Positions 1 to 56,281 of a DNA stretch of 56,281 nucleotides are shown piece by piece. Numbering within the stretch: position 1 is the stretch's first letter; every line of letters begins with the position of its first letter. Origin of the DNA: Bacteroidales bacterium (lineage in GTDB: Bacteria; Bacteroidota; Bacteroidia; Bacteroidales; UBA932). The position numbers were made by a program, and so were the translations under genes. Location of the stretch: contig JAFRXO010000010.1 of NCBI GenBank assembly GCA_017443465.1, positions 1 to 56,281 on the forward strand. Direction: 5' to 3'. The notes below the pieces were generated by a model. That model did no database searches and was not told the DNA's origin. It was given only the letters and a program-made list of their open reading frames with translations.

Positions 1-43
1 CGGCACAAGCTATGGCAAAATACAAAATCTTTTTCATAATCAT
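1..43 (-). CDS. N-terminus of a secreted protein (cut by window edge)
   Basis: Only the first 14 codons are inside the window. They read MIMKKILYFAIACA, a basic start followed by a hydrophobic stretch, as in a signal peptide. The gene starts 8 bases after the stop of the 46-residue small protein upstream and is probably in the same transcript, driven from the promoter box at 226-233. The product cannot be named because the rest lies outside the window. An alternative start is the second ATG, two codons later. Confidence 0.5.
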   Translation of the reverse strand, partial: MIMKKILYFAIACA

Positions 44-51
44 GGTAGCTT

Positions 52-192
52 TTAGGGTTCATCTGTAGGGAACGGATCGATAACTACAGGATCGTCAAGG
101 TCCTGTCCCTCCGCTCCGAGGCTTTTCATGAAATTCCTTTCCGTCCAGAATAAGCAGATTTTTGCTTCCGGAACATAGTAAAATTTTTTCAT
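52..192 (-). CDS. 46-residue small protein of unknown function
   Basis: The frame starts MKKFYYVPEAKICLFWTERN and ends with an acidic, proline-containing tail (GQDLDDPVVIDPFPTDEP). It lies 34 bases downstream of a perfect TAnnTTTG box and directly upstream of a gene with a signal peptide. It has no signal peptide, membrane segment or cysteine pair of its own. The layout, an aromatic and proline start (MKK-Y--PE), a middle with a Phe-Met/Leu-Ser-Leu-Gly-like turn and an acidic tail, resembles small hypothetical proteins I recall being common in Bacteroidales next to secreted proteins; that resemblance is from memory and unverified. The function is unknown; a leader, chaperone or precursor peptide is possible. 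Confidence 0.6.
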   Translation of the reverse strand: MKKFYYVPEAKICLFWTERNFMKSLGAEGQDLDDPVVIDPFPTDEP

Positions 193-225
193 AATGGTTA
201 TAACTGCTTTAATTTCTATTATTTG

Positions 226-233
226 CAAATGTA
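226..233 (-). promoter_or_regulatory. Promoter box (TAnnTTTG) for the small protein
   Basis: Minus-strand TACATTTG matches the Bacteroidota -7 consensus exactly, about 34 bases before the ATG at 192, in an AT-rich gap. Confidence 0.65.
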
Positions 234-264
234 AATAATTTCCACAAAGAAATGCAATTATTTT

Positions 265-906
265 TTACATTTTCTTCTGCTTCAAGACTACATTGCTGAA
301 ATAGGCCGTCTCCTTCAGGTCTTCCTCATGCGAGCATATGAACAAACCGACATAGCACTCCTGCGGCAGATTCAGTTCTATTGAGACATCGTCACTATCC
401 GGAAGCACACCTGAAGAAGTACGGACTGCAATCCTGTCGCCGCTGCGGATCAGGCATATGGATGTCTCTCCTTTCGACTCCTTCACGGATTTTTCTTCAA
501 GTGTAATGTCACCTGTCGCAGAGCGGTACTGCAGGGATGTCAGGCCGTCACCGTGGATCGCTATGTCGGCATAACGCGAATCCGGAGAGAGACTCTCCCT
601 GATCATGAAACCGATCTTGCGGTGGGGATTGACCCCTTCACCTTCGAATTTCACGGCACCCGAAATGCTGAAATCTCCTGTCACCTTTTTCCAAACGAAA
701 TAGCAGGCATCGGTATTGCCCCAGAGGTTGACTCCTGCACCGGTGAGGGTGTAAACATTCTGCTGAGAATCGAAGGAGCATGAGCCCGGATGGCTCACAG
801 CCCCGACATCACAGGCATTTGTGAAGATCTGCTTCGCACCATGGCTGCAACTTACCGCCGAGGGCAGCATGAGGATGCAGAGAAAAAGGGCAGATAGTTT
901 ATTCAT
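265..906 (-). CDS. Secreted DUF1349-like (concanavalin-fold) lipoprotein
   Basis: The product is about 213 residues. I chose the start at 906 because it gives MNKLSALFLCILMLPSAVSC, a signal peptide ending in a lipobox-like cysteine; a longer frame to 1017 would run into cysE. The body has the pattern of DUF1349/laminin-G-like lectin folds: the value-of-sample phrase GDFSISGAVKFEG, then RKIGFMIRES and SPDSRYADIAIHGDG. Such domains usually bind carbohydrate or sit in secreted proteins. The gene starts 20 bases after the cysE stop, so it may be the last gene of the cysK-cysE transcript, although the link to cysteine synthesis is unclear. The start codon is part of a CATATG. Confidence 0.7.
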   Translation of the reverse strand: MNKLSALFLCILMLPSAVSCSHGAKQIFTNACDVGAVSHPGSCSFDSQQNVYTLTGAGVNLWGNTDACYFVWKKVTGDFSISGAVKFEGEGVNPHRKIGFMIRESLSPDSRYADIAIHGDGLTSLQYRSATGDITLEEKSVKESKGETSICLIRSGDRIAVRTSSGVLPDSDDVSIELNLPQECYVGLFICSHEEDLKETAYFSNVVLKQKKM

Positions 907-926
907 ATGATTGATTTTGATTGATC

Positions 927-1652
927 CTAAATTCCTTCTCCCTCGTCGAATTCGCGGACATATACCGCATGCCCCTGGAGTATCCGCGAATGCGGAGGGA
1001 CATTGTGGGTAAGCCAAATGTTACCTCCGACGACGGTATCATGCCCGATTGTCACCCTTCCTAGGATCGAAGTATTGGAGTAAACCGTGACATTGTCCTC
1101 TAAAATGGGATGGCGCGGGATGTTGACCGGTCTTCCGGAAGCATCGTACCTGAAATTCCGGGCGCCCAGTGTGACACCTTGGTAGATTGTGACATGCTCC
1201 CCGATTATGGAGGTCTCCCCTATTACCACTCCGGTCCCATGGTCTATGGCGAACCATCTGCCTATCTTTGCGGCGGGATGGATGTCGATTCCTGTGAGGG
1301 AATGGGCCAGTTCGGTAATCATCCTGGGGACGATTTCCACTCCGAGTTCCAGGAGCTTGTGGGCTGCCCGGTAATTGATCATCACCTTCACGCCTGGGTA
1401 ACAGGCCACTATCTCGTCAGCATTTTCCGCGGCAGGATCATTGTCCAGGATTGCCTGGACATCGGTTTTCAAGTCATCGACAATCCCCGGGAGAGCTGCC
1501 ATGAACTTGTCTGCGATGTCCTTGTCACTGAACGACTCCACGAACGAACATATGGCTGGAAGACGAGAGTCATTCTGGCAGAAAGCATATTCGCGGAGTG
1601 CGCCTACGAATTCGAGGATAGCGGTCTCAGACGGAAGGGTGCAAGGTTTCAT
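927..1652 (-). CDS. cysE: Serine O-acetyltransferase
   Basis: This cytoplasmic enzyme acetylates L-serine with acetyl-CoA to give O-acetylserine, the substrate of the neighbouring cysK product. The 241-residue protein has a helical N-terminal half (to about residue 115) and a left-handed beta-helix from about residue 120. The catalytic Asp-His pair is seen at 137-138 in IDHGTGVVIGE, followed by hexapeptide repeats (GEHVTIYQGVTLGA, DNVTVYSNTSILG). The helical domain and length fit the EpsC/SatA type rather than maltose acetyltransferases. The start overlaps the cysK stop by four bases (ATGA), showing translational coupling. Confidence 0.93.
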   Translation of the reverse strand: MKPCTLPSETAILEFVGALREYAFCQNDSRLPAICSFVESFSDKDIADKFMAALPGIVDDLKTDVQAILDNDPAAENADEIVACYPGVKVMINYRAAHKLLELGVEIVPRMITELAHSLTGIDIHPAAKIGRWFAIDHGTGVVIGETSIIGEHVTIYQGVTLGARNFRYDASGRPVNIPRHPILEDNVTVYSNTSILGRVTIGHDTVVGGNIWLTHNVPPHSRILQGHAVYVREFDEGEGI

Positions 1653-2572
1653 ACAGGATATTCTTCAAATGCATATAAGACGGTGGACAGATAACGCTCT
1701 CCGGTGTCAGGAAGCAAAGCCACTATGGTCTTGCCGGCGTTTTCTTCCATAGCCGCAAGTTTGAGTGCGGCGGCGTATGAAGCGCCGGATGAGATTCCGA
1801 CAAGCAGGCCCTGCTCCCTGGCCAGACGGCGGGATGCACGGACGGCTTCCTCATCGGTAATCGGGAGGATACGGTCAACGACTGATGGATCGTAGGTATC
1901 GGGGACGAATCCGGCACCTATACCCTGAATCTTGTGCTTACCTGACGGATTCCCGGAAAGGACAGCAGAGGATGCAGGCTCTACGGCTACTATCTTCACG
2001 CCGGGCTTGCGGGCCTTAAGGGATTGGCCGACTCCGCTGACAGTTCCTCCTGTACCAACCCCTCCGACGAAGATATCTACCTGTCCCTCAGTTTCATCCC
2101 AGATTTCCGGTCCGGTAGTGGCGACATGTGCGGCAGGATTGGCGGGATTTACGAACTGGCCGGGGATGATCGATCCGGGAGTCTCCTTGTGGATTTCCTC
2201 CGCTTTGGCAATGGCCCCCTTCATTCCTTCACTGCCGGGAGTAAGAACCAGTTTCGCCCCAAGGGCCTTCAGCAGGCTGCGCCGCTCCAGGCTCATGGTG
2301 TCAGGCATGGTAAGGATCACCTTGTAACCCCTGGCGGTTCCGACCCATGCCAGGCCCACTCCGGTGTTACCGCTGGTAGGTTCAATGAGAGTCGCTCCCT
2401 TTTTCAGAACTCCCCTCTTTTCAGCATCTTCAATCATTGAAAGGGCTATGCGGTCCTTGACGCTGCCGCCGGGATTGAAGAGTTCAAGTTTGAGAAGAAT
2501 ACGGGCTGCGCCGCCAGGAACTTCCAGCAGCGGAGTGTGCCCGATAAGTTCAGTCAGATTTTTGTAAATCAT
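1649..2572 (-). CDS. cysK: Cysteine synthase (O-acetylserine sulfhydrylase)
   Basis: This PLP enzyme makes cysteine from O-acetylserine and sulfide. The 307-residue protein shows the PLP lysine K39 in GGSVKDRIAL, the substrate loop PTSGNTGVGLA at about 65-75 and the phosphate-binding glycine loop GGVGTGGTVSG at about 171-181. The length is normal for CysK. It is the first gene of a cysK-cysE-(DUF1349) unit with a TAnnTTTG box about 45 bases upstream at 2616-2623. The divergent GH5 gene has its own promoter in the same gap. Confidence 0.96.
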   Translation of the reverse strand: MIYKNLTELIGHTPLLEVPGGAARILLKLELFNPGGSVKDRIALSMIEDAEKRGVLKKGATLIEPTSGNTGVGLAWVGTARGYKVILTMPDTMSLERRSLLKALGAKLVLTPGSEGMKGAIAKAEEIHKETPGSIIPGQFVNPANPAAHVATTGPEIWDETEGQVDIFVGGVGTGGTVSGVGQSLKARKPGVKIVAVEPASSAVLSGNPSGKHKIQGIGAGFVPDTYDPSVVDRILPITDEEAVRASRRLAREQGLLVGISSGASYAAALKLAAMEENAGKTIVALLPDTGERYLSTVLYAFEEYPV

Positions 2573-2615
2573 AATAGTTAAGTTTTTGGTTAAGTATAGG
2601 TATTTACATCACTAA

Positions 2616-2623
2616 CAAAGATA
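2616..2623 (-). promoter_or_regulatory. Promoter box (TAnnTTTG) for cysK-cysE
   Basis: Minus-strand TATCTTTG, about 44 bases before the cysK ATG. The GH5 box on the other strand lies about 50 bases away, so this is a compact divergent promoter region. Confidence 0.6.
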
Positions 2624-2668
2624 TTCAACTATCCCATAAACTCCAAAAGAATTTCTCAGGATTTTCTG

Positions 2669-2676
2669 TACATTTG
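2669..2676 (+). promoter_or_regulatory. Promoter box (TAnnTTTG) for the GH5 gene
   Basis: Plus-strand TACATTTG, about 31 bases before the chosen ATG at 2708. Confidence 0.6.
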
Positions 2677-2707
2677 TAATCACTTGGATAAAAACAATAA
2701 TAAGCAT

Positions 2708-3745
2708 ATGAAAAGACTGTCAATCATGCTGTTGGCCGCAGCGGTCATCGTCTGCTCCTGCAATCAGGGCAGCAAGGAAACATTCACTCTCTGTAAAGGC
2801 GTCAACATCGCCCACTGGCTCTCGCAGAGCAATGCCCGGGGCGAGGCCCGTGCTTCTTATTTCACTGCTGAGGACGTAGCCCAGATAGCTGGATGGGGGT
2901 TCGACCATGTGAGGATTCCGATTGATGAGGAGCAGATGTTCCATGAAAACGGGACCAAGGACCCGGAGGCATTTACCCTGCTTCACTCCGCCCTTGATGA
3001 ATGCGCTGCCAACGGCCTCAGGGCTGTAGTGGACCTCCACATCCTCCGCTCCCACCATTTCAATGCGTCAGTCAAGCCCCTCTTTACCGAAAGGGCGGCA
3101 CAGGAGTCTTTCTACCAGTGCTGGAGGGAGATTTCCGGAGAACTGAAGGATTACCCGGTGTCAATGGTGGCATATGAACTCATGAATGAGCCTGTCGCGG
3201 ATGATCCTGAAGACTGGAACAAGATAGTGAAGGAATGCTATGATGTGATAAGGGGTCTGGAAAAGGAAAGGGTCATCGTAATCGGAAGCAATATGTGGCA
3301 GAGCTACAACACAGTCGACAAGCTTTCCCTGCCTGAAGGGGATCCGAACATAATCCTGAGTTTCCATTACTACAATCCCATGCCCCTGACCCACTACAGG
3401 GCCGGTTGGACAGGCTACAGGGACCTTATGGACCCGGTAAGCTACCCCGGGGAGGTCCTGCCTGGAGGTGAGTCATATGACAAGGAGCGCTTCCTGAAAA
3501 ACTTCAGCAAGGTAACGGAAGTGGCACAGAAGCTTGGAATCCCGGTCTATTGCGGGGAATATGGCTGCCTGGCATTCAAGGACAATGAAGCACAGCGCTA
3601 TCGCTGGCTTGAGGATATGAATTCAGCTTTTGACTCGCTCTCTATAGCAAGGGCGGTATGGTGCTACAGGGAAGGCAAGGGAGGTTTTGGCATCCTTTCT
3701 CCCAACGGTACTGACAACCGGATGATCGAGATACTTACCAGGTAA
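2708..3745 (+). CDS. GH5 family glycoside hydrolase lipoprotein (cellulase-like)
   Basis: The product is predicted to be exported and lipid-anchored and to cleave beta-linked glucans or mannans. The start at 2708 gives MKRLSIMLLAAAVIVCSC, a signal peptide with the lipobox cysteine at 18; the ATG is in a CATATG. The (beta/alpha)8 GH5 hallmarks are present: GVNIAHW near residue 35, the acid/base Glu161 in YELMNEP and the nucleophile Glu284 in YCGEYG. The total of 345 residues is a single catalytic domain with no binding module. It converges on agcS, with only three bases between the two stop codons. The exact substrate cannot be told from the sequence. Confidence 0.9.
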   Translation: MKRLSIMLLAAAVIVCSCNQGSKETFTLCKGVNIAHWLSQSNARGEARASYFTAEDVAQIAGWGFDHVRIPIDEEQMFHENGTKDPEAFTLLHSALDECAANGLRAVVDLHILRSHHFNASVKPLFTERAAQESFYQCWREISGELKDYPVSMVAYELMNEPVADDPEDWNKIVKECYDVIRGLEKERVIVIGSNMWQSYNTVDKLSLPEGDPNIILSFHYYNPMPLTHYRAGWTGYRDLMDPVSYPGEVLPGGESYDKERFLKNFSKVTEVAQKLGIPVYCGEYGCLAFKDNEAQRYRWLEDMNSAFDSLSIARAVWCYREGKGGFGILSPNGTDNRMIEILTR

Positions 3746-3748
3746 AAT

Positions 3749-5125
3749 CTACCCCTTCTGGAAATTCTCGTACTCCCTCAGGGCCTTGATGGCCTTGGGG
3801 CAAAGGATGAGGATGCTGATGACAGTGAACCAGGCCATCAGGCCGACTCCTATGTCGCCCAGCTGCCATATGAGGTCAGCCTCACGTACGGCGCCGAACA
3901 CGACGGAAGCCAGCATCAAGACCTGGAATATGCGGATTGCGATGTTCTCGCCCTTGCCTTCATGCTTGTGGAAAAGGTAGATGATGCTGCTCTCCGCATA
4001 GAAGTAATAGGCCATTATCGTGCTGAAAGCAAAGAACACCATCGCTACGGAAACAAACTGACTGCCGAAGCCCCTGAACACAGTATCCACAGCGCTCTGG
4101 GTGTAATTGACATAGTTGTTGGCCAGTTCGGGGGCGCCCGCGTAGAGCATTTCCCCATTGCCGCCAAGGATATTGTAAGTGCCTGAACACAGTATCATCA
4201 GGGCCGTTGCGGTACATACCAGCAAGGTGTCCACATACACCGAAAAGGCCTGTGCCAGACCCTGCTGCGCCGGATAATGGACATCAGTGGCCGCCGAAAC
4301 TATGGCTCCTGTTCCCTGCCCTGCCTCATTGGAGAAAATCCCGCGCTTGACTCCCATCGCAATGGTAGAACCGATTATGCCGCCGCACACCGGATTGATA
4401 CCGAAAGCGTTAGTGATAATGGATGCGAACACTCCAGGCACATCCTGAATGTGAAAGCCAATGACTACCAGCGACATAAGTATATAACCCAGAGCCATGA
4501 AGGGCGTGACGAGGGAAGCCACCCGGGCTATGCGTTTTATTCCCCCGAAGATGACCAGACCCAAGATTACGGCGAGGGATATGCCGGAGGCTAACGGAGG
4601 AACCGGGAAGGCATTTTTCATTGCGGAAGAGACTCCGTTCGCCTGCACTGTCGTAAGGAAGACACCGCAGGCGAGGAGGGTAACTGCCGCGAAGACGATT
4701 CCGAGCCAGCGCTTCCCAAGTCCATGTTCAATGAAGCTGAAGGGGCCACCCCGATAGCCTGAGTGGTGAGGAAACTTGTAGATCTGGGCCAGGGTGGATT
4801 CCACAAAAGCAGTCGATGCCCCGAAGAAAGCGACTACCCACATCCAGAAAACCGCCCCGGGGCCGCCAAAAGCGATTGCAGTAGCAACACCTACTATGTT
4901 TCCTGTCCCCACGCGTCCGGACAAGGCGATGCAAAAAGCTTCGAATGAAGTGATTCCATTGCGTTCTTCCTTTTCAGAGAACAGGGATTTTATCATAAGC
5001 CTGAAGCGGCGGACCTGAACCAGCCTCGTCCTGAACGAGAAATAGAGTCCGGCGGCGATGAGCAGTACGACAAGGACGGGATTCCAGACAATCCCATTGA
5101 TCTGTGAGACAATCTTTTCAAGCAT
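3749..5125 (-). CDS. Sodium:alanine/glycine symporter (AgcS family)
   Basis: This inner-membrane carrier takes up alanine or glycine with sodium. The 458-residue protein is strongly hydrophobic with about 10-11 membrane segments. It carries the family motifs GRVGTGNIVGVATAI (about 70-85) and GVKRGIFSNEAGQGTGAIVSA (about 255-277), which form the ion and substrate site. It is transcribed away from the GH5 gene's end. The TAnnTTTG box at 5130-5137 ends only four bases before the ATG, so the transcript should have almost no leader. No other in-frame Met would keep the first membrane segment. Confidence 0.92.
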   Translation of the reverse strand: MLEKIVSQINGIVWNPVLVVLLIAAGLYFSFRTRLVQVRRFRLMIKSLFSEKEERNGITSFEAFCIALSGRVGTGNIVGVATAIAFGGPGAVFWMWVVAFFGASTAFVESTLAQIYKFPHHSGYRGGPFSFIEHGLGKRWLGIVFAAVTLLACGVFLTTVQANGVSSAMKNAFPVPPLASGISLAVILGLVIFGGIKRIARVASLVTPFMALGYILMSLVVIGFHIQDVPGVFASIITNAFGINPVCGGIIGSTIAMGVKRGIFSNEAGQGTGAIVSAATDVHYPAQQGLAQAFSVYVDTLLVCTATALMILCSGTYNILGGNGEMLYAGAPELANNYVNYTQSAVDTVFRGFGSQFVSVAMVFFAFSTIMAYYFYAESSIIYLFHKHEGKGENIAIRIFQVLMLASVVFGAVREADLIWQLGDIGVGLMAWFTVISILILCPKAIKALREYENFQKG

Positions 5126-5129
5126 GAAT

Positions 5130-5137
5130 CAAATATA
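5130..5137 (-). promoter_or_regulatory. Promoter box abutting the agcS start
   Basis: Minus-strand TATATTTG is separated from the ATG at 5125 by only ATTC. With the usual position of this box just upstream of +1, transcription would begin at or beside the start codon. Confidence 0.55.
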
Positions 5138-5144
5138 CGAAAAG

Positions 5145-6170
5145 TTATTTTAACCACCTGCAGCGAAGGCTGACATGCTTGATTTTTTTGCGGTTGTAGG
5201 TGTATGTAATGTCTATGGTGCCGTCCCTTCGGGCGATGATGGCAGGATAGCTGAATTCTCCTTTCGGCTGATCCTCCAAGATCAGGAGTTCCTTCCATTC
5301 CACCCCGTCATATGACCCGAAAAGGGACAGTTTATTCCGGCCTTTACGGAGCGGATTGCACACCAGCAGCCGGAGTCCGTCCTTGAGAGTCAATCCGTCA
5401 ATCCCGGAATTGTTGTTCGGAAGGTTGGTCCCCTGAAGAGGAGTCCAGGTTTTCCCGGAATCTTCCGAAGAGGCCTTAGCCACGACTCCTTCCTGGGTCC
5501 TGCAGAGCATTTCCAAGGTTCCCTTGTGATGGAACAGGGTTGGCTGGATGGCATTGAAACCATTGTTGTCGATGGCGACAGTTTCCCATCCCGTCAGATC
5601 CTTCCCCGCCCTTTCTATGAAAACCCGCCAGCAGTCAGGGGAATATTCTACGCTTGTGGGGAACAGGATGGATCCGTCCCGCAATGCCAGGGGCTTGTTT
5701 TTGATAGGGCCTAGTTTCCCCTCGGGAAGGGGTGTCCGCGGTCCCCAGGTCTTTCCACAGTCAGAGGATAGTTTGTACTCTCCCCACCACTCGCGGGGAT
5801 TCGGACCTACCTTGTAGAACAGAGCCGTCCTTCCATCCGCAAGAGTGAACAGAACCGGATTCCAGCACGGATAGCGAAGTGTATCCGAAACGACCCCGTC
5901 GGCTGCCAATTCCGGCGCGGACCAGCTTGATCCGTCATATGAGGAGCAGTATATGCTTACATCCGGATGGCTTTCATAGCTGCCGCCGAACCACGCGGCC
6001 ATAAGTCCATTACCGGTTTCCACTAAAGTTGATGCATGGCAGGAAGGGAAAGGGGCGCTCTCGTAAATGAACTCTTCCGAGAGGACACTTACGGACACCT
6101 CGTCCAGCGACTTGGGGCCGGAACACGCAGCCAGGCCAATCAACAACGGCAGTAAGATTCTTTTTCTCAT
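5145..6170 (-). CDS. BNR/Asp-box repeat lipoprotein, sialidase-fold glycosidase
   Basis: The 341-residue protein starts MRKRILLPLLIGLAACSG, a lipoprotein signal with the cysteine at 16. Asp-box motifs (S-x-D-x-G-x-T-W) are seen in SSDCGKTWG and SSEDSGKTWTP, with a degenerate third in GSYDGVEWK, as in six-bladed sialidase-type propellers (BNR_2). The N-terminal Arg-Ile-Pro motif of true sialidases is absent: the matching stretch reads SCHASTLVETGNG. A sialidase function is therefore doubtful and another glycan linkage is likely. The start overlaps the AlkD-like gene's stop by four bases; it is the last gene of the CE7-GH97-AlkD-BNR operon. Confidence 0.8.
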   Translation of the reverse strand: MRKRILLPLLIGLAACSGPKSLDEVSVSVLSEEFIYESAPFPSCHASTLVETGNGLMAAWFGGSYESHPDVSIYCSSYDGSSWSAPELAADGVVSDTLRYPCWNPVLFTLADGRTALFYKVGPNPREWWGEYKLSSDCGKTWGPRTPLPEGKLGPIKNKPLALRDGSILFPTSVEYSPDCWRVFIERAGKDLTGWETVAIDNNGFNAIQPTLFHHKGTLEMLCRTQEGVVAKASSEDSGKTWTPLQGTNLPNNNSGIDGLTLKDGLRLLVCNPLRKGRNKLSLFGSYDGVEWKELLILEDQPKGEFSYPAIIARRDGTIDITYTYNRKKIKHVSLRCRWLK

Positions 6171-6904
6171 GGATGTGAAGCCAAGATAATCTTTCTTTCC
6201 TGCCCGGGGAACTTCTCTATAGCATAACGAAGCATAGTGCGCGGCATAGTGGCTTGACGGGTAGAGAGATACGCTTTCAGAGCTTCCACATCCTTCTTGC
6301 CCGCTTCGCGGAGCATCCAGCCTACTGCTTTGTGGATCAGGTCATGTGGATGGTGCAGCAGGATGTCTGAAATGGCAAAAGTATCCTGCAGCTGGCCGTG
6401 ACGGATGAATTGCATGGTGCTGACGATCGCGATCCTCTGCTCCCACATGTAATCATCGTTATGGGCGAGCTCGTAAAGCAGTGTTCTGTCCTTATCCAGC
6501 AGCCATGTTCCGAGCAGTTTGTAACATGAAAGGTCCACAAGGTCCCAGTTGTTGATGAACTCAGTATGGGAGAGGTAGAAATCCACGCACCGCCCCTGCA
6601 ACCCGGGGTCTTTCCTGGCATGACCGAAAATCTCCACAAGTACGAGCAGAGCCGCAAGACGCACTTCATGATACTCGCTGCATATGCATTCTTCCAGATC
6701 CTCGAATCCAGTCTCCTTCCAAGAGGCCTTCACGGCTTCCCTTGTCGCGGGCACCTTTATTCCCAGGAACTTGTCTCCCTCGCCGTATTGTCCCGGGCCA
6801 GTCTTGAAGAAACGCATCAAACCCTCGACCTGTGAGGGGTCACGGCGGGAAAAGACCTCTTGGAACAGTCTGTTTTCCTGTAAGGTACGTCCCATGTCAA
6901 ACAA
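6167..6904 (-). CDS. DNA alkylation repair protein, AlkD-like HEAT-repeat family
   Basis: The 245-residue protein is built of short helical repeats and matches the AlkD/AlkC HEAT-like family (PF08713): GEGDKFLGIKVPATREAVK near the start, then NNWDLVDLSCYKLLG, WEQRIAIVSTMQFI and HKAVGWMLREAG, the aromatic and acidic positions expected around the DNA groove. Family members remove N3- and N7-alkylpurines without base flipping. It has no signal peptide and is cytoplasmic. It is sandwiched between GH97 and the BNR gene with a 4-base overlap downstream, an odd place for a repair gene. The fourth residue Met (6895) is an alternative start. Confidence 0.85.
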   Translation of the reverse strand: MFDMGRTLQENRLFQEVFSRRDPSQVEGLMRFFKTGPGQYGEGDKFLGIKVPATREAVKASWKETGFEDLEECICSEYHEVRLAALLVLVEIFGHARKDPGLQGRCVDFYLSHTEFINNWDLVDLSCYKLLGTWLLDKDRTLLYELAHNDDYMWEQRIAIVSTMQFIRHGQLQDTFAISDILLHHPHDLIHKAVGWMLREAGKKDVEALKAYLSTRQATMPRTMLRYAIEKFPGQERKIILASHP

Positions 6905-6912
6905 GCATATGC

Positions 6913-8916
6913 TTAAATCTTTCGGATGTGCAGCGCTATGCCTCCGCCGGGAGCAAGCCTGGCATGGAAAGAGCGCTCAGCGCCGATCCTCTGCGTCTCA
7001 TGCACGTAAGATGCGGCATTCTCCCCTGCGTCAGGGCCGTCCTGCATGATTTCCGCTTCAAACTCTCCATCACCCAGGAAAGAAAGGTCCAGGTCGAGTT
7101 CCCGGCCTTTCCAGTCACAGATCGCACCCACGAACCACTCATCTCCCTTGCGCCGGGCAATGCTGACCAACTCGCCCATACGGCTTTCCAGCGGCAAGGT
7201 TTCATCCCACACGGTCGGGATGGCCGCGATGAAACGGGCAGTCTCCAGATCGGACATATAATTGGAAGGTGCATCGCACAGCATGACCAGCGGCGAATGG
7301 AATACCACATATTCGGCAACCTGACGGCAGCGGGTGCCCTGGCTCATCGGAGCTTCATATACAGCCTGAAATTGCTCGCGGGTGGCATTGATCATCGCAC
7401 CCTGGGTGTAATCGGCAGGCCCGGCCACGAGGCGGGCGAACGGGAAGGTCACATCATATGTGACCATGTCGCAGCCCTTGTTCCATTTTAATTGCTCCAT
7501 GCCGAAAACAGCTTCATAATTAAGCACGTTCGGCCAGGTCCTGCAAAGGCCTGCAGGCTTAGGAACCCCGTGATAATCAACCACCAGATGATATCGTGCA
7601 CACATCTCCGCAATACGACGGGTCAGGTCCACGGCATATTGGTCGCCCCTGTCGAAGTAATCAACCTTGAACCCGCGGATGCCCATTTCGGAATAATGTG
7701 AGCAAACCTTCTCCATATCTTTTTCAAAAGGATAGCTTCCCGCCCACAGGATGACGCCGATGCCTTTGCTGCGGCCATAGTCCACTACGGCCTTCAGGTC
7801 GAGATCTGGAACCACCTGGAAGAGGTCGCCGCTGCCCCTTTCGTACCATCCTGCATCAATCAGGATGTACTGGAGGCCCAGCTGCGCCGCCACGTCGATG
7901 TCATAGCAGTATGACCTGGTATCGATGCCTCCCTCGAAACCGGCTCCCGGAAGATGATAACCTGCCCACCAGTCCCAGGCGCTCTTCCCCGGAACGACCC
8001 AGGAAAAATCCCCTTCGGCAGGTGCTGACAGCAGATAGACCAGGTCGGAATCAAGCAGCCCTGCATCGGAATCTTCGACCTCGAAAATCCGCCAGGGGAA
8101 CTTTTCACCGGGCCCGCACTCAGCCAGGTAATCAGAATGACTGACGACCTTCTGCGCGGCTTTTTTGTTAACGCCGTGATCATCGAGAGCGGTTTCTGCA
8201 GGATAGGGAGCGAAAAAGCCTTGAATGCCTTCAGCACCTTCTGGGCGGGAGAGGCACATGTTGGGATAATGCAGCAGGTCGGCTTCGGCAAGGCATATCT
8301 TCCGGCCGCCGGGAGCATCTACCACCAGCGGGGTGAACGCCAGCCGCTTAGGATTCCATTTGCTTAGCGGAACATGGCTGTAGGTGTTTTCAAAAGAGCA
8401 CGCCAGCTGGGCCAGATATGAGCTCCTGTCCGATGCATTGTTGTATGGAATCCAAGCCGTCCAGTCATCGGGGAAACGGTACTCCATTGTTTCCGAAACC
8501 ACCTTGAAAGGTTGTTTGCTGCGGGAGACGAAACGCCACGCGGCTCCGTTGTCATATGCACGGCACACCAGGTCGAACGCTCCGAACGAAATGGTCCTCT
8601 CGCGGAAACGGTCGCATATCTGAGCCTTCTTGTAAATGGGTGAGTCAACGGTACGGTCAGTCAATGAAACGCGGCCCGCTTTACCTTTCCCTTCATACGC
8701 AGTCCCGTCATCGAGGGTCATCCCTATCGGAGAAGGGGCAAGAAGCAGTTCGCCGCCCTTGTAAACGCTGACAGTCAGAGGGCTGCCCTGAGTAACACGC
8801 AACTCCAGCGTCTTGTCAGGTGAAAAGACGGAGACTTCAGAAGGACCCGAGCACGAAATGAGCGCCAGGGATGCGCACAACAGCAAAATGGAAATCAGTT
8901 TCTTCATATGCTTCAT
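6913..8916 (-). CDS. GH97 family alpha-glycosidase lipoprotein (SusB-like)
   Basis: This exported retaining or inverting alpha-glucosidase/galactosidase of family GH97 is 667 residues long. It has a lipoprotein signal (MKKLISILLLCASLALISC), an N-terminal beta-sandwich (about 25-280: SPDKTLELRV, YDNGAAWRF), a TIM barrel (about 290-560: WAGYHLPGAGFEGGIDT, YILIDAGWY, GFKVDYFDRGDQ, VVDYHGVPKPAG) and a C-terminal beta domain. The acidic residues of DYFDRGDQ and the HG motif are the usual active-site region. The start at 8916 overlaps the CE7 stop (ATGA); the start at 8907, in a CATATG, also gives a good signal peptide. Confidence 0.93.
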   Translation of the reverse strand: MKHMKKLISILLLCASLALISCSGPSEVSVFSPDKTLELRVTQGSPLTVSVYKGGELLLAPSPIGMTLDDGTAYEGKGKAGRVSLTDRTVDSPIYKKAQICDRFRERTISFGAFDLVCRAYDNGAAWRFVSRSKQPFKVVSETMEYRFPDDWTAWIPYNNASDRSSYLAQLACSFENTYSHVPLSKWNPKRLAFTPLVVDAPGGRKICLAEADLLHYPNMCLSRPEGAEGIQGFFAPYPAETALDDHGVNKKAAQKVVSHSDYLAECGPGEKFPWRIFEVEDSDAGLLDSDLVYLLSAPAEGDFSWVVPGKSAWDWWAGYHLPGAGFEGGIDTRSYCYDIDVAAQLGLQYILIDAGWYERGSGDLFQVVPDLDLKAVVDYGRSKGIGVILWAGSYPFEKDMEKVCSHYSEMGIRGFKVDYFDRGDQYAVDLTRRIAEMCARYHLVVDYHGVPKPAGLCRTWPNVLNYEAVFGMEQLKWNKGCDMVTYDVTFPFARLVAGPADYTQGAMINATREQFQAVYEAPMSQGTRCRQVAEYVVFHSPLVMLCDAPSNYMSDLETARFIAAIPTVWDETLPLESRMGELVSIARRKGDEWFVGAICDWKGRELDLDLSFLGDGEFEAEIMQDGPDAGENAASYVHETQRIGAERSFHARLAPGGGIALHIRKI

Positions 8917-10235
8917 TTCAAATATGAATTAATGGCATCGTTCAAATAAACTCCCATGCTGCCTGCCATCTTGCTGCGGCCTTCAGCTGTCGGCACGGAA
9001 TACTTCCCGCTGTGGCCTTTCCAGGCACACGGGTGGATGGTCTTGGACGCCGCGGGACAGACATTGAATACCGACCATACGCTTGCAGGAGGGCATGTGA
9101 GGTCGATAAGGCCGACATTCACCACCAGGTCTCCCTTGTAGTGACGCATGAAATTGGATGCGTCATAATATGGGATTATCTTAGCCGCGGGAGAATCGAC
9201 TCCCTCGCGTTCCAGAGGCTTGATCCAGCTGCTTGTACGTCCTGCAAGGATGCCTCCCATGTCCCACATGGCAGGCACGTCCACTACCACCATCTTAACC
9301 CTGCGATCCAGTCCGGCAAGCGCAGCGCTCTGGGCTCCGCCCTGGCTGCCTCCCGTGACCAGCACCCGCTTGCCATCCCACTCTTTGCGCGAGCAGAGAT
9401 AGTCGAGGGCACGGACCAGACGGAGGAACATCCCGCGGAAATAGAAAGACTCATGGTCGGTGACAGGCCAGCTGGAGTAGTTATGGAGTTCTTTCTCCAT
9501 AGCCTCGTAATAGGCCTCATCCTGCCCGTTCAGGATTCCATGAGCATTGATATCCAGGGCGATGGCTCCGCTGCCGGTCTTTGCCAGGCTGACTGCCTTC
9601 TGGACAGTTGCCTTGGTGTGGGGTGCTGTCATCACCCCTGCACTGTGAGCGAATATCGCAATCGGAAGACTGCGGGGCTTCGCGCCACGTGGCAAAGCAA
9701 GATATCCGCGGACCGGACGGAAGGAAAGGCAATTGATTTCGAGGTCATAGCATTCATATTTTTCACCGTCCTCACCGGGCACCGGGACAGGAGTCAGCTT
9801 GACCTGCATCTTTTCCCTGCGCATCGTCTTCAACTGCTTCCTCCAGAAAGCGCGATAATCCTTCGGCTCCTCGAATCCGGGACGGAATCCTTCCGGCGCG
9901 ACTATGGCCCCGATGGTGGTCGAATCCTTCTGGTCTTTGGGATTTGCCAGGCGGAACATCAGCGCGGCAGATTCATCATATGAACCGCTGAAAACCTCGG
10001 TTTTACCCTCAGGCAGAATTGTTTCCCTCACTTCCTTGAATTTCCCGTTCTGATAGATCTTCACCAGTGCGGGAGTCTCTTTCTTCACTTCGGCAAAAAC
10101 CCTGATTGTCTCACCTTTGGCATATATCCCCTCTACTCCTTTGTCCAGAGAGAGATAGACATCCTCAAGGAATGACTGCCCGTAGGCAGCATAAAACGCC
10201 AGCAGAGCGGCAAGGAAACAGAAAAATCTTTTCAT
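8913..10235 (-). CDS. Acetyl xylan esterase-like hydrolase (CE7/AXE1 family)
   Basis: This secreted alpha/beta hydrolase is expected to remove acetyl groups from plant glycans. The 440-residue protein has a signal peptide (MKRFFCFLAALLAFYAAYGQ), an N-terminal beta-sandwich (about 20-125) and a CE7-type catalytic domain. The nucleophile elbow is GGSQGGAQSAALAG; the catalytic Asp is in VGLIDLTCPPAS and the His in WKGHSGKY. It is the first gene of the CE7-GH97-AlkD-BNR unit, with a TAnnTTTG box at 10258-10265. Acetyl removal followed by GH97 action on debranched oligosaccharides would be a sensible pairing. Confidence 0.88.
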   Translation of the reverse strand: MKRFFCFLAALLAFYAAYGQSFLEDVYLSLDKGVEGIYAKGETIRVFAEVKKETPALVKIYQNGKFKEVRETILPEGKTEVFSGSYDESAALMFRLANPKDQKDSTTIGAIVAPEGFRPGFEEPKDYRAFWRKQLKTMRREKMQVKLTPVPVPGEDGEKYECYDLEINCLSFRPVRGYLALPRGAKPRSLPIAIFAHSAGVMTAPHTKATVQKAVSLAKTGSGAIALDINAHGILNGQDEAYYEAMEKELHNYSSWPVTDHESFYFRGMFLRLVRALDYLCSRKEWDGKRVLVTGGSQGGAQSAALAGLDRRVKMVVVDVPAMWDMGGILAGRTSSWIKPLEREGVDSPAAKIIPYYDASNFMRHYKGDLVVNVGLIDLTCPPASVWSVFNVCPAASKTIHPCAWKGHSGKYSVPTAEGRSKMAGSMGVYLNDAINSYLK

Positions 10236-10257
10236 ATCTGAAACATCTTACTTTTAA

Positions 10258-10265
10258 CAAAAATA
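10258..10265 (-). promoter_or_regulatory. Promoter box (TAnnTTTG) for the CE7-GH97-AlkD-BNR operon
   Basis: Minus-strand TATTTTTG, about 22 bases before the ATG at 10235. Confidence 0.6.
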
Positions 10266-10286
10266 GCAATTTTAGCGAATTATACA

Positions 10287-10294
10287 TATCTTTA
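10287..10294 (+). promoter_or_regulatory. Near-consensus promoter box for the M14 gene
   Basis: Plus-strand TATCTTTA differs from TAnnTTTG only in the last base; it is 20 bases before the ATG at 10315. Confidence 0.4.
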
Positions 10295-10314
10295 CACCAT
10301 AACGTGAATTACAT

Positions 10315-11514
10315 ATGAATCCGCTGAAATCCCTATTCTACCTTGGCCTGATGGCGCTCCCGATGCTGGGCTCATGCTCCGGCAAGTCCTCAAACCAGAA
10401 GCCTCTTGCCCAGCCGGTGATTGATGCCGAAATCCCCGCCGGCAATATTGTCTACGAGAGGATTAGCAATGACACCGTATATGTCCATCAGGACCTCCGC
10501 GACACCGACAGGGACTGGTTCTACTGGGCATTCCGCGCCAGAGGATGCCAGGGCCGCACCATCACCTTCATTTTCACTCAAAGCGTCGCAGTGGGTGTCC
10601 GCGGACCCGTGATTTCGTTCGACCGCGGAAAGACATATGCATATGCTGATGCGACGGACGTTACCCGCAACAAGTTCACCTACACGTTCCCGGAAGATGC
10701 ATATGAAGTGTGGATGTACGAATGCTTCCCATATACTCCCGAGATGTGGACGGCTTTCGTTAAGAGCCTACCTTCTTCCGTCAAATATGACACTGGTGTC
10801 CTCTGCCAAACCAGGAAAGGGACGGATGTTCCCTATTTCCACATCGGGAATGGCAAGAACAAGATAGTGATGACCGCACGTCATCATTGCTCCGAGTCCA
10901 CCGCCGAATATGTCGTGGAGGGCATCGCCGCCGCATTTGCCGAGAAGAGTAAACTTGGCAGGGAACTGCGCCGGACTTTTGACCTGACCATCGTGCCGTT
11001 CGTCGATATCGACGGGGCTATCGCCGGAGACCAGGGAAAAGGCAGGATACCTCACGACCACAACAGGGACTACACCTTATTCATTTACCCGGAGACAGCG
11101 GCCGTAGCCAAGTTGATGAAGGAGAAGTCACCTGTCATGTGTTTTGATTTCCATGACCCGTGGCTGTATGGGGAGAACAATGAGTTCATCTACTCTCCGC
11201 TGAAGAATCCTGAATATGTGCACAATCCTGAGAAGGATGCATTGTTCGCAACCCTCCTTGAAAAGAACCAGGAAGGCGGCCTCAGGTACAAGGCCAGCGA
11301 CGACCTGCCCTTCGGGGTTAGCTGGAATACGAACACCAATTACAGCCAGGGAACCTCCTACATCATGTGGTCACTGATGAATATCCCTGAACTGGAAATC
11401 GCACGCACGTTCGAAGTGGCGTTCGCCAATGCCAACGGGGCAGTGGTCACACCAGCAGCCCTGAAAGAATTCGGTCACAGCCTGGCGAGGACCATTCTCG
11501 AAATCACAGAGTAA
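10315..11514 (+). CDS. M14-family zinc carboxypeptidase lipoprotein
   Basis: The 399-residue protein has a lipoprotein signal (LMALPMLGSC, cysteine 21), an N-terminal beta-rich domain (about 35-170) and an M14 peptidase domain. The zinc motif HxxE is H191-C-S-E194 in RHHCSEST; the third ligand is the His of CFDFHDPW. A substrate-binding Asn-Arg pair is seen in PHDHNRDY and a late Glu in ELEIARTFE. The set is complete, so an active carboxypeptidase is likely; the arrangement resembles the AGBL/cytosolic-carboxypeptidase-like branch with an N-terminal beta domain. It converges on the beta-lactamase-like gene, with four bases between the stops. The start ATG is in a CATATG. Confidence 0.85.
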   Translation: MNPLKSLFYLGLMALPMLGSCSGKSSNQKPLAQPVIDAEIPAGNIVYERISNDTVYVHQDLRDTDRDWFYWAFRARGCQGRTITFIFTQSVAVGVRGPVISFDRGKTYAYADATDVTRNKFTYTFPEDAYEVWMYECFPYTPEMWTAFVKSLPSSVKYDTGVLCQTRKGTDVPYFHIGNGKNKIVMTARHHCSESTAEYVVEGIAAAFAEKSKLGRELRRTFDLTIVPFVDIDGAIAGDQGKGRIPHDHNRDYTLFIYPETAAVAKLMKEKSPVMCFDFHDPWLYGENNEFIYSPLKNPEYVHNPEKDALFATLLEKNQEGGLRYKASDDLPFGVSWNTNTNYSQGTSYIMWSLMNIPELEIARTFEVAFANANGAVVTPAALKEFGHSLARTILEITE

Positions 11515-11518
11515 GAAG

Positions 11519-12757
11519 CTATTCCGTACGGCCTGTGTAGGCTTCAGCTGCTTTATTGTCGAATTCCGATTCCAGGAAGGCCTGCTGGGCTTTCTCCAGG
11601 GCACTGTTCCAGGATTTCGGGCCGCCGTTGGACTGGATCACCAACATACGGAGCTGCTTCTTGTGCCAGTTGACGGTGCACTGAGTGCCCCAGGCGCCAC
11701 CATGGCCGAACCACGCGTCCTCCGAATCTTCAACGGGACAATGGAGCCCCATGGAGTACCCCTCCATTTCCTTCGGACGGGTTGAGACTGCCAGGAGGTT
11801 CTTTACGGTTTCCTCCTTGAGGATCCGCACTCCGTTGTCTCCCACACCCAGGTTCATCAGCATCTTGTAGAATTTCACCTGGTCCCTTGCAGTGGTCCAG
11901 AGACCGGCACCGGCAGATGCGAAAACATGCGAATCATTGTAGGGACGCTGCTGGTTTCCGTTTTCAAGGACGTACCTGGCGGGTTTCCCCTCGATATACT
12001 GGTACATTTCAATCTGTCGGGAAAGCTGCTCATCGGTGGGCCAGAATGTAGAGGAAGTCATTCCAAGCGGATCAAGGACCTCTTTCTGGAGATATTCTTC
12101 CCATTTCATCCCGGTCACTTCGGCCACTACTGCGGCAGCGATGTCGATTCCGGTGTTGGAATATTTCACCTGCGTACCCGGTTCAAACAAAAGAGGAGAA
12201 CTGGCCGCGATTGTCGCCGTCTGCCTCAGCGGGGCTCCTCCCGACCATCCTCCGCCGCGGACGTCTGCACGCTTTGCGGAAATTTCGAACGGGAACCCTC
12301 CCGTGTGGTTCAGGCACATGCGCACAGTCAGCTCATTCTGAGCTTTCTTGAGCACCTTGGTATCGCCCTTCTGCTCGCTCAGGACCCACAGTTCCTTGAA
12401 CTCCGGCAGGTACTTCGACACGGGATCATCCAACCCGAGCTTGCCCTCCTCGATAAGTTTAGCCACTGTGACCCCGCAGAAACCCTTCGTCTGGGAGCAC
12501 TGCATATACGGGTCATCGATAGTTATCGGACGTCCGGCCGCGACATCGGCATATCCGATGCAGCAGGTTTCCTGCACGCCGTCCTTGTAAAGGATGCTGA
12601 TGGCTCCGGGCAGCTCCCCGCTCTGGACATATGGTTCCAGCGCATCATGGGCATATGTGGTGCCGGATTCAACGTAAGTGATGACCTCTTTGGGCTCATT
12701 GGAACGGCAGCCAAACACAAATGCGGCCGCAGCCAGGATCAACAGGGCTTTCTTCAT
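11519..12757 (-). CDS. Class C beta-lactamase-like serine hydrolase lipoprotein
   Basis: The start at 12757 gives MKKALLILAAAAFVFGC, a lipoprotein signal; upstream in-frame Mets add a non-signal tail. The 412-residue protein has the three active-site motifs of the beta-lactamase/PBP4 family (PF00144): SQTK (S-x-x-K), YSNTG (Y-x-N) and HGGAWG in place of KTG. Such Bacteroidota proteins are usually esterases or D-amino peptidases rather than resistance enzymes. It has no operon partner on the same strand. Confidence 0.88.
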   Translation of the reverse strand: MKKALLILAAAAFVFGCRSNEPKEVITYVESGTTYAHDALEPYVQSGELPGAISILYKDGVQETCCIGYADVAAGRPITIDDPYMQCSQTKGFCGVTVAKLIEEGKLGLDDPVSKYLPEFKELWVLSEQKGDTKVLKKAQNELTVRMCLNHTGGFPFEISAKRADVRGGGWSGGAPLRQTATIAASSPLLFEPGTQVKYSNTGIDIAAAVVAEVTGMKWEEYLQKEVLDPLGMTSSTFWPTDEQLSRQIEMYQYIEGKPARYVLENGNQQRPYNDSHVFASAGAGLWTTARDQVKFYKMLMNLGVGDNGVRILKEETVKNLLAVSTRPKEMEGYSMGLHCPVEDSEDAWFGHGGAWGTQCTVNWHKKQLRMLVIQSNGGPKSWNSALEKAQQAFLESEFDNKAAEAYTGRTE

Positions 12758-12894
12758 GATATTCAAGTATTTTGACATATGAGACATTTTCATCTGCAAT
12801 TCGGGTGTCAATTTAGCAATAAACTTTGAAATGTGGATAACCCGGTTTGGAACGGGAATTGAATAGGGACAGTAAAACAAATGTTTCTATCGTT

Positions 12895-13383
12895 ATGAAA
12901 AGATTTCTTTATCTGGCAGCACTTGCCTGCATGGCCTTTTGCGTTTCATGCGAAAAAGATGGAGTATCTCACACCGGTGACAAATCCGGCAAACTGTATG
13001 GGATCTGGGCTCTGACGACAAAGACGGAAGTCATTACGAATTCTGACGGGAAGGAGGCAACTAAGGAAGTGGATTATACCGACAACCATTTCTATCTGGT
13101 CCTGAGCGAGTTCCCGTTCCCTCATGCCATTGCCAAAAAAGGCAGTTTCACCGATGCCGACCTGGAAGACGTGGATGTCAAAGCCGGCACCTTCACTTAC
13201 AATGCCGACCTGAATCAGATCAGCTTCTTGAAGACTATCATTCTTACTGATGGGTTTCCGCCCAAGAGCATGACCCTGAGCGGGATTTTCGACGTAGTTG
13301 AACTGGATAAAAGTGATCTTGTGATCAAACAGAAATCGAATCTTACCGGAATTACCACTATCTACGCCTACAAAAAGAATTAA
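12895..13383 (+). CDS. Small lipocalin-like lipoprotein, function unknown
   Basis: The product is 162 residues. The start at 12895 gives MKRFLYLAALACMAFCVSC, a lipoprotein signal with the cysteine at 19. The body has the look of a lipocalin-like barrel: GIWALTTKTE near the start, then alternating strands, ending in DLVIKQKSNLTGITTIYAYKK. No catalytic motif is seen. It is a single gene between two divergently read neighbours and is followed by a cluster of inverted repeats ending in a bidirectional terminator. No TAnnTTTG box is seen upstream. Confidence 0.65.
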   Translation: MKRFLYLAALACMAFCVSCEKDGVSHTGDKSGKLYGIWALTTKTEVITNSDGKEATKEVDYTDNHFYLVLSEFPFPHAIAKKGSFTDADLEDVDVKAGTFTYNADLNQISFLKTIILTDGFPPKSMTLSGIFDVVELDKSDLVIKQKSNLTGITTIYAYKKN

Positions 13384-13396
13384 ACTCTGGCAGGGG

Positions 13397-13425
13397 TGTT
13401 TGAGGGGGTCCGCCCCCTCAATAAA
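13397..13425. repeat. GC-rich hairpin
   Basis: A 9-base arm (TTGAGGGGG), a 4-base loop (TCCG) and the perfect complementary arm sit a few bases after the lipoprotein stop. There is no following T-run, so it is not a standard terminator by itself. Confidence 0.55.
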
Positions 13426-13459
13426 TTGACAAGGCCCCGGCCGCTCAACGCGGCCGAAA

Positions 13460-13509
13460 GGGGCACAGAAAAAGCACAGCAAAAATTTGCTGTGCTTTTT
13501 CTGTGCCCC
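13460..13509. terminator. 50-bp perfect palindrome acting as bidirectional terminator
   Basis: Two 24-base arms are perfectly complementary around a 2-base centre. The inner part, GCACAGCAAA paired with TTTGCTGTGC and flanked by A5 and T5, has the form of a rho-independent terminator in both directions: for the lipoprotein gene (+) and for tRNA-Leu (-). The outer part is unusual, since the right arm contains the last bases of the tRNA acceptor strand, so the left arm is an inverted copy of the tRNA 3' end. Confidence 0.75.
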
Positions 13510-13588
13510 GGGCCGGGCTCGAACCGGCACGTCTTTAAAGGACACTGGATTTTGAGTCCAGCGCGTCTACCAATTCCGCCACTGGGGC
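13504..13588 (-). tRNA. tRNA-Leu (anticodon CAA)
   Basis: The minus strand folds as an 85-base class II tRNA. The acceptor begins GCCCCAG and pairs with CCGGGGC (one A-C mismatch at pair 6), the anticodon stem CTGGA/TCCAG holds the loop CTCAAAA with anticodon CAA, and a variable arm precedes the T arm GCCGG-TTCGAGC-CCGGC. The 3' CCA is not encoded. A TAnnTTTG box lies 10 bases upstream at 13599-13606. Confidence 0.93.
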
Positions 13589-13598
13589 TTGTAAGATG

Positions 13599-13606
13599 CA
13601 AATTTA
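13599..13606 (-). promoter_or_regulatory. Promoter box (TAnnTTTG) for tRNA-Leu
   Basis: Minus-strand TAAATTTG, 10 bases before the mature 5' end at 13588. Confidence 0.6.
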
Positions 13607-13657
13607 TATCTTTTTTCCGCTTTTTCAAAAAAACACCGACCATAAGGAAAAAATCAT

Positions 13658-13665
13658 TAAATTTG
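13658..13665 (+). promoter_or_regulatory. Promoter box (TAnnTTTG) for the nag-aro operon
   Basis: Plus-strand TAAATTTG, about 33 bases before the TTG start at 13699. It supports this TTG as the true start, since no in-frame ATG lies between. Confidence 0.55.
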
Positions 13666-13698
13666 TTGATGCGGCGAAATAAACCGCCGTTTTGAATT

Positions 13699-15624
13699 TT
13701 GAAACATTTTACCTTACCCAAAGACGGAGGTTTGATTGAAAAGAACCTCCCCGAAAACTTAATCCACTCCGCTGAGAGAATCAACACGAAGATCGGCCTG
13801 GATTCCACCGAAGCCAGCAAGGAAATCGCTGCCATCATAGTCAACGCCATCCAGGCGCATGACGATCCGAAGCGGCACTTCAAACTCGGCCTGACTACCG
13901 GAGCCTCTCCCGTATCTCTTTACAAATGGCTCACCAGGTACGTCAAAGAAGGAAAATGTTCATTCAAGAACGTGGACATCTATTCGATTGACGAATACTA
14001 CCCGCTGTCAAAAAACGGGAAACAGAGCCGGAACAACCGTCTTCATGAGGAGTTCCTCGACCTGGTGGACATCCCGAAAGAAAACATACACCTCCCCGAC
14101 GGCACAGTACCGCCCTCCAAGATTACCGAATATTGCGCCTTCTATGAAAAACAGGCCAGGGGTCTGGATCTCCTGGTCTGCGGCATAGGCGAACACGGAC
14201 AGGTAGGCTTCAATGAAGCCGGAGCCTCTCCCAAGAGCCGCACCAGGGAAGTCACCCTCCCCTATCAATCCAGGAAACGCCAGGCCGCCAACTTCAACGG
14301 AGACGTCAGGGCCACCCCGACAGCAGCCATCACCATAGGCATAGACACCATAATGTCCGCCAGGAAGATCATCCTGATGGCATGGGGTGAAAGCAAAACT
14401 GACGCTGTAAAGCATGTCGTTGAATGTGACATAGATCCGACCTACCCGGCCAGCTATCTGCAGATGCATGACGACATCACCCTGTACGCAGACGAGACCT
14501 CCGCAGCCGAGCTCACCAGGATAGTAGCCCCATGGATCATCGGCCCGTGTGAATGGACTCCGAAATTCATACGCAAGGCCGTAGTATGGCTCTGCCAGAA
14601 AGTTAACAAGCCCATCCTGAAGCTCACCCTCCAGGACTACCTTCTCAACTCCCTCGGAGAACTTGTCGAAAAGTACGGTCCATATGACAAGATCAATATC
14701 GACCTCTTCAACGACCTGCAGCACACCATCACCGGATGGCCGGGCGGCAAGCCGAATGCGGACGACAGCACACGGCCAGTGCGTTCCACCCCGAACCCCA
14801 AGACAGTGCTCATATTCTCCCCCCACCCCGACGACGACGTTATCTCGATGGGAGGAACCTTCATACGCCTCACCCACCAGGGCCACAACGTCCACGTCGC
14901 CTACCAGACATCAGGCGACGTAGCGGTGCTCGACGACGTGGTGATCCAGCATATGGATGCGGCGAGGGAACTCGGCTTCGGTGACCGGCTCGAGGACATA
15001 TCCAAACTCATAGCTTCCAAAGTCCCGGGAGAAGCCGAACCCAGGGAACTCCTCGACATCAAGGCGGCAATACGCCGCAGCGAAGCCCGGGGAGCATGCC
15101 GCTCATTCGGCCTGCCGATGAGCCATGTACACTTCCTCAACCTTCCCTTCTACGAATCCGGCGGAGTCGCCAAGTTCCCCAGCAGCCAGGTGGACGTTGA
15201 CATAATCAAAGCCCTCATCCTGGAACTCAAGCCGAACCAGATCTACATGGCCGGAGACCTCGCGGACCCGCACGGAACGCACAGGGTGTGCACCGAGGCC
15301 GCGATGAAGGCCGTTGAGCAGCTCAGGGAAGAAGGAAACAGCTGGCTGGATGACGCAAACATATGGCTTTACAGGGGCGCATGGATGGAGTGGGAGCTCG
15401 ACAGGGTCGACATGGCAGTCCCGCTCAGCCCGGACGAGGTAGTCGAAAAACGCCATGCAATCTTCCATCACCTCTCCCAGAAAGACATAATGCCCTTCCC
15501 GGGAGACGACCCGAGGGAATTCTGGCAGCGCGCCGAAGACCGCAACCGCAACACAGCCAACCTGTATGACCAGCTGGGAATGGCTGAGTACCAGGCAATT
15601 GAAGTATTCTATAAATTACAATAA
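13699..15624 (+). CDS. NagB-like domain fused to PIG-L (LmbE) deacetylase
   Basis: The 641-residue protein has two cytoplasmic domains. Residues about 25-300 are like glucosamine-6-phosphate deaminase, and 370-600 are like PIG-L N-acetylglucosamine deacetylases. It is usually annotated NagB in Bacteroidota. The NagB domain keeps Asp98 (SIDEYY) and Glu173, but at the sites of E. coli Asp141 and His143 it has His166 and Gln168 ([12 protein letters not shown]), so ring-opening deamination is doubtful. The PIG-L zinc motifs are intact: HPDDD at 376-380 and HGTH at 525-528. Deacetylation of an amino-sugar phosphate is a reasonable inference. It starts with TTG and is followed one base later by the intact nagB. 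Confidence 0.85.
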
Positions 15625-15625
15625 G

Positions 15626-16420
15626 ATGAAACTGATAATTCGCAAGACATCACAGGAAGGTTCCGTGTGGGCTGCAAGGCACATTGCCGCACGGATCAAT
15701 GAAAAAGCCAGGAAAACGGACAAGCCCTTCGTTCTCGGACTGCCCACGGGTTCCACTCCGCTCGGCACATATGCAGAACTCATCAGGATGGTGCGCGACG
15801 GCGAAGTCTCTTTCAAGAATGTGATCACCTTCAATATGGACGAATATGTAGGCATACCGGAGGACCATCCCGAAAGCTACCACTCGTTCATGTACAAGAA
15901 CTTCTTCGACCATATCGACATCCCTGCCGGCAACATCCACATCCTCAACGGCAACGCCCCCGACCTCGCAGCAGAATGCGAAGCATATGAGAAAGCCATA
16001 GTTGAAGCCGGAGGTTTCGACCTCTTCATGGGAGGCGTCGGAGAAGACGGACATATAGCCTTCAACGAGCCCTTCTCTTCACTTCAGTCCAGGACCAGGG
16101 TCGTAACCCTTACTGATGACACTATCCTCGTCAATTCCCGCTTCTTCGGAGGAGACATCAACCTCGTCCCGAAACAGGCCATGTCAGTAGGAGTCGCCAC
16201 CGTCATGAGCGCCAGGGAAGTCCTCATCCTGGTCTTCGGCCCCAAGAAGGCACGCGCCCTTCAGGCCGCAGTGGAAGGACCTCTGTCCCACTATGTTACC
16301 CTCTCCTGTCTGCAGGAGCATCCCTGCGGCACCATAGTGGCTGACGATCCTGCCACCGGAGAACTGAAGGTAAACACCTACCGCTACTTCAAAGCGGTAG
16401 AGGCAGCTGATGAGCGCTGA
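15626..16420 (+). CDS. nagB: Glucosamine-6-phosphate deaminase
   Basis: This enzyme converts glucosamine-6-phosphate to fructose-6-phosphate and ammonia, feeding amino sugars into glycolysis. The 264-residue protein aligns with E. coli NagB in the same numbering: Asp72-Glu73 in FNMDEYVG and the catalytic Asp141, His143 and Glu148 in [13 protein letters not shown]. The start at 15626 lies one base after the fused gene's stop; a longer frame overlaps that gene. Its stop overlaps the aroB start by 11 bases, coupling it to the shikimate genes. No nagA is seen nearby. Confidence 0.95.
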
Positions 16421-17486
16421 GATCCAGATCCGCTCAGACGGTCATGTGCTTTCCCGGATAATCGAGGGAAAGTGCATTGAAGAACTGGGCTCCATCCTGG
16501 AAAAAGAGAAACACACCTACCTGGTATATGACAGGAAGGCTGGCGGACACGCCCGCAAGCTGGATAGTTTCGTAAAAGCCAGCCTCGCCCTCGACACCGG
16601 AGAAGAATCCAAAACCCTCTCCTCTGTCGAGAAGATATGCATATGGCTTCTTGAGTCCGGAGCGGACCGCAATGCGCTTCTTCTGGCAGTGGGCGGAGGC
16701 ATCACCACCGACATGTGCGGAATGGCGGCGAGCATCTACAAACGAGGAATCCGCTTTGCATATGTCCCCACTACCCTCCTTGCGCAGGTGGATGCCGCCA
16801 TCGGAGGGAAGACCGGAGTCAACCTCCTGTCCTACAAGAATATGCTCGGTACGATACGCCAGAGCGAGTTTACCTGGATGAGTCCTGACGTCCTTACCAC
16901 CCTGCCGGAGGAAGAGTTCTTCGACGGGGCGGCCGAGCTTCTCAAGACATTCATCATAGACAACACATCCCACAGCTATTCCGCCGCGGTCAGGATGCTC
17001 CGCACGATCAGGGCTGACGGCTGGGCACCGGAAGACTACTTCCCGCAGATCAGCCACCTCGTCCATGAAGCCGCCACAGTCAAAGCCGGCATAGTGGAAC
17101 GTGACCAGTTCGAGAACGGGGAAAGAAGGCTCCTCAACCTCGGCCACACCTTCGCCCATGCCATAGAGCACCATTCCAGGCTCGATGGCAGCGGAATCAC
17201 CCACGGGGAAGCCGTCGCAATAGGGATAATACTCGCGGCCAGACTGGCCGAAAAAGTGAAAAAGGACATGCCCTCAGGGCGTAAAAGCATATGCGACAGG
17301 CTCTCGCAGGACTTCCAGGACTGCGGACTTCCGGTAAAATGTCCATATGCCCTGAAAGACATGGCCGAAGCTATCCGAAAGGACAAAAAGGCCGAAGACG
17401 GAAAGATCCATTTCGTCCTCCCGTTCGAAATCGGAGATGTCAGGATAGTGGACCTCTCCGTAGATGAAATGCTGGCAATCCTATGA
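16410..17486 (+). CDS. aroB: 3-dehydroquinate synthase
   Basis: This enzyme makes 3-dehydroquinate from DAHP, the second step of the shikimate pathway, using NAD and a divalent metal. The 358-residue protein has [20 protein letters not shown] (NAD-binding) at about 93-112, [19 protein letters not shown] at about 118-136 and the metal-ligand motifs [11 protein letters not shown] and HGEAVAIG. The start MSAEIQIRS lies inside the last codons of nagB, and the stop overlaps the aroD-aroA start by four bases. An aminoshikimate role is unlikely, since no other gene of that pathway is present. Confidence 0.95.
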
Positions 17487-19618
17487 TCTGCACCTGCATA
17501 CAGAACAGATCCCTTCAGGAGATCCTCCAGATAGTCGACAGAGTCGAGATGGCCGAAATCCGCCTCGACCGCTGTCCCCTGTCCCTGGAGGAAATCCAGA
17601 CTCTTTTTTCCTTCACCGACACCCTTCTGATTGCCACCTGCAGGGTGGTGGACACCGCAAAGGCCATCGCTGACAGGAGTTCGGCCCTGGCCCGTGCCCT
17701 CTCGGCAGAAGAAGGCAGATCACCGGCCCAGATAGCAGAAGAAAGGCTACTGAAGGCCATCACCGCAGGCGCGAAATATATCGACATCGAGACCGAAGCC
17801 CCAGCCTCAATGAGCAAACGCCTCCACAGGGCGGCACAGGAAACAGGGACAATGGTCATACGTTCCTGGCACGATTTCAATTCCACCGGAGACGTCCCCT
17901 CCCTGATGGATGAAGCCGACAAATGCCAGAGGTTCGGTGCCGACATCATAAAGATAGTCACTACTGCGAACTCCCCGAAAGACGTAGATACCCTGTTCAC
18001 CCTGTACGACTACGCACTGCCAGGCAGCCTGGTAGCCTTCTGCATGGGAGAATATGGCAAATCATCAAGGCTGGAGTGCATACGCAGAGGCGCCCCGTGG
18101 ACATATGCCGCACTGACTCCGGAAGATGCCGCTGCGCCCGGACAGTGGACCGCTGAAGAAATGGCCGCCGCCCTCTACCGAAGCAAACCAGGGCTTAACC
18201 CCACGCTCCGGCTATCCCGCCAAGGCGGACCGGTACATATCCCGGCCTCCAAGAGTTTCGCACAGAGGGCGATCATCGCAGCAGCACTGTCCGAAGGGAC
18301 TTCTCACCTGGGAGGCTACGCCCCGTGCGGTGACAACGAATCAGCCATCCAGGTCGCGCAGGCAATCGGAGCGACGGTTGACAGGTCCGGCGACACCCTG
18401 ATAATCAAAGGCATAGGAGCCGGGCCGGGATGCTTGGACACAGACAGTCTCCACGTCGGGGAATCCGGCCTGCTCGCCAGGCTGATGATTCCGGTCTGTT
18501 CAGTCATATGCAAGGGCAATGTCCGGATCACCGGAGAGAAGACCCTCCCCAGCCGTCCGCTCAAAGGCGCCGGTGACATCATGGCCTCGTTCGGAGTACT
18601 TCTCTCCCCTGACGGAGAGGCTTCCTCCCAAAGCGCCGGACAGATAACCATTCCTCTCACCGTAAAAGGGAACCTGGTCCCGGGACGCGCCGAAATCTCC
18701 GGAAAAGACGGCTCGCAGCTGATTTCCGGCCTCCTTACTGCCCTCCCGCTGGCTCCGGACAATTCACAGCTCCTGGTCACGAAGCCCAAGAGCATCCCCT
18801 ACCTTTTCATCACCCTCGACGTCCTGAGGAAATTCGGGATAAAGACCGGTAGCGAGATGGAAGGAGACGATGAGTTCCTCGAGACACAGGATTGGAATTA
18901 CTGTACCGGTATCACCTTCAGGATCAAAGGCGGGCAGAGTTTCCATGCAGCGGATTTCAACATAGAGGGAGACTGGAGCACAGCCGCCGGTTTCCTGGTC
19001 GCCGGAGCCGTATTCGGCAAGGCCGAAATCTCCGGACTCGATCTGAAATCCCTTCAGGCGGACCTCAGCATTATGGACATCCTTTCGGATGCCGGCGCCT
19101 CCCTTTCCTACTCGGAAGACGAAGGCGACGAAGCTTCCTCGATCATATGCCAGAAAGCCCCTCTGCGTGCTTTCGAGACTGACCTCAACAATGCCCCGGA
19201 CCTGTTCCCCGTCGTTGCCGTACTGGCGGCTTTCAGCCAGGGCACTTCCCGCATAGCCGGAATGGGCCGCCTCGCCGGAAAAGAGAGCGACAGGGGCGCC
19301 GCAATCTTGGAAATGCTTGACCGGATGGGAGTTATCGCCTCCAGGGAAGGTGATGAGATGATCATTGAAGGCCTTTCCCTCAGCCAGCGCCTGCTTGAGG
19401 GGAAACTGCTCCGCGGAGGAAAGTACACTTCCAGCCACGACCACAGGATGGTCATGGCCCTTACCGTCGCCGCACAAGGCGCGGACTCGGACATCGAAAT
19501 CGATGACACCGCCTGCGTCGCAAAATCCTGTCCGCAATTCTTCGATTTATTCAGAAGCTGTTTTGAAATGATTCCCGAAGTTGATTATGTGGATTTTTCG
19601 AGACAGTTTCGGTTATAG
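17483..19618 (+). CDS. Bifunctional 3-dehydroquinate dehydratase (type I) / EPSP synthase
   Basis: This 711-residue protein fuses two shikimate enzymes. Residues 1-235 are type I dehydroquinate dehydratase (AroD): Glu25/Arg27/Asp29 in EIRLD, Arg54, His130 in SWHDF, the Schiff-base Lys157 in IIKIVTT and Arg196 in GKSSR. Residues about 241-711 are EPSP synthase (AroA): Lys257 in PASKSFAQRA, the Arg of GESGLLARL, Asp in DLNNAPDLFP, GKESDRG, HDHRMVMA and the C-terminal Lys in VAKSCPQFF. All catalytic residues of both seem intact. The linker is short. The gene overlaps aroB by four bases and aroC follows after about 105 bases. The stop is TAG, which shows that TAG is a stop codon here. Confidence 0.93.
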   Translation: MICTCIQNRSLQEILQIVDRVEMAEIRLDRCPLSLEEIQTLFSFTDTLLIATCRVVDTAKAIADRSSALARALSAEEGRSPAQIAEERLLKAITAGAKYIDIETEAPASMSKRLHRAAQETGTMVIRSWHDFNSTGDVPSLMDEADKCQRFGADIIKIVTTANSPKDVDTLFTLYDYALPGSLVAFCMGEYGKSSRLECIRRGAPWTYAALTPEDAAAPGQWTAEEMAAALYRSKPGLNPTLRLSRQGGPVHIPASKSFAQRAIIAAALSEGTSHLGGYAPCGDNESAIQVAQAIGATVDRSGDTLIIKGIGAGPGCLDTDSLHVGESGLLARLMIPVCSVICKGNVRITGEKTLPSRPLKGAGDIMASFGVLLSPDGEASSQSAGQITIPLTVKGNLVPGRAEISGKDGSQLISGLLTALPLAPDNSQLLVTKPKSIPYLFITLDVLRKFGIKTGSEMEGDDEFLETQDWNYCTGITFRIKGGQSFHAADFNIEGDWSTAAGFLVAGAVFGKAEISGLDLKSLQADLSIMDILSDAGASLSYSEDEGDEASSIICQKAPLRAFETDLNNAPDLFPVVAVLAAFSQGTSRIAGMGRLAGKESDRGAAILEMLDRMGVIASREGDEMIIEGLSLSQRLLEGKLLRGGKYTSSHDHRMVMALTVAAQGADSDIEIDDTACVAKSCPQFFDLFRSCFEMIPEVDYVDFSRQFRL

Positions 19619-19631
19619 AAGAGGAAGCGTA

Positions 19632-19684
19632 GCAATAGTCGCTACGTGACCGATGAGATAAACGAAAATGGCCGGAAAGGCCAT
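19632..19684. repeat. Two small hairpins between aroD-aroA and aroC
   Basis: CGTAGC-AATAGTC-GCTACG (about 19628-19646) and ATGGCC-GGAAA-GGCCAT (19668-19684) are each perfect stems. Neither is followed by a T-run on the plus strand, so they may act as an RNA processing or attenuation element rather than a terminator. The second stem resembles the one at 23363-23385. Confidence 0.4.
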
Positions 19685-19723
19685 ATAATAAACGAGACGA
19701 ATTATTTCAAAACAGCTTCTCAT

Positions 19724-20740
19724 ATGAACTCATTCGGGAGAAAATTCAGGGTAAGCATATTCGGGGAATCCCACGGCCCTGCCATAGGTATAATTATCGA
19801 CGGAGTCGAGCCTGGAATCGAACTCCAGGAGAAGGATTTCGAAGAGGACATCGCCCGCCGCAAAAGCGGAAGCAAGGGAACCACTGCCCGCTCCGAAGCC
19901 GACCAGGTGAAGATCCTCAGCGGTGTCTGTGACGGCCACACCACAGGTGCCCCTCTCACCCTCATCTTCCTGAACAAAGACACCAGGTCGGCGGACTATG
20001 ACCTTTTGAAGCGTATCCCGCGCCCAGGACATGCCGACTACACAGCCTCACTCAAATTCAACGGATTCAACGACCCTAGGGGCGGAGGGCATTTTTCCGG
20101 AAGGATCACTCTCCCCATCGTTGCAGCAGGAGTAGTTGCCAAGAAAATGATCCCCGATGTCCGGATTGAGGCAACCCTTTCAGAAATAGGCGGTTACAAA
20201 GACAAAGCCCGCCAGGAAGAGGCCCTGGAAAACGCCATCAAGGAAGGCGACTCCCTTGGCGGCCTAGTTGAATGCACTGCAGAAGGCCTGCTCCCGGGCC
20301 TTGGAGAGCCTTTCTTCGACAGCGTGGAATCCCTGGTTTCCCATGCCATATTCGCCATCCCCGGAGTCCGCGGAGTTGAATTCGGAGACGGATTCGCGGC
20401 CGCTGCAATGAAAGGTTCGGAGCACAACGACCCGTTCGACACCGTCAGGATGGATGCCGCAGGCGGCCCCGGCTTCGTCTGTTCTTCAAAGAACGGTTCC
20501 GGCGGAGTGAACGGCGGGATCACCAACGGCAGTCCGCTGAAATTCAGGGTCGCATTCAAGCCTACCTCCAGCATCAGGAAGACCCAGAGGACATATGACA
20601 TCTCAGACGGCTCCATGACTGACCTCTCGGTCCCCGGACGCCATGACGTGTGTTTCGCACTGAGAACCCCCGTCATAGTCGAAGCCATGACGGCCCTAGT
20701 CCTCGCCGACCTTCAGTCCCTTAGCAGAATCTGCCAATGA
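19724..20740 (+). CDS. aroC: Chorismate synthase
   Basis: This FMN-dependent enzyme makes chorismate from EPSP, the last shikimate step. The start at 19724 (MNSFGRKFRVSIFGESHG, in a CATATG) gives 338 residues. Signature stretches are GESHGPAIG at the start, RPGHADYT, DPRGGGHFSGR and RHDVCFALRTPVIVEAM near the end. The last six or so codons (LSRICQ) and the stop lie inside a 77-base repeat that is the 3' end of a serpin gene on the other strand, so the natural C-terminus was probably replaced. The active site is upstream of this and should be unaffected. Confidence 0.94.
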   Translation: MNSFGRKFRVSIFGESHGPAIGIIIDGVEPGIELQEKDFEEDIARRKSGSKGTTARSEADQVKILSGVCDGHTTGAPLTLIFLNKDTRSADYDLLKRIPRPGHADYTASLKFNGFNDPRGGGHFSGRITLPIVAAGVVAKKMIPDVRIEATLSEIGGYKDKARQEEALENAIKEGDSLGGLVECTAEGLLPGLGEPFFDSVESLVSHAIFAIPGVRGVEFGDGFAAAAMKGSEHNDPFDTVRMDAAGGPGFVCSSKNGSGGVNGGITNGSPLKFRVAFKPTSSIRKTQRTYDISDGSMTDLSVPGRHDVCFALRTPVIVEAMTALVLADLQSLSRICQ

Positions 20741-20801
20741 AAAGAATCAGACCGGTTTCGTTGTCAGTGATGACATAGAAGAATGGGCGGTCGGCTTTTG
20801 T
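20721..20801 (-). pseudogene. Serpin 3'-end fragment
   Basis: The minus strand encodes KADRPFFYVITDNETGLILF and the final IGRFC, identical to the last 25 residues of the serpin at 22124-23221. The sequence diverges right after codon 25, and no reactive loop or body is present. The fragment has no start of its own. It is a remnant of a duplicated serpin gene or of a recombination event. Confidence 0.85.
20722..20798 (+). repeat. 77-bp direct repeat, copy 1 (serpin tail)
   Basis: It matches 22125-22201 at 75 of 77 positions by eye. Copy 1 supplies the end of aroC on the plus strand and the serpin fragment on the minus strand. Confidence 0.9.
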
Positions 20802-20916
20802 ACGGAAAAAACTTTTCGCGACGGCGATGGATTGACCTGATTCATTGCCGTCGAGCATTCTTTTCTGCCCAAAACTCCTGTTTGGGCTGCGCGACGTCCA
20901 TAGAATCGATCTTTGC

Positions 20917-21621
20917 TCACTTATGGATTTCCCAGACTTCCCGGATTTTATTCGAATCAAACCATATGGAAGACAGCACTTCGTCCATATGATTGATAAT
21001 CATGTCGTCTGTGCCGGTCCTGTCAATGACGAGAAAATTCATCATGTATCCTCCTGCCTTACAGATATAGAACCTCCAGAAACGATAGTTGTCACGGACT
21101 TCCAGCGCAGGAGTCAGGTCTTTGTGCTCCAGTCTATAGCCTTTCAGCGGCAGTTCATAATAATAAACGATATCGGCATTAGTCCGCTCGCGGACATATT
21201 TCCCTGAAAGGCATGTCATATGATCATCGACGTAGTAGGGACCGTTATCGAGATTATCATAATATTTGGCGAGTTCCCTTGAGGCAAAACGTTTGGGGTG
21301 ATCAAGCCTGTCGTCTCTTCCTTCTTTAATAAGAGAATTCATTATACCTGGGAACAGCACCCAGAGGCTCTTGTCCGGACTTTCCAGACAGCATTCAAAT
21401 GAGCCGACTATATCTGCGTTTTTTATGCCTTTTCTATCTTCCGGGAAATTCCACAATGCTACCAAACTGTCTTTCAGGACAGTGTATCCCTCCGGGACAG
21501 TGATCATTATCCCGTTGCGTTCATAGTAATATGCCAATGATTTAAGGCCTTGTGCGTTCAGGAACTGTCCTCCAAAAAGGAAAACAAGAAGGGAAGTCCA
21601 TATATGTAAAGCCCTTGACAT
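20917..21621 (-). CDS. Secreted protein of unknown function
   Basis: The 234-residue protein starts MSRALHIWTSLLVFLFGGQFLNAQ, a signal peptide with a probable cut after LNA. No family is recognised. The mature part is mixed alpha/beta with many aromatics: GIMITVPEGYTVLKDSL, YYYELPLKGYRL, GGYMMNFLVIDRT. Upstream of its start by one base is the stop of the next gene, so the two are probably co-transcribed. It lies between the two 77-base repeats in a locally AT-rich stretch, suggesting recently acquired or rearranged DNA. Confidence 0.65.
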   Translation of the reverse strand: MSRALHIWTSLLVFLFGGQFLNAQGLKSLAYYYERNGIMITVPEGYTVLKDSLVALWNFPEDRKGIKNADIVGSFECCLESPDKSLWVLFPGIMNSLIKEGRDDRLDHPKRFASRELAKYYDNLDNGPYYVDDHMTCLSGKYVRERTNADIVYYYELPLKGYRLEHKDLTPALEVRDNYRFWRFYICKAGGYMMNFLVIDRTGTDDMIINHMDEVLSSIWFDSNKIREVWEIHK

Positions 21622-21622
21622 A

Positions 21623-22030
21623 TTATTTTAATTTATAGATAACGCTAAAGTTATTAAGGTATTCGTAACTTTCAAAATCATATTGTGCGTCAAAGTAAGA
21701 AACGACTGAACTATCGGGAAAAGGGATAATTCCATTGATATTAACCATGTGTTGGCTCCCTGTTTCTCCAGTGAAAAAGTATCCAACAGTTGTATACTTT
21801 GAGAAGTTTTCGCCTCCTCCAAGTGAGTCCGGACTATATGTCACATAATTGGGATAAAAATGGTATAGAATATTATGATGCTCAACAATACTGATTAATA
21901 TGTTAAAAATATCTTCTGAAACATTTAATTCTTTCGCTGTTTTTGTCCTATAGATCCAGAAGCCGTTACTATCAATAATTTCCATTCTTTTAAATGCGCG
22001 TAGCAAGACTACTACATCATTCTTAGTCAT
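21623..22030 (-). CDS. Protein of unknown function, probably a truncated or frameshifted lipoprotein
   Basis: The 135-residue frame (MTKNDVVVLLRAFKRMEIID...) has no known domain. Just upstream, in another frame, the DNA reads LSAIICSLPSC followed by EKRDEYQYYPDEYLAISKAK and a TGA that overlaps this ATG. That looks like a lipoprotein signal and early mature region, so the real gene may have begun further up and been broken by a shift at about 22027. The upstream reading reaches the serpin stop with no start codon, so the signal's beginning is missing. The stretch is AT-rich relative to the window. Confidence 0.5.
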   Translation of the reverse strand: MTKNDVVVLLRAFKRMEIIDSNGFWIYRTKTAKELNVSEDIFNILISIVEHHNILYHFYPNYVTYSPDSLGGGENFSKYTTVGYFFTGETGSQHMVNINGIIPFPDSSVVSYFDAQYDFESYEYLNNFSVIYKLK

Positions 22031-22123
22031 TTGGCTTTAGAAATAGCCAGGTATTCATCTGGGTAGTATTGGTACTCATCTCGCTTTTCGCATGATGGAA
22101 GAGAACATATAATGGCGGATAAT

Positions 22124-23221
22124 CTAGCAGAATCTGCCAATGAAAAGAATCAGGCCGGTTTCGTTGTCAGTGATGACATAGAAGAACGGGCGGTCGGCTT
22201 TGAAGACAAAGTCGGGGTTAAGAGAAGAGGCGCCATCGATTAGTTCTGTGACTGCCGCTGCTTCTGTCCCTTCTTCGTCCGTCTTCACCCGTGCAACATG
22301 GAGACCAAAAAGGTTATCATATCCAAAAGGCTCCATTGAAAAATTGAGAGCTGTTTCAGTATCGAATTTAGGAATGGAGACTTTTACATCGCTTTTTGTC
22401 AATCCTTTGCGCGCAGCCTGGAAATCTTCAAAACTCAGAGCATCCTCATCGCTAAGTATGAAAGTCATGGAAAAAGAATCATTGGCATACGGCATTTCAA
22501 GAGCAGTCACAGATGAAGACGAGTAATAATTGCAATAATCCCTTTTGTTCATCATCGGTACTTTCCTCACATTCCCGTCTGCGCCGGTAAAATCCCCCAT
22601 CTTAGTATTATCTACCTCGAATGGATTAGCCCATTCGTGCCTGAAGTACATTGCATTGCATAATACCCTCGGGTAGTCCGGTCTGATGTCAACTTTTGGG
22701 ATATTGAGGAATTCCTTGGAGTTTTTCATGAGCCAGTCATGGATTTTGTCCATAACAGCCTCATAATCTGTGAAATCCTCATCGAAGATCTCTGCCTTGA
22801 AAAAGTCTTTTGCAGCGGAATTCAGACTTTTATCTTTCGGCAACAACGTATTGTTGAATAAGGCATTGGTCAGAGAACTCTCATTTCCTTTCCCCTTTTG
22901 ATTGAGTTTCTTCCGGATCTTCTCAAAAAGAGAATTGCCCGACTCCAGCGAATTCTGCTCCAAAAATTCCACTAACTCAGGGTGTTCTACTGAATTGGCC
23001 TCCATCCCAAGAGTGAATTCTATGCTCAAAGGAGAAAAGGCATATGATTCTTTTTTGCCTGAGAAAAACTCATCGTACAAATTGAAAGCAGCCCTGTTAA
23101 GCTGCTCTATACTTGCAACCTCCTCCTTATCGAAAATCACATCCTCCACCTCCGGATCATCCTTTCCGCAAGAAGAAAGGATAATGCAGGCGGCAGTCAA
23201 AAATAATGTTAATCTCTTCAT
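22124..23221 (-). CDS. Serpin (serine/cysteine protease inhibitor) lipoprotein
   Basis: The 365-residue protein starts MKRLTLFLTAACIILSSC, a lipoprotein signal with the cysteine at 18, so it is likely surface or periplasmic. The serpin fold is clear: NRAAFNLYDEFF, YAFSPLSIEFTLGM, NALFNN, LCNAMYFRHEWANPF, EMPYAND and the C-terminal FKADRPFFYVI. The reactive-loop hinge EEGTEAAAVT is of the inhibitory type; by spacing the scissile bond falls near DGAS-S, but this is uncertain. Bacterial serpins block host or competitor proteases. Its last 77 bases are repeated at the end of aroC. A TAnnTTTG box lies about 50 bases upstream. Confidence 0.93.
   Translation of the reverse strand: MKRLTLFLTAACIILSSCGKDDPEVEDVIFDKEEVASIEQLNRAAFNLYDEFFSGKKESYAFSPLSIEFTLGMEANSVEHPELVEFLEQNSLESGNSLFEKIRKKLNQKGKGNESSLTNALFNNTLLPKDKSLNSAAKDFFKAEIFDEDFTDYEAVMDKIHDWLMKNSKEFLNIPKVDIRPDYPRVLCNAMYFRHEWANPFEVDNTKMGDFTGADGNVRKVPMMNKRDYCNYYSSSSVTALEMPYANDSFSMTFILSDEDALSFEDFQAARKGLTKSDVKVSIPKFDTETALNFSMEPFGYDNLFGLHVARVKTDEEGTEAAAVTELIDGASSLNPDFVFKADRPFFYVITDNETGLILFIGRFC
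22125..22201 (+). repeat. 77-bp direct repeat, copy 2 (serpin tail)
   Basis: This is the 3' end of the intact serpin gene. It is the likely source of copy 1 at 20722-20798, 1.4 kb away in the same orientation. Confidence 0.9.
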
Positions 23222-23271
23222 GATTTATTGAAAAATATAAGCAGGTTCTAATTCGATTTATACTACAACGA

Positions 23272-23279
23272 CAAAAATA
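23272..23279 (-). promoter_or_regulatory. Promoter box (TAnnTTTG) for the serpin gene
   Basis: Minus-strand TATTTTTG in a very AT-rich gap, about 50 bases before the ATG at 23221. Confidence 0.6.
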
Positions 23280-23335
23280 GAAAGACTTTTATAAAAAAAA
23301 TATATATAAAAGAATCAACCTGACCCGGGCAAACA

Positions 23336-23353
23336 GATTTGGAGACGGCAGGT
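23336..23353 (+). repeat. 18-base dispersed repeat, copy 1
   Basis: GATTTGGAGACGGCAGGT is identical to 51539-51556; both copies follow a CCCGGG by 6-12 bases and lie between genes. Confidence 0.7.
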
Positions 23354-23357
23354 TCAC

Positions 23358-23386
23358 GGAAAAATGGCCGGGAAAGCCAGCCATTA
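23358..23386 (-). terminator. Terminator of the suf operon
   Basis: On the minus strand AATGGC pairs with GCCATT across a short loop and is followed by a run of T. It lies about 25 bases after the sufD stop. Confidence 0.55.
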
Positions 23387-23411
23387 GACAAAAGGAAAGA
23401 TCAGAAAAAAC

Positions 23412-24101
23412 CTAAAGTGACCGGATAGCCTCTTCAATCACGGAGGCAAGGTCCGGGACGCTACGGATGATAGGAGCGGCGAAAGAAATCATCTGGAGGA
23501 CCTTCGCTTCGGCCTCCGGGATGCCACGTGAACGCATATAGAACTGCTCCTCTTCATTCAGCCTTCCGACAGTGGCCCCGTGAGAGCACTTCACGTCGTC
23601 GGCATATATTTCCAGCTGGGGCCTGGTGTCAATCCTGGCATCTTCTGACAGAAGGATGTTGTGACTTTCCTGGTAGGCTTCGGTCTTCTGGGCGTCAGGT
23701 GCCACGATGATCTTCCCATCAAAGGCCGCGTTAGAACTTCCTCCCAGCAATCCGTCGAATATCTGCCGGGATTCACAATGTCCCACCCGGTGATGCATCA
23801 CCACATTGAAATCCAGCCTGTCCTCTCCATTGCACAGGAAAAGGCATCGGACCTGCACCGAAGAGCCTTCACCAGCCAGATCCACTGTCAGGGGAACATC
23901 GGCGGAACCTCCAGGGAGAAAGACCAGATTGAGCTCCAGAGAGGCATCACGCCCTACCACCACATACCGCGGAGGCAGCTCAGGTGACAGGAACGTCCCG
24001 AGGGCGGACTGCCCGTCACCTACGACGAGGGTTTCCCCGTCATATGTGATTTCAGTCGGGACATAATGTCCGCAGTCCACTGCAGGAAGTTTCGATGACA
24101 T
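23412..24101 (-). CDS. sufD: Short SufD-like iron-sulfur assembly protein
   Basis: SufD joins SufB and SufC in the SufBC2D scaffold that builds Fe-S clusters. The start at 24101 (MSSKLPAVDCG, in a CATATG) gives 229 residues, about half of the usual 420-450. The beta-helix core and C-terminus are recognisable (QESHNILLSEDARIDTRPQL, CSHGATVGRLNEEEQFYMRSRG), while the N-terminal helical domain is missing. There is no sign of a break, since the start follows the sufC stop by four bases. It is either a naturally minimal SufD or one shortened early; no cysteine desulfurase (sufS) follows. Confidence 0.85.
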   Translation of the reverse strand: MSSKLPAVDCGHYVPTEITYDGETLVVGDGQSALGTFLSPELPPRYVVVGRDASLELNLVFLPGGSADVPLTVDLAGEGSSVQVRCLFLCNGEDRLDFNVVMHHRVGHCESRQIFDGLLGGSSNAAFDGKIIVAPDAQKTEAYQESHNILLSEDARIDTRPQLEIYADDVKCSHGATVGRLNEEEQFYMRSRGIPEAEAKVLQMISFAAPIIRSVPDLASVIEEAIRSL

Positions 24102-24105
24102 ATGT

Positions 24106-24858
24106 CTAGAATTTGTCAAATCCCTCGTTCTCAATTTCTTCTACAAGTTCATATCCTCCAGAACGCACGATTCTGCCATCCTTCAGGATATGTACCTCAT
24201 CCGGAGCGATGTACTCCAGGAGCTTCTGGTAATGTGTGATGATTATTGCCGAAGTCTCCGGTGTGTGCATTGCCTTCACCCCGTCGGCCACTATCTTCAG
24301 GGCATCCACATCCAGGCCGCTGTCGGTCTCGTCGAGTATCGCGAGAACCGGTGAAAGCATGGCCATCTGGAAGATCTCGTTACGCTTCTTCTCTCCGCCG
24401 GAAAAGCCCACGTTGACCTCGCGCTTGGCCAGTTCAGGAGGCATTTTCACGAACTCCATCTTCTCCCTCAGGAGTTTCAGGAAGGCACCGGCAGCAAGAG
24501 GCTCTTCACCCCTGGCCTTACGCTGGGCGTTGACGGCGGTCTTTATGAAATTAGTCATGGAGACCCCGGGGATTTCCACCGGATACTAGAAAGACATGAA
24601 TATGCCTTCTGCTGCCCTCTCTTCAGGTTTGAGAGCCAGGAGGTCTTTCCCCCGGAAAGAAATCTTCCCAGAAGAAACCTGATAGACCGGACGCCCGGCC
24701 AAGACCGAACTAAGGGTACTCTTGCCGGCTCCGTTGGGGCCCATGACGGCATGGATCTCCCCACGGCGGATCTTCAGGTTCACCCCTTTGAGTATCTCCC
24801 TGCCCTCGATTCCGGCATGGAGGTCTTCTATATCCAGCAGGTACTCATCCATTTTCAT
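24106..24858 (-). CDS. sufC: SufC Fe-S assembly ATPase, interrupted by an in-frame amber codon
   Basis: The 251-codon frame would encode a full ABC ATPase: Walker [10 protein letters not shown] (40-48), then EGIFMSF-[TAG]-YPVEIPGVS, the signature FSGGEKKR, Walker [11 protein letters not shown] and the H-loop ITHYQK. The TAG at 24586-24588 is codon 91 and replaces the Q-loop glutamine that is nearly invariant in SufC (FQYPVEIPG in E. coli). Reading frame and all else are intact, so it is one CAG-to-TAG change. TAG ends other genes here, so reassignment is unlikely. Possible explanations are a sequencing or assembly error, a young pseudogene, amber suppression, or two half-proteins with restart at the GTG at 24579. 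The start (CATATG) overlaps pnuC by four bases. Confidence 0.9.
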
Positions 24859-25508
24859 ATGTTTCTTTTATAGAGCTTGTACCACGTAAACAGCGACCAG
24901 ATCCCGTTGATCAGGTAGAGCCCGCTCACTATAGGCATGAACGACAGGCCCGCGCTCAGGTACAGGCATATGTTTGCGATATTCACCATCAGCCACACTA
25001 TCCAGCAGTCCCATTTCTTCTGGGCGGAAAGGAACTGTGCCAGAAGGGTCAGCATGAGAACCACAGCATCCAGCCAGGGAGTAGGATCGGGAACGAATGT
25101 GCCTTTGAACCAGGAGGTCCCGAGCCTGCTGAGGACGAAGCCCCAGACCAGGCCGGCACCGGCGACGAAAAGCAGGGCCCAGCCCCTCTGCTCCCAGGTA
25201 AGGGTGCTTACCTTCAGGTTGGAGGAATTGGCTGCGCTCTCTTCCCCCTCACGCGGATGCGACCAGCGCCACTGCCCGAAGAAATTAATGGCAAAAGCCA
25301 CCGGCTGGAGCAGCATCGCTGAATAGAGGTGCTTCTGGGCGAACATCACGAAGAGCAGGATGTTGTAAAGGTAACCCACCCAGAAATTGAACTTCTTGTT
25401 GCGGCCGGCCAGGAAGACGCACAACAGGCCGGTAACCACGGATACCAGCTCCAGGAGACTGACTCCGTTACCCCCGAGGGTAAAGATTATGTTATCTATG
25501 CTGAACAT
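24855..25508 (-). CDS. PnuC-family vitamin/riboside transporter
   Basis: This 217-residue inner-membrane protein has about 7-8 hydrophobic segments and PnuC family features: [32 protein letters not shown] and the C-terminal [20 protein letters not shown]. PnuC proteins carry nicotinamide riboside and relatives carry thiamine or riboflavin by facilitated diffusion; the substrate here is unknown and no riboswitch is seen. It is embedded in the suf operon: one base after the sufB stop and overlapping the sufC start by four bases. That location is unusual. Confidence 0.85.
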
Positions 25509-25509
25509 T

Positions 25510-26958
25510 TTATCCTACAGATCCTTCAAGATTGACTGACAAAAGTTTACGGGCCTCGACGGCGAACTCCATCGGGAGCCTGGAGAGAACCTCGTGGGCA
25601 TATCCGTTGACGATAAGCCCCACGGCATCCTCCATGGCTATGCCCCTCTGGTTACAGTAGAAGAGCTGCTCGTCGCTGATTTTGGAAGTGGTGGCCTCAT
25701 GCTCAACTACAGCTGTCGGGCAGGCGTTCTTTATTACCGGGAAAGTGTGGGCTCCACACCGGGAGCCTATCAGTAGGGAATCGCACTGGGAGAAGTTACG
25801 TGCCCCGGATGCCCCGGGATTCATCCTCACCAGGCCACGGTAGCTGTTCTGGCTCCGACCGGCGGATATGCCCTTGCTGACTATCCGGCTGCGGGTGTTG
25901 CGTCCCAGATGGATCATCTTGGTGCCGGTGTCAGCCTGCTGCATATTGTTGGTCAGGGCCACTGAGTAGAATTCAGAGGAGGAATTGTCGCCTTTGAGTA
26001 TGGTGGAAGGATACTTCCACGTAATGGCGGAGCCTGTCTCGACCTGCGTCCAGCTCAAGTGCGACCCGCTGCCCTTGCATATGCCTCTCTTGGTCACTAG
26101 GTTAAGGATTCCGCCACGGCCTTCTGCGTCTCCGGGCCACCAGTTCTGTACCGTGGAATACTTCACATCCGCATCCTTCTCCACGATTATCTCGACTACG
26201 GCCGCATGGAGCTGGTTCTCATCCCTCATGGGAGCGGTGCAGCCTTCCATATAGCTTACATATGAGCCTTCGTCCGCCACTATAAGGGTGCGCTCGAACT
26301 GTCCGGTACCGGCCGCATTGATCCTGAAATAACTCGAAAGCTCCATCGGGCATTTCACTCCCTTGGGAATGTAGCAGAAGGTCCCGTCGCTGAAGACAGC
26401 GCTGTTGAGAGCAGCGTAAAAATTGTCCCCCGGGGGGACCACTGTGGCCAGGTATTTCTTCACCAGCTCGGGATACTCGCGCACTCCCTCGGAGAAAGAG
26501 CAGAAGATTATCCCCTTGTCGGAGAGCTCCTTACGGAAGGTTGTATTCACTGAAACCGAATCGAAGACGGCATCCACAGCCACCACCCCGGCCAGGGCTT
26601 CACGTTCACGGACAGGAATCCCGAGCTTCTCGAAAGTTTCTTCGAGCTTTGGATCTATCTCCTTGGGACGGTCGGCGTTCTTCTTCGGGGCGGCGTAGTA
26701 TATGATGTCCTGGAAATCTATCTTCGGGATGTCCAGGTGTCCCCATCGGGGCATGGGCATCTTAAGCCAGCGCCTGTAGGCATCCAGACGGAATTCCAGC
26801 AGCCACGCCGGCTCTTCCTTCAGGGCGGAAATCGTCCTGATAATGTCCTCGTTAAGGCCTTTGGGAACGAAATCCTGGGCCACGTCGGTGACGAAGCCTT
26901 CCTTGTACTCTTTCTGCTGGAATCCCTGCAGGATATCGTTTCCTTCCTTCTTGTCCAT
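25510..26958 (-). CDS. sufB: Fe-S cluster assembly scaffold SufB
   Basis: This is the first gene of the suf unit. The 482-residue protein has the expected length and motifs: [40 protein letters not shown], the cluster and FAD region ending in [15 protein letters not shown], and the C-terminal [21 protein letters not shown]. Together with SufC and SufD it forms the scaffold that receives sulfur and iron. A TAnnTTTG box lies about 25 bases upstream at 26983-26990. Confidence 0.95.
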
Positions 26959-26982
26959 TAAGAAGCTTGAACTTCAAAGAAA

Positions 26983-26990
26983 CAAAGATA
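26983..26990 (-). promoter_or_regulatory. Promoter box (TAnnTTTG) for the suf operon
   Basis: Minus-strand TATCTTTG, about 24 bases before the sufB ATG. Confidence 0.6.
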
Positions 26991-27027
26991 GCAATTCTCC
27001 TGCAATATCCGACAGGACACGCCCCCG

Positions 27028-27894
27028 TCACCTGCGGAACAGACCGAATACTGCGGAGCCCGACCCGGACATGGATGCATATGCCGCACCCTCCCTGTAA
27101 AGGCCGTCCTTGATTTCGGCAAGCTGAGGATGGAGGGCGAAGACGGTAGTCTCGAAATCATTGAAAAGCAGGTCTTTCCATGACTCGACCGGAAGATTGA
27201 AAATCTCTTTGAAAGGCATAGGATGCACTGGGCCGGCGAAGCGCGGATCCTCGCGCGGAGTGATTCCTCCATATGCCTCACGGGTAGAAACGTGTATCCC
27301 TTCAGGGACCACCACCTTCAGTTCATATCCGTCCAGGACCGGAAGACCGGCCGGAGTGAGGATCTCTCCCCTGCCCTCGCCCAGCATCGGCCTGCCATAT
27401 ATGAAAAACGCGCAGTCACTTCCCAGTCGCGCCGCATATGAGGCCAGCGCTGCCTCGTCCAGGCCGAGAGAAGCTATGGAACTGAGCATCTTGAGAGCCG
27501 CCGCGGCATCGGAGGAACCTCCCCCGAGTCCCGCTCCGACTGGCGAGGTCTTCTCGAGGAAAATCTTGACGCAAGGCATGGAAAAGTCCTGGGACAGAAG
27601 GGCATATGCTTTGGCCGTGAGGTCGGAAAGGGGGTCCCAGTCAACTCCTTCGGCACGCGCTATGGTAATCATGAGTTTCCCGCCTGGCGAAATGGCCTGC
27701 CTGAGGGAATCTCCGGAATACTTTCCGGCAAGTGTCGAACTCGTACGGCTGTAGTCATCCCCGGTAATGATTTCAAGGGTGTCATGGTAAGCCTTGCAGG
27801 GCACGAAGAGGGTATTCAGGTCATGATAGCCGTCCGGCCTCTTACGGAGCACTTCGAGCCCCAGGTTAACCTTTACTTCCGGGAAAGAGATCAT
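27028..27894 (-). CDS. ispE: 4-diphosphocytidyl-2-C-methyl-D-erythritol kinase
   Basis: This GHMP kinase phosphorylates CDP-ME in the non-mevalonate isoprenoid pathway. The 288-residue protein shows PEVKVNLGLEVLRKRPDGYHDL at the start, the ATP-binding glycine-rich motif SPVGAGLGGGSSDAAAALK at about 108-126 and the C-terminal SMSGSGSAVFGLF. The start ATG is in a CATATG and has a TAnnTTTG box 20 bases upstream. It stands alone, with its stop about 40 bases from the suf promoter. Confidence 0.95.
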   Translation of the reverse strand: MISFPEVKVNLGLEVLRKRPDGYHDLNTLFVPCKAYHDTLEIITGDDYSRTSSTLAGKYSGDSLRQAISPGGKLMITIARAEGVDWDPLSDLTAKAYALLSQDFSMPCVKIFLEKTSPVGAGLGGGSSDAAAALKMLSSIASLGLDEAALASYAARLGSDCAFFIYGRPMLGEGRGEILTPAGLPVLDGYELKVVVPEGIHVSTREAYGGITPREDPRFAGPVHPMPFKEIFNLPVESWKDLLFNDFETTVFALHPQLAEIKDGLYREGAAYASMSGSGSAVFGLFRR

Positions 27895-27914
27895 ATGCAG
27901 TCACGTTGACATTG

Positions 27915-27922
27915 CAAAAATA
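27915..27922 (-). promoter_or_regulatory. Promoter box (TAnnTTTG) for ispE
   Basis: Minus-strand TATTTTTG, 20 bases before the ATG at 27894. Confidence 0.6.
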
Positions 27923-27935
27923 GCAATTATTTGGT

Positions 27936-27943
27936 TAACTTTG
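27936..27943 (+). promoter_or_regulatory. Promoter box (TAnnTTTG) for the GH9 operon
   Basis: Plus-strand TAACTTTG, 16 bases before the ATG at 27960, with a TTG about 20 bases further upstream at 27912-27914 fitting a -33 element. Divergent from the ispE box 14 bases away. Confidence 0.65.
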
Positions 27944-27959
27944 TGAGGGATAATCACTC

Positions 27960-30326
27960 ATGATAACAGGCAAATTCTGCATACCGTTAGCCTTGGCTAT
28001 TCTCCTGTCATGTTCACATGGTACGGGTGAACTGTCCCCCGGTTTCAGGAAAGCCCTTGACGGCAGCAGCCTGGTTTCAAGGCCCATTCCCCTGGAAACT
28101 GAAAGGTCGTTCGAAGAGAGGAACCTTCCCGAAGGCATTTCATTTTCCGAATCGCTCCCGATTGACAAATCCCTTTCAATCAATTACAAGACCCTTTCAG
28201 GAAAGAGGGCCAGGGGGTCTGACTCGGATCCGGATTACGCGACTTACGGCAACCACTCCGCAACCCTTCCGCTTGAAGGGATGGATCTTGAAGGCTACAA
28301 TGTCCTGACATTCCAAGTCGATGTGGACAGCCCCGGCGACCTCTCTCCCAGCCTGAACCTGGTGCTGACAAACCGCGACCCCTCCCCGAAAGACGGATTC
28401 ACTCCGCCGACAGGATCCCATCTTGTTCCCCTTGTGCAGGGAAAGAACAAGTGCAGGTTCTGGATCGGAGATCTCAGGAGGGACTGCGCGGACAACCTCC
28501 GGTTCTACGCCACCAACAGGGGCTGGAACCTGGAAGAAGGAGTCATCGCTTCCTACACTATCTCAGACATAACGTTCGGAAAGGCAGACATTTCCGTGAA
28601 GGTATCTGGTTGGATACCGGAACCCGGGAAGATTGTCCTTTCGAGCTCCGGCTACTACTCTTCTGGGGCCAAGACGGCCATAATGGATGCAGCCTCCGCC
28701 TCATCGTCCTTCCGGCTGCTGACTAAGGATGGGAAAACGGTTTTCGAGGGAGACGTCACCAAGGCCACTACAACCACAGGGGAATATGCTGTCCTGGATT
28801 TCTCGCCAGTCCATGTAGAGAAGACCGGGGAATATGTCCTGGAGGCCGGGGAATCATCCTCCGAGCCGTTCCGGATCGGGGACCATCCTTTCGACGAACT
28901 GCAATGGAGGCTCCTGAACTTCATTTTCGGGCAGAGATGCGGTTTTCCCGTCGAGGGAGTCCATCCCCTCTGCCACAGCGACCTTTTCGCAATCCATGAG
29001 GGAGATACCCTGTCCTATGGCGGTGGATGGCACGATGCCGGAGACCTCAGCCAGCAGACCCTCCAGACCGGTGATGTGGCATTCAATCTCCTGGAAGCCG
29101 CACAGGCAGCCGGGAAACGCGCACCCGCCCTCTCACGGCGTCTCACCGAAGAGGCTCTCTGGGGCCTGGACTTCATGGAGAAAGTCCGCTTCCCGGACGG
29201 CAGCAGGGCCAGCAGCATGGGACTTCTCCTGTGGCAGGACGGGAAGAAAGGAACCTTCGACGACATATTTACGGTAAGAGTACAGGGAATGGCCTACGAC
29301 AACTTCCTCTATGCCGCTTACCAGGCTTACGCAGCCAAGGTCTTCTCACGGCACAAGTCCTTGTCCGCCATGTACACCCAACGCGCGGAACGGGACTTCG
29401 CATATGCCCTCGCTAAGTTTGAAAGGGACGGATACGACATATTCTACCAGCCATACGAACACACGTTCAACACCCCGCACAGCCTTTATCAGGCTACGAT
29501 ATCCTGGGCTGCAAGCATGCTGTTCGGCCTGACAGGAAACAGCGCATATGCCCGGAAAGCCGCGGAAGCGATGTCATATGTACTGTCCTGCCAGATGGAG
29601 GAGGGACCGGGCAAGGGGTATTTCTGCAAGGATGCATCCCGGAAGTCACTGTTCCATAATGTCCACCAGAGCAGGGAGCATATCTTCGCCATGGCCCTGG
29701 AAGAGCTCTGCCGCACTCAGGCCTCCAATCCGGACTGTCACATATGGAAAAAAGCCGCGGAGGAATATGGAGCCGCGCTTGAGAGGTACATGTACTCTAC
29801 CGCTCCATATGGAATGATACCTTCCGGAGTGTACTCCCTCGACGAACCCGATGACTATGAGGCGTTTGCGCGCGAGAACGTCTTCATCCCGGGGAACGCG
29901 GCGGAGAGGTTCCGCACCCAGGTCCGGACCGGGATACAGCTCGACTCCACCCATTTCCTGAAAAGGTTCCCCGTCTGGTTCGGAGTCTATAACGGGAACA
30001 ACGCCGTCCTGCTTTCGCAGGGAAAAGCCGCCGCCGTGTGCGCCCGCCTGCTGGGAGACCGAAACCTGGAAGACATGGCCCGCGAACAGATTTACTGGGT
30101 ACTCGGGAAGAATCCCTTTGCCCAGAGCATGGTCTATGGCGAAGGTTTCGACTATCCCTTAATGGACTCTTTCTCCAGCGGACCGCTGACCGGAGAGGTC
30201 CCTGTCGGAATACGCACCATTGACGACACTGACATCCCTTACTGGCCCCAGGTGAACAATGCCTGCTACAAGGAGGTCTGGACAAGTGTCGCCGGAAAGA
30301 TATTATCCCTCATCTCAGAACTGTAA
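27960..30326 (+). CDS. GH9 family endoglucanase lipoprotein
   Basis: This exported inverting cellulase or related beta-glucanase is 788 residues long. It has a lipoprotein signal (PLALAILLSC), a beta-sandwich binding-like module at about 60-205, an immunoglobulin-like CelD_N domain at about 210-310 (SGWIPEPGKIVLSSSGYYS) and the (alpha/alpha)6 catalytic domain from about 320. Catalytic parts seen are GGWHDAGDLSQQ (the DAGD motif), WVLGKNPFAQSMVYG and the C-terminal proton donor Glu in ACYKEVW. It leads an operon with GH18-ThuA, DUF4886 and a phosphodiesterase; the next start is four bases after its stop. Confidence 0.9.
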   Translation: MITGKFCIPLALAILLSCSHGTGELSPGFRKALDGSSLVSRPIPLETERSFEERNLPEGISFSESLPIDKSLSINYKTLSGKRARGSDSDPDYATYGNHSATLPLEGMDLEGYNVLTFQVDVDSPGDLSPSLNLVLTNRDPSPKDGFTPPTGSHLVPLVQGKNKCRFWIGDLRRDCADNLRFYATNRGWNLEEGVIASYTISDITFGKADISVKVSGWIPEPGKIVLSSSGYYSSGAKTAIMDAASASSSFRLLTKDGKTVFEGDVTKATTTTGEYAVLDFSPVHVEKTGEYVLEAGESSSEPFRIGDHPFDELQWRLLNFIFGQRCGFPVEGVHPLCHSDLFAIHEGDTLSYGGGWHDAGDLSQQTLQTGDVAFNLLEAAQAAGKRAPALSRRLTEEALWGLDFMEKVRFPDGSRASSMGLLLWQDGKKGTFDDIFTVRVQGMAYDNFLYAAYQAYAAKVFSRHKSLSAMYTQRAERDFAYALAKFERDGYDIFYQPYEHTFNTPHSLYQATISWAASMLFGLTGNSAYARKAAEAMSYVLSCQMEEGPGKGYFCKDASRKSLFHNVHQSREHIFAMALEELCRTQASNPDCHIWKKAAEEYGAALERYMYSTAPYGMIPSGVYSLDEPDDYEAFARENVFIPGNAAERFRTQVRTGIQLDSTHFLKRFPVWFGVYNGNNAVLLSQGKAAAVCARLLGDRNLEDMAREQIYWVLGKNPFAQSMVYGEGFDYPLMDSFSSGPLTGEVPVGIRTIDDTDIPYWPQVNNACYKEVWTSVAGKILSLISEL

Positions 30327-30330
30327 CGCT

Positions 30331-31878
30331 ATGAAAAAAATCCTCGCTTTCCTCCTGATCGCCTTGTCATCGGTTATTTCCTACGAGACAAGCCTTTTTG
30401 CCAAGCCACGTGTAAACAAAGAAGACATGGTAATCGGAGCATATGTCTATCAGTCTAAGAAAGGCATTCCGGATCCGCAGCTGGTTACACACGTCTTCTT
30501 CGCTTTCGCACATGTGAGCGAATCGTTCGACGGACTTTACATTCCGGATGAAGGAGAACTCAAAAGGGTCGCCGACCTGAAAAAGAAGAATCCTGAGGTA
30601 AAGGTACTCCTCTCTGTAGGGGGCTGGGGAAGCGGACGTTTCAGCGAGATGGCCGCATCCGCCCGCAGCCGCAGCTCATTTGCGAAGGACTGCAAGAAAG
30701 CCGTCAAGAAATTCCATCTCGACGGGATTGACATAGACTGGGAGTATCCGACAAGCAGCTCTGCAAAGATCTCTTCATCTCCCGAGGACACAGGCAACTT
30801 CTCCCTGCTGATGAAAGATCTCAGGGAAGCGCTGGGGCGCCGCAAGCTTCTTTCCATCGCCACTGTCTGCAACGCCAAATACATTGATTTCAAGGCGGTT
30901 CTCCCGCTCATAGATTATGTCAATGTAATGGCCTATCCCCTGCCGAAAGGATACACCTATCAGATGTCCGTCGATGCCCACATAGCAGCGGGCGTGCCGC
31001 CATGCAAACTGGTCCTCGGGATGCCTCTTTACGGCGGGGAGAATGAAGAGACCATAGGCAAGAGGTGCGACTACATAGTCTCCCACAACCTTAAAGGCGG
31101 AATGTACTGGCAGTGGAACAGCGAGAAGGAAGACCATGTGCTGGCCAAGGTAGTCAACGAAAAACTCAGGGTGAAGAGGGGCCTCAAGAACGTACTTGTC
31201 CTATTCGAGAACGGAGGCTGGCACAAGCCGCTCACTGACGTGCTTGTCCCATGGCTCGATTCCCTGGCCCCCTCCAGGGGATATGCGGTCACCGGCATCA
31301 GGAACCTGGCCAACGTAACTGAAGAATTCCTCTATGATTATGATGCAGTCCTGCAGATCGACTGTCCCCCTTATCCGTGGCCGAAAGAAGCACAGGATGC
31401 ATTCATCAAATACATGGATGAGGGCCGGGGCGGCTATGCCGGATACCACCACGCCACTCTCCTGGGAGAGTTCGACGGATACGGGATGTGGGACTGGTTC
31501 TCCTGGTTCATGGGAGGGATCCGCTACAAGAACTACATAGCTGAGACCTGCGAAGGGACTGTCCGCCTGGAGGATTCAACCCACCCGGCACTCTCAGGAG
31601 TCCCTTCGGAATTCAAGATTCCGGAAGACGAATGGTACACATATGACAAGAGCCCCAGGCTGGCTCCGTACATCCACGTCCTGGCCTCAGTAGATGAAAA
31701 CTCCTACAATCCGTCTTCAAACATCAAGATGGGAGACCACCCGGTCATATGGACGAATACCTCGGTCAAGGCGAGGAACATCTATTTCCAGTTCGGGCAC
31801 AGCCCCAAGCTTATGGAGAACGAGGCCTATCTGACCATGCTGCTGGGTTCCATCGACTGGTTATTGGGAAATAAGTAA
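30331..31878 (+). CDS. GH18 chitinase-like domain fused to a ThuA-like domain, secreted
   Basis: The start at 30331 gives a signal peptide (MKKILAFLLIALSSVISYE) and 515 residues. Residues about 30-275 are a GH18 barrel with the complete catalytic motif DGIDIDWEY (DxxDxDxE) and VLLSVGGWGSG. From about 285 to the end follows a ThuA-like glutamine-amidotransferase-fold domain: VLVLFENGGWHK, GRGGYAGYHHATL, DDEWYTYD-like spacing and NIYFQFGHSP. ThuA-like proteins are linked to sugar oxidation or are uncharacterised hydrolases. I do not recall this fusion being described. It sits directly after GH9. Confidence 0.85.
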   Translation: MKKILAFLLIALSSVISYETSLFAKPRVNKEDMVIGAYVYQSKKGIPDPQLVTHVFFAFAHVSESFDGLYIPDEGELKRVADLKKKNPEVKVLLSVGGWGSGRFSEMAASARSRSSFAKDCKKAVKKFHLDGIDIDWEYPTSSSAKISSSPEDTGNFSLLMKDLREALGRRKLLSIATVCNAKYIDFKAVLPLIDYVNVMAYPLPKGYTYQMSVDAHIAAGVPPCKLVLGMPLYGGENEETIGKRCDYIVSHNLKGGMYWQWNSEKEDHVLAKVVNEKLRVKRGLKNVLVLFENGGWHKPLTDVLVPWLDSLAPSRGYAVTGIRNLANVTEEFLYDYDAVLQIDCPPYPWPKEAQDAFIKYMDEGRGGYAGYHHATLLGEFDGYGMWDWFSWFMGGIRYKNYIAETCEGTVRLEDSTHPALSGVPSEFKIPEDEWYTYDKSPRLAPYIHVLASVDENSYNPSSNIKMGDHPVIWTNTSVKARNIYFQFGHSPKLMENEAYLTMLLGSIDWLLGNK

Positions 31879-31893
31879 TATGTTCTAAATGAT

Positions 31894-32670
31894 ATGATTA
31901 TGAAAAAGATTCTTGCAGTTTGCCTGGGTTTGATTTGCGGACTGTCCATATGCTTCGGACAGGAATTCCAGGTTCCCCAGGCGCCTAAGGCACAGGATGA
32001 GGTGTGGGTCCTCTGCATAGGCAACTCCTTCACGTATTTCTTCCACTCCGACCAGATGCTATGCGAGATTGCCGAAAGCCAGGGGCTCCATATCAAGATC
32101 GGAAAATACCTTAAAGGCGGGCAGACATTCGGTCAGCATATGGGAATCGAGGAGAGCCGGAAAGCGAGACAGGTACGAGGATATGATTACGCCTTCCTCC
32201 AGGACCAGAGCGTGAATCCCGCCAGGCTTGCAAGGGACAAGAATGAAGCGGTCCTGACGGACTATATCAAGCTGAAGGATGAGGTTCTGGAATACTCCCC
32301 GGACTGCAAGATATTCCTCGAGAGGACATGGGGTTATCCCGGAAACAAGGCCGGAGATTTCGGCACCTGGCTGGAACTGGACAAGTACCTGAAGAAAGGG
32401 ACGGCGAAGATGGCTCGGAAAGGACACTCCAAGATCTCTCCTATCGGCGAAGCCTTCAAAAGAGCCATATGGGAAAGGCCGGATATCGCCATGTTCGGAC
32501 CTGACGGGAAGCACCAGAGCAGGGAAGGATCCTATCTTAAGGCCTGTGTCAACTACCTGATGATCACAGGGAAAGCCTTTGCAGGAGAAGTTCCCTCATG
32601 TGAAGTAAACCCCGAAAAAGCCGCAGCCCTCAGGGCAATCGCAGAAAAGACTGTACTGGGTAATTGCTGA
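31894..32670 (+). CDS. DUF4886-like secreted SGNH-hydrolase-fold protein
   Basis: The 258-residue protein starts MIMKKILAVCLGLICGLSICFG, a signal peptide. The core matches DUF4886, an SGNH/GDSL-like family of Bacteroidota: the nucleophile block VLCIGNSFTYFF (Gly-Asn-Ser), a glycine block LKGGQTFG, YDYAFLQDQS and the late D-G-K-H of FGPDGKHQSREGSY, which supplies the Asp/His pair. The family is thought to contain esterases, but its substrate is not known. Its place between GH18-ThuA and a phosphodiesterase suggests removal of an ester from the same glycan. Confidence 0.8.
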   Translation: MIMKKILAVCLGLICGLSICFGQEFQVPQAPKAQDEVWVLCIGNSFTYFFHSDQMLCEIAESQGLHIKIGKYLKGGQTFGQHMGIEESRKARQVRGYDYAFLQDQSVNPARLARDKNEAVLTDYIKLKDEVLEYSPDCKIFLERTWGYPGNKAGDFGTWLELDKYLKKGTAKMARKGHSKISPIGEAFKRAIWERPDIAMFGPDGKHQSREGSYLKACVNYLMITGKAFAGEVPSCEVNPEKAAALRAIAEKTVLGNC

Positions 32671-32688
32671 AACAATCGCAAATCACAT

Positions 32689-33591
32689 ATGAAAAAGTTT
32701 TTGACGGTGCTTTCTACCATTCTGCTGCTGGCAGGTTGTTCCGGAAATTCCGGGAATGGGGGAAAAGACATTGCTTCCCACGTTATTATCATAGGCCTTG
32801 ACGGTTGGGGAACATGGTGTATGGATAAGGCCGACATTCCTTTCATCAGGGAGAAGATGAACGAAGGCAGTTACACGCTCTACAAACGGTCGGTCCTGCC
32901 TTCCGACAGCGGTCCCAACTGGGCTGCCATGATGAACGGAACTCCAGCTGAGTCTTCAGGAATACTCCGGAACGAGCCATATCCGCTCTGCAAACCGCTG
33001 GCGCTTACGGAACATAATGCCCAGCCAACATTTTTTCATCTTCTAAAGCAGGCCCGCCCCGATGCCGAAACTGGTGTCGTGACCGAGTGGGGAGATTTCC
33101 TGAATTATGCCGATACCCTGTGCCTGGACTATTACAAGCGTATTTTCAGGCCCACGCAAAATCCGGATGCCATCGTGGAGGAAAGCGTCCGTTACATCAA
33201 GGATAAGAAGCCTGTCTTATGTTTCATCCATATCGATGCTCTCGACCATGTTGGCCATACCTATGGCAATGGTGCTCCTGAATACTATGCTGAACTTCCG
33301 GTGGTCGACGACCGCGTGCGGCGGATTGTCGATGGCATCAAGGAAGCCGGGATATATGATGACAGCATAATTATCGTAACCTCCGACCACGGTCACGAAG
33401 GCAAGTCTCACGGAGGCCGGAGCCAGAATGAGATTGAAACGCCTTTCGTAATCTGGGGCAAGGGTGTCAGGAAGAATCACGAAATCAAGGAAACCTTCAT
33501 TCAGTACGATGTGGCCGCCACCGTGGCAAAAGTCTTCCACCTGGATACTCCGCAGAGCTGGAGGGGTGTACCTGTCGATGTCTTCGAATAG
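32689..33591 (+). CDS. Alkaline-phosphatase-superfamily phosphodiesterase/sulfatase-like lipoprotein
   Basis: The start at 32689 is in a CATATG and gives MKKFLTVLSTILLLAGC, a lipoprotein signal. The 300-residue protein has the metal sites of type I phosphodiesterases/nucleotide pyrophosphatases: IIIGLDGWG (Asp), the nucleophile region SDSGPNWAAMMNG, HIDALDHVGHTYG (Asp and His), and TSDHGHEGKSHGG (Asp-His, His). It should hydrolyse a phospho- or sulfo-ester in the periplasm. It is the last gene of the GH9 operon; its stop is TAG and no terminator hairpin is visible before yifB. Confidence 0.85.
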   Translation: MKKFLTVLSTILLLAGCSGNSGNGGKDIASHVIIIGLDGWGTWCMDKADIPFIREKMNEGSYTLYKRSVLPSDSGPNWAAMMNGTPAESSGILRNEPYPLCKPLALTEHNAQPTFFHLLKQARPDAETGVVTEWGDFLNYADTLCLDYYKRIFRPTQNPDAIVEESVRYIKDKKPVLCFIHIDALDHVGHTYGNGAPEYYAELPVVDDRVRRIVDGIKEAGIYDDSIIIVTSDHGHEGKSHGGRSQNEIETPFVIWGKGVRKNHEIKETFIQYDVAATVAKVFHLDTPQSWRGVPVDVFE

Positions 33592-33634
33592 TTTTTCTTT
33601 GTAAACGCTTCGAATCGCGTAGAAGACTCTTGGG

Positions 33635-35212
33635 TCACAGTTCCGGTCTCCGGTCCAGAAAACGGTAGGATGAGGCTTCTGACAGGTGGTTTACCGAGAT
33701 CTCTACGGGGATGCTTTTCCCGAGGCGGACAGTCTCCATGTCGGCTATTGTCCTGGCCAGTTTCACGATGCGTCCATATGCCCTGGCAGACATGCCGGAG
33801 GAGGTTATCAGCTTCTCAAGGAAATCCTTGCATTCTTCGGACAAAGTGCAGAATTCCTCTAGCTGACGATTGTTCATTTCGGCATTGGTAGTGATGCCGC
33901 TGCCTTCGAAACGGGCCTTCTGCACCTCGCGGGCAGCCTTGACCCTCTTTGACACCTCCGCGCTCGTCTCCCCTTTCGCCCTAGAGATAAGTCGCTTTGA
34001 ATCAATTGGATGCATCCATATCTGAAGGTCAATCCTGTCGATTAAAGGCCCGCTCAGCCGACTGAGATAGGACGCCCTCTGCCCGGGAGTACAGGTGCAT
34101 CTGTCACCTTCTCCCCAGTACCCGCAGGGACATGGATTCGTGGCGGCGACCAGCATGAACGAAGATGGGAACCTGACCTTCGACCTCAACCTGGAAATGA
34201 CCACCTGACGGTCCTCTATCGGGCCCCTCAATGCCTCCATCACCGACTTCGGAGCAAGACAAAATTCATCCAGGAAGAGTATCCCGTTCTCAGCCAGGCT
34301 GACTTCCCCGGGAAGGATGCTGTCACCGCCTCCTCCCCCGATTATCGCAGGAAGGGAAGCGCTGTAATGCGGAGCCCGGAAAGGCCTCGTGCGGATAAGC
34401 CCGTACCGCATGCTTCCCGTCCCTGCCACGGAATATATCTTGCTGGTGGTGATAGCTTCCTCCATAGTCATAGGCGGAAGAATTCCCGCCATGGCTTTTG
34501 CCAGCGACGTCTTCCCGGCACCCATCGGCCCGACCATAATCACATTGTGGCCTCCCGAACAGGCGATTTCCGCCCCCCGCTTTGCCATATCCTGACCGAT
34601 GATTTCGGAGAAATCCATGCGGTCACCGGCCTGCAGCGGCCCGCTTTGCTCAGGAAAGTCCGCTACCGCCTCGGAATTCCACACCAGCAGGTCAGTGCAG
34701 TCTTCCTCTTCGGAGAGTATCCTTATCACCTCGGGAAGGTTCCTGACACCGTATATGGGTATCTGTCTGAATTCCAAGGCCTCAAGAGCGGATTCAAGCG
34801 GAAGGATACATCCCTTGAAGCCCTGCTTGATGGCAAGTTCCACTATGGGCAATGCGCCGGAAACATTCCTCACAGTTCCGTCCAGGCCCAACTCCCCCAT
34901 GATGAGATACTTCTCAAGGGACGGGAACTCCTTCTGCCCTGATGCGGCTATGATTCCGAGAGCTATGGCCACGTCGAAACCGCTTCCGTTCTTGTGGATA
35001 TCGGCGGGAGCCAGATTTATTACAATCTTACGCCCCGGAATCCTGAAATCCAGGGACTGCAGCGCCGTAATCGTCCTGAGGAGGCTCTCGCGGACTGCAG
35101 CGTCCGCAAGCCCTACCAGATGAATCCCTATGCCCGGGACAACGTCCACCTCCACCGTCACCGGAACCGCATCGATCCCGATGCACTTCGCACCGAAAAT
35201 ATTTACAAGCAT
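33635..35212 (-). CDS. YifB/ComM-like Mg-chelatase-type AAA+ ATPase
   Basis: The 525-residue protein has an N-terminal Lon-like domain (about 1-170), a AAA+ core with Walker A GPMGAGKTSLAKAMA and Walker B GILFLDEF, and the C-terminal Mg-chelatase helical domain (ISVNHLSEASSYRFLDR). A cysteine motif AATNPCPCGYWGEGDRCTC in the middle is typical of the family. ComM-type members are hexameric branch-migration helicases that help integrate foreign DNA. The start (CATATG) is 41 bases from the divergent tsaE start; no TAnnTTTG box is seen on this strand. Confidence 0.92.
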   Translation of the reverse strand: MLVNIFGAKCIGIDAVPVTVEVDVVPGIGIHLVGLADAAVRESLLRTITALQSLDFRIPGRKIVINLAPADIHKNGSGFDVAIALGIIAASGQKEFPSLEKYLIMGELGLDGTVRNVSGALPIVELAIKQGFKGCILPLESALEALEFRQIPIYGVRNLPEVIRILSEEEDCTDLLVWNSEAVADFPEQSGPLQAGDRMDFSEIIGQDMAKRGAEIACSGGHNVIMVGPMGAGKTSLAKAMAGILPPMTMEEAITTSKIYSVAGTGSMRYGLIRTRPFRAPHYSASLPAIIGGGGGDSILPGEVSLAENGILFLDEFCLAPKSVMEALRGPIEDRQVVISRLRSKVRFPSSFMLVAATNPCPCGYWGEGDRCTCTPGQRASYLSRLSGPLIDRIDLQIWMHPIDSKRLISRAKGETSAEVSKRVKAAREVQKARFEGSGITTNAEMNNRQLEEFCTLSEECKDFLEKLITSSGMSARAYGRIVKLARTIADMETVRLGKSIPVEISVNHLSEASSYRFLDRRPEL

Positions 35213-35227
35213 ATGCTCAAGTTTTGT

Positions 35228-35235
35228 TACCTTTG
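35228..35235 (+). promoter_or_regulatory. Promoter box (TAnnTTTG) for tsaE
   Basis: Plus-strand TACCTTTG, 18 bases before the ATG at 35254. Confidence 0.55.
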
Positions 35236-35253
35236 TCTAAATTCTCTCCAAAC

Positions 35254-35679
35254 ATGGATCATGAGATCGTAATAAAGAACCTCGAAGGCATAGACAGGGC
35301 CGCAGAAGAATTCCTCCGGGAAATCGGAGACTGCAAGATCATTGCCTTCTACGCCCCTATGGGCGCCGGCAAGACCACATTCATAACGGCCATATGCCGC
35401 AGGCTCGCTGTCAGGGAAGATGCCGTAAGCTCCCCTACCTTTGCCATAGTCAATGAATACCGCACCCTCGGAGGTGAATCCGTCTTCCATTTCGATTTCT
35501 ACCGGATAACCAAGGACTCAGAGGCCCTTGACATAGGATTCTATGACTACATTGACAGCGGTTGCCTATGCCTGATGGAGTGGCCGGAGAACATCGAAAA
35601 CCTCCTTCCCGAAGAGACCCTTAAAGTAACGATCACGGTCTCACCTGACCATAGCAGGACTATCTCCTGGAAAGACTAA
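35254..35679 (+). CDS. tsaE: tRNA threonylcarbamoyladenosine biosynthesis ATPase TsaE
   Basis: This P-loop ATPase helps TsaB-TsaD make t6A at position 37 of tRNAs. The start at 35254 (MDHEIVIKN) gives 141 residues, normal for the family. Walker A is APMGAGKTTFI, followed by SSPTFAIVNEY, FHFDFYRI and the Walker B-like LCLMEWPENI. The gene's stop overlaps the stop of the convergent lipoprotein gene by four bases. Confidence 0.94.
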   Translation: MDHEIVIKNLEGIDRAAEEFLREIGDCKIIAFYAPMGAGKTTFITAICRRLAVREDAVSSPTFAIVNEYRTLGGESVFHFDFYRITKDSEALDIGFYDYIDSGCLCLMEWPENIENLLPEETLKVTITVSPDHSRTISWKD

Positions 35680-36884
35680 GGCCAGAGGGAAACTCCTGTC
35701 AGGAAGCCGTTTATCTCCAGATTCCTGACCTCTCCACCGTCCCAGACGCAGGAATTTTTCCCGCATTCCGTCCAGACCAGGAGGATCCTGTTTCCACTGC
35801 AGAACGAGCCGCTTTCCGTAAAGAACTTGCTCGGCGGGGGGACTGTTATGTTCCCTATCCTGCTCCCGGAAAGGCTCAGCCCGGAAGTGGCATCATTGGA
35901 CACGACCAGGTAATTCTCCCCAAGAGGCACAACGCTTGAACCGACCCCTCCGCGGTTCACCAGGACCTTCGACTTCTCCCACAGGTTCGCGTAGGCCGTT
36001 CCCTTCCCGTCCTTCACATGCCCAGTAACCCATATGTTCCCGCTGCGGGGCACTATGGAGCAGTCGAGCGCGACCCTGCCGGCGCTCCCCAAGGCAGTCC
36101 GGCTGGCCCCTTGAACCAGGTAGGGGCTCACGCTGGAACCTTTGACATTGACCACCATGTAAAGGGTCCCTCCTATTATCCTGATGTCGAATATCTTCTC
36201 CACATCGGAAGGCATTTCCACAGGAAGGCTGATACCGTCCTCGACGATGAAATACTCGTCACGGGCAATCGAAACCGCCTCTCCGACTGTCCTTCGATAG
36301 GCGAAATACCACCTGCCGCCGTCGCGGTAAAGCGGGCCAATGCACCGGCCCTTTTCATCCGAGAAGACCAGGTCCCCGTTGCGGCGGAAGAACACCCCCG
36401 GTCCATCCCGGGCCGCTCCAAGAGTCAAAACATCCTCTCCGTCAAGGACGAACGAGCATATGCTCTCGCGGCCTTTGAAGCGGAACTTCTCACGTCCGTC
36501 CGAGCATATGACCGTCTTCGTCCCGGACAGTCCGTCGGTCCACAAATGGCCTCCGGCGATCCGGTGCATGTCCGGATCCGCACTGAAAACAGTCCCGGGT
36601 CCAGCCGGAATCTCACAGACCCTCACTCCGTCCCTGAACAGCACCAGCTTCGAGCTGACATTCCCGAAAGCACTGTCAACAGCCCAGTCATATGACTCGG
36701 GAAACTCGACTCCCGAAACATAGACGAATGTGTCTGCCTTTGTGGTCTGGGGCTTCTCCCTCCCCGAGGTGCGCTCCCCGGACGGCTCGCCGTGCCGCCT
36801 GGCCTCGATCCCGAGATCGAGCGGTTCACACCCTGCTGAGACTGCCAGGAGGATGATTGCGATGAATGTAAGATACTTTCCCAT
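35676..36884 (-). CDS. Lipoprotein of unknown function, possibly beta-propeller
   Basis: The start at 36884 gives MGKYLTFIAIILLAVSAGC, a lipoprotein signal, and 402 residues; the longer frame begins inside a terminator. After a low-complexity linker rich in Glu, Arg and Gly, the body is made of repeating short strands, such as FVYVSGVEF, SSKLVLFRDGVRV, GGHLWTDG, YFIVEDG, GNIWVTGHVKDG and NYLVVSND, suggesting a propeller without clear repeat motifs. No enzyme residues are recognised. It is the gene downstream of the sigma/anti-sigma pair but is separated from it by a strong terminator. Confidence 0.7.
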   Translation of the reverse strand: MGKYLTFIAIILLAVSAGCEPLDLGIEARRHGEPSGERTSGREKPQTTKADTFVYVSGVEFPESYDWAVDSAFGNVSSKLVLFRDGVRVCEIPAGPGTVFSADPDMHRIAGGHLWTDGLSGTKTVICSDGREKFRFKGRESICSFVLDGEDVLTLGAARDGPGVFFRRNGDLVFSDEKGRCIGPLYRDGGRWYFAYRRTVGEAVSIARDEYFIVEDGISLPVEMPSDVEKIFDIRIIGGTLYMVVNVKGSSVSPYLVQGASRTALGSAGRVALDCSIVPRSGNIWVTGHVKDGKGTAYANLWEKSKVLVNRGGVGSSVVPLGENYLVVSNDATSGLSLSGSRIGNITVPPPSKFFTESGSFCSGNRILLVWTECGKNSCVWDGGEVRNLEINGFLTGVSLWP

Positions 36885-36914
36885 TGCGGTCCTTTTGCCG
36901 CAAAGAAAACAAAA

Positions 36915-36947
36915 AGATCCCGCAGGAAAGAAGCTCCTGCGGGATCT
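36915..36947 (-). terminator. Terminator of the sigma/anti-sigma operon
   Basis: A perfect 13-base stem (AGATCCCGCAGGA and complement) with a 7-base loop is followed on the minus strand by TTTTTGTTTT. It lies about 45 bases after the stop at 36992. Confidence 0.85.
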
Positions 36948-36991
36948 CACGACATATATTTACGTTTTTAAGTGAAGAAATATGTTTCTTA

Positions 36992-38257
36992 TCAGAAATT
37001 GAACCTGAATCCGATGTCCATCGTCATCATAAGCGGCTCCTCAGTCCTGATGCTGGTAGGCTGGGAACAATCGAAATAGTACCTCAGGCTGGGATCCACG
37101 TAGAGGCCGAGCCCGCCTACGAGCTTCAGCTCGACTCCCATTCCTATACCGGCGGAGAACTGAAGGCCGTCGAATCCGCCCTTGAAATGGATGTCGGAAC
37201 TCTTGTCGTGGATGGTGTAACGGTTCGAAATACCTTTCTCGATGGTGCCGCCGCCATAGGTATAGAACCGGACTGCATGGTTCTTAAGGATGTCAAAATA
37301 GACATTCAACGGAACCCCGACATAGATCAGTGTCTGGTCTATGTCACCGGTCACCGTCTTCACAAGCGAACCGTCTTCCGCTATTTCAGTGTACTTGCCG
37401 GCAAAAGAGCGTGTGAGCCTGGTGGCGCTGAGTCCTGCGCCAACCGACCATTTCGGGGAGAAACGGTAGCTTACCCCGAGGCCTACGGATATCGGAATCC
37501 CGAAGGTACTCTTGCCCTGGTCCTTTACCGTAGTCTTCTCAGGTACAGTAGAAGCGCCGGGAGCCATGAAAGGCTTAACAGCTATTCCGTTTCCTGAAAC
37601 CGTGTTAGTCTGGGCATTGCCTCCGGCAGAGAAGGAGAATCTGCCACTCCTGCGCCCTGAAGCATCATCATCTGAATCAACGGCGGTAAAAGGATCGGCA
37701 AAGTCTGCATCCACCTGGATTTGAACGTCCTGAGCAGGCGACTCCTGAACAGGTACTTCCCGGACGGGAGCATTCTGGACGGGCATTTCCTGGCTGACTT
37801 CCTCTTCGGTTTCAGACTGTACTGCAGGCACTTCCGACTGTCCTGCCACGTCCTGATCCTGTGCAGCCAGGGCTTCTGACGGCTTTGCGGTTTCATGAGC
37901 CGTAAATCTCTCCCGGGCGGTTAACTCCGGGACGGCTTCGGTTGGTAAAGTTTCCGGAAGAGCCGGCATGAGCTGGGCAAGTCCGGATGTGGTGGAAGCC
38001 TTCTCCACAACCTCAAAGGCTTCGTCTGTATTTGGAAGGGTTGAATCATGGAGGCTCAGGAAGATGCCGGATGCAACGGCCGCAATCGCTGCGGCGCTGA
38101 CGGCAGCCCTTCTCCACCAGACGATGGCGGGCTTCCTTACGGGAGCGGCCATCCTGGAGGAGACGGCATTCCAGATGCGGGAGGGAACTTCTTCCTCCGC
38201 ATCCTCGAACATCGACCTCACGTACAGGTCAAAATCTCTGTTGTCGTCTTCTTGCAT
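36992..38257 (-). CDS. Anti-sigma-like protein with inner-membrane helix and outer-membrane beta-barrel (Dma-like)
   Basis: The start at 38257 (MQEDDNRDFDLYVRSMF) gives 421 residues, two bases after the sigma factor's stop. The layout is a cytoplasmic N-terminus of about 45 residues (VPSRIWNAVSSRM), one membrane helix at about 46-65 (VSAAAIAAVASGIFLSL), a long periplasmic linker rich in Pro, Gln, Glu and Val (about 70-230) and a C-terminal beta-barrel from about 255 (PISVGLGVSYRFSPKWSVGAG ... ending RFNF, with the terminal Phe of outer-membrane proteins). The chain would thus cross both membranes. This is the plan of the dual-membrane-spanning anti-sigma factors (Dma) reported in Bacteroides thetaiotaomicron, which control vesicle release. 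The membership is inferred from layout only. Confidence 0.8.
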   Translation of the reverse strand: MQEDDNRDFDLYVRSMFEDAEEEVPSRIWNAVSSRMAAPVRKPAIVWWRRAAVSAAAIAAVASGIFLSLHDSTLPNTDEAFEVVEKASTTSGLAQLMPALPETLPTEAVPELTARERFTAHETAKPSEALAAQDQDVAGQSEVPAVQSETEEEVSQEMPVQNAPVREVPVQESPAQDVQIQVDADFADPFTAVDSDDDASGRRSGRFSFSAGGNAQTNTVSGNGIAVKPFMAPGASTVPEKTTVKDQGKSTFGIPISVGLGVSYRFSPKWSVGAGLSATRLTRSFAGKYTEIAEDGSLVKTVTGDIDQTLIYVGVPLNVYFDILKNHAVRFYTYGGGTIEKGISNRYTIHDKSSDIHFKGGFDGLQFSAGIGMGVELKLVGGLGLYVDPSLRYYFDCSQPTSIRTEEPLMMTMDIGFRFNF

Positions 38258-38259
38258 CT

Positions 38260-38880
38260 TTACCTTTTCTTTATCCTTTCCTGCAGCATCATCCTCGCCC
38301 TTTGGAGCTGGGATCTCGAAGTTCCCTCCGTGATTCCCAGTGCCGCGGCTATCTCCTTGTGGGACCAACCCTCGATTACGTACATATTGAATACTGTGCG
38401 GAAGCCGGCCGGCAAACCTGAAATCAGTTTCAGGAGCTCCTTGTACCCGAGGGTCTGGATGGCGGTGATGTCACCGCTTCCAAGGCCCCAGACGGCATCC
38501 GTGTCCTCAGCGGAACGAAGGATGTCAGTCTTCCTCAGGCTCATGAGCGCAGTGTTGACAAAGATCTTGCGGGCCCAGCCTTCGAAGGATCCCTCCCCCG
38601 CAAAGCTGCCCAGCCTGGTAAACAAAGTCACGAAACCGTCCTGCAGCACATCCTCGGCACTCTGCCGGTCTCCCATGTAGCGAAGACAAAGGGAGAACAT
38701 CTTTGGAGCAAGGGCATCGTACAACTTCTTCTGCGCGGCCCTGCTGCCGCCCCGGCACTCGCGTGCCAGCTGCTCCAACTGCAAATCCTTCTGCTTTACC
38801 GCTTCCGGTTTCGTTTTCTTGACAGGCTGGTCTTCCTGTACCCGTGTGTTAAGATGCAATTTGAGTTCTGAACGTTGCAT
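38260..38880 (-). CDS. ECF-type RNA polymerase sigma factor
   Basis: The protein has region 2 at about 55-120 (LYDALAPKMFSLCLRYMGD, SAEDVLQDGFVTLF) and region 4 at about 145-205 (LPAGFRTVFNMYVIEGWSHKE followed by IAAALGITEGTSRSQLQRAR). I chose the start at 38880 (206 residues) because a TAnnTTTG box at 38907-38914 lies just upstream; the start at 38904 would leave two bases. It is followed after two bases by the presumed anti-sigma gene. The divergent TPR gene has its promoter box two bases from this one, so both may respond together. Confidence 0.92.
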   Translation of the reverse strand: MQRSELKLHLNTRVQEDQPVKKTKPEAVKQKDLQLEQLARECRGGSRAAQKKLYDALAPKMFSLCLRYMGDRQSAEDVLQDGFVTLFTRLGSFAGEGSFEGWARKIFVNTALMSLRKTDILRSAEDTDAVWGLGSGDITAIQTLGYKELLKLISGLPAGFRTVFNMYVIEGWSHKEIAAALGITEGTSRSQLQRARMMLQERIKKR

Positions 38881-38906
38881 AACACACCGGAATTTTCCAT
38901 TCATGG

Positions 38907-38914
38907 CAAATTTA
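38907..38914 (-). promoter_or_regulatory. Promoter box (TAnnTTTG) for the sigma factor gene
   Basis: Minus-strand TAAATTTG, 26 bases before the chosen start. It is back to back with the plus-strand box at 38917-38924. Confidence 0.5.
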
Positions 38915-38916
38915 AT

Positions 38917-38924
38917 TATTTTTG
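38917..38924 (+). promoter_or_regulatory. Promoter box abutting the TPR gene start
   Basis: Plus-strand TATTTTTG ends five bases before the ATG at 38930, so the transcript would be leaderless or nearly so. Confidence 0.5.
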
Positions 38925-38929
38925 CAGAT

Positions 38930-40645
38930 ATGACTGCAAGAGATTTCTTGATCGTTTTCATATCCTGCGTCTTCCTCTCCGTAAATGCGGTTGCACAGGA
39001 TGCGCAGCGGCAGCGGAAAGCCGAAAACGACTTCCTGACCATGGTTACCAACTACACCGCGGCCAGGGACTACAATCTCGCGCGGAAACAGCTGACATCA
39101 CTGGTATCGTCCGATCCCCTCAACGATGCCGCATGGTACTACCTTGGGATGTGCAACCTCAGGCTCGGCAACAACAAGGAGGCTATCGACAATCTCAAGA
39201 AGGCAGTCTCGATCGACACTTCCAATTACTGGTACAGAGAAAGGCTCGCTGTCGCATATCAGGCCGACGGACAGGATGAACTGACCATAGACACATATGA
39301 ACGTCTCCTGAAGGCATTCCCGAAAAAGACGGACCTCTACTACAACCTGGTGAACCTCTATCTCCGCCACGGACAGCTTGACAAGGCGATGGACGAACTG
39401 GACAACATCGAAGGCGCCTTCGGCAAGAGCGAGCAGCTCGCAGGCATGCGCTACCAGATCCTCCTCAACCAGAACAAGCCGCAGGAGGCGTTCAAGGCCC
39501 TGGAATCCTTCAACGAAGACTATTCCTCCCCCGACATCCTGGTCACCATGGGAGACTACAAGATGGCCGAGTACGAGGATTCCCTGGCCCTGACTTATTA
39601 TGAGGAGGCTCTCGGCCTATCGTCCGATTACATACCTGCCCTTCTGGGAAAAGCCGAAGTTTACCGCCAGAGGCGCGACTACCCCGGATTCTTCCAGATC
39701 ATACGCGGTTTCATATCCAATCCGGACCAGCACCCTGCCGCCAAGGCACAGTACCTGAGCGCCCTGACTACCCGCAGCGACCCGGCCTTCGTACATAGTT
39801 TCACTCCACAGATAGACACCCTTTTCGAGCAGTGCATGTTCCTCCACCCCGTTGACTCTACGGTCCTCCAGGCTGCAGGAGCCTATTACTACGGCACCTC
39901 CCGCAGGGACAAGGCCATCTCGACATTCCGGAAGAACATGGACCTCTACCCCCGCAGCAAGATGGCCAGGATGGCCTACATCCAGCTGCTGGGCTCATCC
40001 AAGGACTGGGAAGGGGTCATCTCCACGGCCGACGAAGCGTCAAAGTATTTCGGGAATGACGTGGACTTCGAAGAGATGAAGGTCGCGGCATATTACAACC
40101 TCGGCGACTGGAACAAGATCATCGAAACCGAGGAGAAGATTATCTCCATAGCAGGCTCCGACACAACCGTCATCATCCCGGCATTGTCAACCATCGGGGA
40201 CGCGTACCATCAGGCCGGAGACCACAAAAAGGCCTACAAGGCATATGAGAAAGTCCTGAAAATCAGCCCGAACCACGTCCCGACCCTGAACAATTACGCC
40301 TACTACCTCAGCGAGGAGAACAAAAAGCTCAAGAAGGCAGAGGCGATGAGCAAGAAGACGGTGACCGCCGAGCCGGACAACCCGACATATCTCGATACAT
40401 ATGGATGGATCCTGCATCTGCAGGGCCGCTCCGCCGAGGCGAAGACCTACTTCAAGCATGCGATGCTGTATGGCGGGAAAGAGAGCGCTGTAATCCTGGA
40501 CCACTATGCGGAAGTGCTGTATAAGCTTGGGGAATATGACCTGGCGAAGGTTTACTGGAACCAGGCTGTCAGCAAGAACCAGGACGGCAAGATCGCGGAC
40601 CTCGAACAGAGGATAAAGGCAAGGCTGGAGCGCATCAAGAAATGA
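38930..40645 (+). CDS. Secreted TPR-repeat protein
   Basis: The start at 38930 gives MTARDFLIVFISCVFLSVNAVAQ, a signal peptide, and 571 residues. The body is a chain of about 12 tetratricopeptide repeats; clear ones are AAWYYLGMCNLRLGNNKEAI, YWYRERLAVAYQADGQDELT, DLYYNLVNLYLRHGQLDKAM and TIGDAYHQAGDHKKAYKAYE. TPR arrays bind partner proteins. The gene is followed with a four-base overlap by an EnvC-like protein, so a role in cell-envelope or division-site assembly is likely. It is read divergently from the sigma gene. Confidence 0.88.
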   Translation: MTARDFLIVFISCVFLSVNAVAQDAQRQRKAENDFLTMVTNYTAARDYNLARKQLTSLVSSDPLNDAAWYYLGMCNLRLGNNKEAIDNLKKAVSIDTSNYWYRERLAVAYQADGQDELTIDTYERLLKAFPKKTDLYYNLVNLYLRHGQLDKAMDELDNIEGAFGKSEQLAGMRYQILLNQNKPQEAFKALESFNEDYSSPDILVTMGDYKMAEYEDSLALTYYEEALGLSSDYIPALLGKAEVYRQRRDYPGFFQIIRGFISNPDQHPAAKAQYLSALTTRSDPAFVHSFTPQIDTLFEQCMFLHPVDSTVLQAAGAYYYGTSRRDKAISTFRKNMDLYPRSKMARMAYIQLLGSSKDWEGVISTADEASKYFGNDVDFEEMKVAAYYNLGDWNKIIETEEKIISIAGSDTTVIIPALSTIGDAYHQAGDHKKAYKAYEKVLKISPNHVPTLNNYAYYLSEENKKLKKAEAMSKKTVTAEPDNPTYLDTYGWILHLQGRSAEAKTYFKHAMLYGGKESAVILDHYAEVLYKLGEYDLAKVYWNQAVSKNQDGKIADLEQRIKARLERIKK

Positions 40646-41892
40646 AAGGGAGCATCTGGCATATGATTATGAAATGGACGGTGGCAATCGCCCTCGCCGT
40701 CCTGACAGGCATATCCGCCGCAGGCCAGAACACGTCCTCCCAGGAGAGCCGCAAGGCCGCCCTTGAGAAGGAGATCGCCATCCTCAACAAACAGCTCAAT
40801 GAAAACTCACGCAAGAGCCAAACGGCCCTTGCCAACCTGACGCTCCTTCAGAAAAAGGTCTCCACCAGGCGCAAACTCCTCTCCGAAAGCGAGTTGGAGA
40901 TTGCGAACATAAGCAACCGCATCCGGGCTAAGGAAGACTCCCTCAAAAAGATGCAGGCGAGGCTTGACACCATGTCCCTCTTCTACAACCGGTTGGTAAA
41001 GAGCGCCTACAAGAACCGCGACTCCAAGGTCTGGTTCCTTTACATCCTGGCGAGCCAGAACATGGGGCAGGCCTACAGGAGGTTCGGTTACCTCAAGAAC
41101 CTTTCCGGTAACCTTAACAACCAGGCGATAAAGTTGCGTGAAGCCCGCCAGGAGGTTGAAAAGCAGAAGGATGAACTGGAGGCCATGAAGTCCCAGGCCA
41201 TCGCGCTCCGCTCCCAGAGGCAGTCCGACCTGAAGACCCTCCAGTCAGAAGAATCCGACTCCCAGAAGCTCATCTCAACCCTCCAGCGTGACCGGAAACA
41301 GTACCAGAACCAACTGGCCCAGAAGCGCAAACAGGTAGAAGCCCTGAACCGCGAGATCCAGAGGATCATCCAGGAAGCGATGCGCAAGGCCGAGGCTGCA
41401 AGCAAGGGAAAAACCGGAGGCACTTCCACTGCCAAGAAAGGCTCGACGACCACTACCAAGAAAGACGAAATCGACTACACCCTCGCGAAGAGCTTCGAAT
41501 CCAACAAGGGACGCCTGCCATGGCCGGCAGATGGACCGGTAGTGGAAGCATATGGACAGCATCCGCATCCGGTTTACAAGACCGTTATGATGCCGTTCAA
41601 CTATGGATGGACGATCGCCCTCGATCCGGGGACTTCAGTCAAAGCCGTCTTCGACGGGGTGGTCAGCCAGGTCATAGTCCAGCCGGGCTTCAACCAGTGC
41701 GTACTGGTCCAGCACGGCAACTACTTCACGTTCTACTGCAAACTGACGGGAGTCTCCGTCAGGGCCGGCGACAAGGTCAAGACCGGACAGGTCCTCGGCA
41801 AAGTGGACACAATCGCCGGTGAGACCCAGCTCCACTTCCAGCTCTGGCAGGGCCGCACCCCGCAGAACCCCCAGTCCTGGCTAAGGAGATAA
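40642..41892 (+). CDS. EnvC-like coiled-coil protein with degenerate LytM (M23) domain
   Basis: The 416-residue protein has a signal peptide (WTVAIALAVLTGISAAGQ), a long coiled coil (about 30-245), a low-complexity Thr/Lys/Gly linker (KGKTGGTSTAKKGSTTTTKK) and a C-terminal LytM/M23 fold (about 295-416). The zinc site is not complete: the usual His-x-Gly-x-Asp is NYGWTIA, and only part of the HxH motif is left in TQLHFQLW. As in E. coli EnvC, it likely activates a murein amidase instead of cutting itself. The start overlaps the TPR stop (ATGA); the ATG at 40663, in a CATATG, also gives a good signal. Its 3' end overlaps the convergent TlpA-like gene by 12 bases. Confidence 0.88.
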   Translation: MKGSIWHMIMKWTVAIALAVLTGISAAGQNTSSQESRKAALEKEIAILNKQLNENSRKSQTALANLTLLQKKVSTRRKLLSESELEIANISNRIRAKEDSLKKMQARLDTMSLFYNRLVKSAYKNRDSKVWFLYILASQNMGQAYRRFGYLKNLSGNLNNQAIKLREARQEVEKQKDELEAMKSQAIALRSQRQSDLKTLQSEESDSQKLISTLQRDRKQYQNQLAQKRKQVEALNREIQRIIQEAMRKAEAASKGKTGGTSTAKKGSTTTTKKDEIDYTLAKSFESNKGRLPWPADGPVVEAYGQHPHPVYKTVMMPFNYGWTIALDPGTSVKAVFDGVVSQVIVQPGFNQCVLVQHGNYFTFYCKLTGVSVRAGDKVKTGQVLGKVDTIAGETQLHFQLWQGRTPQNPQSWLRR

Positions 41893-43083
41893 TTTGTTTT
41901 GCACTGCGCGGCGCAACTGCCCCTCTCTGTAACCGACAATAATATCAGTAATGACACCCTCGGGAGAAACAAGAACAAAGGTAGGGACACTTGTGGTCCC
42001 GTAAGCCCGGAAACTGCCGGAGGCGCCTTTTGGATCGTGCCAGTCATTCCAGATGATTCCATGTTCCTTTGATGCCTCCCGCCATAAGTTTTCTTTATCG
42101 AGGCTAATGCTGACGACTGACAACTTATCTGGAAAATCTTTGTTTAGCGATCCGAGTTCAAGAACAGACTCTATACAAGGGTGGCAGCCACTACTCCAGA
42201 AATCCACAAGGATCCATCTCCCTGCGAAATCAGAGAGATATACAGATTTCCCGATTTTGTCGAAATACATGTAGGACGGGACAGGAGATCCAACAGTCAC
42301 TGTTTTGACCGGATTGAGATAATTAATGATTTCCATACCATCCCTGGAAACTTTCTGTTCACTCGAAAGTCTCCCATAAAGATGCAACACGGCTTCGCGA
42401 TACTCCTTTTTACCTAAAGAAACTTGATGTGCCAGTGAATTGATCCTTCTGACTGCGAATGCACCTATTTCCTCTCTTTCAAGGATTATTATCTCTTGCT
42501 TCGAAAGTCGGTCGTTGATCTCATTACTGGCATCCAGAATCTGTTGAGCCACCCCCCTCAGGGAATCCTTCTGCTCCTTAGTCAGCCCCTTATCGTAGTA
42601 AAGCTCATTGATTACACGGTAATAATTGGCCTGACTATCATCAAGGGCTCTCCAGTCTTCCTGGGACATCTTCTTCAAGTAACGCTGACGCAGTTTCTGG
42701 TCTTTAACTGGGCTGTCTATCCTGGCTGTCCTGAAATGCTTACCCTCTCCTTTAACACGAACTACAGTTCCTGTATCAAGATAAAGCTCAGGCCCGTAAT
42801 TGATTACATCTGAATAACCCTTTCCGGAACGAAACAGTGAAATCATATAATGATCTGCTTCACCCAGAGAATCCAAACGGAACGTGAAATGCCCGTTTTT
42901 CAGAGTATCGGTCTGGATTCTTTTTCCCGCTTTGCCATCAAATTGAAATAACACAGCAATGATTTTGTCCCCGGGATCCAAGGCAGACACCTGGCCAAGG
43001 ATCAGAGCACCTTTTTCAGGCACCTTGCAAGTGCAGGCGACCATCAATAAAGCAGGCAGAAGCGTTTTGATTACCCTTATCAT
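41881..43083 (-). CDS. TlpA-like thioredoxin-fold lipoprotein
   Basis: The 400-residue protein has a lipoprotein signal (TLLPALLMVAC), an N-terminal DUF4369-like beta domain (about 25-115: FDGKAGKRIQTDTLKNGHFTF), a helical middle and a C-terminal thioredoxin domain from about 265. The redox motif is Cys-His-Pro-Cys in WSSGCHPCIES near 298. Such proteins reduce or exchange disulfides in the periplasm. It is the last gene of the AT-rich four-gene block and starts two bases after its neighbour's stop. Confidence 0.85.
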   Translation of the reverse strand: MIRVIKTLLPALLMVACTCKVPEKGALILGQVSALDPGDKIIAVLFQFDGKAGKRIQTDTLKNGHFTFRLDSLGEADHYMISLFRSGKGYSDVINYGPELYLDTGTVVRVKGEGKHFRTARIDSPVKDQKLRQRYLKKMSQEDWRALDDSQANYYRVINELYYDKGLTKEQKDSLRGVAQQILDASNEINDRLSKQEIIILEREEIGAFAVRRINSLAHQVSLGKKEYREAVLHLYGRLSSEQKVSRDGMEIINYLNPVKTVTVGSPVPSYMYFDKIGKSVYLSDFAGRWILVDFWSSGCHPCIESVLELGSLNKDFPDKLSVVSISLDKENLWREASKEHGIIWNDWHDPKGASGSFRAYGTTSVPTFVLVSPEGVITDIIVGYREGQLRRAVQNKLSP

Positions 43084-43085
43084 TT

Positions 43086-44921
43086 TTACAAAATGATCTC
43101 TAGCTCTTGCTTTAATTCTTTGTCAAGTTCTGTCAATAACTCCTTGTCATACCCGATAAACTTATTCTTGATCTTTCCGTCACGGCCAACAATCAAGTAC
43201 GTTGGATATGCATTTGATTCAATCTTCGCCTCGATGGATTTCCATTGCTCTTCAGTGAAATAATAGTGGTCTCCCCGTATATTGGTGATCATCTCCCGCC
43301 ACTTAGGAAGAGGAGAGGTCGTACTTGTAAAATATATGAAAGTAACATCTTTAAAGCGATTGTCTTTCAACGGCTCGATTACCCTGTGTCCTTCCCTACA
43401 GGGAACACACCACGTTGCCCAGCAATCAACAAGTACCACTTGTCCTTTATACTGAGCCAGAATGGTATCAAGCAACCTTTCTGTCGGGACATCAGGAATA
43501 TCTTTCACACAATCTGGCATTGCATTCAACGATATTTCATTAGCTTTTTGCAGAGCAAGGATACAGTCCTTATATATTGGAGAAGACATACTATCGAGTA
43601 TCTCTAGGTCAGCAGTATCCGGTGAACTTCCAGCGAGCACTTTGCGACAGATAGGATATGCCTTTGCATAATCGGACTGAAAACTTGTTCCCTCTGGGAA
43701 AAGAAGAGAACAAATATCTGGGCCGAGAATGCCAGCGATGCCGAATAATAAGATTTGAGGACTATTCAGATCCATATTTTTCATAAAAGCGACATCCCCC
43801 TCAGTAAAATTCTCATTAACATATCCACTATCATCGCGATTATGGGTATGGTAATACTGAGCTCTCCTAATGGAATTAGCATGTGCTATAGCCTCAACAG
43901 TTTGCGAAATGATATACTCTCTTAAATAATCCCGCATGAAAGGCGATAGAGTGTCAGCAGCAGCCAAAGCATCCATCTTCTGATTGTATGTTTCACAAAC
44001 TACAGCAGCAAAATCCGACATTGTTTCTGCACTCCCGGCAAATGATCCATTAAAAGCATTGAAATTGTAATTCGCTTTTTCGTGTTTGTCTATATTATTG
44101 ACAGCAGCATATTTCCCTGAGGAAACAAATCTTGCCGGGACAACCTCATCCAAAGAAAAGTTTTGAATTGTCCGCTGTCGATCACTCCCGTCAACAGTTA
44201 CAGAGAATGATTCCCCGGGCTCAAGAAAAAAGGGCCCGTACGACTTATCCGCAATAACCAACAAAGCTTGCCCCGGGCTATACAAGTCAAAACAAAAACT
44301 AGCCTTCCCATTCTCATTCATAAGCCCTGTATATTCTTGCTGCTCAAGAGGGAAGATGGTATTAGCATACATCTTGACCTCGATACTTGGCAGCCCGACA
44401 AGAGAACATGTTAAGTTTATATCAACTGTCGTTGTCCCAGATTTCAATAACACCTCAGGAAGACAATCAGGAAGTCTCTCTGAATCTTTCAGTGGTTTGG
44501 GGGTCTTACCACTCAGATCAATATGGTAGAAGTTGAATGCTCTTTTGGATTTTTCCGTTTCGATGTAACTGATATCACTCACAGTTTCGGGGATTGGCTC
44601 AAATGACAACTTATACTCGGCATTCCCGTTATCATCCATATATAAATGCTCACCTGGCGTGATCCCCTCGGTTCCCTTTAGTGCATACCGCGCCTTCCCA
44701 TCAGTCAGATAGGCTTCAGGATCAACTGTGATCCACCAATGCGGTTTGTAAAAGGACTTGAAAGACAAAATCGTAGCTGTGTCCGTACGCTCCACGCATA
44801 CCAACTCCTGTGAAAAGGTATTCCGGAATGCATAATACGGATAGTCCACTTTCTGCGGCAGATGCCCAGTACATGACAGCATCAAGAAAGTAGATAATAT
44901 AGAAATGATGCTTTTATTCAT
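43086..44921 (-). CDS. Large TlpA-like thioredoxin-fold lipoprotein
   Basis: The 611-residue protein has a lipoprotein signal (IISILSTFLMLSC), two beta-rich regions (about 30-140 and 165-260), a helical middle (about 300-470) and a thioredoxin domain with Cys-Val-Pro-Cys in CWATWCVPCREGH near 502. The C-terminus ATYLIVGRDGKIK-like strand is typical of TlpA/ResA. The extended N-terminus is unusual for a simple thiol reductase and may bind a client. It overlaps its upstream neighbour by eight bases. Codon use is AT-rich compared with the genes outside the block. Confidence 0.83.
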   Translation of the reverse strand: MNKSIISILSTFLMLSCTGHLPQKVDYPYYAFRNTFSQELVCVERTDTATILSFKSFYKPHWWITVDPEAYLTDGKARYALKGTEGITPGEHLYMDDNGNAEYKLSFEPIPETVSDISYIETEKSKRAFNFYHIDLSGKTPKPLKDSERLPDCLPEVLLKSGTTTVDINLTCSLVGLPSIEVKMYANTIFPLEQQEYTGLMNENGKASFCFDLYSPGQALLVIADKSYGPFFLEPGESFSVTVDGSDRQRTIQNFSLDEVVPARFVSSGKYAAVNNIDKHEKANYNFNAFNGSFAGSAETMSDFAAVVCETYNQKMDALAAADTLSPFMRDYLREYIISQTVEAIAHANSIRRAQYYHTHNRDDSGYVNENFTEGDVAFMKNMDLNSPQILLFGIAGILGPDICSLLFPEGTSFQSDYAKAYPICRKVLAGSSPDTADLEILDSMSSPIYKDCILALQKANEISLNAMPDCVKDIPDVPTERLLDTILAQYKGQVVLVDCWATWCVPCREGHRVIEPLKDNRFKDVTFIYFTSTTSPLPKWREMITNIRGDHYYFTEEQWKSIEAKIESNAYPTYLIVGRDGKIKNKFIGYDKELLTELDKELKQELEIIL

Positions 44922-46014
44922 ATAAAAAACTATATTTTGTATCCGCTAAAGCTCGATCAATCTCATCCCCCCGTACACCACGCCGAAGAATGGTCCCATC
45001 AGGGCCAAACAAGATGATGTATGGTATGCTTTGAATTCCGTAAGCATCCAGCGCGATGTTCCCAGTATCAAGAATCTGCTCCCATGGAAGCTCGTATTTA
45101 CGAATGGCGTTTCGGGAATTCTCCAGTTTATCAGCGACGGCAATGCCAAGGATAATTATATTTGTTCCATTAAATTGATTGTAAAGTTCCTTAAGATGGG
45201 ACATCTCTTCAATACAAGGTTGACACCAACTTGCCCAAAAGTCCGCTATAACATAGTTGCCTTTGCCTACATAATCGGATAAACTGACGATGCCATCCTC
45301 AGTATCAACACAAAAATCAACAAACGGCATTCCTTCCCTAGAACAAGTCCTTCTTTGAATATTTTTAAGAATCTTTTGAATCCTGGCTGTTTGAATTACG
45401 GCAGAATCCAGAGTATGGATTAATGAATCTTTCTGAATATCCGAGAAATCCGCCTCCAAGGCAATTAAACTTTGAACTGACAAATAATTATCCTTATTAT
45501 TCTTCAGGTTCTCAAAATAAAGTGCCTGTAGTTTCTCGTAAACCTGGCACTCGATTTCTGAAAGCGAGTCAAGTTTACTCTTATTTGAGCTTATTTGCTG
45601 CGTTAATCTGTACTGTGAATTAAATCCAACCCATTCATGATAAACCTGATCAATTTCCATCAACTTGTAATTGATGGATTTCTTATCTGAAGATTTGAGA
45701 GAGACCCCATCCAGGGAAAACACCAGCGTCAGATCCGAACCGTCTGGAATCAGAGTCTGATCAATCCGCCTTCCATCTATCATACAGGTGAAAGTCGCTA
45801 CAATAGCTGGATTGGTTTTCAGTTCATAGATGAAAGAACCATTTGAAATCTCAATAGATTCTCTGATTCCATAGTCTAAAACATAAACGGTAACAGAATT
45901 GTCTATACCGCCCACGATACACCCATGAATACGTGTCGTCTCAGAGGTTGAAGAAGTACAAGCAGATACCGCTATAACAATTATATAAAAAATAGAATAA
46001 AGTCTTAATTTCAT
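44914..46014 (-). CDS. TlpA-like thioredoxin-fold lipoprotein
   Basis: The 366-residue protein has a lipoprotein signal (YIIVIAVSAC), a DUF4369-like N-terminal beta domain (about 25-120), a helical middle and a thioredoxin domain with Cys-Gln-Pro-Cys in WASWCQPCIEEM near 262, followed by PYIILFGPDGTILRRG with the cis-proline strand. It is the second gene of the block, two bases after the 233-residue protein's stop and overlapping the next start by eight bases. Confidence 0.85.
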   Translation of the reverse strand: MKLRLYSIFYIIVIAVSACTSSTSETTRIHGCIVGGIDNSVTVYVLDYGIRESIEISNGSFIYELKTNPAIVATFTCMIDGRRIDQTLIPDGSDLTLVFSLDGVSLKSSDKKSINYKLMEIDQVYHEWVGFNSQYRLTQQISSNKSKLDSLSEIECQVYEKLQALYFENLKNNKDNYLSVQSLIALEADFSDIQKDSLIHTLDSAVIQTARIQKILKNIQRRTCSREGMPFVDFCVDTEDGIVSLSDYVGKGNYVIADFWASWCQPCIEEMSHLKELYNQFNGTNIIILGIAVADKLENSRNAIRKYELPWEQILDTGNIALDAYGIQSIPYIILFGPDGTILRRGVRGDEIDRALADTKYSFLYE

Positions 46015-46016
46015 TC

Positions 46017-46718
46017 CTATTTATCTACTTTAACCCCCACTATATAATAGTGTGGAATCAATTTGAATGCACTTGAAACCATATCTGGAGTAAACTCTCT
46101 CTCCCCGCAAAAACGGTATATCTTGTTCTGATCATCATACCAAAACGAACCGACCAAAAGTAACGGAGTAAACTCACCAACTTGTACGCTATCCAACTTG
46201 AATGGTCTTATATCATATGCATATTTATTTCCTTCTCTTGGAGGATTCAGAGGAATTAATGACAGGTACTTCATAGCCCCTCCTTTACCCCCAACAGAGA
46301 TCCGAATCTTCTTCAAGGAATCGGCTGCCGGAGAAAAACTGATAGAAAATTTCTCACTTAGTGAGAAAATCCCCTTCTCCCAATCAAAGGCATCCTCCGG
46401 AGTAATCGTTTTCCGGACCCCTTCCGGTAAGTCTTTTATCATTCTACGATTTTTTGCCTTATACATGAGGCTGCCTTTTTCTGAATCAGAGACCAGTTCG
46501 CCTTTAGAATATTCTCTAAGTACAAAAGAGATGGAATAAGTATCTTCTTTGAGAGAAGAGATGTCGAAAGTGTATACTTCAAATCCAGCATCATTCAGAA
46601 GAGAAATGTAGTCTGAAAAGTCTGAAGATCCCGGCTTAATCTCTTGTGCGACAGCACAAAAGCATACCTGTAAGCAGATTAGAACTGAAATAGTTGAGCT
46701 TTTTAACAAGCTGTTCAT
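46017..46718 (-). CDS. Secreted protein of unknown function heading the TlpA block
   Basis: The 233-residue protein starts with a signal peptide (ISVLICLQVCFCAVAQ). No domain is firmly recognised; the pattern (DFSDYISLLNDAGFEVYTFDI, SISFVLREYSKGELVSDSEK, then alternating strands to IPHYYIVGVKVDK) may match DUF5041 of Bacteroides, an unverified recollection. It is the first gene of the AT-rich block, with a TAnnTTTG box and a leader of about 100 bases. It could be the client or a partner of the three thiol-disulfide proteins that follow, although it has few cysteines after the signal peptide. Confidence 0.65.
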   Translation of the reverse strand: MNSLLKSSTISVLICLQVCFCAVAQEIKPGSSDFSDYISLLNDAGFEVYTFDISSLKEDTYSISFVLREYSKGELVSDSEKGSLMYKAKNRRMIKDLPEGVRKTITPEDAFDWEKGIFSLSEKFSISFSPAADSLKKIRISVGGKGGAMKYLSLIPLNPPREGNKYAYDIRPFKLDSVQVGEFTPLLLVGSFWYDDQNKIYRFCGEREFTPDMVSSAFKLIPHYYIVGVKVDK

Positions 46719-46821
46719 AATATTAAAAGTTCGTCCATATCGATTTATCTATACAAACACACACCTAAGTCTTTAAGTATTTCTTCGCGAACAACTTCCG
46801 TTCGTTCGGACCTTATAAAGA

Positions 46822-46829
46822 CAAAGGTA
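46822..46829 (-). promoter_or_regulatory. Promoter box (TAnnTTTG) for the TlpA block
   Basis: Minus-strand TACCTTTG with a TTTG about 20 bases further upstream as a fitting -33 element. The transcript would have an AT-rich leader of about 100 bases containing a weak GAAC/GTTC stem. Confidence 0.6.
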
Positions 46830-46877
46830 TCGATTATTAAAAAAACAACAAACGATTTAAGTATTTTTATAACACTT

Positions 46878-49529
46878 TCAGGAAACGCCCGTGAAAACCA
46901 CTTTCCGGCTTCCGGCACCGAGCCGGATCCCCAACGAAGAACCGTTCCTGACAAGGGAGACTTTCTCCCCGTCCACGGAAGCTTCGGTGCTGCCCTCAGG
47001 AGCGACGACAAAGCCTCTGGCACCGACCGGCACCCGGACATCCATTACCAGCGACTGACCGTCCTTCTTCCAATCCAGGGATGTGAAACCATATGGAGTA
47101 TCAATCGAAGTCTTTGCCCATGTGAGCCCTTCCGGGATCTGGGGATCGAAGATAACCGAGCGGTACGCAGGAACGTTTTCTTCCTGCCTTATGCCTCCAG
47201 GACCCTGGTAGAACCAGGAAGCGATGCCGTTGAAACAGTTGTGGATATGGCTGCGGGGAGTGTCCCAGTTCTCCCAGGTTGCCGTAGCGCCCGAGCGGAG
47301 CATATACAGGTAGCCCGGATAATCCTCTTTCTTGAGCATACCGTACATAAAGTCGGTCTCTCCTGCCTCCACGGCCCATTCCGAGAGGATGGCCACACCT
47401 ACCAGGCCTACCGCAATATGGGCATTGTACTCATCGCGGCACCTCTCAAAAAAGGTTGAAAGGACCTTCTCTCTCAGTTCATCTGGCACGGCACCGACCA
47501 GAAGCGGATAGACCATGTCGAGCTGGGAACCTGAACCGTAGAAGCCTTCTTCGGCGTGATAGAATGTCTTGGTTATAAGCTCATTGAGCTCTTTCTTCCT
47601 GACCTCGAATTCCCTCGCTTCATCGCTCCTTCCCAACTTGGCCGAAATCTTCGCCATTGTCCCGAAAGTGTCGCTCATCACACAGTTGGCGATCAGGGTC
47701 ACTGACTCGGGATCCTTCACATCCACTCCCTTCGGAGCCAACCAGTCTCCGAGGTACCAGTGCCTGTAATCAGTTTCCGGCCACTGCCCCAGAAGGCCAC
47801 CTGAGGTGTATTTCTCCGCATATGCGAGGAATTTATGCATAAGCGGCCAGCACTCCTCCAGAAGACGCGGGTCGCCGTAATTCATCCACGTCAGCCACGG
47901 GGCCTTCACTACATATTCGCACCAGAACGGACCGCCTCCGTTGCGGGTTACCACCGGGGCATTGTGCGGAATGCCTCCATCAGGAGCCTCGAAGTCTATC
48001 CAGGACTGGAGCCAGTTGTAATACAAGCCGCTGACATCGTACATAGTCTGGAAACTGAGTGTGGAAGCATGTCCGTCCCCGCCGTATCCCATCCTCTCAA
48101 TGTGCGGACAGTCAACCATATAACCGCTGAACGCCAGGTTGCGGACTGTGGTCTTGATCAGGTTGTGTATGTCATTGAGGTCTTTGTCGGAGCATTCGAA
48201 TGACGACACGTCCCTGTAATCACCGGATATGCGCAGGCCTTCGATTTCAGAAGCCTCCGGAGCCCTGGAAAGGCCGCTAATGACGGCGCACTGATATGCA
48301 TGGTGATGGAACTTGTTGCAGAAGACATCTCCGCGCTCGCTGCCCGAGCATATGTACTCGTCCCTTTCATTTACATTCGGTTTGACGGTGCCGTCTGCAT
48401 TGCGGTAATCGCTGTAATTCACTGTTATCTTGTGGCCTACGGGCATCTTCGGGACGCTGAGGGAGAACCAGCCGGTAAAGGCCTTGCCCATGTCCACCAC
48501 CCACGTAGTGTCGTCCAAGGCGATGATTTCCTTCGGAGCGATCTTCTCGAATATGCGGTTCGGTTCGCACATCTGCTGGTTCAGCCTGATGCCTTCGATC
48601 TTCACCGTAGACACTTTCTTCCAGGAACCGGAATCCAGGCCGTCCATCGAAACGGGGACCATGGAAGCGTCTATCCTCTCGCCCACGAAATTCCACGGAC
48701 GCCATGTCCCGAGATCGGTATATCCTCCGGGACGGGCCTCCCAACTTTCGTCGGTACGGGCCAGCAGTTCATGCCGACCGCGGTCATATGCGTAGAGCGC
48801 AGCCCTGACCAGCGGTCCATTGAAAGCAGCCTTGAAGGTGGTGGACTTGTACCATCCCTTCCCGAGCCAAAAGACTATCTCGTTGGAACCATTTGACAGA
48901 TAGGGAGTAACGTCATATGTCACGCAGAGCGAAGTCTTGTCCAACTGAGAGACGGCGGGGCTCAGAACGGCCTCTCCAACCCTCTTCCCATTGATGTAGA
49001 TCTCATGGTAACCCAGGGAGTTGACGGATAGAAGCGCGGTCTGCGGCTTCCCTTTCACCTTGAAGCTTCCTCTGACCAGGGAACTGCTTTCTCCCTCCAG
49101 TCCTATATAATACTCAGGAAGGCCCGTCCCGTCGAGAGGCCCGACGGAAAACCGGGAAGGCTTGCTCCACCCGGCTTCGGCTGTGCCGTCGCATACGGTA
49201 CGCACCCTCCACCAGTAGAGTCCGAGAGGTTCGAGCTTCTTTCCGCCATATGGTACCATGACGGACTCGGGAGACTCGACCAGGCCGCTGTCCCATATGT
49301 CCGCCTTTCCGCTTTTGAGAAGGCCCGGGTCGGATGCCACCTGGACCTGATAAGACGTCTGGACCTTCGCGCCTTCCCCGGCAGTCTTCCATGAGAAACG
49401 GGGTGTAGCGGTGTTGATTCCCAAGGGTTCGCTGAGGGCATCGACGCTGAGTCCCTCTACACAAAGAGAATTCCTGCCGCAGCCTAAAAGCATGGCTGTC
49501 GACAGGAACAGGATTGCAATATGTTTCAT
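46878..49529 (-). CDS. GH78 family alpha-L-rhamnosidase lipoprotein
   Basis: This exported enzyme releases terminal L-rhamnose from plant glycans. The 883-residue protein has a lipoprotein signal (AILFLSTAMLLGC), a fibronectin-like N-terminal domain (PRFSWKTAGEG ... SYQVQVASD), a beta-sandwich (HEIYINGKRVGEAVLSP) and the (alpha/alpha)6 catalytic domain (about 440-780). In it DCPHIERMGYGGDGHA holds the general-acid region, and WGTRSHIHN-like WENWDTPRSHIHN is present, with a C-terminal beta domain. It is read from just after the phosphopantetheinyl transferase stop (20 bases), so the two may share a transcript. Confidence 0.93.
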   Translation of the reverse strand: MKHIAILFLSTAMLLGCGRNSLCVEGLSVDALSEPLGINTATPRFSWKTAGEGAKVQTSYQVQVASDPGLLKSGKADIWDSGLVESPESVMVPYGGKKLEPLGLYWWRVRTVCDGTAEAGWSKPSRFSVGPLDGTGLPEYYIGLEGESSSLVRGSFKVKGKPQTALLSVNSLGYHEIYINGKRVGEAVLSPAVSQLDKTSLCVTYDVTPYLSNGSNEIVFWLGKGWYKSTTFKAAFNGPLVRAALYAYDRGRHELLARTDESWEARPGGYTDLGTWRPWNFVGERIDASMVPVSMDGLDSGSWKKVSTVKIEGIRLNQQMCEPNRIFEKIAPKEIIALDDTTWVVDMGKAFTGWFSLSVPKMPVGHKITVNYSDYRNADGTVKPNVNERDEYICSGSERGDVFCNKFHHHAYQCAVISGLSRAPEASEIEGLRISGDYRDVSSFECSDKDLNDIHNLIKTTVRNLAFSGYMVDCPHIERMGYGGDGHASTLSFQTMYDVSGLYYNWLQSWIDFEAPDGGIPHNAPVVTRNGGGPFWCEYVVKAPWLTWMNYGDPRLLEECWPLMHKFLAYAEKYTSGGLLGQWPETDYRHWYLGDWLAPKGVDVKDPESVTLIANCVMSDTFGTMAKISAKLGRSDEAREFEVRKKELNELITKTFYHAEEGFYGSGSQLDMVYPLLVGAVPDELREKVLSTFFERCRDEYNAHIAVGLVGVAILSEWAVEAGETDFMYGMLKKEDYPGYLYMLRSGATATWENWDTPRSHIHNCFNGIASWFYQGPGGIRQEENVPAYRSVIFDPQIPEGLTWAKTSIDTPYGFTSLDWKKDGQSLVMDVRVPVGARGFVVAPEGSTEASVDGEKVSLVRNGSSLGIRLGAGSRKVVFTGVS

Positions 49530-49549
49530 ATTATTCCTTTAGGCTGGCT

Positions 49550-50200
49550 CTATCTTTCTCCGCCGACTACCCATACGAGGACGTGGCGGTCAAACGTAAT
49601 GTAGGAAAGTTCGAAGTCCTGCTCGTAATCTTCTTTATCGTCGATGAAGGTAGCCTCAAGTTCACCTTCTCCCTTGGGCCTGAAACGCTCGAGCTCGATC
49701 TGCTCCGCGAAATCCACGTTGAACAGGGAAAGTCTCTTGAAGATCGCTTCCTTGGCGCACCAGTAGATGGCGAGCTGCTCGTTGCGCTTCTCGTCGTCTT
49801 CAAGGTCGTCAATCTCTTCGTCGGAAAGGGCCTTGGCCTCAACTGCGCTGAAGTCGCGGTCGAGGGACTCGCAGTCGATCCCGACATCTTCGTTGTCGTT
49901 GAGGATAACGGCGACATATTTTTCAGTGTGGGTGATGCTGATGTTGGTGACGCTGTTCTCCAGATATGGTTTACCGTTGTCGTGGTGGCTGAGATAGACC
50001 TTCTCGTCGAAGAGGCAGTTAAGAAGGGCACGTACGGCGAGCCTCTGGCGGCGGAGCGATTCGCTCCGGGTCAGCGAAATCTCCTCCAACTCATCGGAGG
50101 GAGTCGAGCTGAGGTCTAGCAGCTCCTGTTCAGTCTCAGTGACCTTCCACACTGCGACGGTCGATTTGTCTTCAAGTTCTTTTTTGAGGTATAGTGGCAT
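49550..50200 (-). CDS. 4'-phosphopantetheinyl transferase (Sfp/AcpT type)
   Basis: This enzyme moves phosphopantetheine from CoA to a serine of acyl carrier proteins. The 216-residue protein has the two signature motifs: VGIDCE (Asp and Glu metal ligands) and WCAKEAIFK (W-x-KEA), with a conserved ISITHTEKYVAVIL block before them. The length is of the two-repeat Sfp type. It could serve as the holo-ACP synthase for fatty acid synthesis or a polyketide/aryl-polyene pathway; none is seen in the window. The start is in a CATATG; a TAnnTTTG box at 50385-50392 would give a long leader of about 185 bases. Confidence 0.9.
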   Translation of the reverse strand: MPLYLKKELEDKSTVAVWKVTETEQELLDLSSTPSDELEEISLTRSESLRRQRLAVRALLNCLFDEKVYLSHHDNGKPYLENSVTNISITHTEKYVAVILNDNEDVGIDCESLDRDFSAVEAKALSDEEIDDLEDDEKRNEQLAIYWCAKEAIFKRLSLFNVDFAEQIELERFRPKGEGELEATFIDDKEDYEQDFELSYITFDRHVLVWVVGGER

Positions 50201-50457
50201 ATGTCTTTGATTTTCTATTGCATGACGACAATAAGGGAACCTCCCGGCTGCAGCGCGCAGTCGGGCGAAAATGGGTATGTACGTTTTCGGGACAGCGGAT
50301 CCTCTGATCTCGAGGCCGCCTTATTTTGGTCAGATATTACAGAACTCGGAGGTTCCATACAAGTCGCATGTTGTTATAACCGTGCAAATATAAATATTTT
50401 TTGAACAATAATTGCTATATTTGCAACCTGAAATCGCAACAAATCAAACACATTGAT
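50201..50457. promoter_or_regulatory. Divergent intergenic region between the PPTase gene and mdh
   Basis: It holds back-to-back boxes at 50385-50392 (minus, TATATTTG) and 50416-50423 (plus, TATATTTG, 34 bases before mdh). The 180 bases between the minus box and the PPTase start are not AT-rich like other promoters in the window and are open in short frames on both strands (67 and about 47 codons), none with a recognisable product. A leader RNA or a dispersed repeat are both possible. Confidence 0.45.
50416..50423 (+). promoter_or_regulatory. Promoter box (TAnnTTTG) for mdh
   Basis: Plus-strand TATATTTG, 34 bases before the ATG at 50458. Confidence 0.6.
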
Positions 50458-51444
50458 ATGGGATATCTGACTAATGACAAGCTGACCATCGTCGGAGCCG
50501 CCGGGATGATCGGATCCAACATGGCACAAACAGCTATGATGCTTAAACTTACACCTAACCTCTGCCTCTACGACGTGTATGAGCCGGGCCTGAAAGGTGT
50601 AGTCGCTGAAATGAACCACTGCGCAGTCCCTGGAGCCAACATCACATGGACCACTGATCCTGCTGAAGCCTACAAGGACGCAAAATACATCATCTCCTCA
50701 GGCGGAGCACCCCGCAAGGCCGGTATGACCCGCGAGGACCTTCTTAAAGGCAACTGCCAGATCGCAGAGGAATTCGGAAAGAACGTAAAGCAGTACTGCC
50801 CCGACGTAAAGCACATCGTTGTCATTTTCAACCCTGCTGACCTTACCGGACTCGTCGTCCTCCTCCACTCAGGACTGAAGCCCTCCCAGGTTACCACTCT
50901 CGCAGCCCTCGATTCAACCCGTCTGCAGAGCGAACTGGCTGACTATTTCGGAGTACAGCAGTGCAAGGTTACCGGAGCTTACACATATGGCGGACACGGC
51001 GAGGCAATGGCAGTGTTCGCATCCGGCGTAAAGATTGACGGAACTCCCCTCTGCGAGAAGAATCTCCCCGCTGAAGACTGGGCCGAAATCAAGCTCAAGA
51101 CTGTCCAGGGCGGTTCGAACATTATCAACCTCCGCGGCCGTTCTTCATTCCAGAGCCCGGCTTACAATGCTGTCAAGATGATCGAGGCTTCCATGGGTGG
51201 CGAGAAGTTCACCTGGCCTGCAGGAACATATGTCAACAATGGCAAGTACTGCAATGTCATGATGGCTATGCCGACAGTCATGGACGCTACCGGCGTGCAT
51301 TTCACGGATCCCGCAGGGACTCCCGAGGAAATGGCAGAGCTTGAGGCTTCTTACAAGCACCTGTGCGAGATGAGGGATGAGATCGTCGACCTCGGCATCG
51401 TTCCTCCCGTGAAGGACTGGAAGACCGTCAACCCGAATCTCTAG
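50458..51444 (+). CDS. mdh: Malate dehydrogenase
   Basis: This NAD-dependent enzyme interconverts malate and oxaloacetate in the reductive TCA branch used by fermenting Bacteroidota. The start at 50458 (MGYLTNDKLTIVGAAGMIGS) gives 328 residues; a TTG frame upstream is not needed. Seen are the nucleotide-binding glycine loop VGAAGMIGS, the substrate-loop arginines in GGAPRKAGMTRED, the cofactor Asn in FNPADLTG, LDSTRLQSELA and the catalytic His in YGGHGEAM. It is a single gene, with a TAG stop and a strong terminator 23 bases later. Confidence 0.94.
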   Translation: MGYLTNDKLTIVGAAGMIGSNMAQTAMMLKLTPNLCLYDVYEPGLKGVVAEMNHCAVPGANITWTTDPAEAYKDAKYIISSGGAPRKAGMTREDLLKGNCQIAEEFGKNVKQYCPDVKHIVVIFNPADLTGLVVLLHSGLKPSQVTTLAALDSTRLQSELADYFGVQQCKVTGAYTYGGHGEAMAVFASGVKIDGTPLCEKNLPAEDWAEIKLKTVQGGSNIINLRGRSSFQSPAYNAVKMIEASMGGEKFTWPAGTYVNNGKYCNVMMAMPTVMDATGVHFTDPAGTPEEMAELEASYKHLCEMRDEIVDLGIVPPVKDWKTVNPNL

Positions 51445-51466
51445 CAGATTCTCTGACTGACAGATC

Positions 51467-51503
51467 AAGGAGGCTGGCTCAATGAGTCGGCCTCCTTTTT
51501 TTG
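51467..51503 (+). terminator. Terminator of mdh
   Basis: AAGGAGGC pairs with GCCTCCTT, with an inner CTC/GAG stem, and is followed by seven T. Confidence 0.85.
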
Positions 51504-51725
51504 GTAGTGCTTTGATCCGTCCCGGGGGCGGACAAGCCGATTTGGAGACGGCAGGTCCCCGGCAGGACGAGTGGAGCCGGTGTCCCGCGACGGCGTTTGT
51601 CTGACGACTGTTGGACTGCTCCGTAAGGAGCGGGCCAAAAAGGAGGAGTCCGCCGTCGAACCGGCGAAGCGAAGTCCTGCCCTGCCATCGACGTATGAGG
51701 CGCAGCCGGCCCCGGGACTGGTCAA
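51504..51725. other. GC-rich intergenic stretch with a dispersed 18-mer
   Basis: No gene, promoter box or RNA is recognised between the mdh terminator and the galM stop. It is GC-rich, unlike other intergenic DNA here, and contains GATTTGGAGACGGCAGGT (51539-51556), also found at 23336-23353. Open frames exist but resemble no protein. It may be part of a repeat family of this genome. Confidence 0.5.
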
Positions 51726-52847
51726 CTACTTTGCGAAGAAGCGGAATTCGGTGGTGGAGTCGTAACTGCCCCCGGGACGGAGGACGGTGGATGGGAAACG
51801 GTCCTGATTGGGTGAATCGGCCGCATGGATGGTCTCCAGGATCATCCCGTCGTACTTGTCGATGGGCCCGTACTTCCCTTTCAGGCTGCCGTTGAACGTC
51901 CGCCCGGTAAAAGTCAGAAGGCACGGCTCGGTAGTCCACACCTCGACTCCCCTTCCAGACCCCCTGTCGTACAGGTTACAGGCCTTCCTGAGGCTCCCGT
52001 CCCAATCACGGATAATCCAGCATGCCGACAAAGCCTTCATCAGGTCCAAATGCTTGTTCGGCATGTCAACCCGGTAATCCACCCGATGGGGTGTCCTGAA
52101 ATCGAAGGGGCTGCCCTCAACCGCAAACAGGCTGTCGGGGCATCTCTGGATGTTGTTCTGGACGTACACGTCCGACTCGACCTGGAGGAGATGGTCCATC
52201 ACGTAACCGCACTTAGAACCCTTCATATTGAAGTACGTATGGTTCGAAAGATTGATGACGGTGGGCTTGTCGGAAGTCGCATGATAATCGATCCTCAGGA
52301 CATTGTCATCGTTCCACGAATAAGTCACGGTGACATCACAGTTTCCGGGATAGCCCTGCTCCCCGTCCGGGCTCAGACGATGGAAACGGACTCCCGATAC
52401 TCCGTCCTCGAAGAACGTCTCGGAATCCCACACGAAACGGTCGAAACCCTCGGGACCACCATGGCACTGCACCGGTTCCCCACCGAATTCCTCATTCGCC
52501 ACAAGATTGTAGCGTACCCCGTCAATCTCGAAAGAAGAATGGTTGATACGGTTGCCGTAACGGCCTATCGTACAGCCCATGAACCGGTCTCCTTTCTCGA
52601 ACGTCTCAACATCCCCGGGGCCTGGCACAACGTCATCCAGCTTCCCATCCTTTCCTGGCACGAAAATGCTCACAACCCTGGCACCGTAATCGCTCAGGCA
52701 GACCTTGGCACCAGAAGAATTGACCAGAGTAAACAACTGGACCTCCTGCCCGTCGGAAAGGGCCCCGAAGGGTTCCGCGACCACACCGGCCTTATTTCCG
52801 CATGCCGCAAAGACCAGAAGCGCCGCAGCCAGAAAAATCCTTCTCAT
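51726..52847 (-). CDS. galM: Aldose 1-epimerase (galactose mutarotase) lipoprotein
   Basis: This enzyme interconverts alpha and beta anomers of sugars; the lipoprotein signal (MRRIFLAAALLVFAAC) puts it outside the cytoplasm. The 373-residue protein has TIGRYGNRINHSSFEI, the catalytic His region ECHGG-like QCHGGPEGFDRFVW, NLSNHTYFNM with the second His, and the late Glu of ATVLRPGGSYDSTTEF. The start overlaps the DUF5107-TPR stop by four bases, so the two are translated together. Confidence 0.9.
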   Translation of the reverse strand: MRRIFLAAALLVFAACGNKAGVVAEPFGALSDGQEVQLFTLVNSSGAKVCLSDYGARVVSIFVPGKDGKLDDVVPGPGDVETFEKGDRFMGCTIGRYGNRINHSSFEIDGVRYNLVANEEFGGEPVQCHGGPEGFDRFVWDSETFFEDGVSGVRFHRLSPDGEQGYPGNCDVTVTYSWNDDNVLRIDYHATSDKPTVINLSNHTYFNMKGSKCGYVMDHLLQVESDVYVQNNIQRCPDSLFAVEGSPFDFRTPHRVDYRVDMPNKHLDLMKALSACWIIRDWDGSLRKACNLYDRGSGRGVEVWTTEPCLLTFTGRTFNGSLKGKYGPIDKYDGMILETIHAADSPNQDRFPSTVLRPGGSYDSTTEFRFFAK

Positions 52848-55800
52848 TTCTCTTCAAGCATATGCTTAGTCCACAGGTTCTCCGGAGCAAGATTGAAAGA
52901 CTTCTTGAAACACTTCTTTGCCCGGGACTTCTTACCCAAGCCCAGTTCACCCAGTCCGGCAGTGTACCAGGCCTTCGCGTTGATTCCTTCTACAGTGTAG
53001 CCAGTGTTTCCCTCTGCCCCGAAGAAGTTTACGAAATGATCGACAACAGAGTCCTTTCCATCATTCACGAGAGCCTTGAACAGAGCCTTGGCTCCTGCCT
53101 TGTCACCTAGTTTCTGAAGAGCCAGACCTTTCCAGTAGCGATAGTCGGACGACTTCACATTCACGGCAGCAGCCTTCTCCCACGCACTCCTGGCCTCGTC
53201 GTCCTGTCCGGCCTTCTCATATGCCTGGGCGATGAAAGCATATATCTGCGCATCGCGGGTAGTCCTGCCGTCCACCAGGAAGACCTGATGGTTTTCCGGA
53301 TACTCGAATGCCTTTTCATATAACTTCACCGCCTCGGCGGGATTGCCTGCGGCCATTTTCTGCTTGCCTGCCACCAGGAGGGCATCCACATATATGTCAT
53401 GGAAATTCCTCACTCCCTCGCGGGTCGGGAAATAGCAGGTGTCGAGAAGGCTCAGCACGTAATCACTTTCACCAAGGTAAGTACCGGTAACCACCTCCTG
53501 CGCGATGGGATAATAGCGCTTCAGGGAAGTCTCGTGATGCGACGTCAGGATTTCGAAGCGTTTGCGCATATCCTCATGTCCGGCTTCAAGCACCTGGTCA
53601 TATTCCTCTAGGTAAAGAGGCTTCTCAGGAGCAAGTTCCACAGCCTTTGCATAGCAGGCTGCAGCCTCACGGTAATCCTTGGTCCACAGCCAGTTGTACC
53701 ATCCGAGATTCCTCCACGCAAGGTCCATCCCGGGATCCAGTTCAACAGCTTTCTTCCACTGGGCCGCAGCATTGTCCTGCTGCTTGTTGTAGAGAAGGCA
53801 TCCCTCCCAGTACCAGGGCTTTGCACTCTGCGGGAACAGTTCCTTCGCCTTCTCGAGGACTGCTATCGTCTCAAGCCTGAAAGGATTGCATCCACCGACA
53901 GGAAGCCCCAGCGCGGCTTCAAAGAAGGACTTGTCATCCAGGAGGTAGCCAAGCCACATCTTCACAGTCGGATATGTCCGCTTGCCGTCGATGTATCTCA
54001 GCACCTTCACCGCCTCGTCGCGGAAACCGTTGTGCACATATTGCAGGGCCAGTTCCAGATAGGACTCCGGATCATCCCGCATCAGGGCGACATGACCGGC
54101 TCCACCGTCCAGAAGGTCTTTCTCATATGAAGCATATGCATTCAGCGGATCATTCCTGAGCACCTCTTCGATGCACCTGCGTGCCTCACCCTTCATGCCC
54201 TCAACGCGAAGGACGGTTGCCTTGAGGTTGAGCGCGCTGTAGTTGTTCCCATTGCTGGAAATCGCCTCGTCCAGACGCTGCATGGCATTGGCATAATCGG
54301 CATCAGCGCAGAATATCTGGGCCAGCTGATAATTCGCAGGAGAGTTGTAATTGTAATTCCAGACAGCCCGGAAGAGGGTGTCGATTGCAGCCGCCTTTTC
54401 TCCACGGTCCTTAAGGATAAGCCCGAGATTGTACAGGGCTTCACAGTCTGAAGGCCGGGTGTAATCCTTGGTGAGCCTCTTGACCGCACGGCGCAGATAG
54501 GCAGCAGCTTCCTCGTCCAAACCGTTCTTACGACATATGACTCCCATCTTAGTATTCGCGCGGGTATCGCCCGGATCGCGCCTGAGGACCTCCTGGAAAT
54601 AATCCTCGGGATTCAGGTAAGGATTGTGGAACTGCATGGCCCTAAGGCCTACGAGGTAGCACTCCTCCGTATTTTCGATCTCCTGGGGACGGAGAGGTCT
54701 CTTCACGGTTTCGGGAAGCGGGAGGTCATATGAACTCTCCTTGCGCGGAGTATAGCTCAGCAGGAGCTTCCCTTCGCTGTCCGACAGGGTTATGGTAGTC
54801 TCATATGGCTTGAGAGATCTGTCGAGAGTGACTGTCGTCTCGTATGGGGAATCCGGTGCGACACCGATCTTCCCGCTGTAGAGGACACGGTCCCCGGAAG
54901 ACACCTTAACCTCAAGGTTCTTAAATACTTCCGTAGAGTTTACGCCTATGTAGTACTTTCCGTCACCGCGAGGCTCATAATTCAGAGCAGCCCTGCGGTT
55001 GGCCGCCTTCACCCCGTCGATCTTGCTCAGGCCGTAATAATACTGAGAGAACTTCCTGACCTGGTAGGGGCTGATCCAGGAGTAATCCGGCTGGTTGTCG
55101 GAATACGCTCCCATCATCAGTTCGATGTAATGCCCGTCGGAATCTGTCAGGATCTTCGTATCCCACTCCGAATTCGGGCCCCAGAGCCAGAACTTGCCGC
55201 CCTTGTTGATGTTGTGGTCGGCGGTGAGAAGGGTTCCGGCATCCACTCCATGGTCGTATCCGGCGATGAAGTCGTCCTTCTGGTCATATACGAACATAGA
55301 ATTGCCCCCGTAATGGTTCTTGAACCACGAGGCATCGACATCATTTTCATATAGGTCCAGGCCGTTGAAAACCTCGTGAGTAACCGGCCAGTGTGCAAAA
55401 CTGCTCTTGGTGTGGAAAGTCACGAAATCGGTCCGCGGCGGGAATATGATCTGGTAATCCGGGTTGGACGCCGTAGCTACATTGGACCAGTAGAGGATGG
55501 AGTTGTCGTCCGCGGTGGAATTGATGAGCCTTCCGCTTATCTCCACATATGACTTTCCTGGATGGAGGGTGATGCCGATGGCCCACTGCATGCGATGACG
55601 GTGCTCCGTCTCACCGATCCATATGGTCTTGCTGCCGTCCGGGCACTCCTCGATCTTATAATCCACCGGCATCATGGAAGTGGCACGATGGTGGTGGAAC
55701 ACATTCCATTCCACTCCGCCCGAAATCCATGCACCGAGCATTCCGACGTCAGCCGGCTTGATCACATGCTGGTGATAGAATATGTCGTAATTGTCAGTCT

Positions 55801-56128
55801 TGTCCAGGGCATAGAAAAGCCTTCCTCCGATTTCAGGAAGCACGCAGACCTTCATGTACTCGTTCTCCAGATAGACGGCCTTCCATGCCACGTCCTTCCT
55901 TTCACGGGTCATGTTGTCATCCAGGGCATATGGATAGACACTCCTGCGCGCACGCTGATAAGACCATGTCCGCTCGAAGATAGGAGCCTGTTCCGGCGCA
56001 TTGCGGACATATGTAGGAAGGACCAGGTCCTCTTCCCAGGCCTTGACGCCGCTCTGGGAATAAGCGCTGAAAACTGTGACGGACGACAGGAGCAAGACGC
56101 CTGCCAGCCTGCTGAAAAAACTGCACAT
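52844..56128 (-). CDS. Secreted DUF5107-TPR protein
   Basis: The 1094-residue protein starts MCSFFSRLAGVLLLSSVTVF, a signal peptide ending at AYSQ. Residues about 70-390 are DUF5107, with a mutarotase-like beta-sandwich: VCVLPEIGGRLFYALDKT, WISGGVEWNVFHHH, MMPVDYKI and YDHGVDAGTLLTADHN. Residues about 400-475 form a beta domain, and from about 480 to the end there are some 14 TPR-like repeats (ALYNLGLILKDRGEKAAAID, AWRNLGWYNWLWTKDYREAA). DUF5107 is uncharacterised; its fold, its aromatic and His-rich face and the overlap with galM suggest action on or binding of a sugar. No TAnnTTTG box is seen upstream. Confidence 0.85.
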   Translation of the reverse strand: MCSFFSRLAGVLLLSSVTVFSAYSQSGVKAWEEDLVLPTYVRNAPEQAPIFERTWSYQRARRSVYPYALDDNMTRERKDVAWKAVYLENEYMKVCVLPEIGGRLFYALDKTDNYDIFYHQHVIKPADVGMLGAWISGGVEWNVFHHHRATSMMPVDYKIEECPDGSKTIWIGETEHRHRMQWAIGITLHPGKSYVEISGRLINSTADDNSILYWSNVATASNPDYQIIFPPRTDFVTFHTKSSFAHWPVTHEVFNGLDLYENDVDASWFKNHYGGNSMFVYDQKDDFIAGYDHGVDAGTLLTADHNINKGGKFWLWGPNSEWDTKILTDSDGHYIELMMGAYSDNQPDYSWISPYQVRKFSQYYYGLSKIDGVKAANRRAALNYEPRGDGKYYIGVNSTEVFKNLEVKVSSGDRVLYSGKIGVAPDSPYETTVTLDRSLKPYETTITLSDSEGKLLLSYTPRKESSYDLPLPETVKRPLRPQEIENTEECYLVGLRAMQFHNPYLNPEDYFQEVLRRDPGDTRANTKMGVICRKNGLDEEAAAYLRRAVKRLTKDYTRPSDCEALYNLGLILKDRGEKAAAIDTLFRAVWNYNYNSPANYQLAQIFCADADYANAMQRLDEAISSNGNNYSALNLKATVLRVEGMKGEARRCIEEVLRNDPLNAYASYEKDLLDGGAGHVALMRDDPESYLELALQYVHNGFRDEAVKVLRYIDGKRTYPTVKMWLGYLLDDKSFFEAALGLPVGGCNPFRLETIAVLEKAKELFPQSAKPWYWEGCLLYNKQQDNAAAQWKKAVELDPGMDLAWRNLGWYNWLWTKDYREAAACYAKAVELAPEKPLYLEEYDQVLEAGHEDMRKRFEILTSHHETSLKRYYPIAQEVVTGTYLGESDYVLSLLDTCYFPTREGVRNFHDIYVDALLVAGKQKMAAGNPAEAVKLYEKAFEYPENHQVFLVDGRTTRDAQIYAFIAQAYEKAGQDDEARSAWEKAAAVNVKSSDYRYWKGLALQKLGDKAGAKALFKALVNDGKDSVVDHFVNFFGAEGNTGYTVEGINAKAWYTAGLGELGLGKKSRAKKCFKKSFNLAPENLWTKHMLEEK

Positions 56129-56281
56129 ATTACTGTTTCAATTATGGTAGGTTCTATTAATTCATAAATTCGAGTGGAAGCCGTTCCGTCAGATACAATC
56201 TTTCGGAATCAGTCCCTCAGCTGAGGGCTTTGGCTAGCGATTGCGTTCGTTTATCCACTCATTGACATGTTGTTTTTGACG
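56129..56281. other. Right-edge intergenic DNA with a possible gene end
   Basis: On the minus strand a frame open at the window edge reads RQKQHVNEWINERNR and stops at 56234; it may be the 3' end of a neighbouring gene, but is too short to name. A 14-base palindrome CCCTCAGCTGAGGG follows, without a T-run. The rest is AT-rich and holds the unseen promoter of the DUF5107 gene. Confidence 0.3.

What the first reader, a model, noticed from the sequence alone, without database searches (positions are those of the whole stretch)
24586..24588. Amber codon at the Q-loop glutamine of sufC
The frame is intact on both sides and the family sequence FQYPVEIPG reads F-TAG-YPVEIPG, so one CAG-to-TAG change breaks an otherwise complete, normally essential ATPase. 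TAG ends aroD-aroA, mdh and the phosphodiesterase gene, so it is a stop in this genome. Possibilities are assembly error, a strain-level mutation, amber suppression inserting Gln, or function as two chains with restart at the GTG at 24579, which would part Walker A from the signature motif.
Basis: partly seen in the sequence, partly recalled or inferred. Interest (0 to 1): 0.75.

Follow-up and report, generated by a model that had tools for sequence, protein, structure and literature searches.

The report
Lone stop codon in sufC
A gut-type bacterial genome, probably assembled from a community sample, shows one stop codon inside its only found copy of an iron-sulfur assembly gene; the evidence fits an isolated assembly or strain-level glitch better than a new way of reading the genetic code.

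Summary
sufC on the minus strand reads GIFMSF-TAG-YPVEIPG, TAG at 24588..24586. All 100 distinct relatives aligned (109 fetched loci) have Gln there (88 CAG, 12 CAA). The frame on both sides is otherwise normal SufC. TAG works as a stop: 39 of 141 orthologue-like genes end in TAG, 34 within 5 codons of the relative's end, and sufC itself ends in TAG. RF1 is unbroken; none of 54 tRNAs has a CTA anticodon. The assembly, about 96% complete, shows no second sufC, no NifU/IscU scaffold and no SUFBD protein beyond sufB and sufD, so a fixed amber should be very harmful. Against a same-genus genome, 176 alignments (64,960 residues) gave no other clear stop inside a gene; one short case stays unresolved. 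Isolated stops also occur in genus members: G098 sufC (TAA) and G185 secA (TAA). Best reading: an isolated wrong or minority base in the assembly. Next: a real, recent loss of function. Suppression, recoding and split chains lack support. Reads are needed to decide.

The parts
24586..24588 (-). in-frame TAG at the Q-loop Gln codon of sufC (next base T)
24589..24849 (-). sufC part before the stop (Walker A side); start codon probably ATG at 24852 or 24858
   Evidence: TIGR01978 positions 1-83 of 243
24109..24585 (-). sufC part after the stop (signature and Walker B side)
   Evidence: TIGR01978 positions 85-242 of 243
24106..24108 (-). terminal stop of sufC, also TAG
25510..26958 (-). sufB, unbroken
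   Evidence: NF008773 and TIGR01980 over cut-off
24855..25508 (-). pnuC-like gene between sufB and sufC, as in most relatives printed
   Evidence: TIGR01528 over cut-off
23412..24101 (-). sufD, 229 aa, unbroken frame, TAG stop
   Evidence: TIGR01981 183.1 bits, below its cut-off of 222; SUFBD_core over cut-off; stop

Best explanation
The TAG is an isolated wrong or minority base in what looks like a metagenome-assembled genome: a sequencing or consensus error, or a rare variant taken into the consensus. The growing population most likely carries an intact sufC that makes the usual SufC ATPase of the only Fe-S assembly pathway found. Shown: a single event in an otherwise conserved gene; no second sufC or other scaffold found; TAG used as a stop; no suppressor found; isolated stops in conserved genes of other genus members. 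Inferred: that SUF is essential in this organism, that the genome is a metagenome bin, and so that the base does not represent the growing population.
For: 101 of 103 columns conserved at 97% or more agree with the family; the two misses are the amber and L194M. No second sufC, no NifU_N although 12 of 14 control genomes ring, SUFBD_core only in sufB and sufD. Where SUF is the only system it is described as essential (PMC6006206, passages). In 176 alignments (64,960 residues) of 856 kb of this genome against 795 kb of G016, 10 alignments hold 11 stop letters: sufC; seven with stops only near alignment ends; one antisense to a frame of over 1,000 codons in both genomes; one short alignment (86 residues, C76:123881-123624) unresolved. 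Internal stops among the 150 matches that each genus search lists: sufC 2 of 150 (this one and G098 TAA), secA 1 of 150 after checking (G185 TAA), sufB 0 of 150. Without the given case that is about 2 in 270 thousand codons (my arithmetic), so a few per genome are expected. No 16S rRNA was found, and the genome is in 81 contigs.
Against: No reads could be seen, so an error is not shown. From the common codon CAG the change is a C-to-T transition, whereas only 4 of the 73 other one-step nonsense changes in this gene are transitions; this fits a biological mutation slightly better than random error. Relative to SufB, this SufC is the most divergent of 62 (residual -0.046, z -2.7), and it has 11 differences at columns at least 90% conserved against a median of 2 in the others, though five others have 16 to 19; some relaxation is possible. 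The assembly shows no clear excess of internal stops. The listed matches are the best 150, so broken copies ranking lower were not seen.
Confidence: 0.62

Rival explanations
1. A real, recent nonsense mutation in the sampled strain leaves SUF broken; the lineage is short-lived or lives on a second copy missing from the assembly.
For: C-to-T transition from the common codon; SufC diverges somewhat more than SufB predicts; the assembly is about 96% complete, so a second copy could be missing.
Against: The part after the stop is within the range of constraint (rank 8 of 62); the excess lies before it (rank 1 of 62), so the stop is not old. No alternative scaffold was found.
Confidence: 0.28
2. 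The amber is read through by a suppressor or near-cognate tRNA, giving some full-length SufC.
For: Passages of PMC5289835 say that tRNA-Gln can misread UAG in yeast and E. coli. The tRNA set found is incomplete (only two Leu tRNAs).
Against: No CTA anticodon in 54 tRNAs; the 55th, weak Rfam hit reads as CCG; a pattern for CTA anticodon arms gave two places, a Glu and an Arg tRNA matching outside the anticodon, against 10 for the reversed control pattern. RF1 unbroken. Only Gln-TTG was found, not Gln-CTG. The base after TAG is T, a low-readthrough context for UAG in yeast data quoted there, though the same paper finds +4U to matter mainly for UAA in bacteria. 34 of 39 TAG-ended orthologue-like genes stop at the relative's end.
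Confidence: 0.08
3. SufC works as two chains, the second restarting at GTG 24579.
For: GTG is the third codon after the stop.
Against: None of the 100 aligned relatives is split; Walker A and signature would lie on different chains and the Q-loop Gln would be lost.
Confidence: 0.02

Closest known systems
SufC, Fe-S cluster assembly ATPase (TIGR01978; PDB 2d3w, 2d2e)
   Same: Both pieces match with nearly abutting model positions; suf operon context; 101 of 103 highly conserved columns agree.
   Different: One TAG in place of the conserved Q-loop Gln.
Isolated stops in conserved genes of other genomes of the genus (G098 sufC TAA; G185 secA TAA)
   Same: A single stop in an otherwise well aligned gene.
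   Different: Other stop codon, other site. G185's lies about 60 bases from the end of a 3,385-base contig; G098's in a 31,058-base contig.
TAG-to-Gln recoding known from some gut phages (recalled, no call)
   Same: TAG at a Gln position.
   Different: Here TAG is a regular terminator, RF1 is present, no CTA-anticodon tRNA was found, and one gene is affected in the part examined.

Membership tests
SufC | match to the SufC equivalog model over its length | tested here: inconclusive
   N piece 114.8 bits (cut-off 212.8), C piece 227.5 bits, positions nearly abutting; the product as written stops at the amber
SufC | Q-loop glutamine | tested here: not met
   TAG; Q in 100 of 100 aligned relatives
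SufC | suf operon context | tested here: met
   sufB, pnuC, sufC, sufD in order
TAG-to-Gln recoded genome | many in-frame TAGs at Gln positions | tested here: not met
   no second clear internal stop in 64,960 aligned residues, one short case unresolved
TAG-to-Gln recoded genome | TAG not used as terminator | tested here: not met
   TAG ends 39 of 141 orthologue-like genes, 34 at the expected place
amber-suppressed genome | tRNA with CUA anticodon | tested here: inconclusive
   0 of 54 tRNAs and none by pattern, but the assembly and tRNA set are incomplete
isolated assembly or consensus error | reads disagree with the consensus base | not testable with these tools
   no reads held

The most novel reading that the evidence does not exclude
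The amber is real and fixed in a living lineage whose only Fe-S pathway depends on readthrough of UAG at the SufC Q-loop, so that SufC dosage is set by translational misreading.
Probability: 0.04. Interest if true: 0.75.

Novelty: not a real feature. Interest (0 to 1): 0.12.

Why it matters
If it were fixed and functional, an essential pathway would be running on stop-codon misreading. As it stands it is a caution: a conserved gene in a genome stated 96% complete can carry an isolated stop, and similar cases turn up at very roughly one in a hundred thousand codons in the matches listed for this genus (checked in 40 and 51), so single-codon oddities in such genomes need read support.

Tried and rejected
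the first alignment of relatives used the wrong strand for loci matched on the minus strand; discarded and redone; a codon-score scan for in-frame stops in 456 kb did not place the sufC case among the 45 printed of 1,574 pairs; dropped as insensitive; a first comparison with 400 kb of G016 gave 32 orthologue-like hits and used the antisense frame over sufC; replaced. One search flagged a TGA in G148 secA; no stop lies inside the aligned gene, so it was taken out of the count. A chimeric join inside sufC: G+C and third-position G+C of the two parts are alike (0.556 and 0.644; 0.535 and 0.66); no tree was made. Papers: searches found 0; one search found 1 and one search found 5 (listings only); one search found 5, of which I read passages of PMC6283598 (sufC conserved in all 79 genomes analysed there); one search found 36 and listed 12, of which I read passages of PMC5289835 and PMC13092985 (other tRNA changes); one search found 2, passages read of both (PMC12584684 calls sufB and sufC likely essential in an archaeon). 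I found no paper on sufC essentiality in Bacteroidales in these searches.

Full report
What is there. The window is a whole contig (C50) of a genome of 2.65 Mb in 81 contigs, stated 96.4% complete and 2.9% contaminated. No 16S rRNA was found in it, which fits a metagenome bin; this is inferred. The genus seems to be Candidatus Cryptobacteroides: a shared contig length of 50,803 bases suggests that G068 is Ca. Cryptobacteroides avicola. On the minus strand lie sufB, a pnuC-like gene, sufC and sufD, an order seen in most of the relatives printed (output cut in the middle). sufC has one internal stop, TAG at 24588..24586.

Is it more than chance? The codon is Gln in 100 of 100 distinct relatives, CAG in 88 and CAA in 12, from 109 fetched loci, 9 of them repeats. 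These were the best matches of two capped searches. Of 103 columns conserved at 97% or more the window differs in two, the amber and L194M. The two pieces match TIGR01978 at positions 1-83 and 85-242 of 243. PMC6006206 (passages) describes a strictly conserved Gln in the SufC Q-loop, and the Q-loop as the motif for interaction with partners.

Is TAG a stop here? Of 249 long frames in 456 kb, 68 end in TAG. Of 141 orthologue-like genes with an aligned C-terminus, 39 end in TAG, 34 of them within 5 codons of the relative's stop. sufC and sufD end in TAG. RF1 is unbroken and over its cut-off. ARAGORN on the loci of the 55 Rfam tRNA hits and on the sampled stretches gave 54 tRNAs, none with a CTA anticodon; the 55th hit, weak, reads as CCG. 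A pattern for a CTA anticodon arm with a T-loop gave two places, against 10 for the reversed control; both are tRNAs already known, Glu and Arg, matched outside the anticodon (read). Only two Leu tRNAs were found, so the set is incomplete and a suppressor is not excluded. The base after the amber is T; passages of PMC5289835 quote low readthrough of UAG-U in yeast, say that tRNA-Gln can misread UAG in E. coli, and find +4U to matter mainly for UAA in bacteria.

Could the cell live without it? No second sufC was found, no NifU_N domain although 12 of 14 control genomes ring, Bacteroides ihuae among them, and SUFBD_core only in sufB and sufD. That SUF is essential where it is the only system is from PMC6006206 (passages); for this organism it is inferred.

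How special is it? In 176 non-overlapping alignments (64,960 residues) between 856 kb of this genome and frames of 795 kb of G016, 10 alignments hold 11 stop letters. Checked one by one: sufC has its stop at position 88 of 248; seven have stops only near an alignment end; one lies antisense to a frame of over 1,000 codons in both genomes; one, 86 residues at C76:123881-123624, is unresolved. No split pair suggesting a frameshift was printed. Across the genus each search lists its best 150 matches. sufC: 2 of 150 have an internal stop, this one and G098 with TAA elsewhere (G098 seen). With 400 genomes, 374 matched, and 1 of the 150 listed rows had a stop, the window's own. secA: 2 of 150 flagged; G185's TAA is inside the gene near a contig end, G148's TGA is not inside, so 1 of 150. 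sufB: 0 of 150. Without the given case that is about 2 in 270 thousand codons by my arithmetic from query lengths; copies ranking below the lists were not seen.

Is the gene decaying? Mixed. Relative to SufB this SufC is the most divergent of 62 (residual -0.046, z -2.7). It has 11 differences at columns conserved at 90% or more against a median of 2, while five others have 16 to 19. The excess lies before the stop (rank 1 of 62); the part after it is within the range (rank 8 of 62). An old truncation should relax the part after the stop first, so the stop is recent or not real.

Verdict. I hold an isolated wrong or minority base most likely (0.62), a real recent loss of function next (0.28), readthrough 0.08, split chains 0.02. 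Nothing here settles the first two; reads would.

Noticed in passing
L249 (G098:C12:6089-6820): A second genome of the genus has sufC with a single internal stop, TAA, at another site.
   Followed up: partly
L251 (G185:C43, near the contig end): secA with one internal TAA in a 3,385-base contig.
   Followed up: partly
G000:C76:123624-123881: A short alignment (86 residues) with G016 holds an internal stop; gene or chance frame is unresolved.
   Followed up: partly
window 24855-25508: A pnuC-like gene sits between sufB and sufC, in most relatives printed too.
   Followed up: no
window 22124-23221 and 27028-27894: An ispE-like frame, which follows sufD in many relatives printed, lies upstream of sufB here, and a serpin-like frame follows sufD (both names recalled from the sequence).
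   Followed up: no
window 24589-24849: The part of SufC before the stop diverges more than SufB predicts, with Ala where 90 of 100 relatives have Trp eight residues before the amber.
   Followed up: partly
G000 C66:6909-7251 and C81:55-333: A Thr-Tyr-Gly tRNA cluster is present twice; duplication or a contaminating contig.
   Followed up: no
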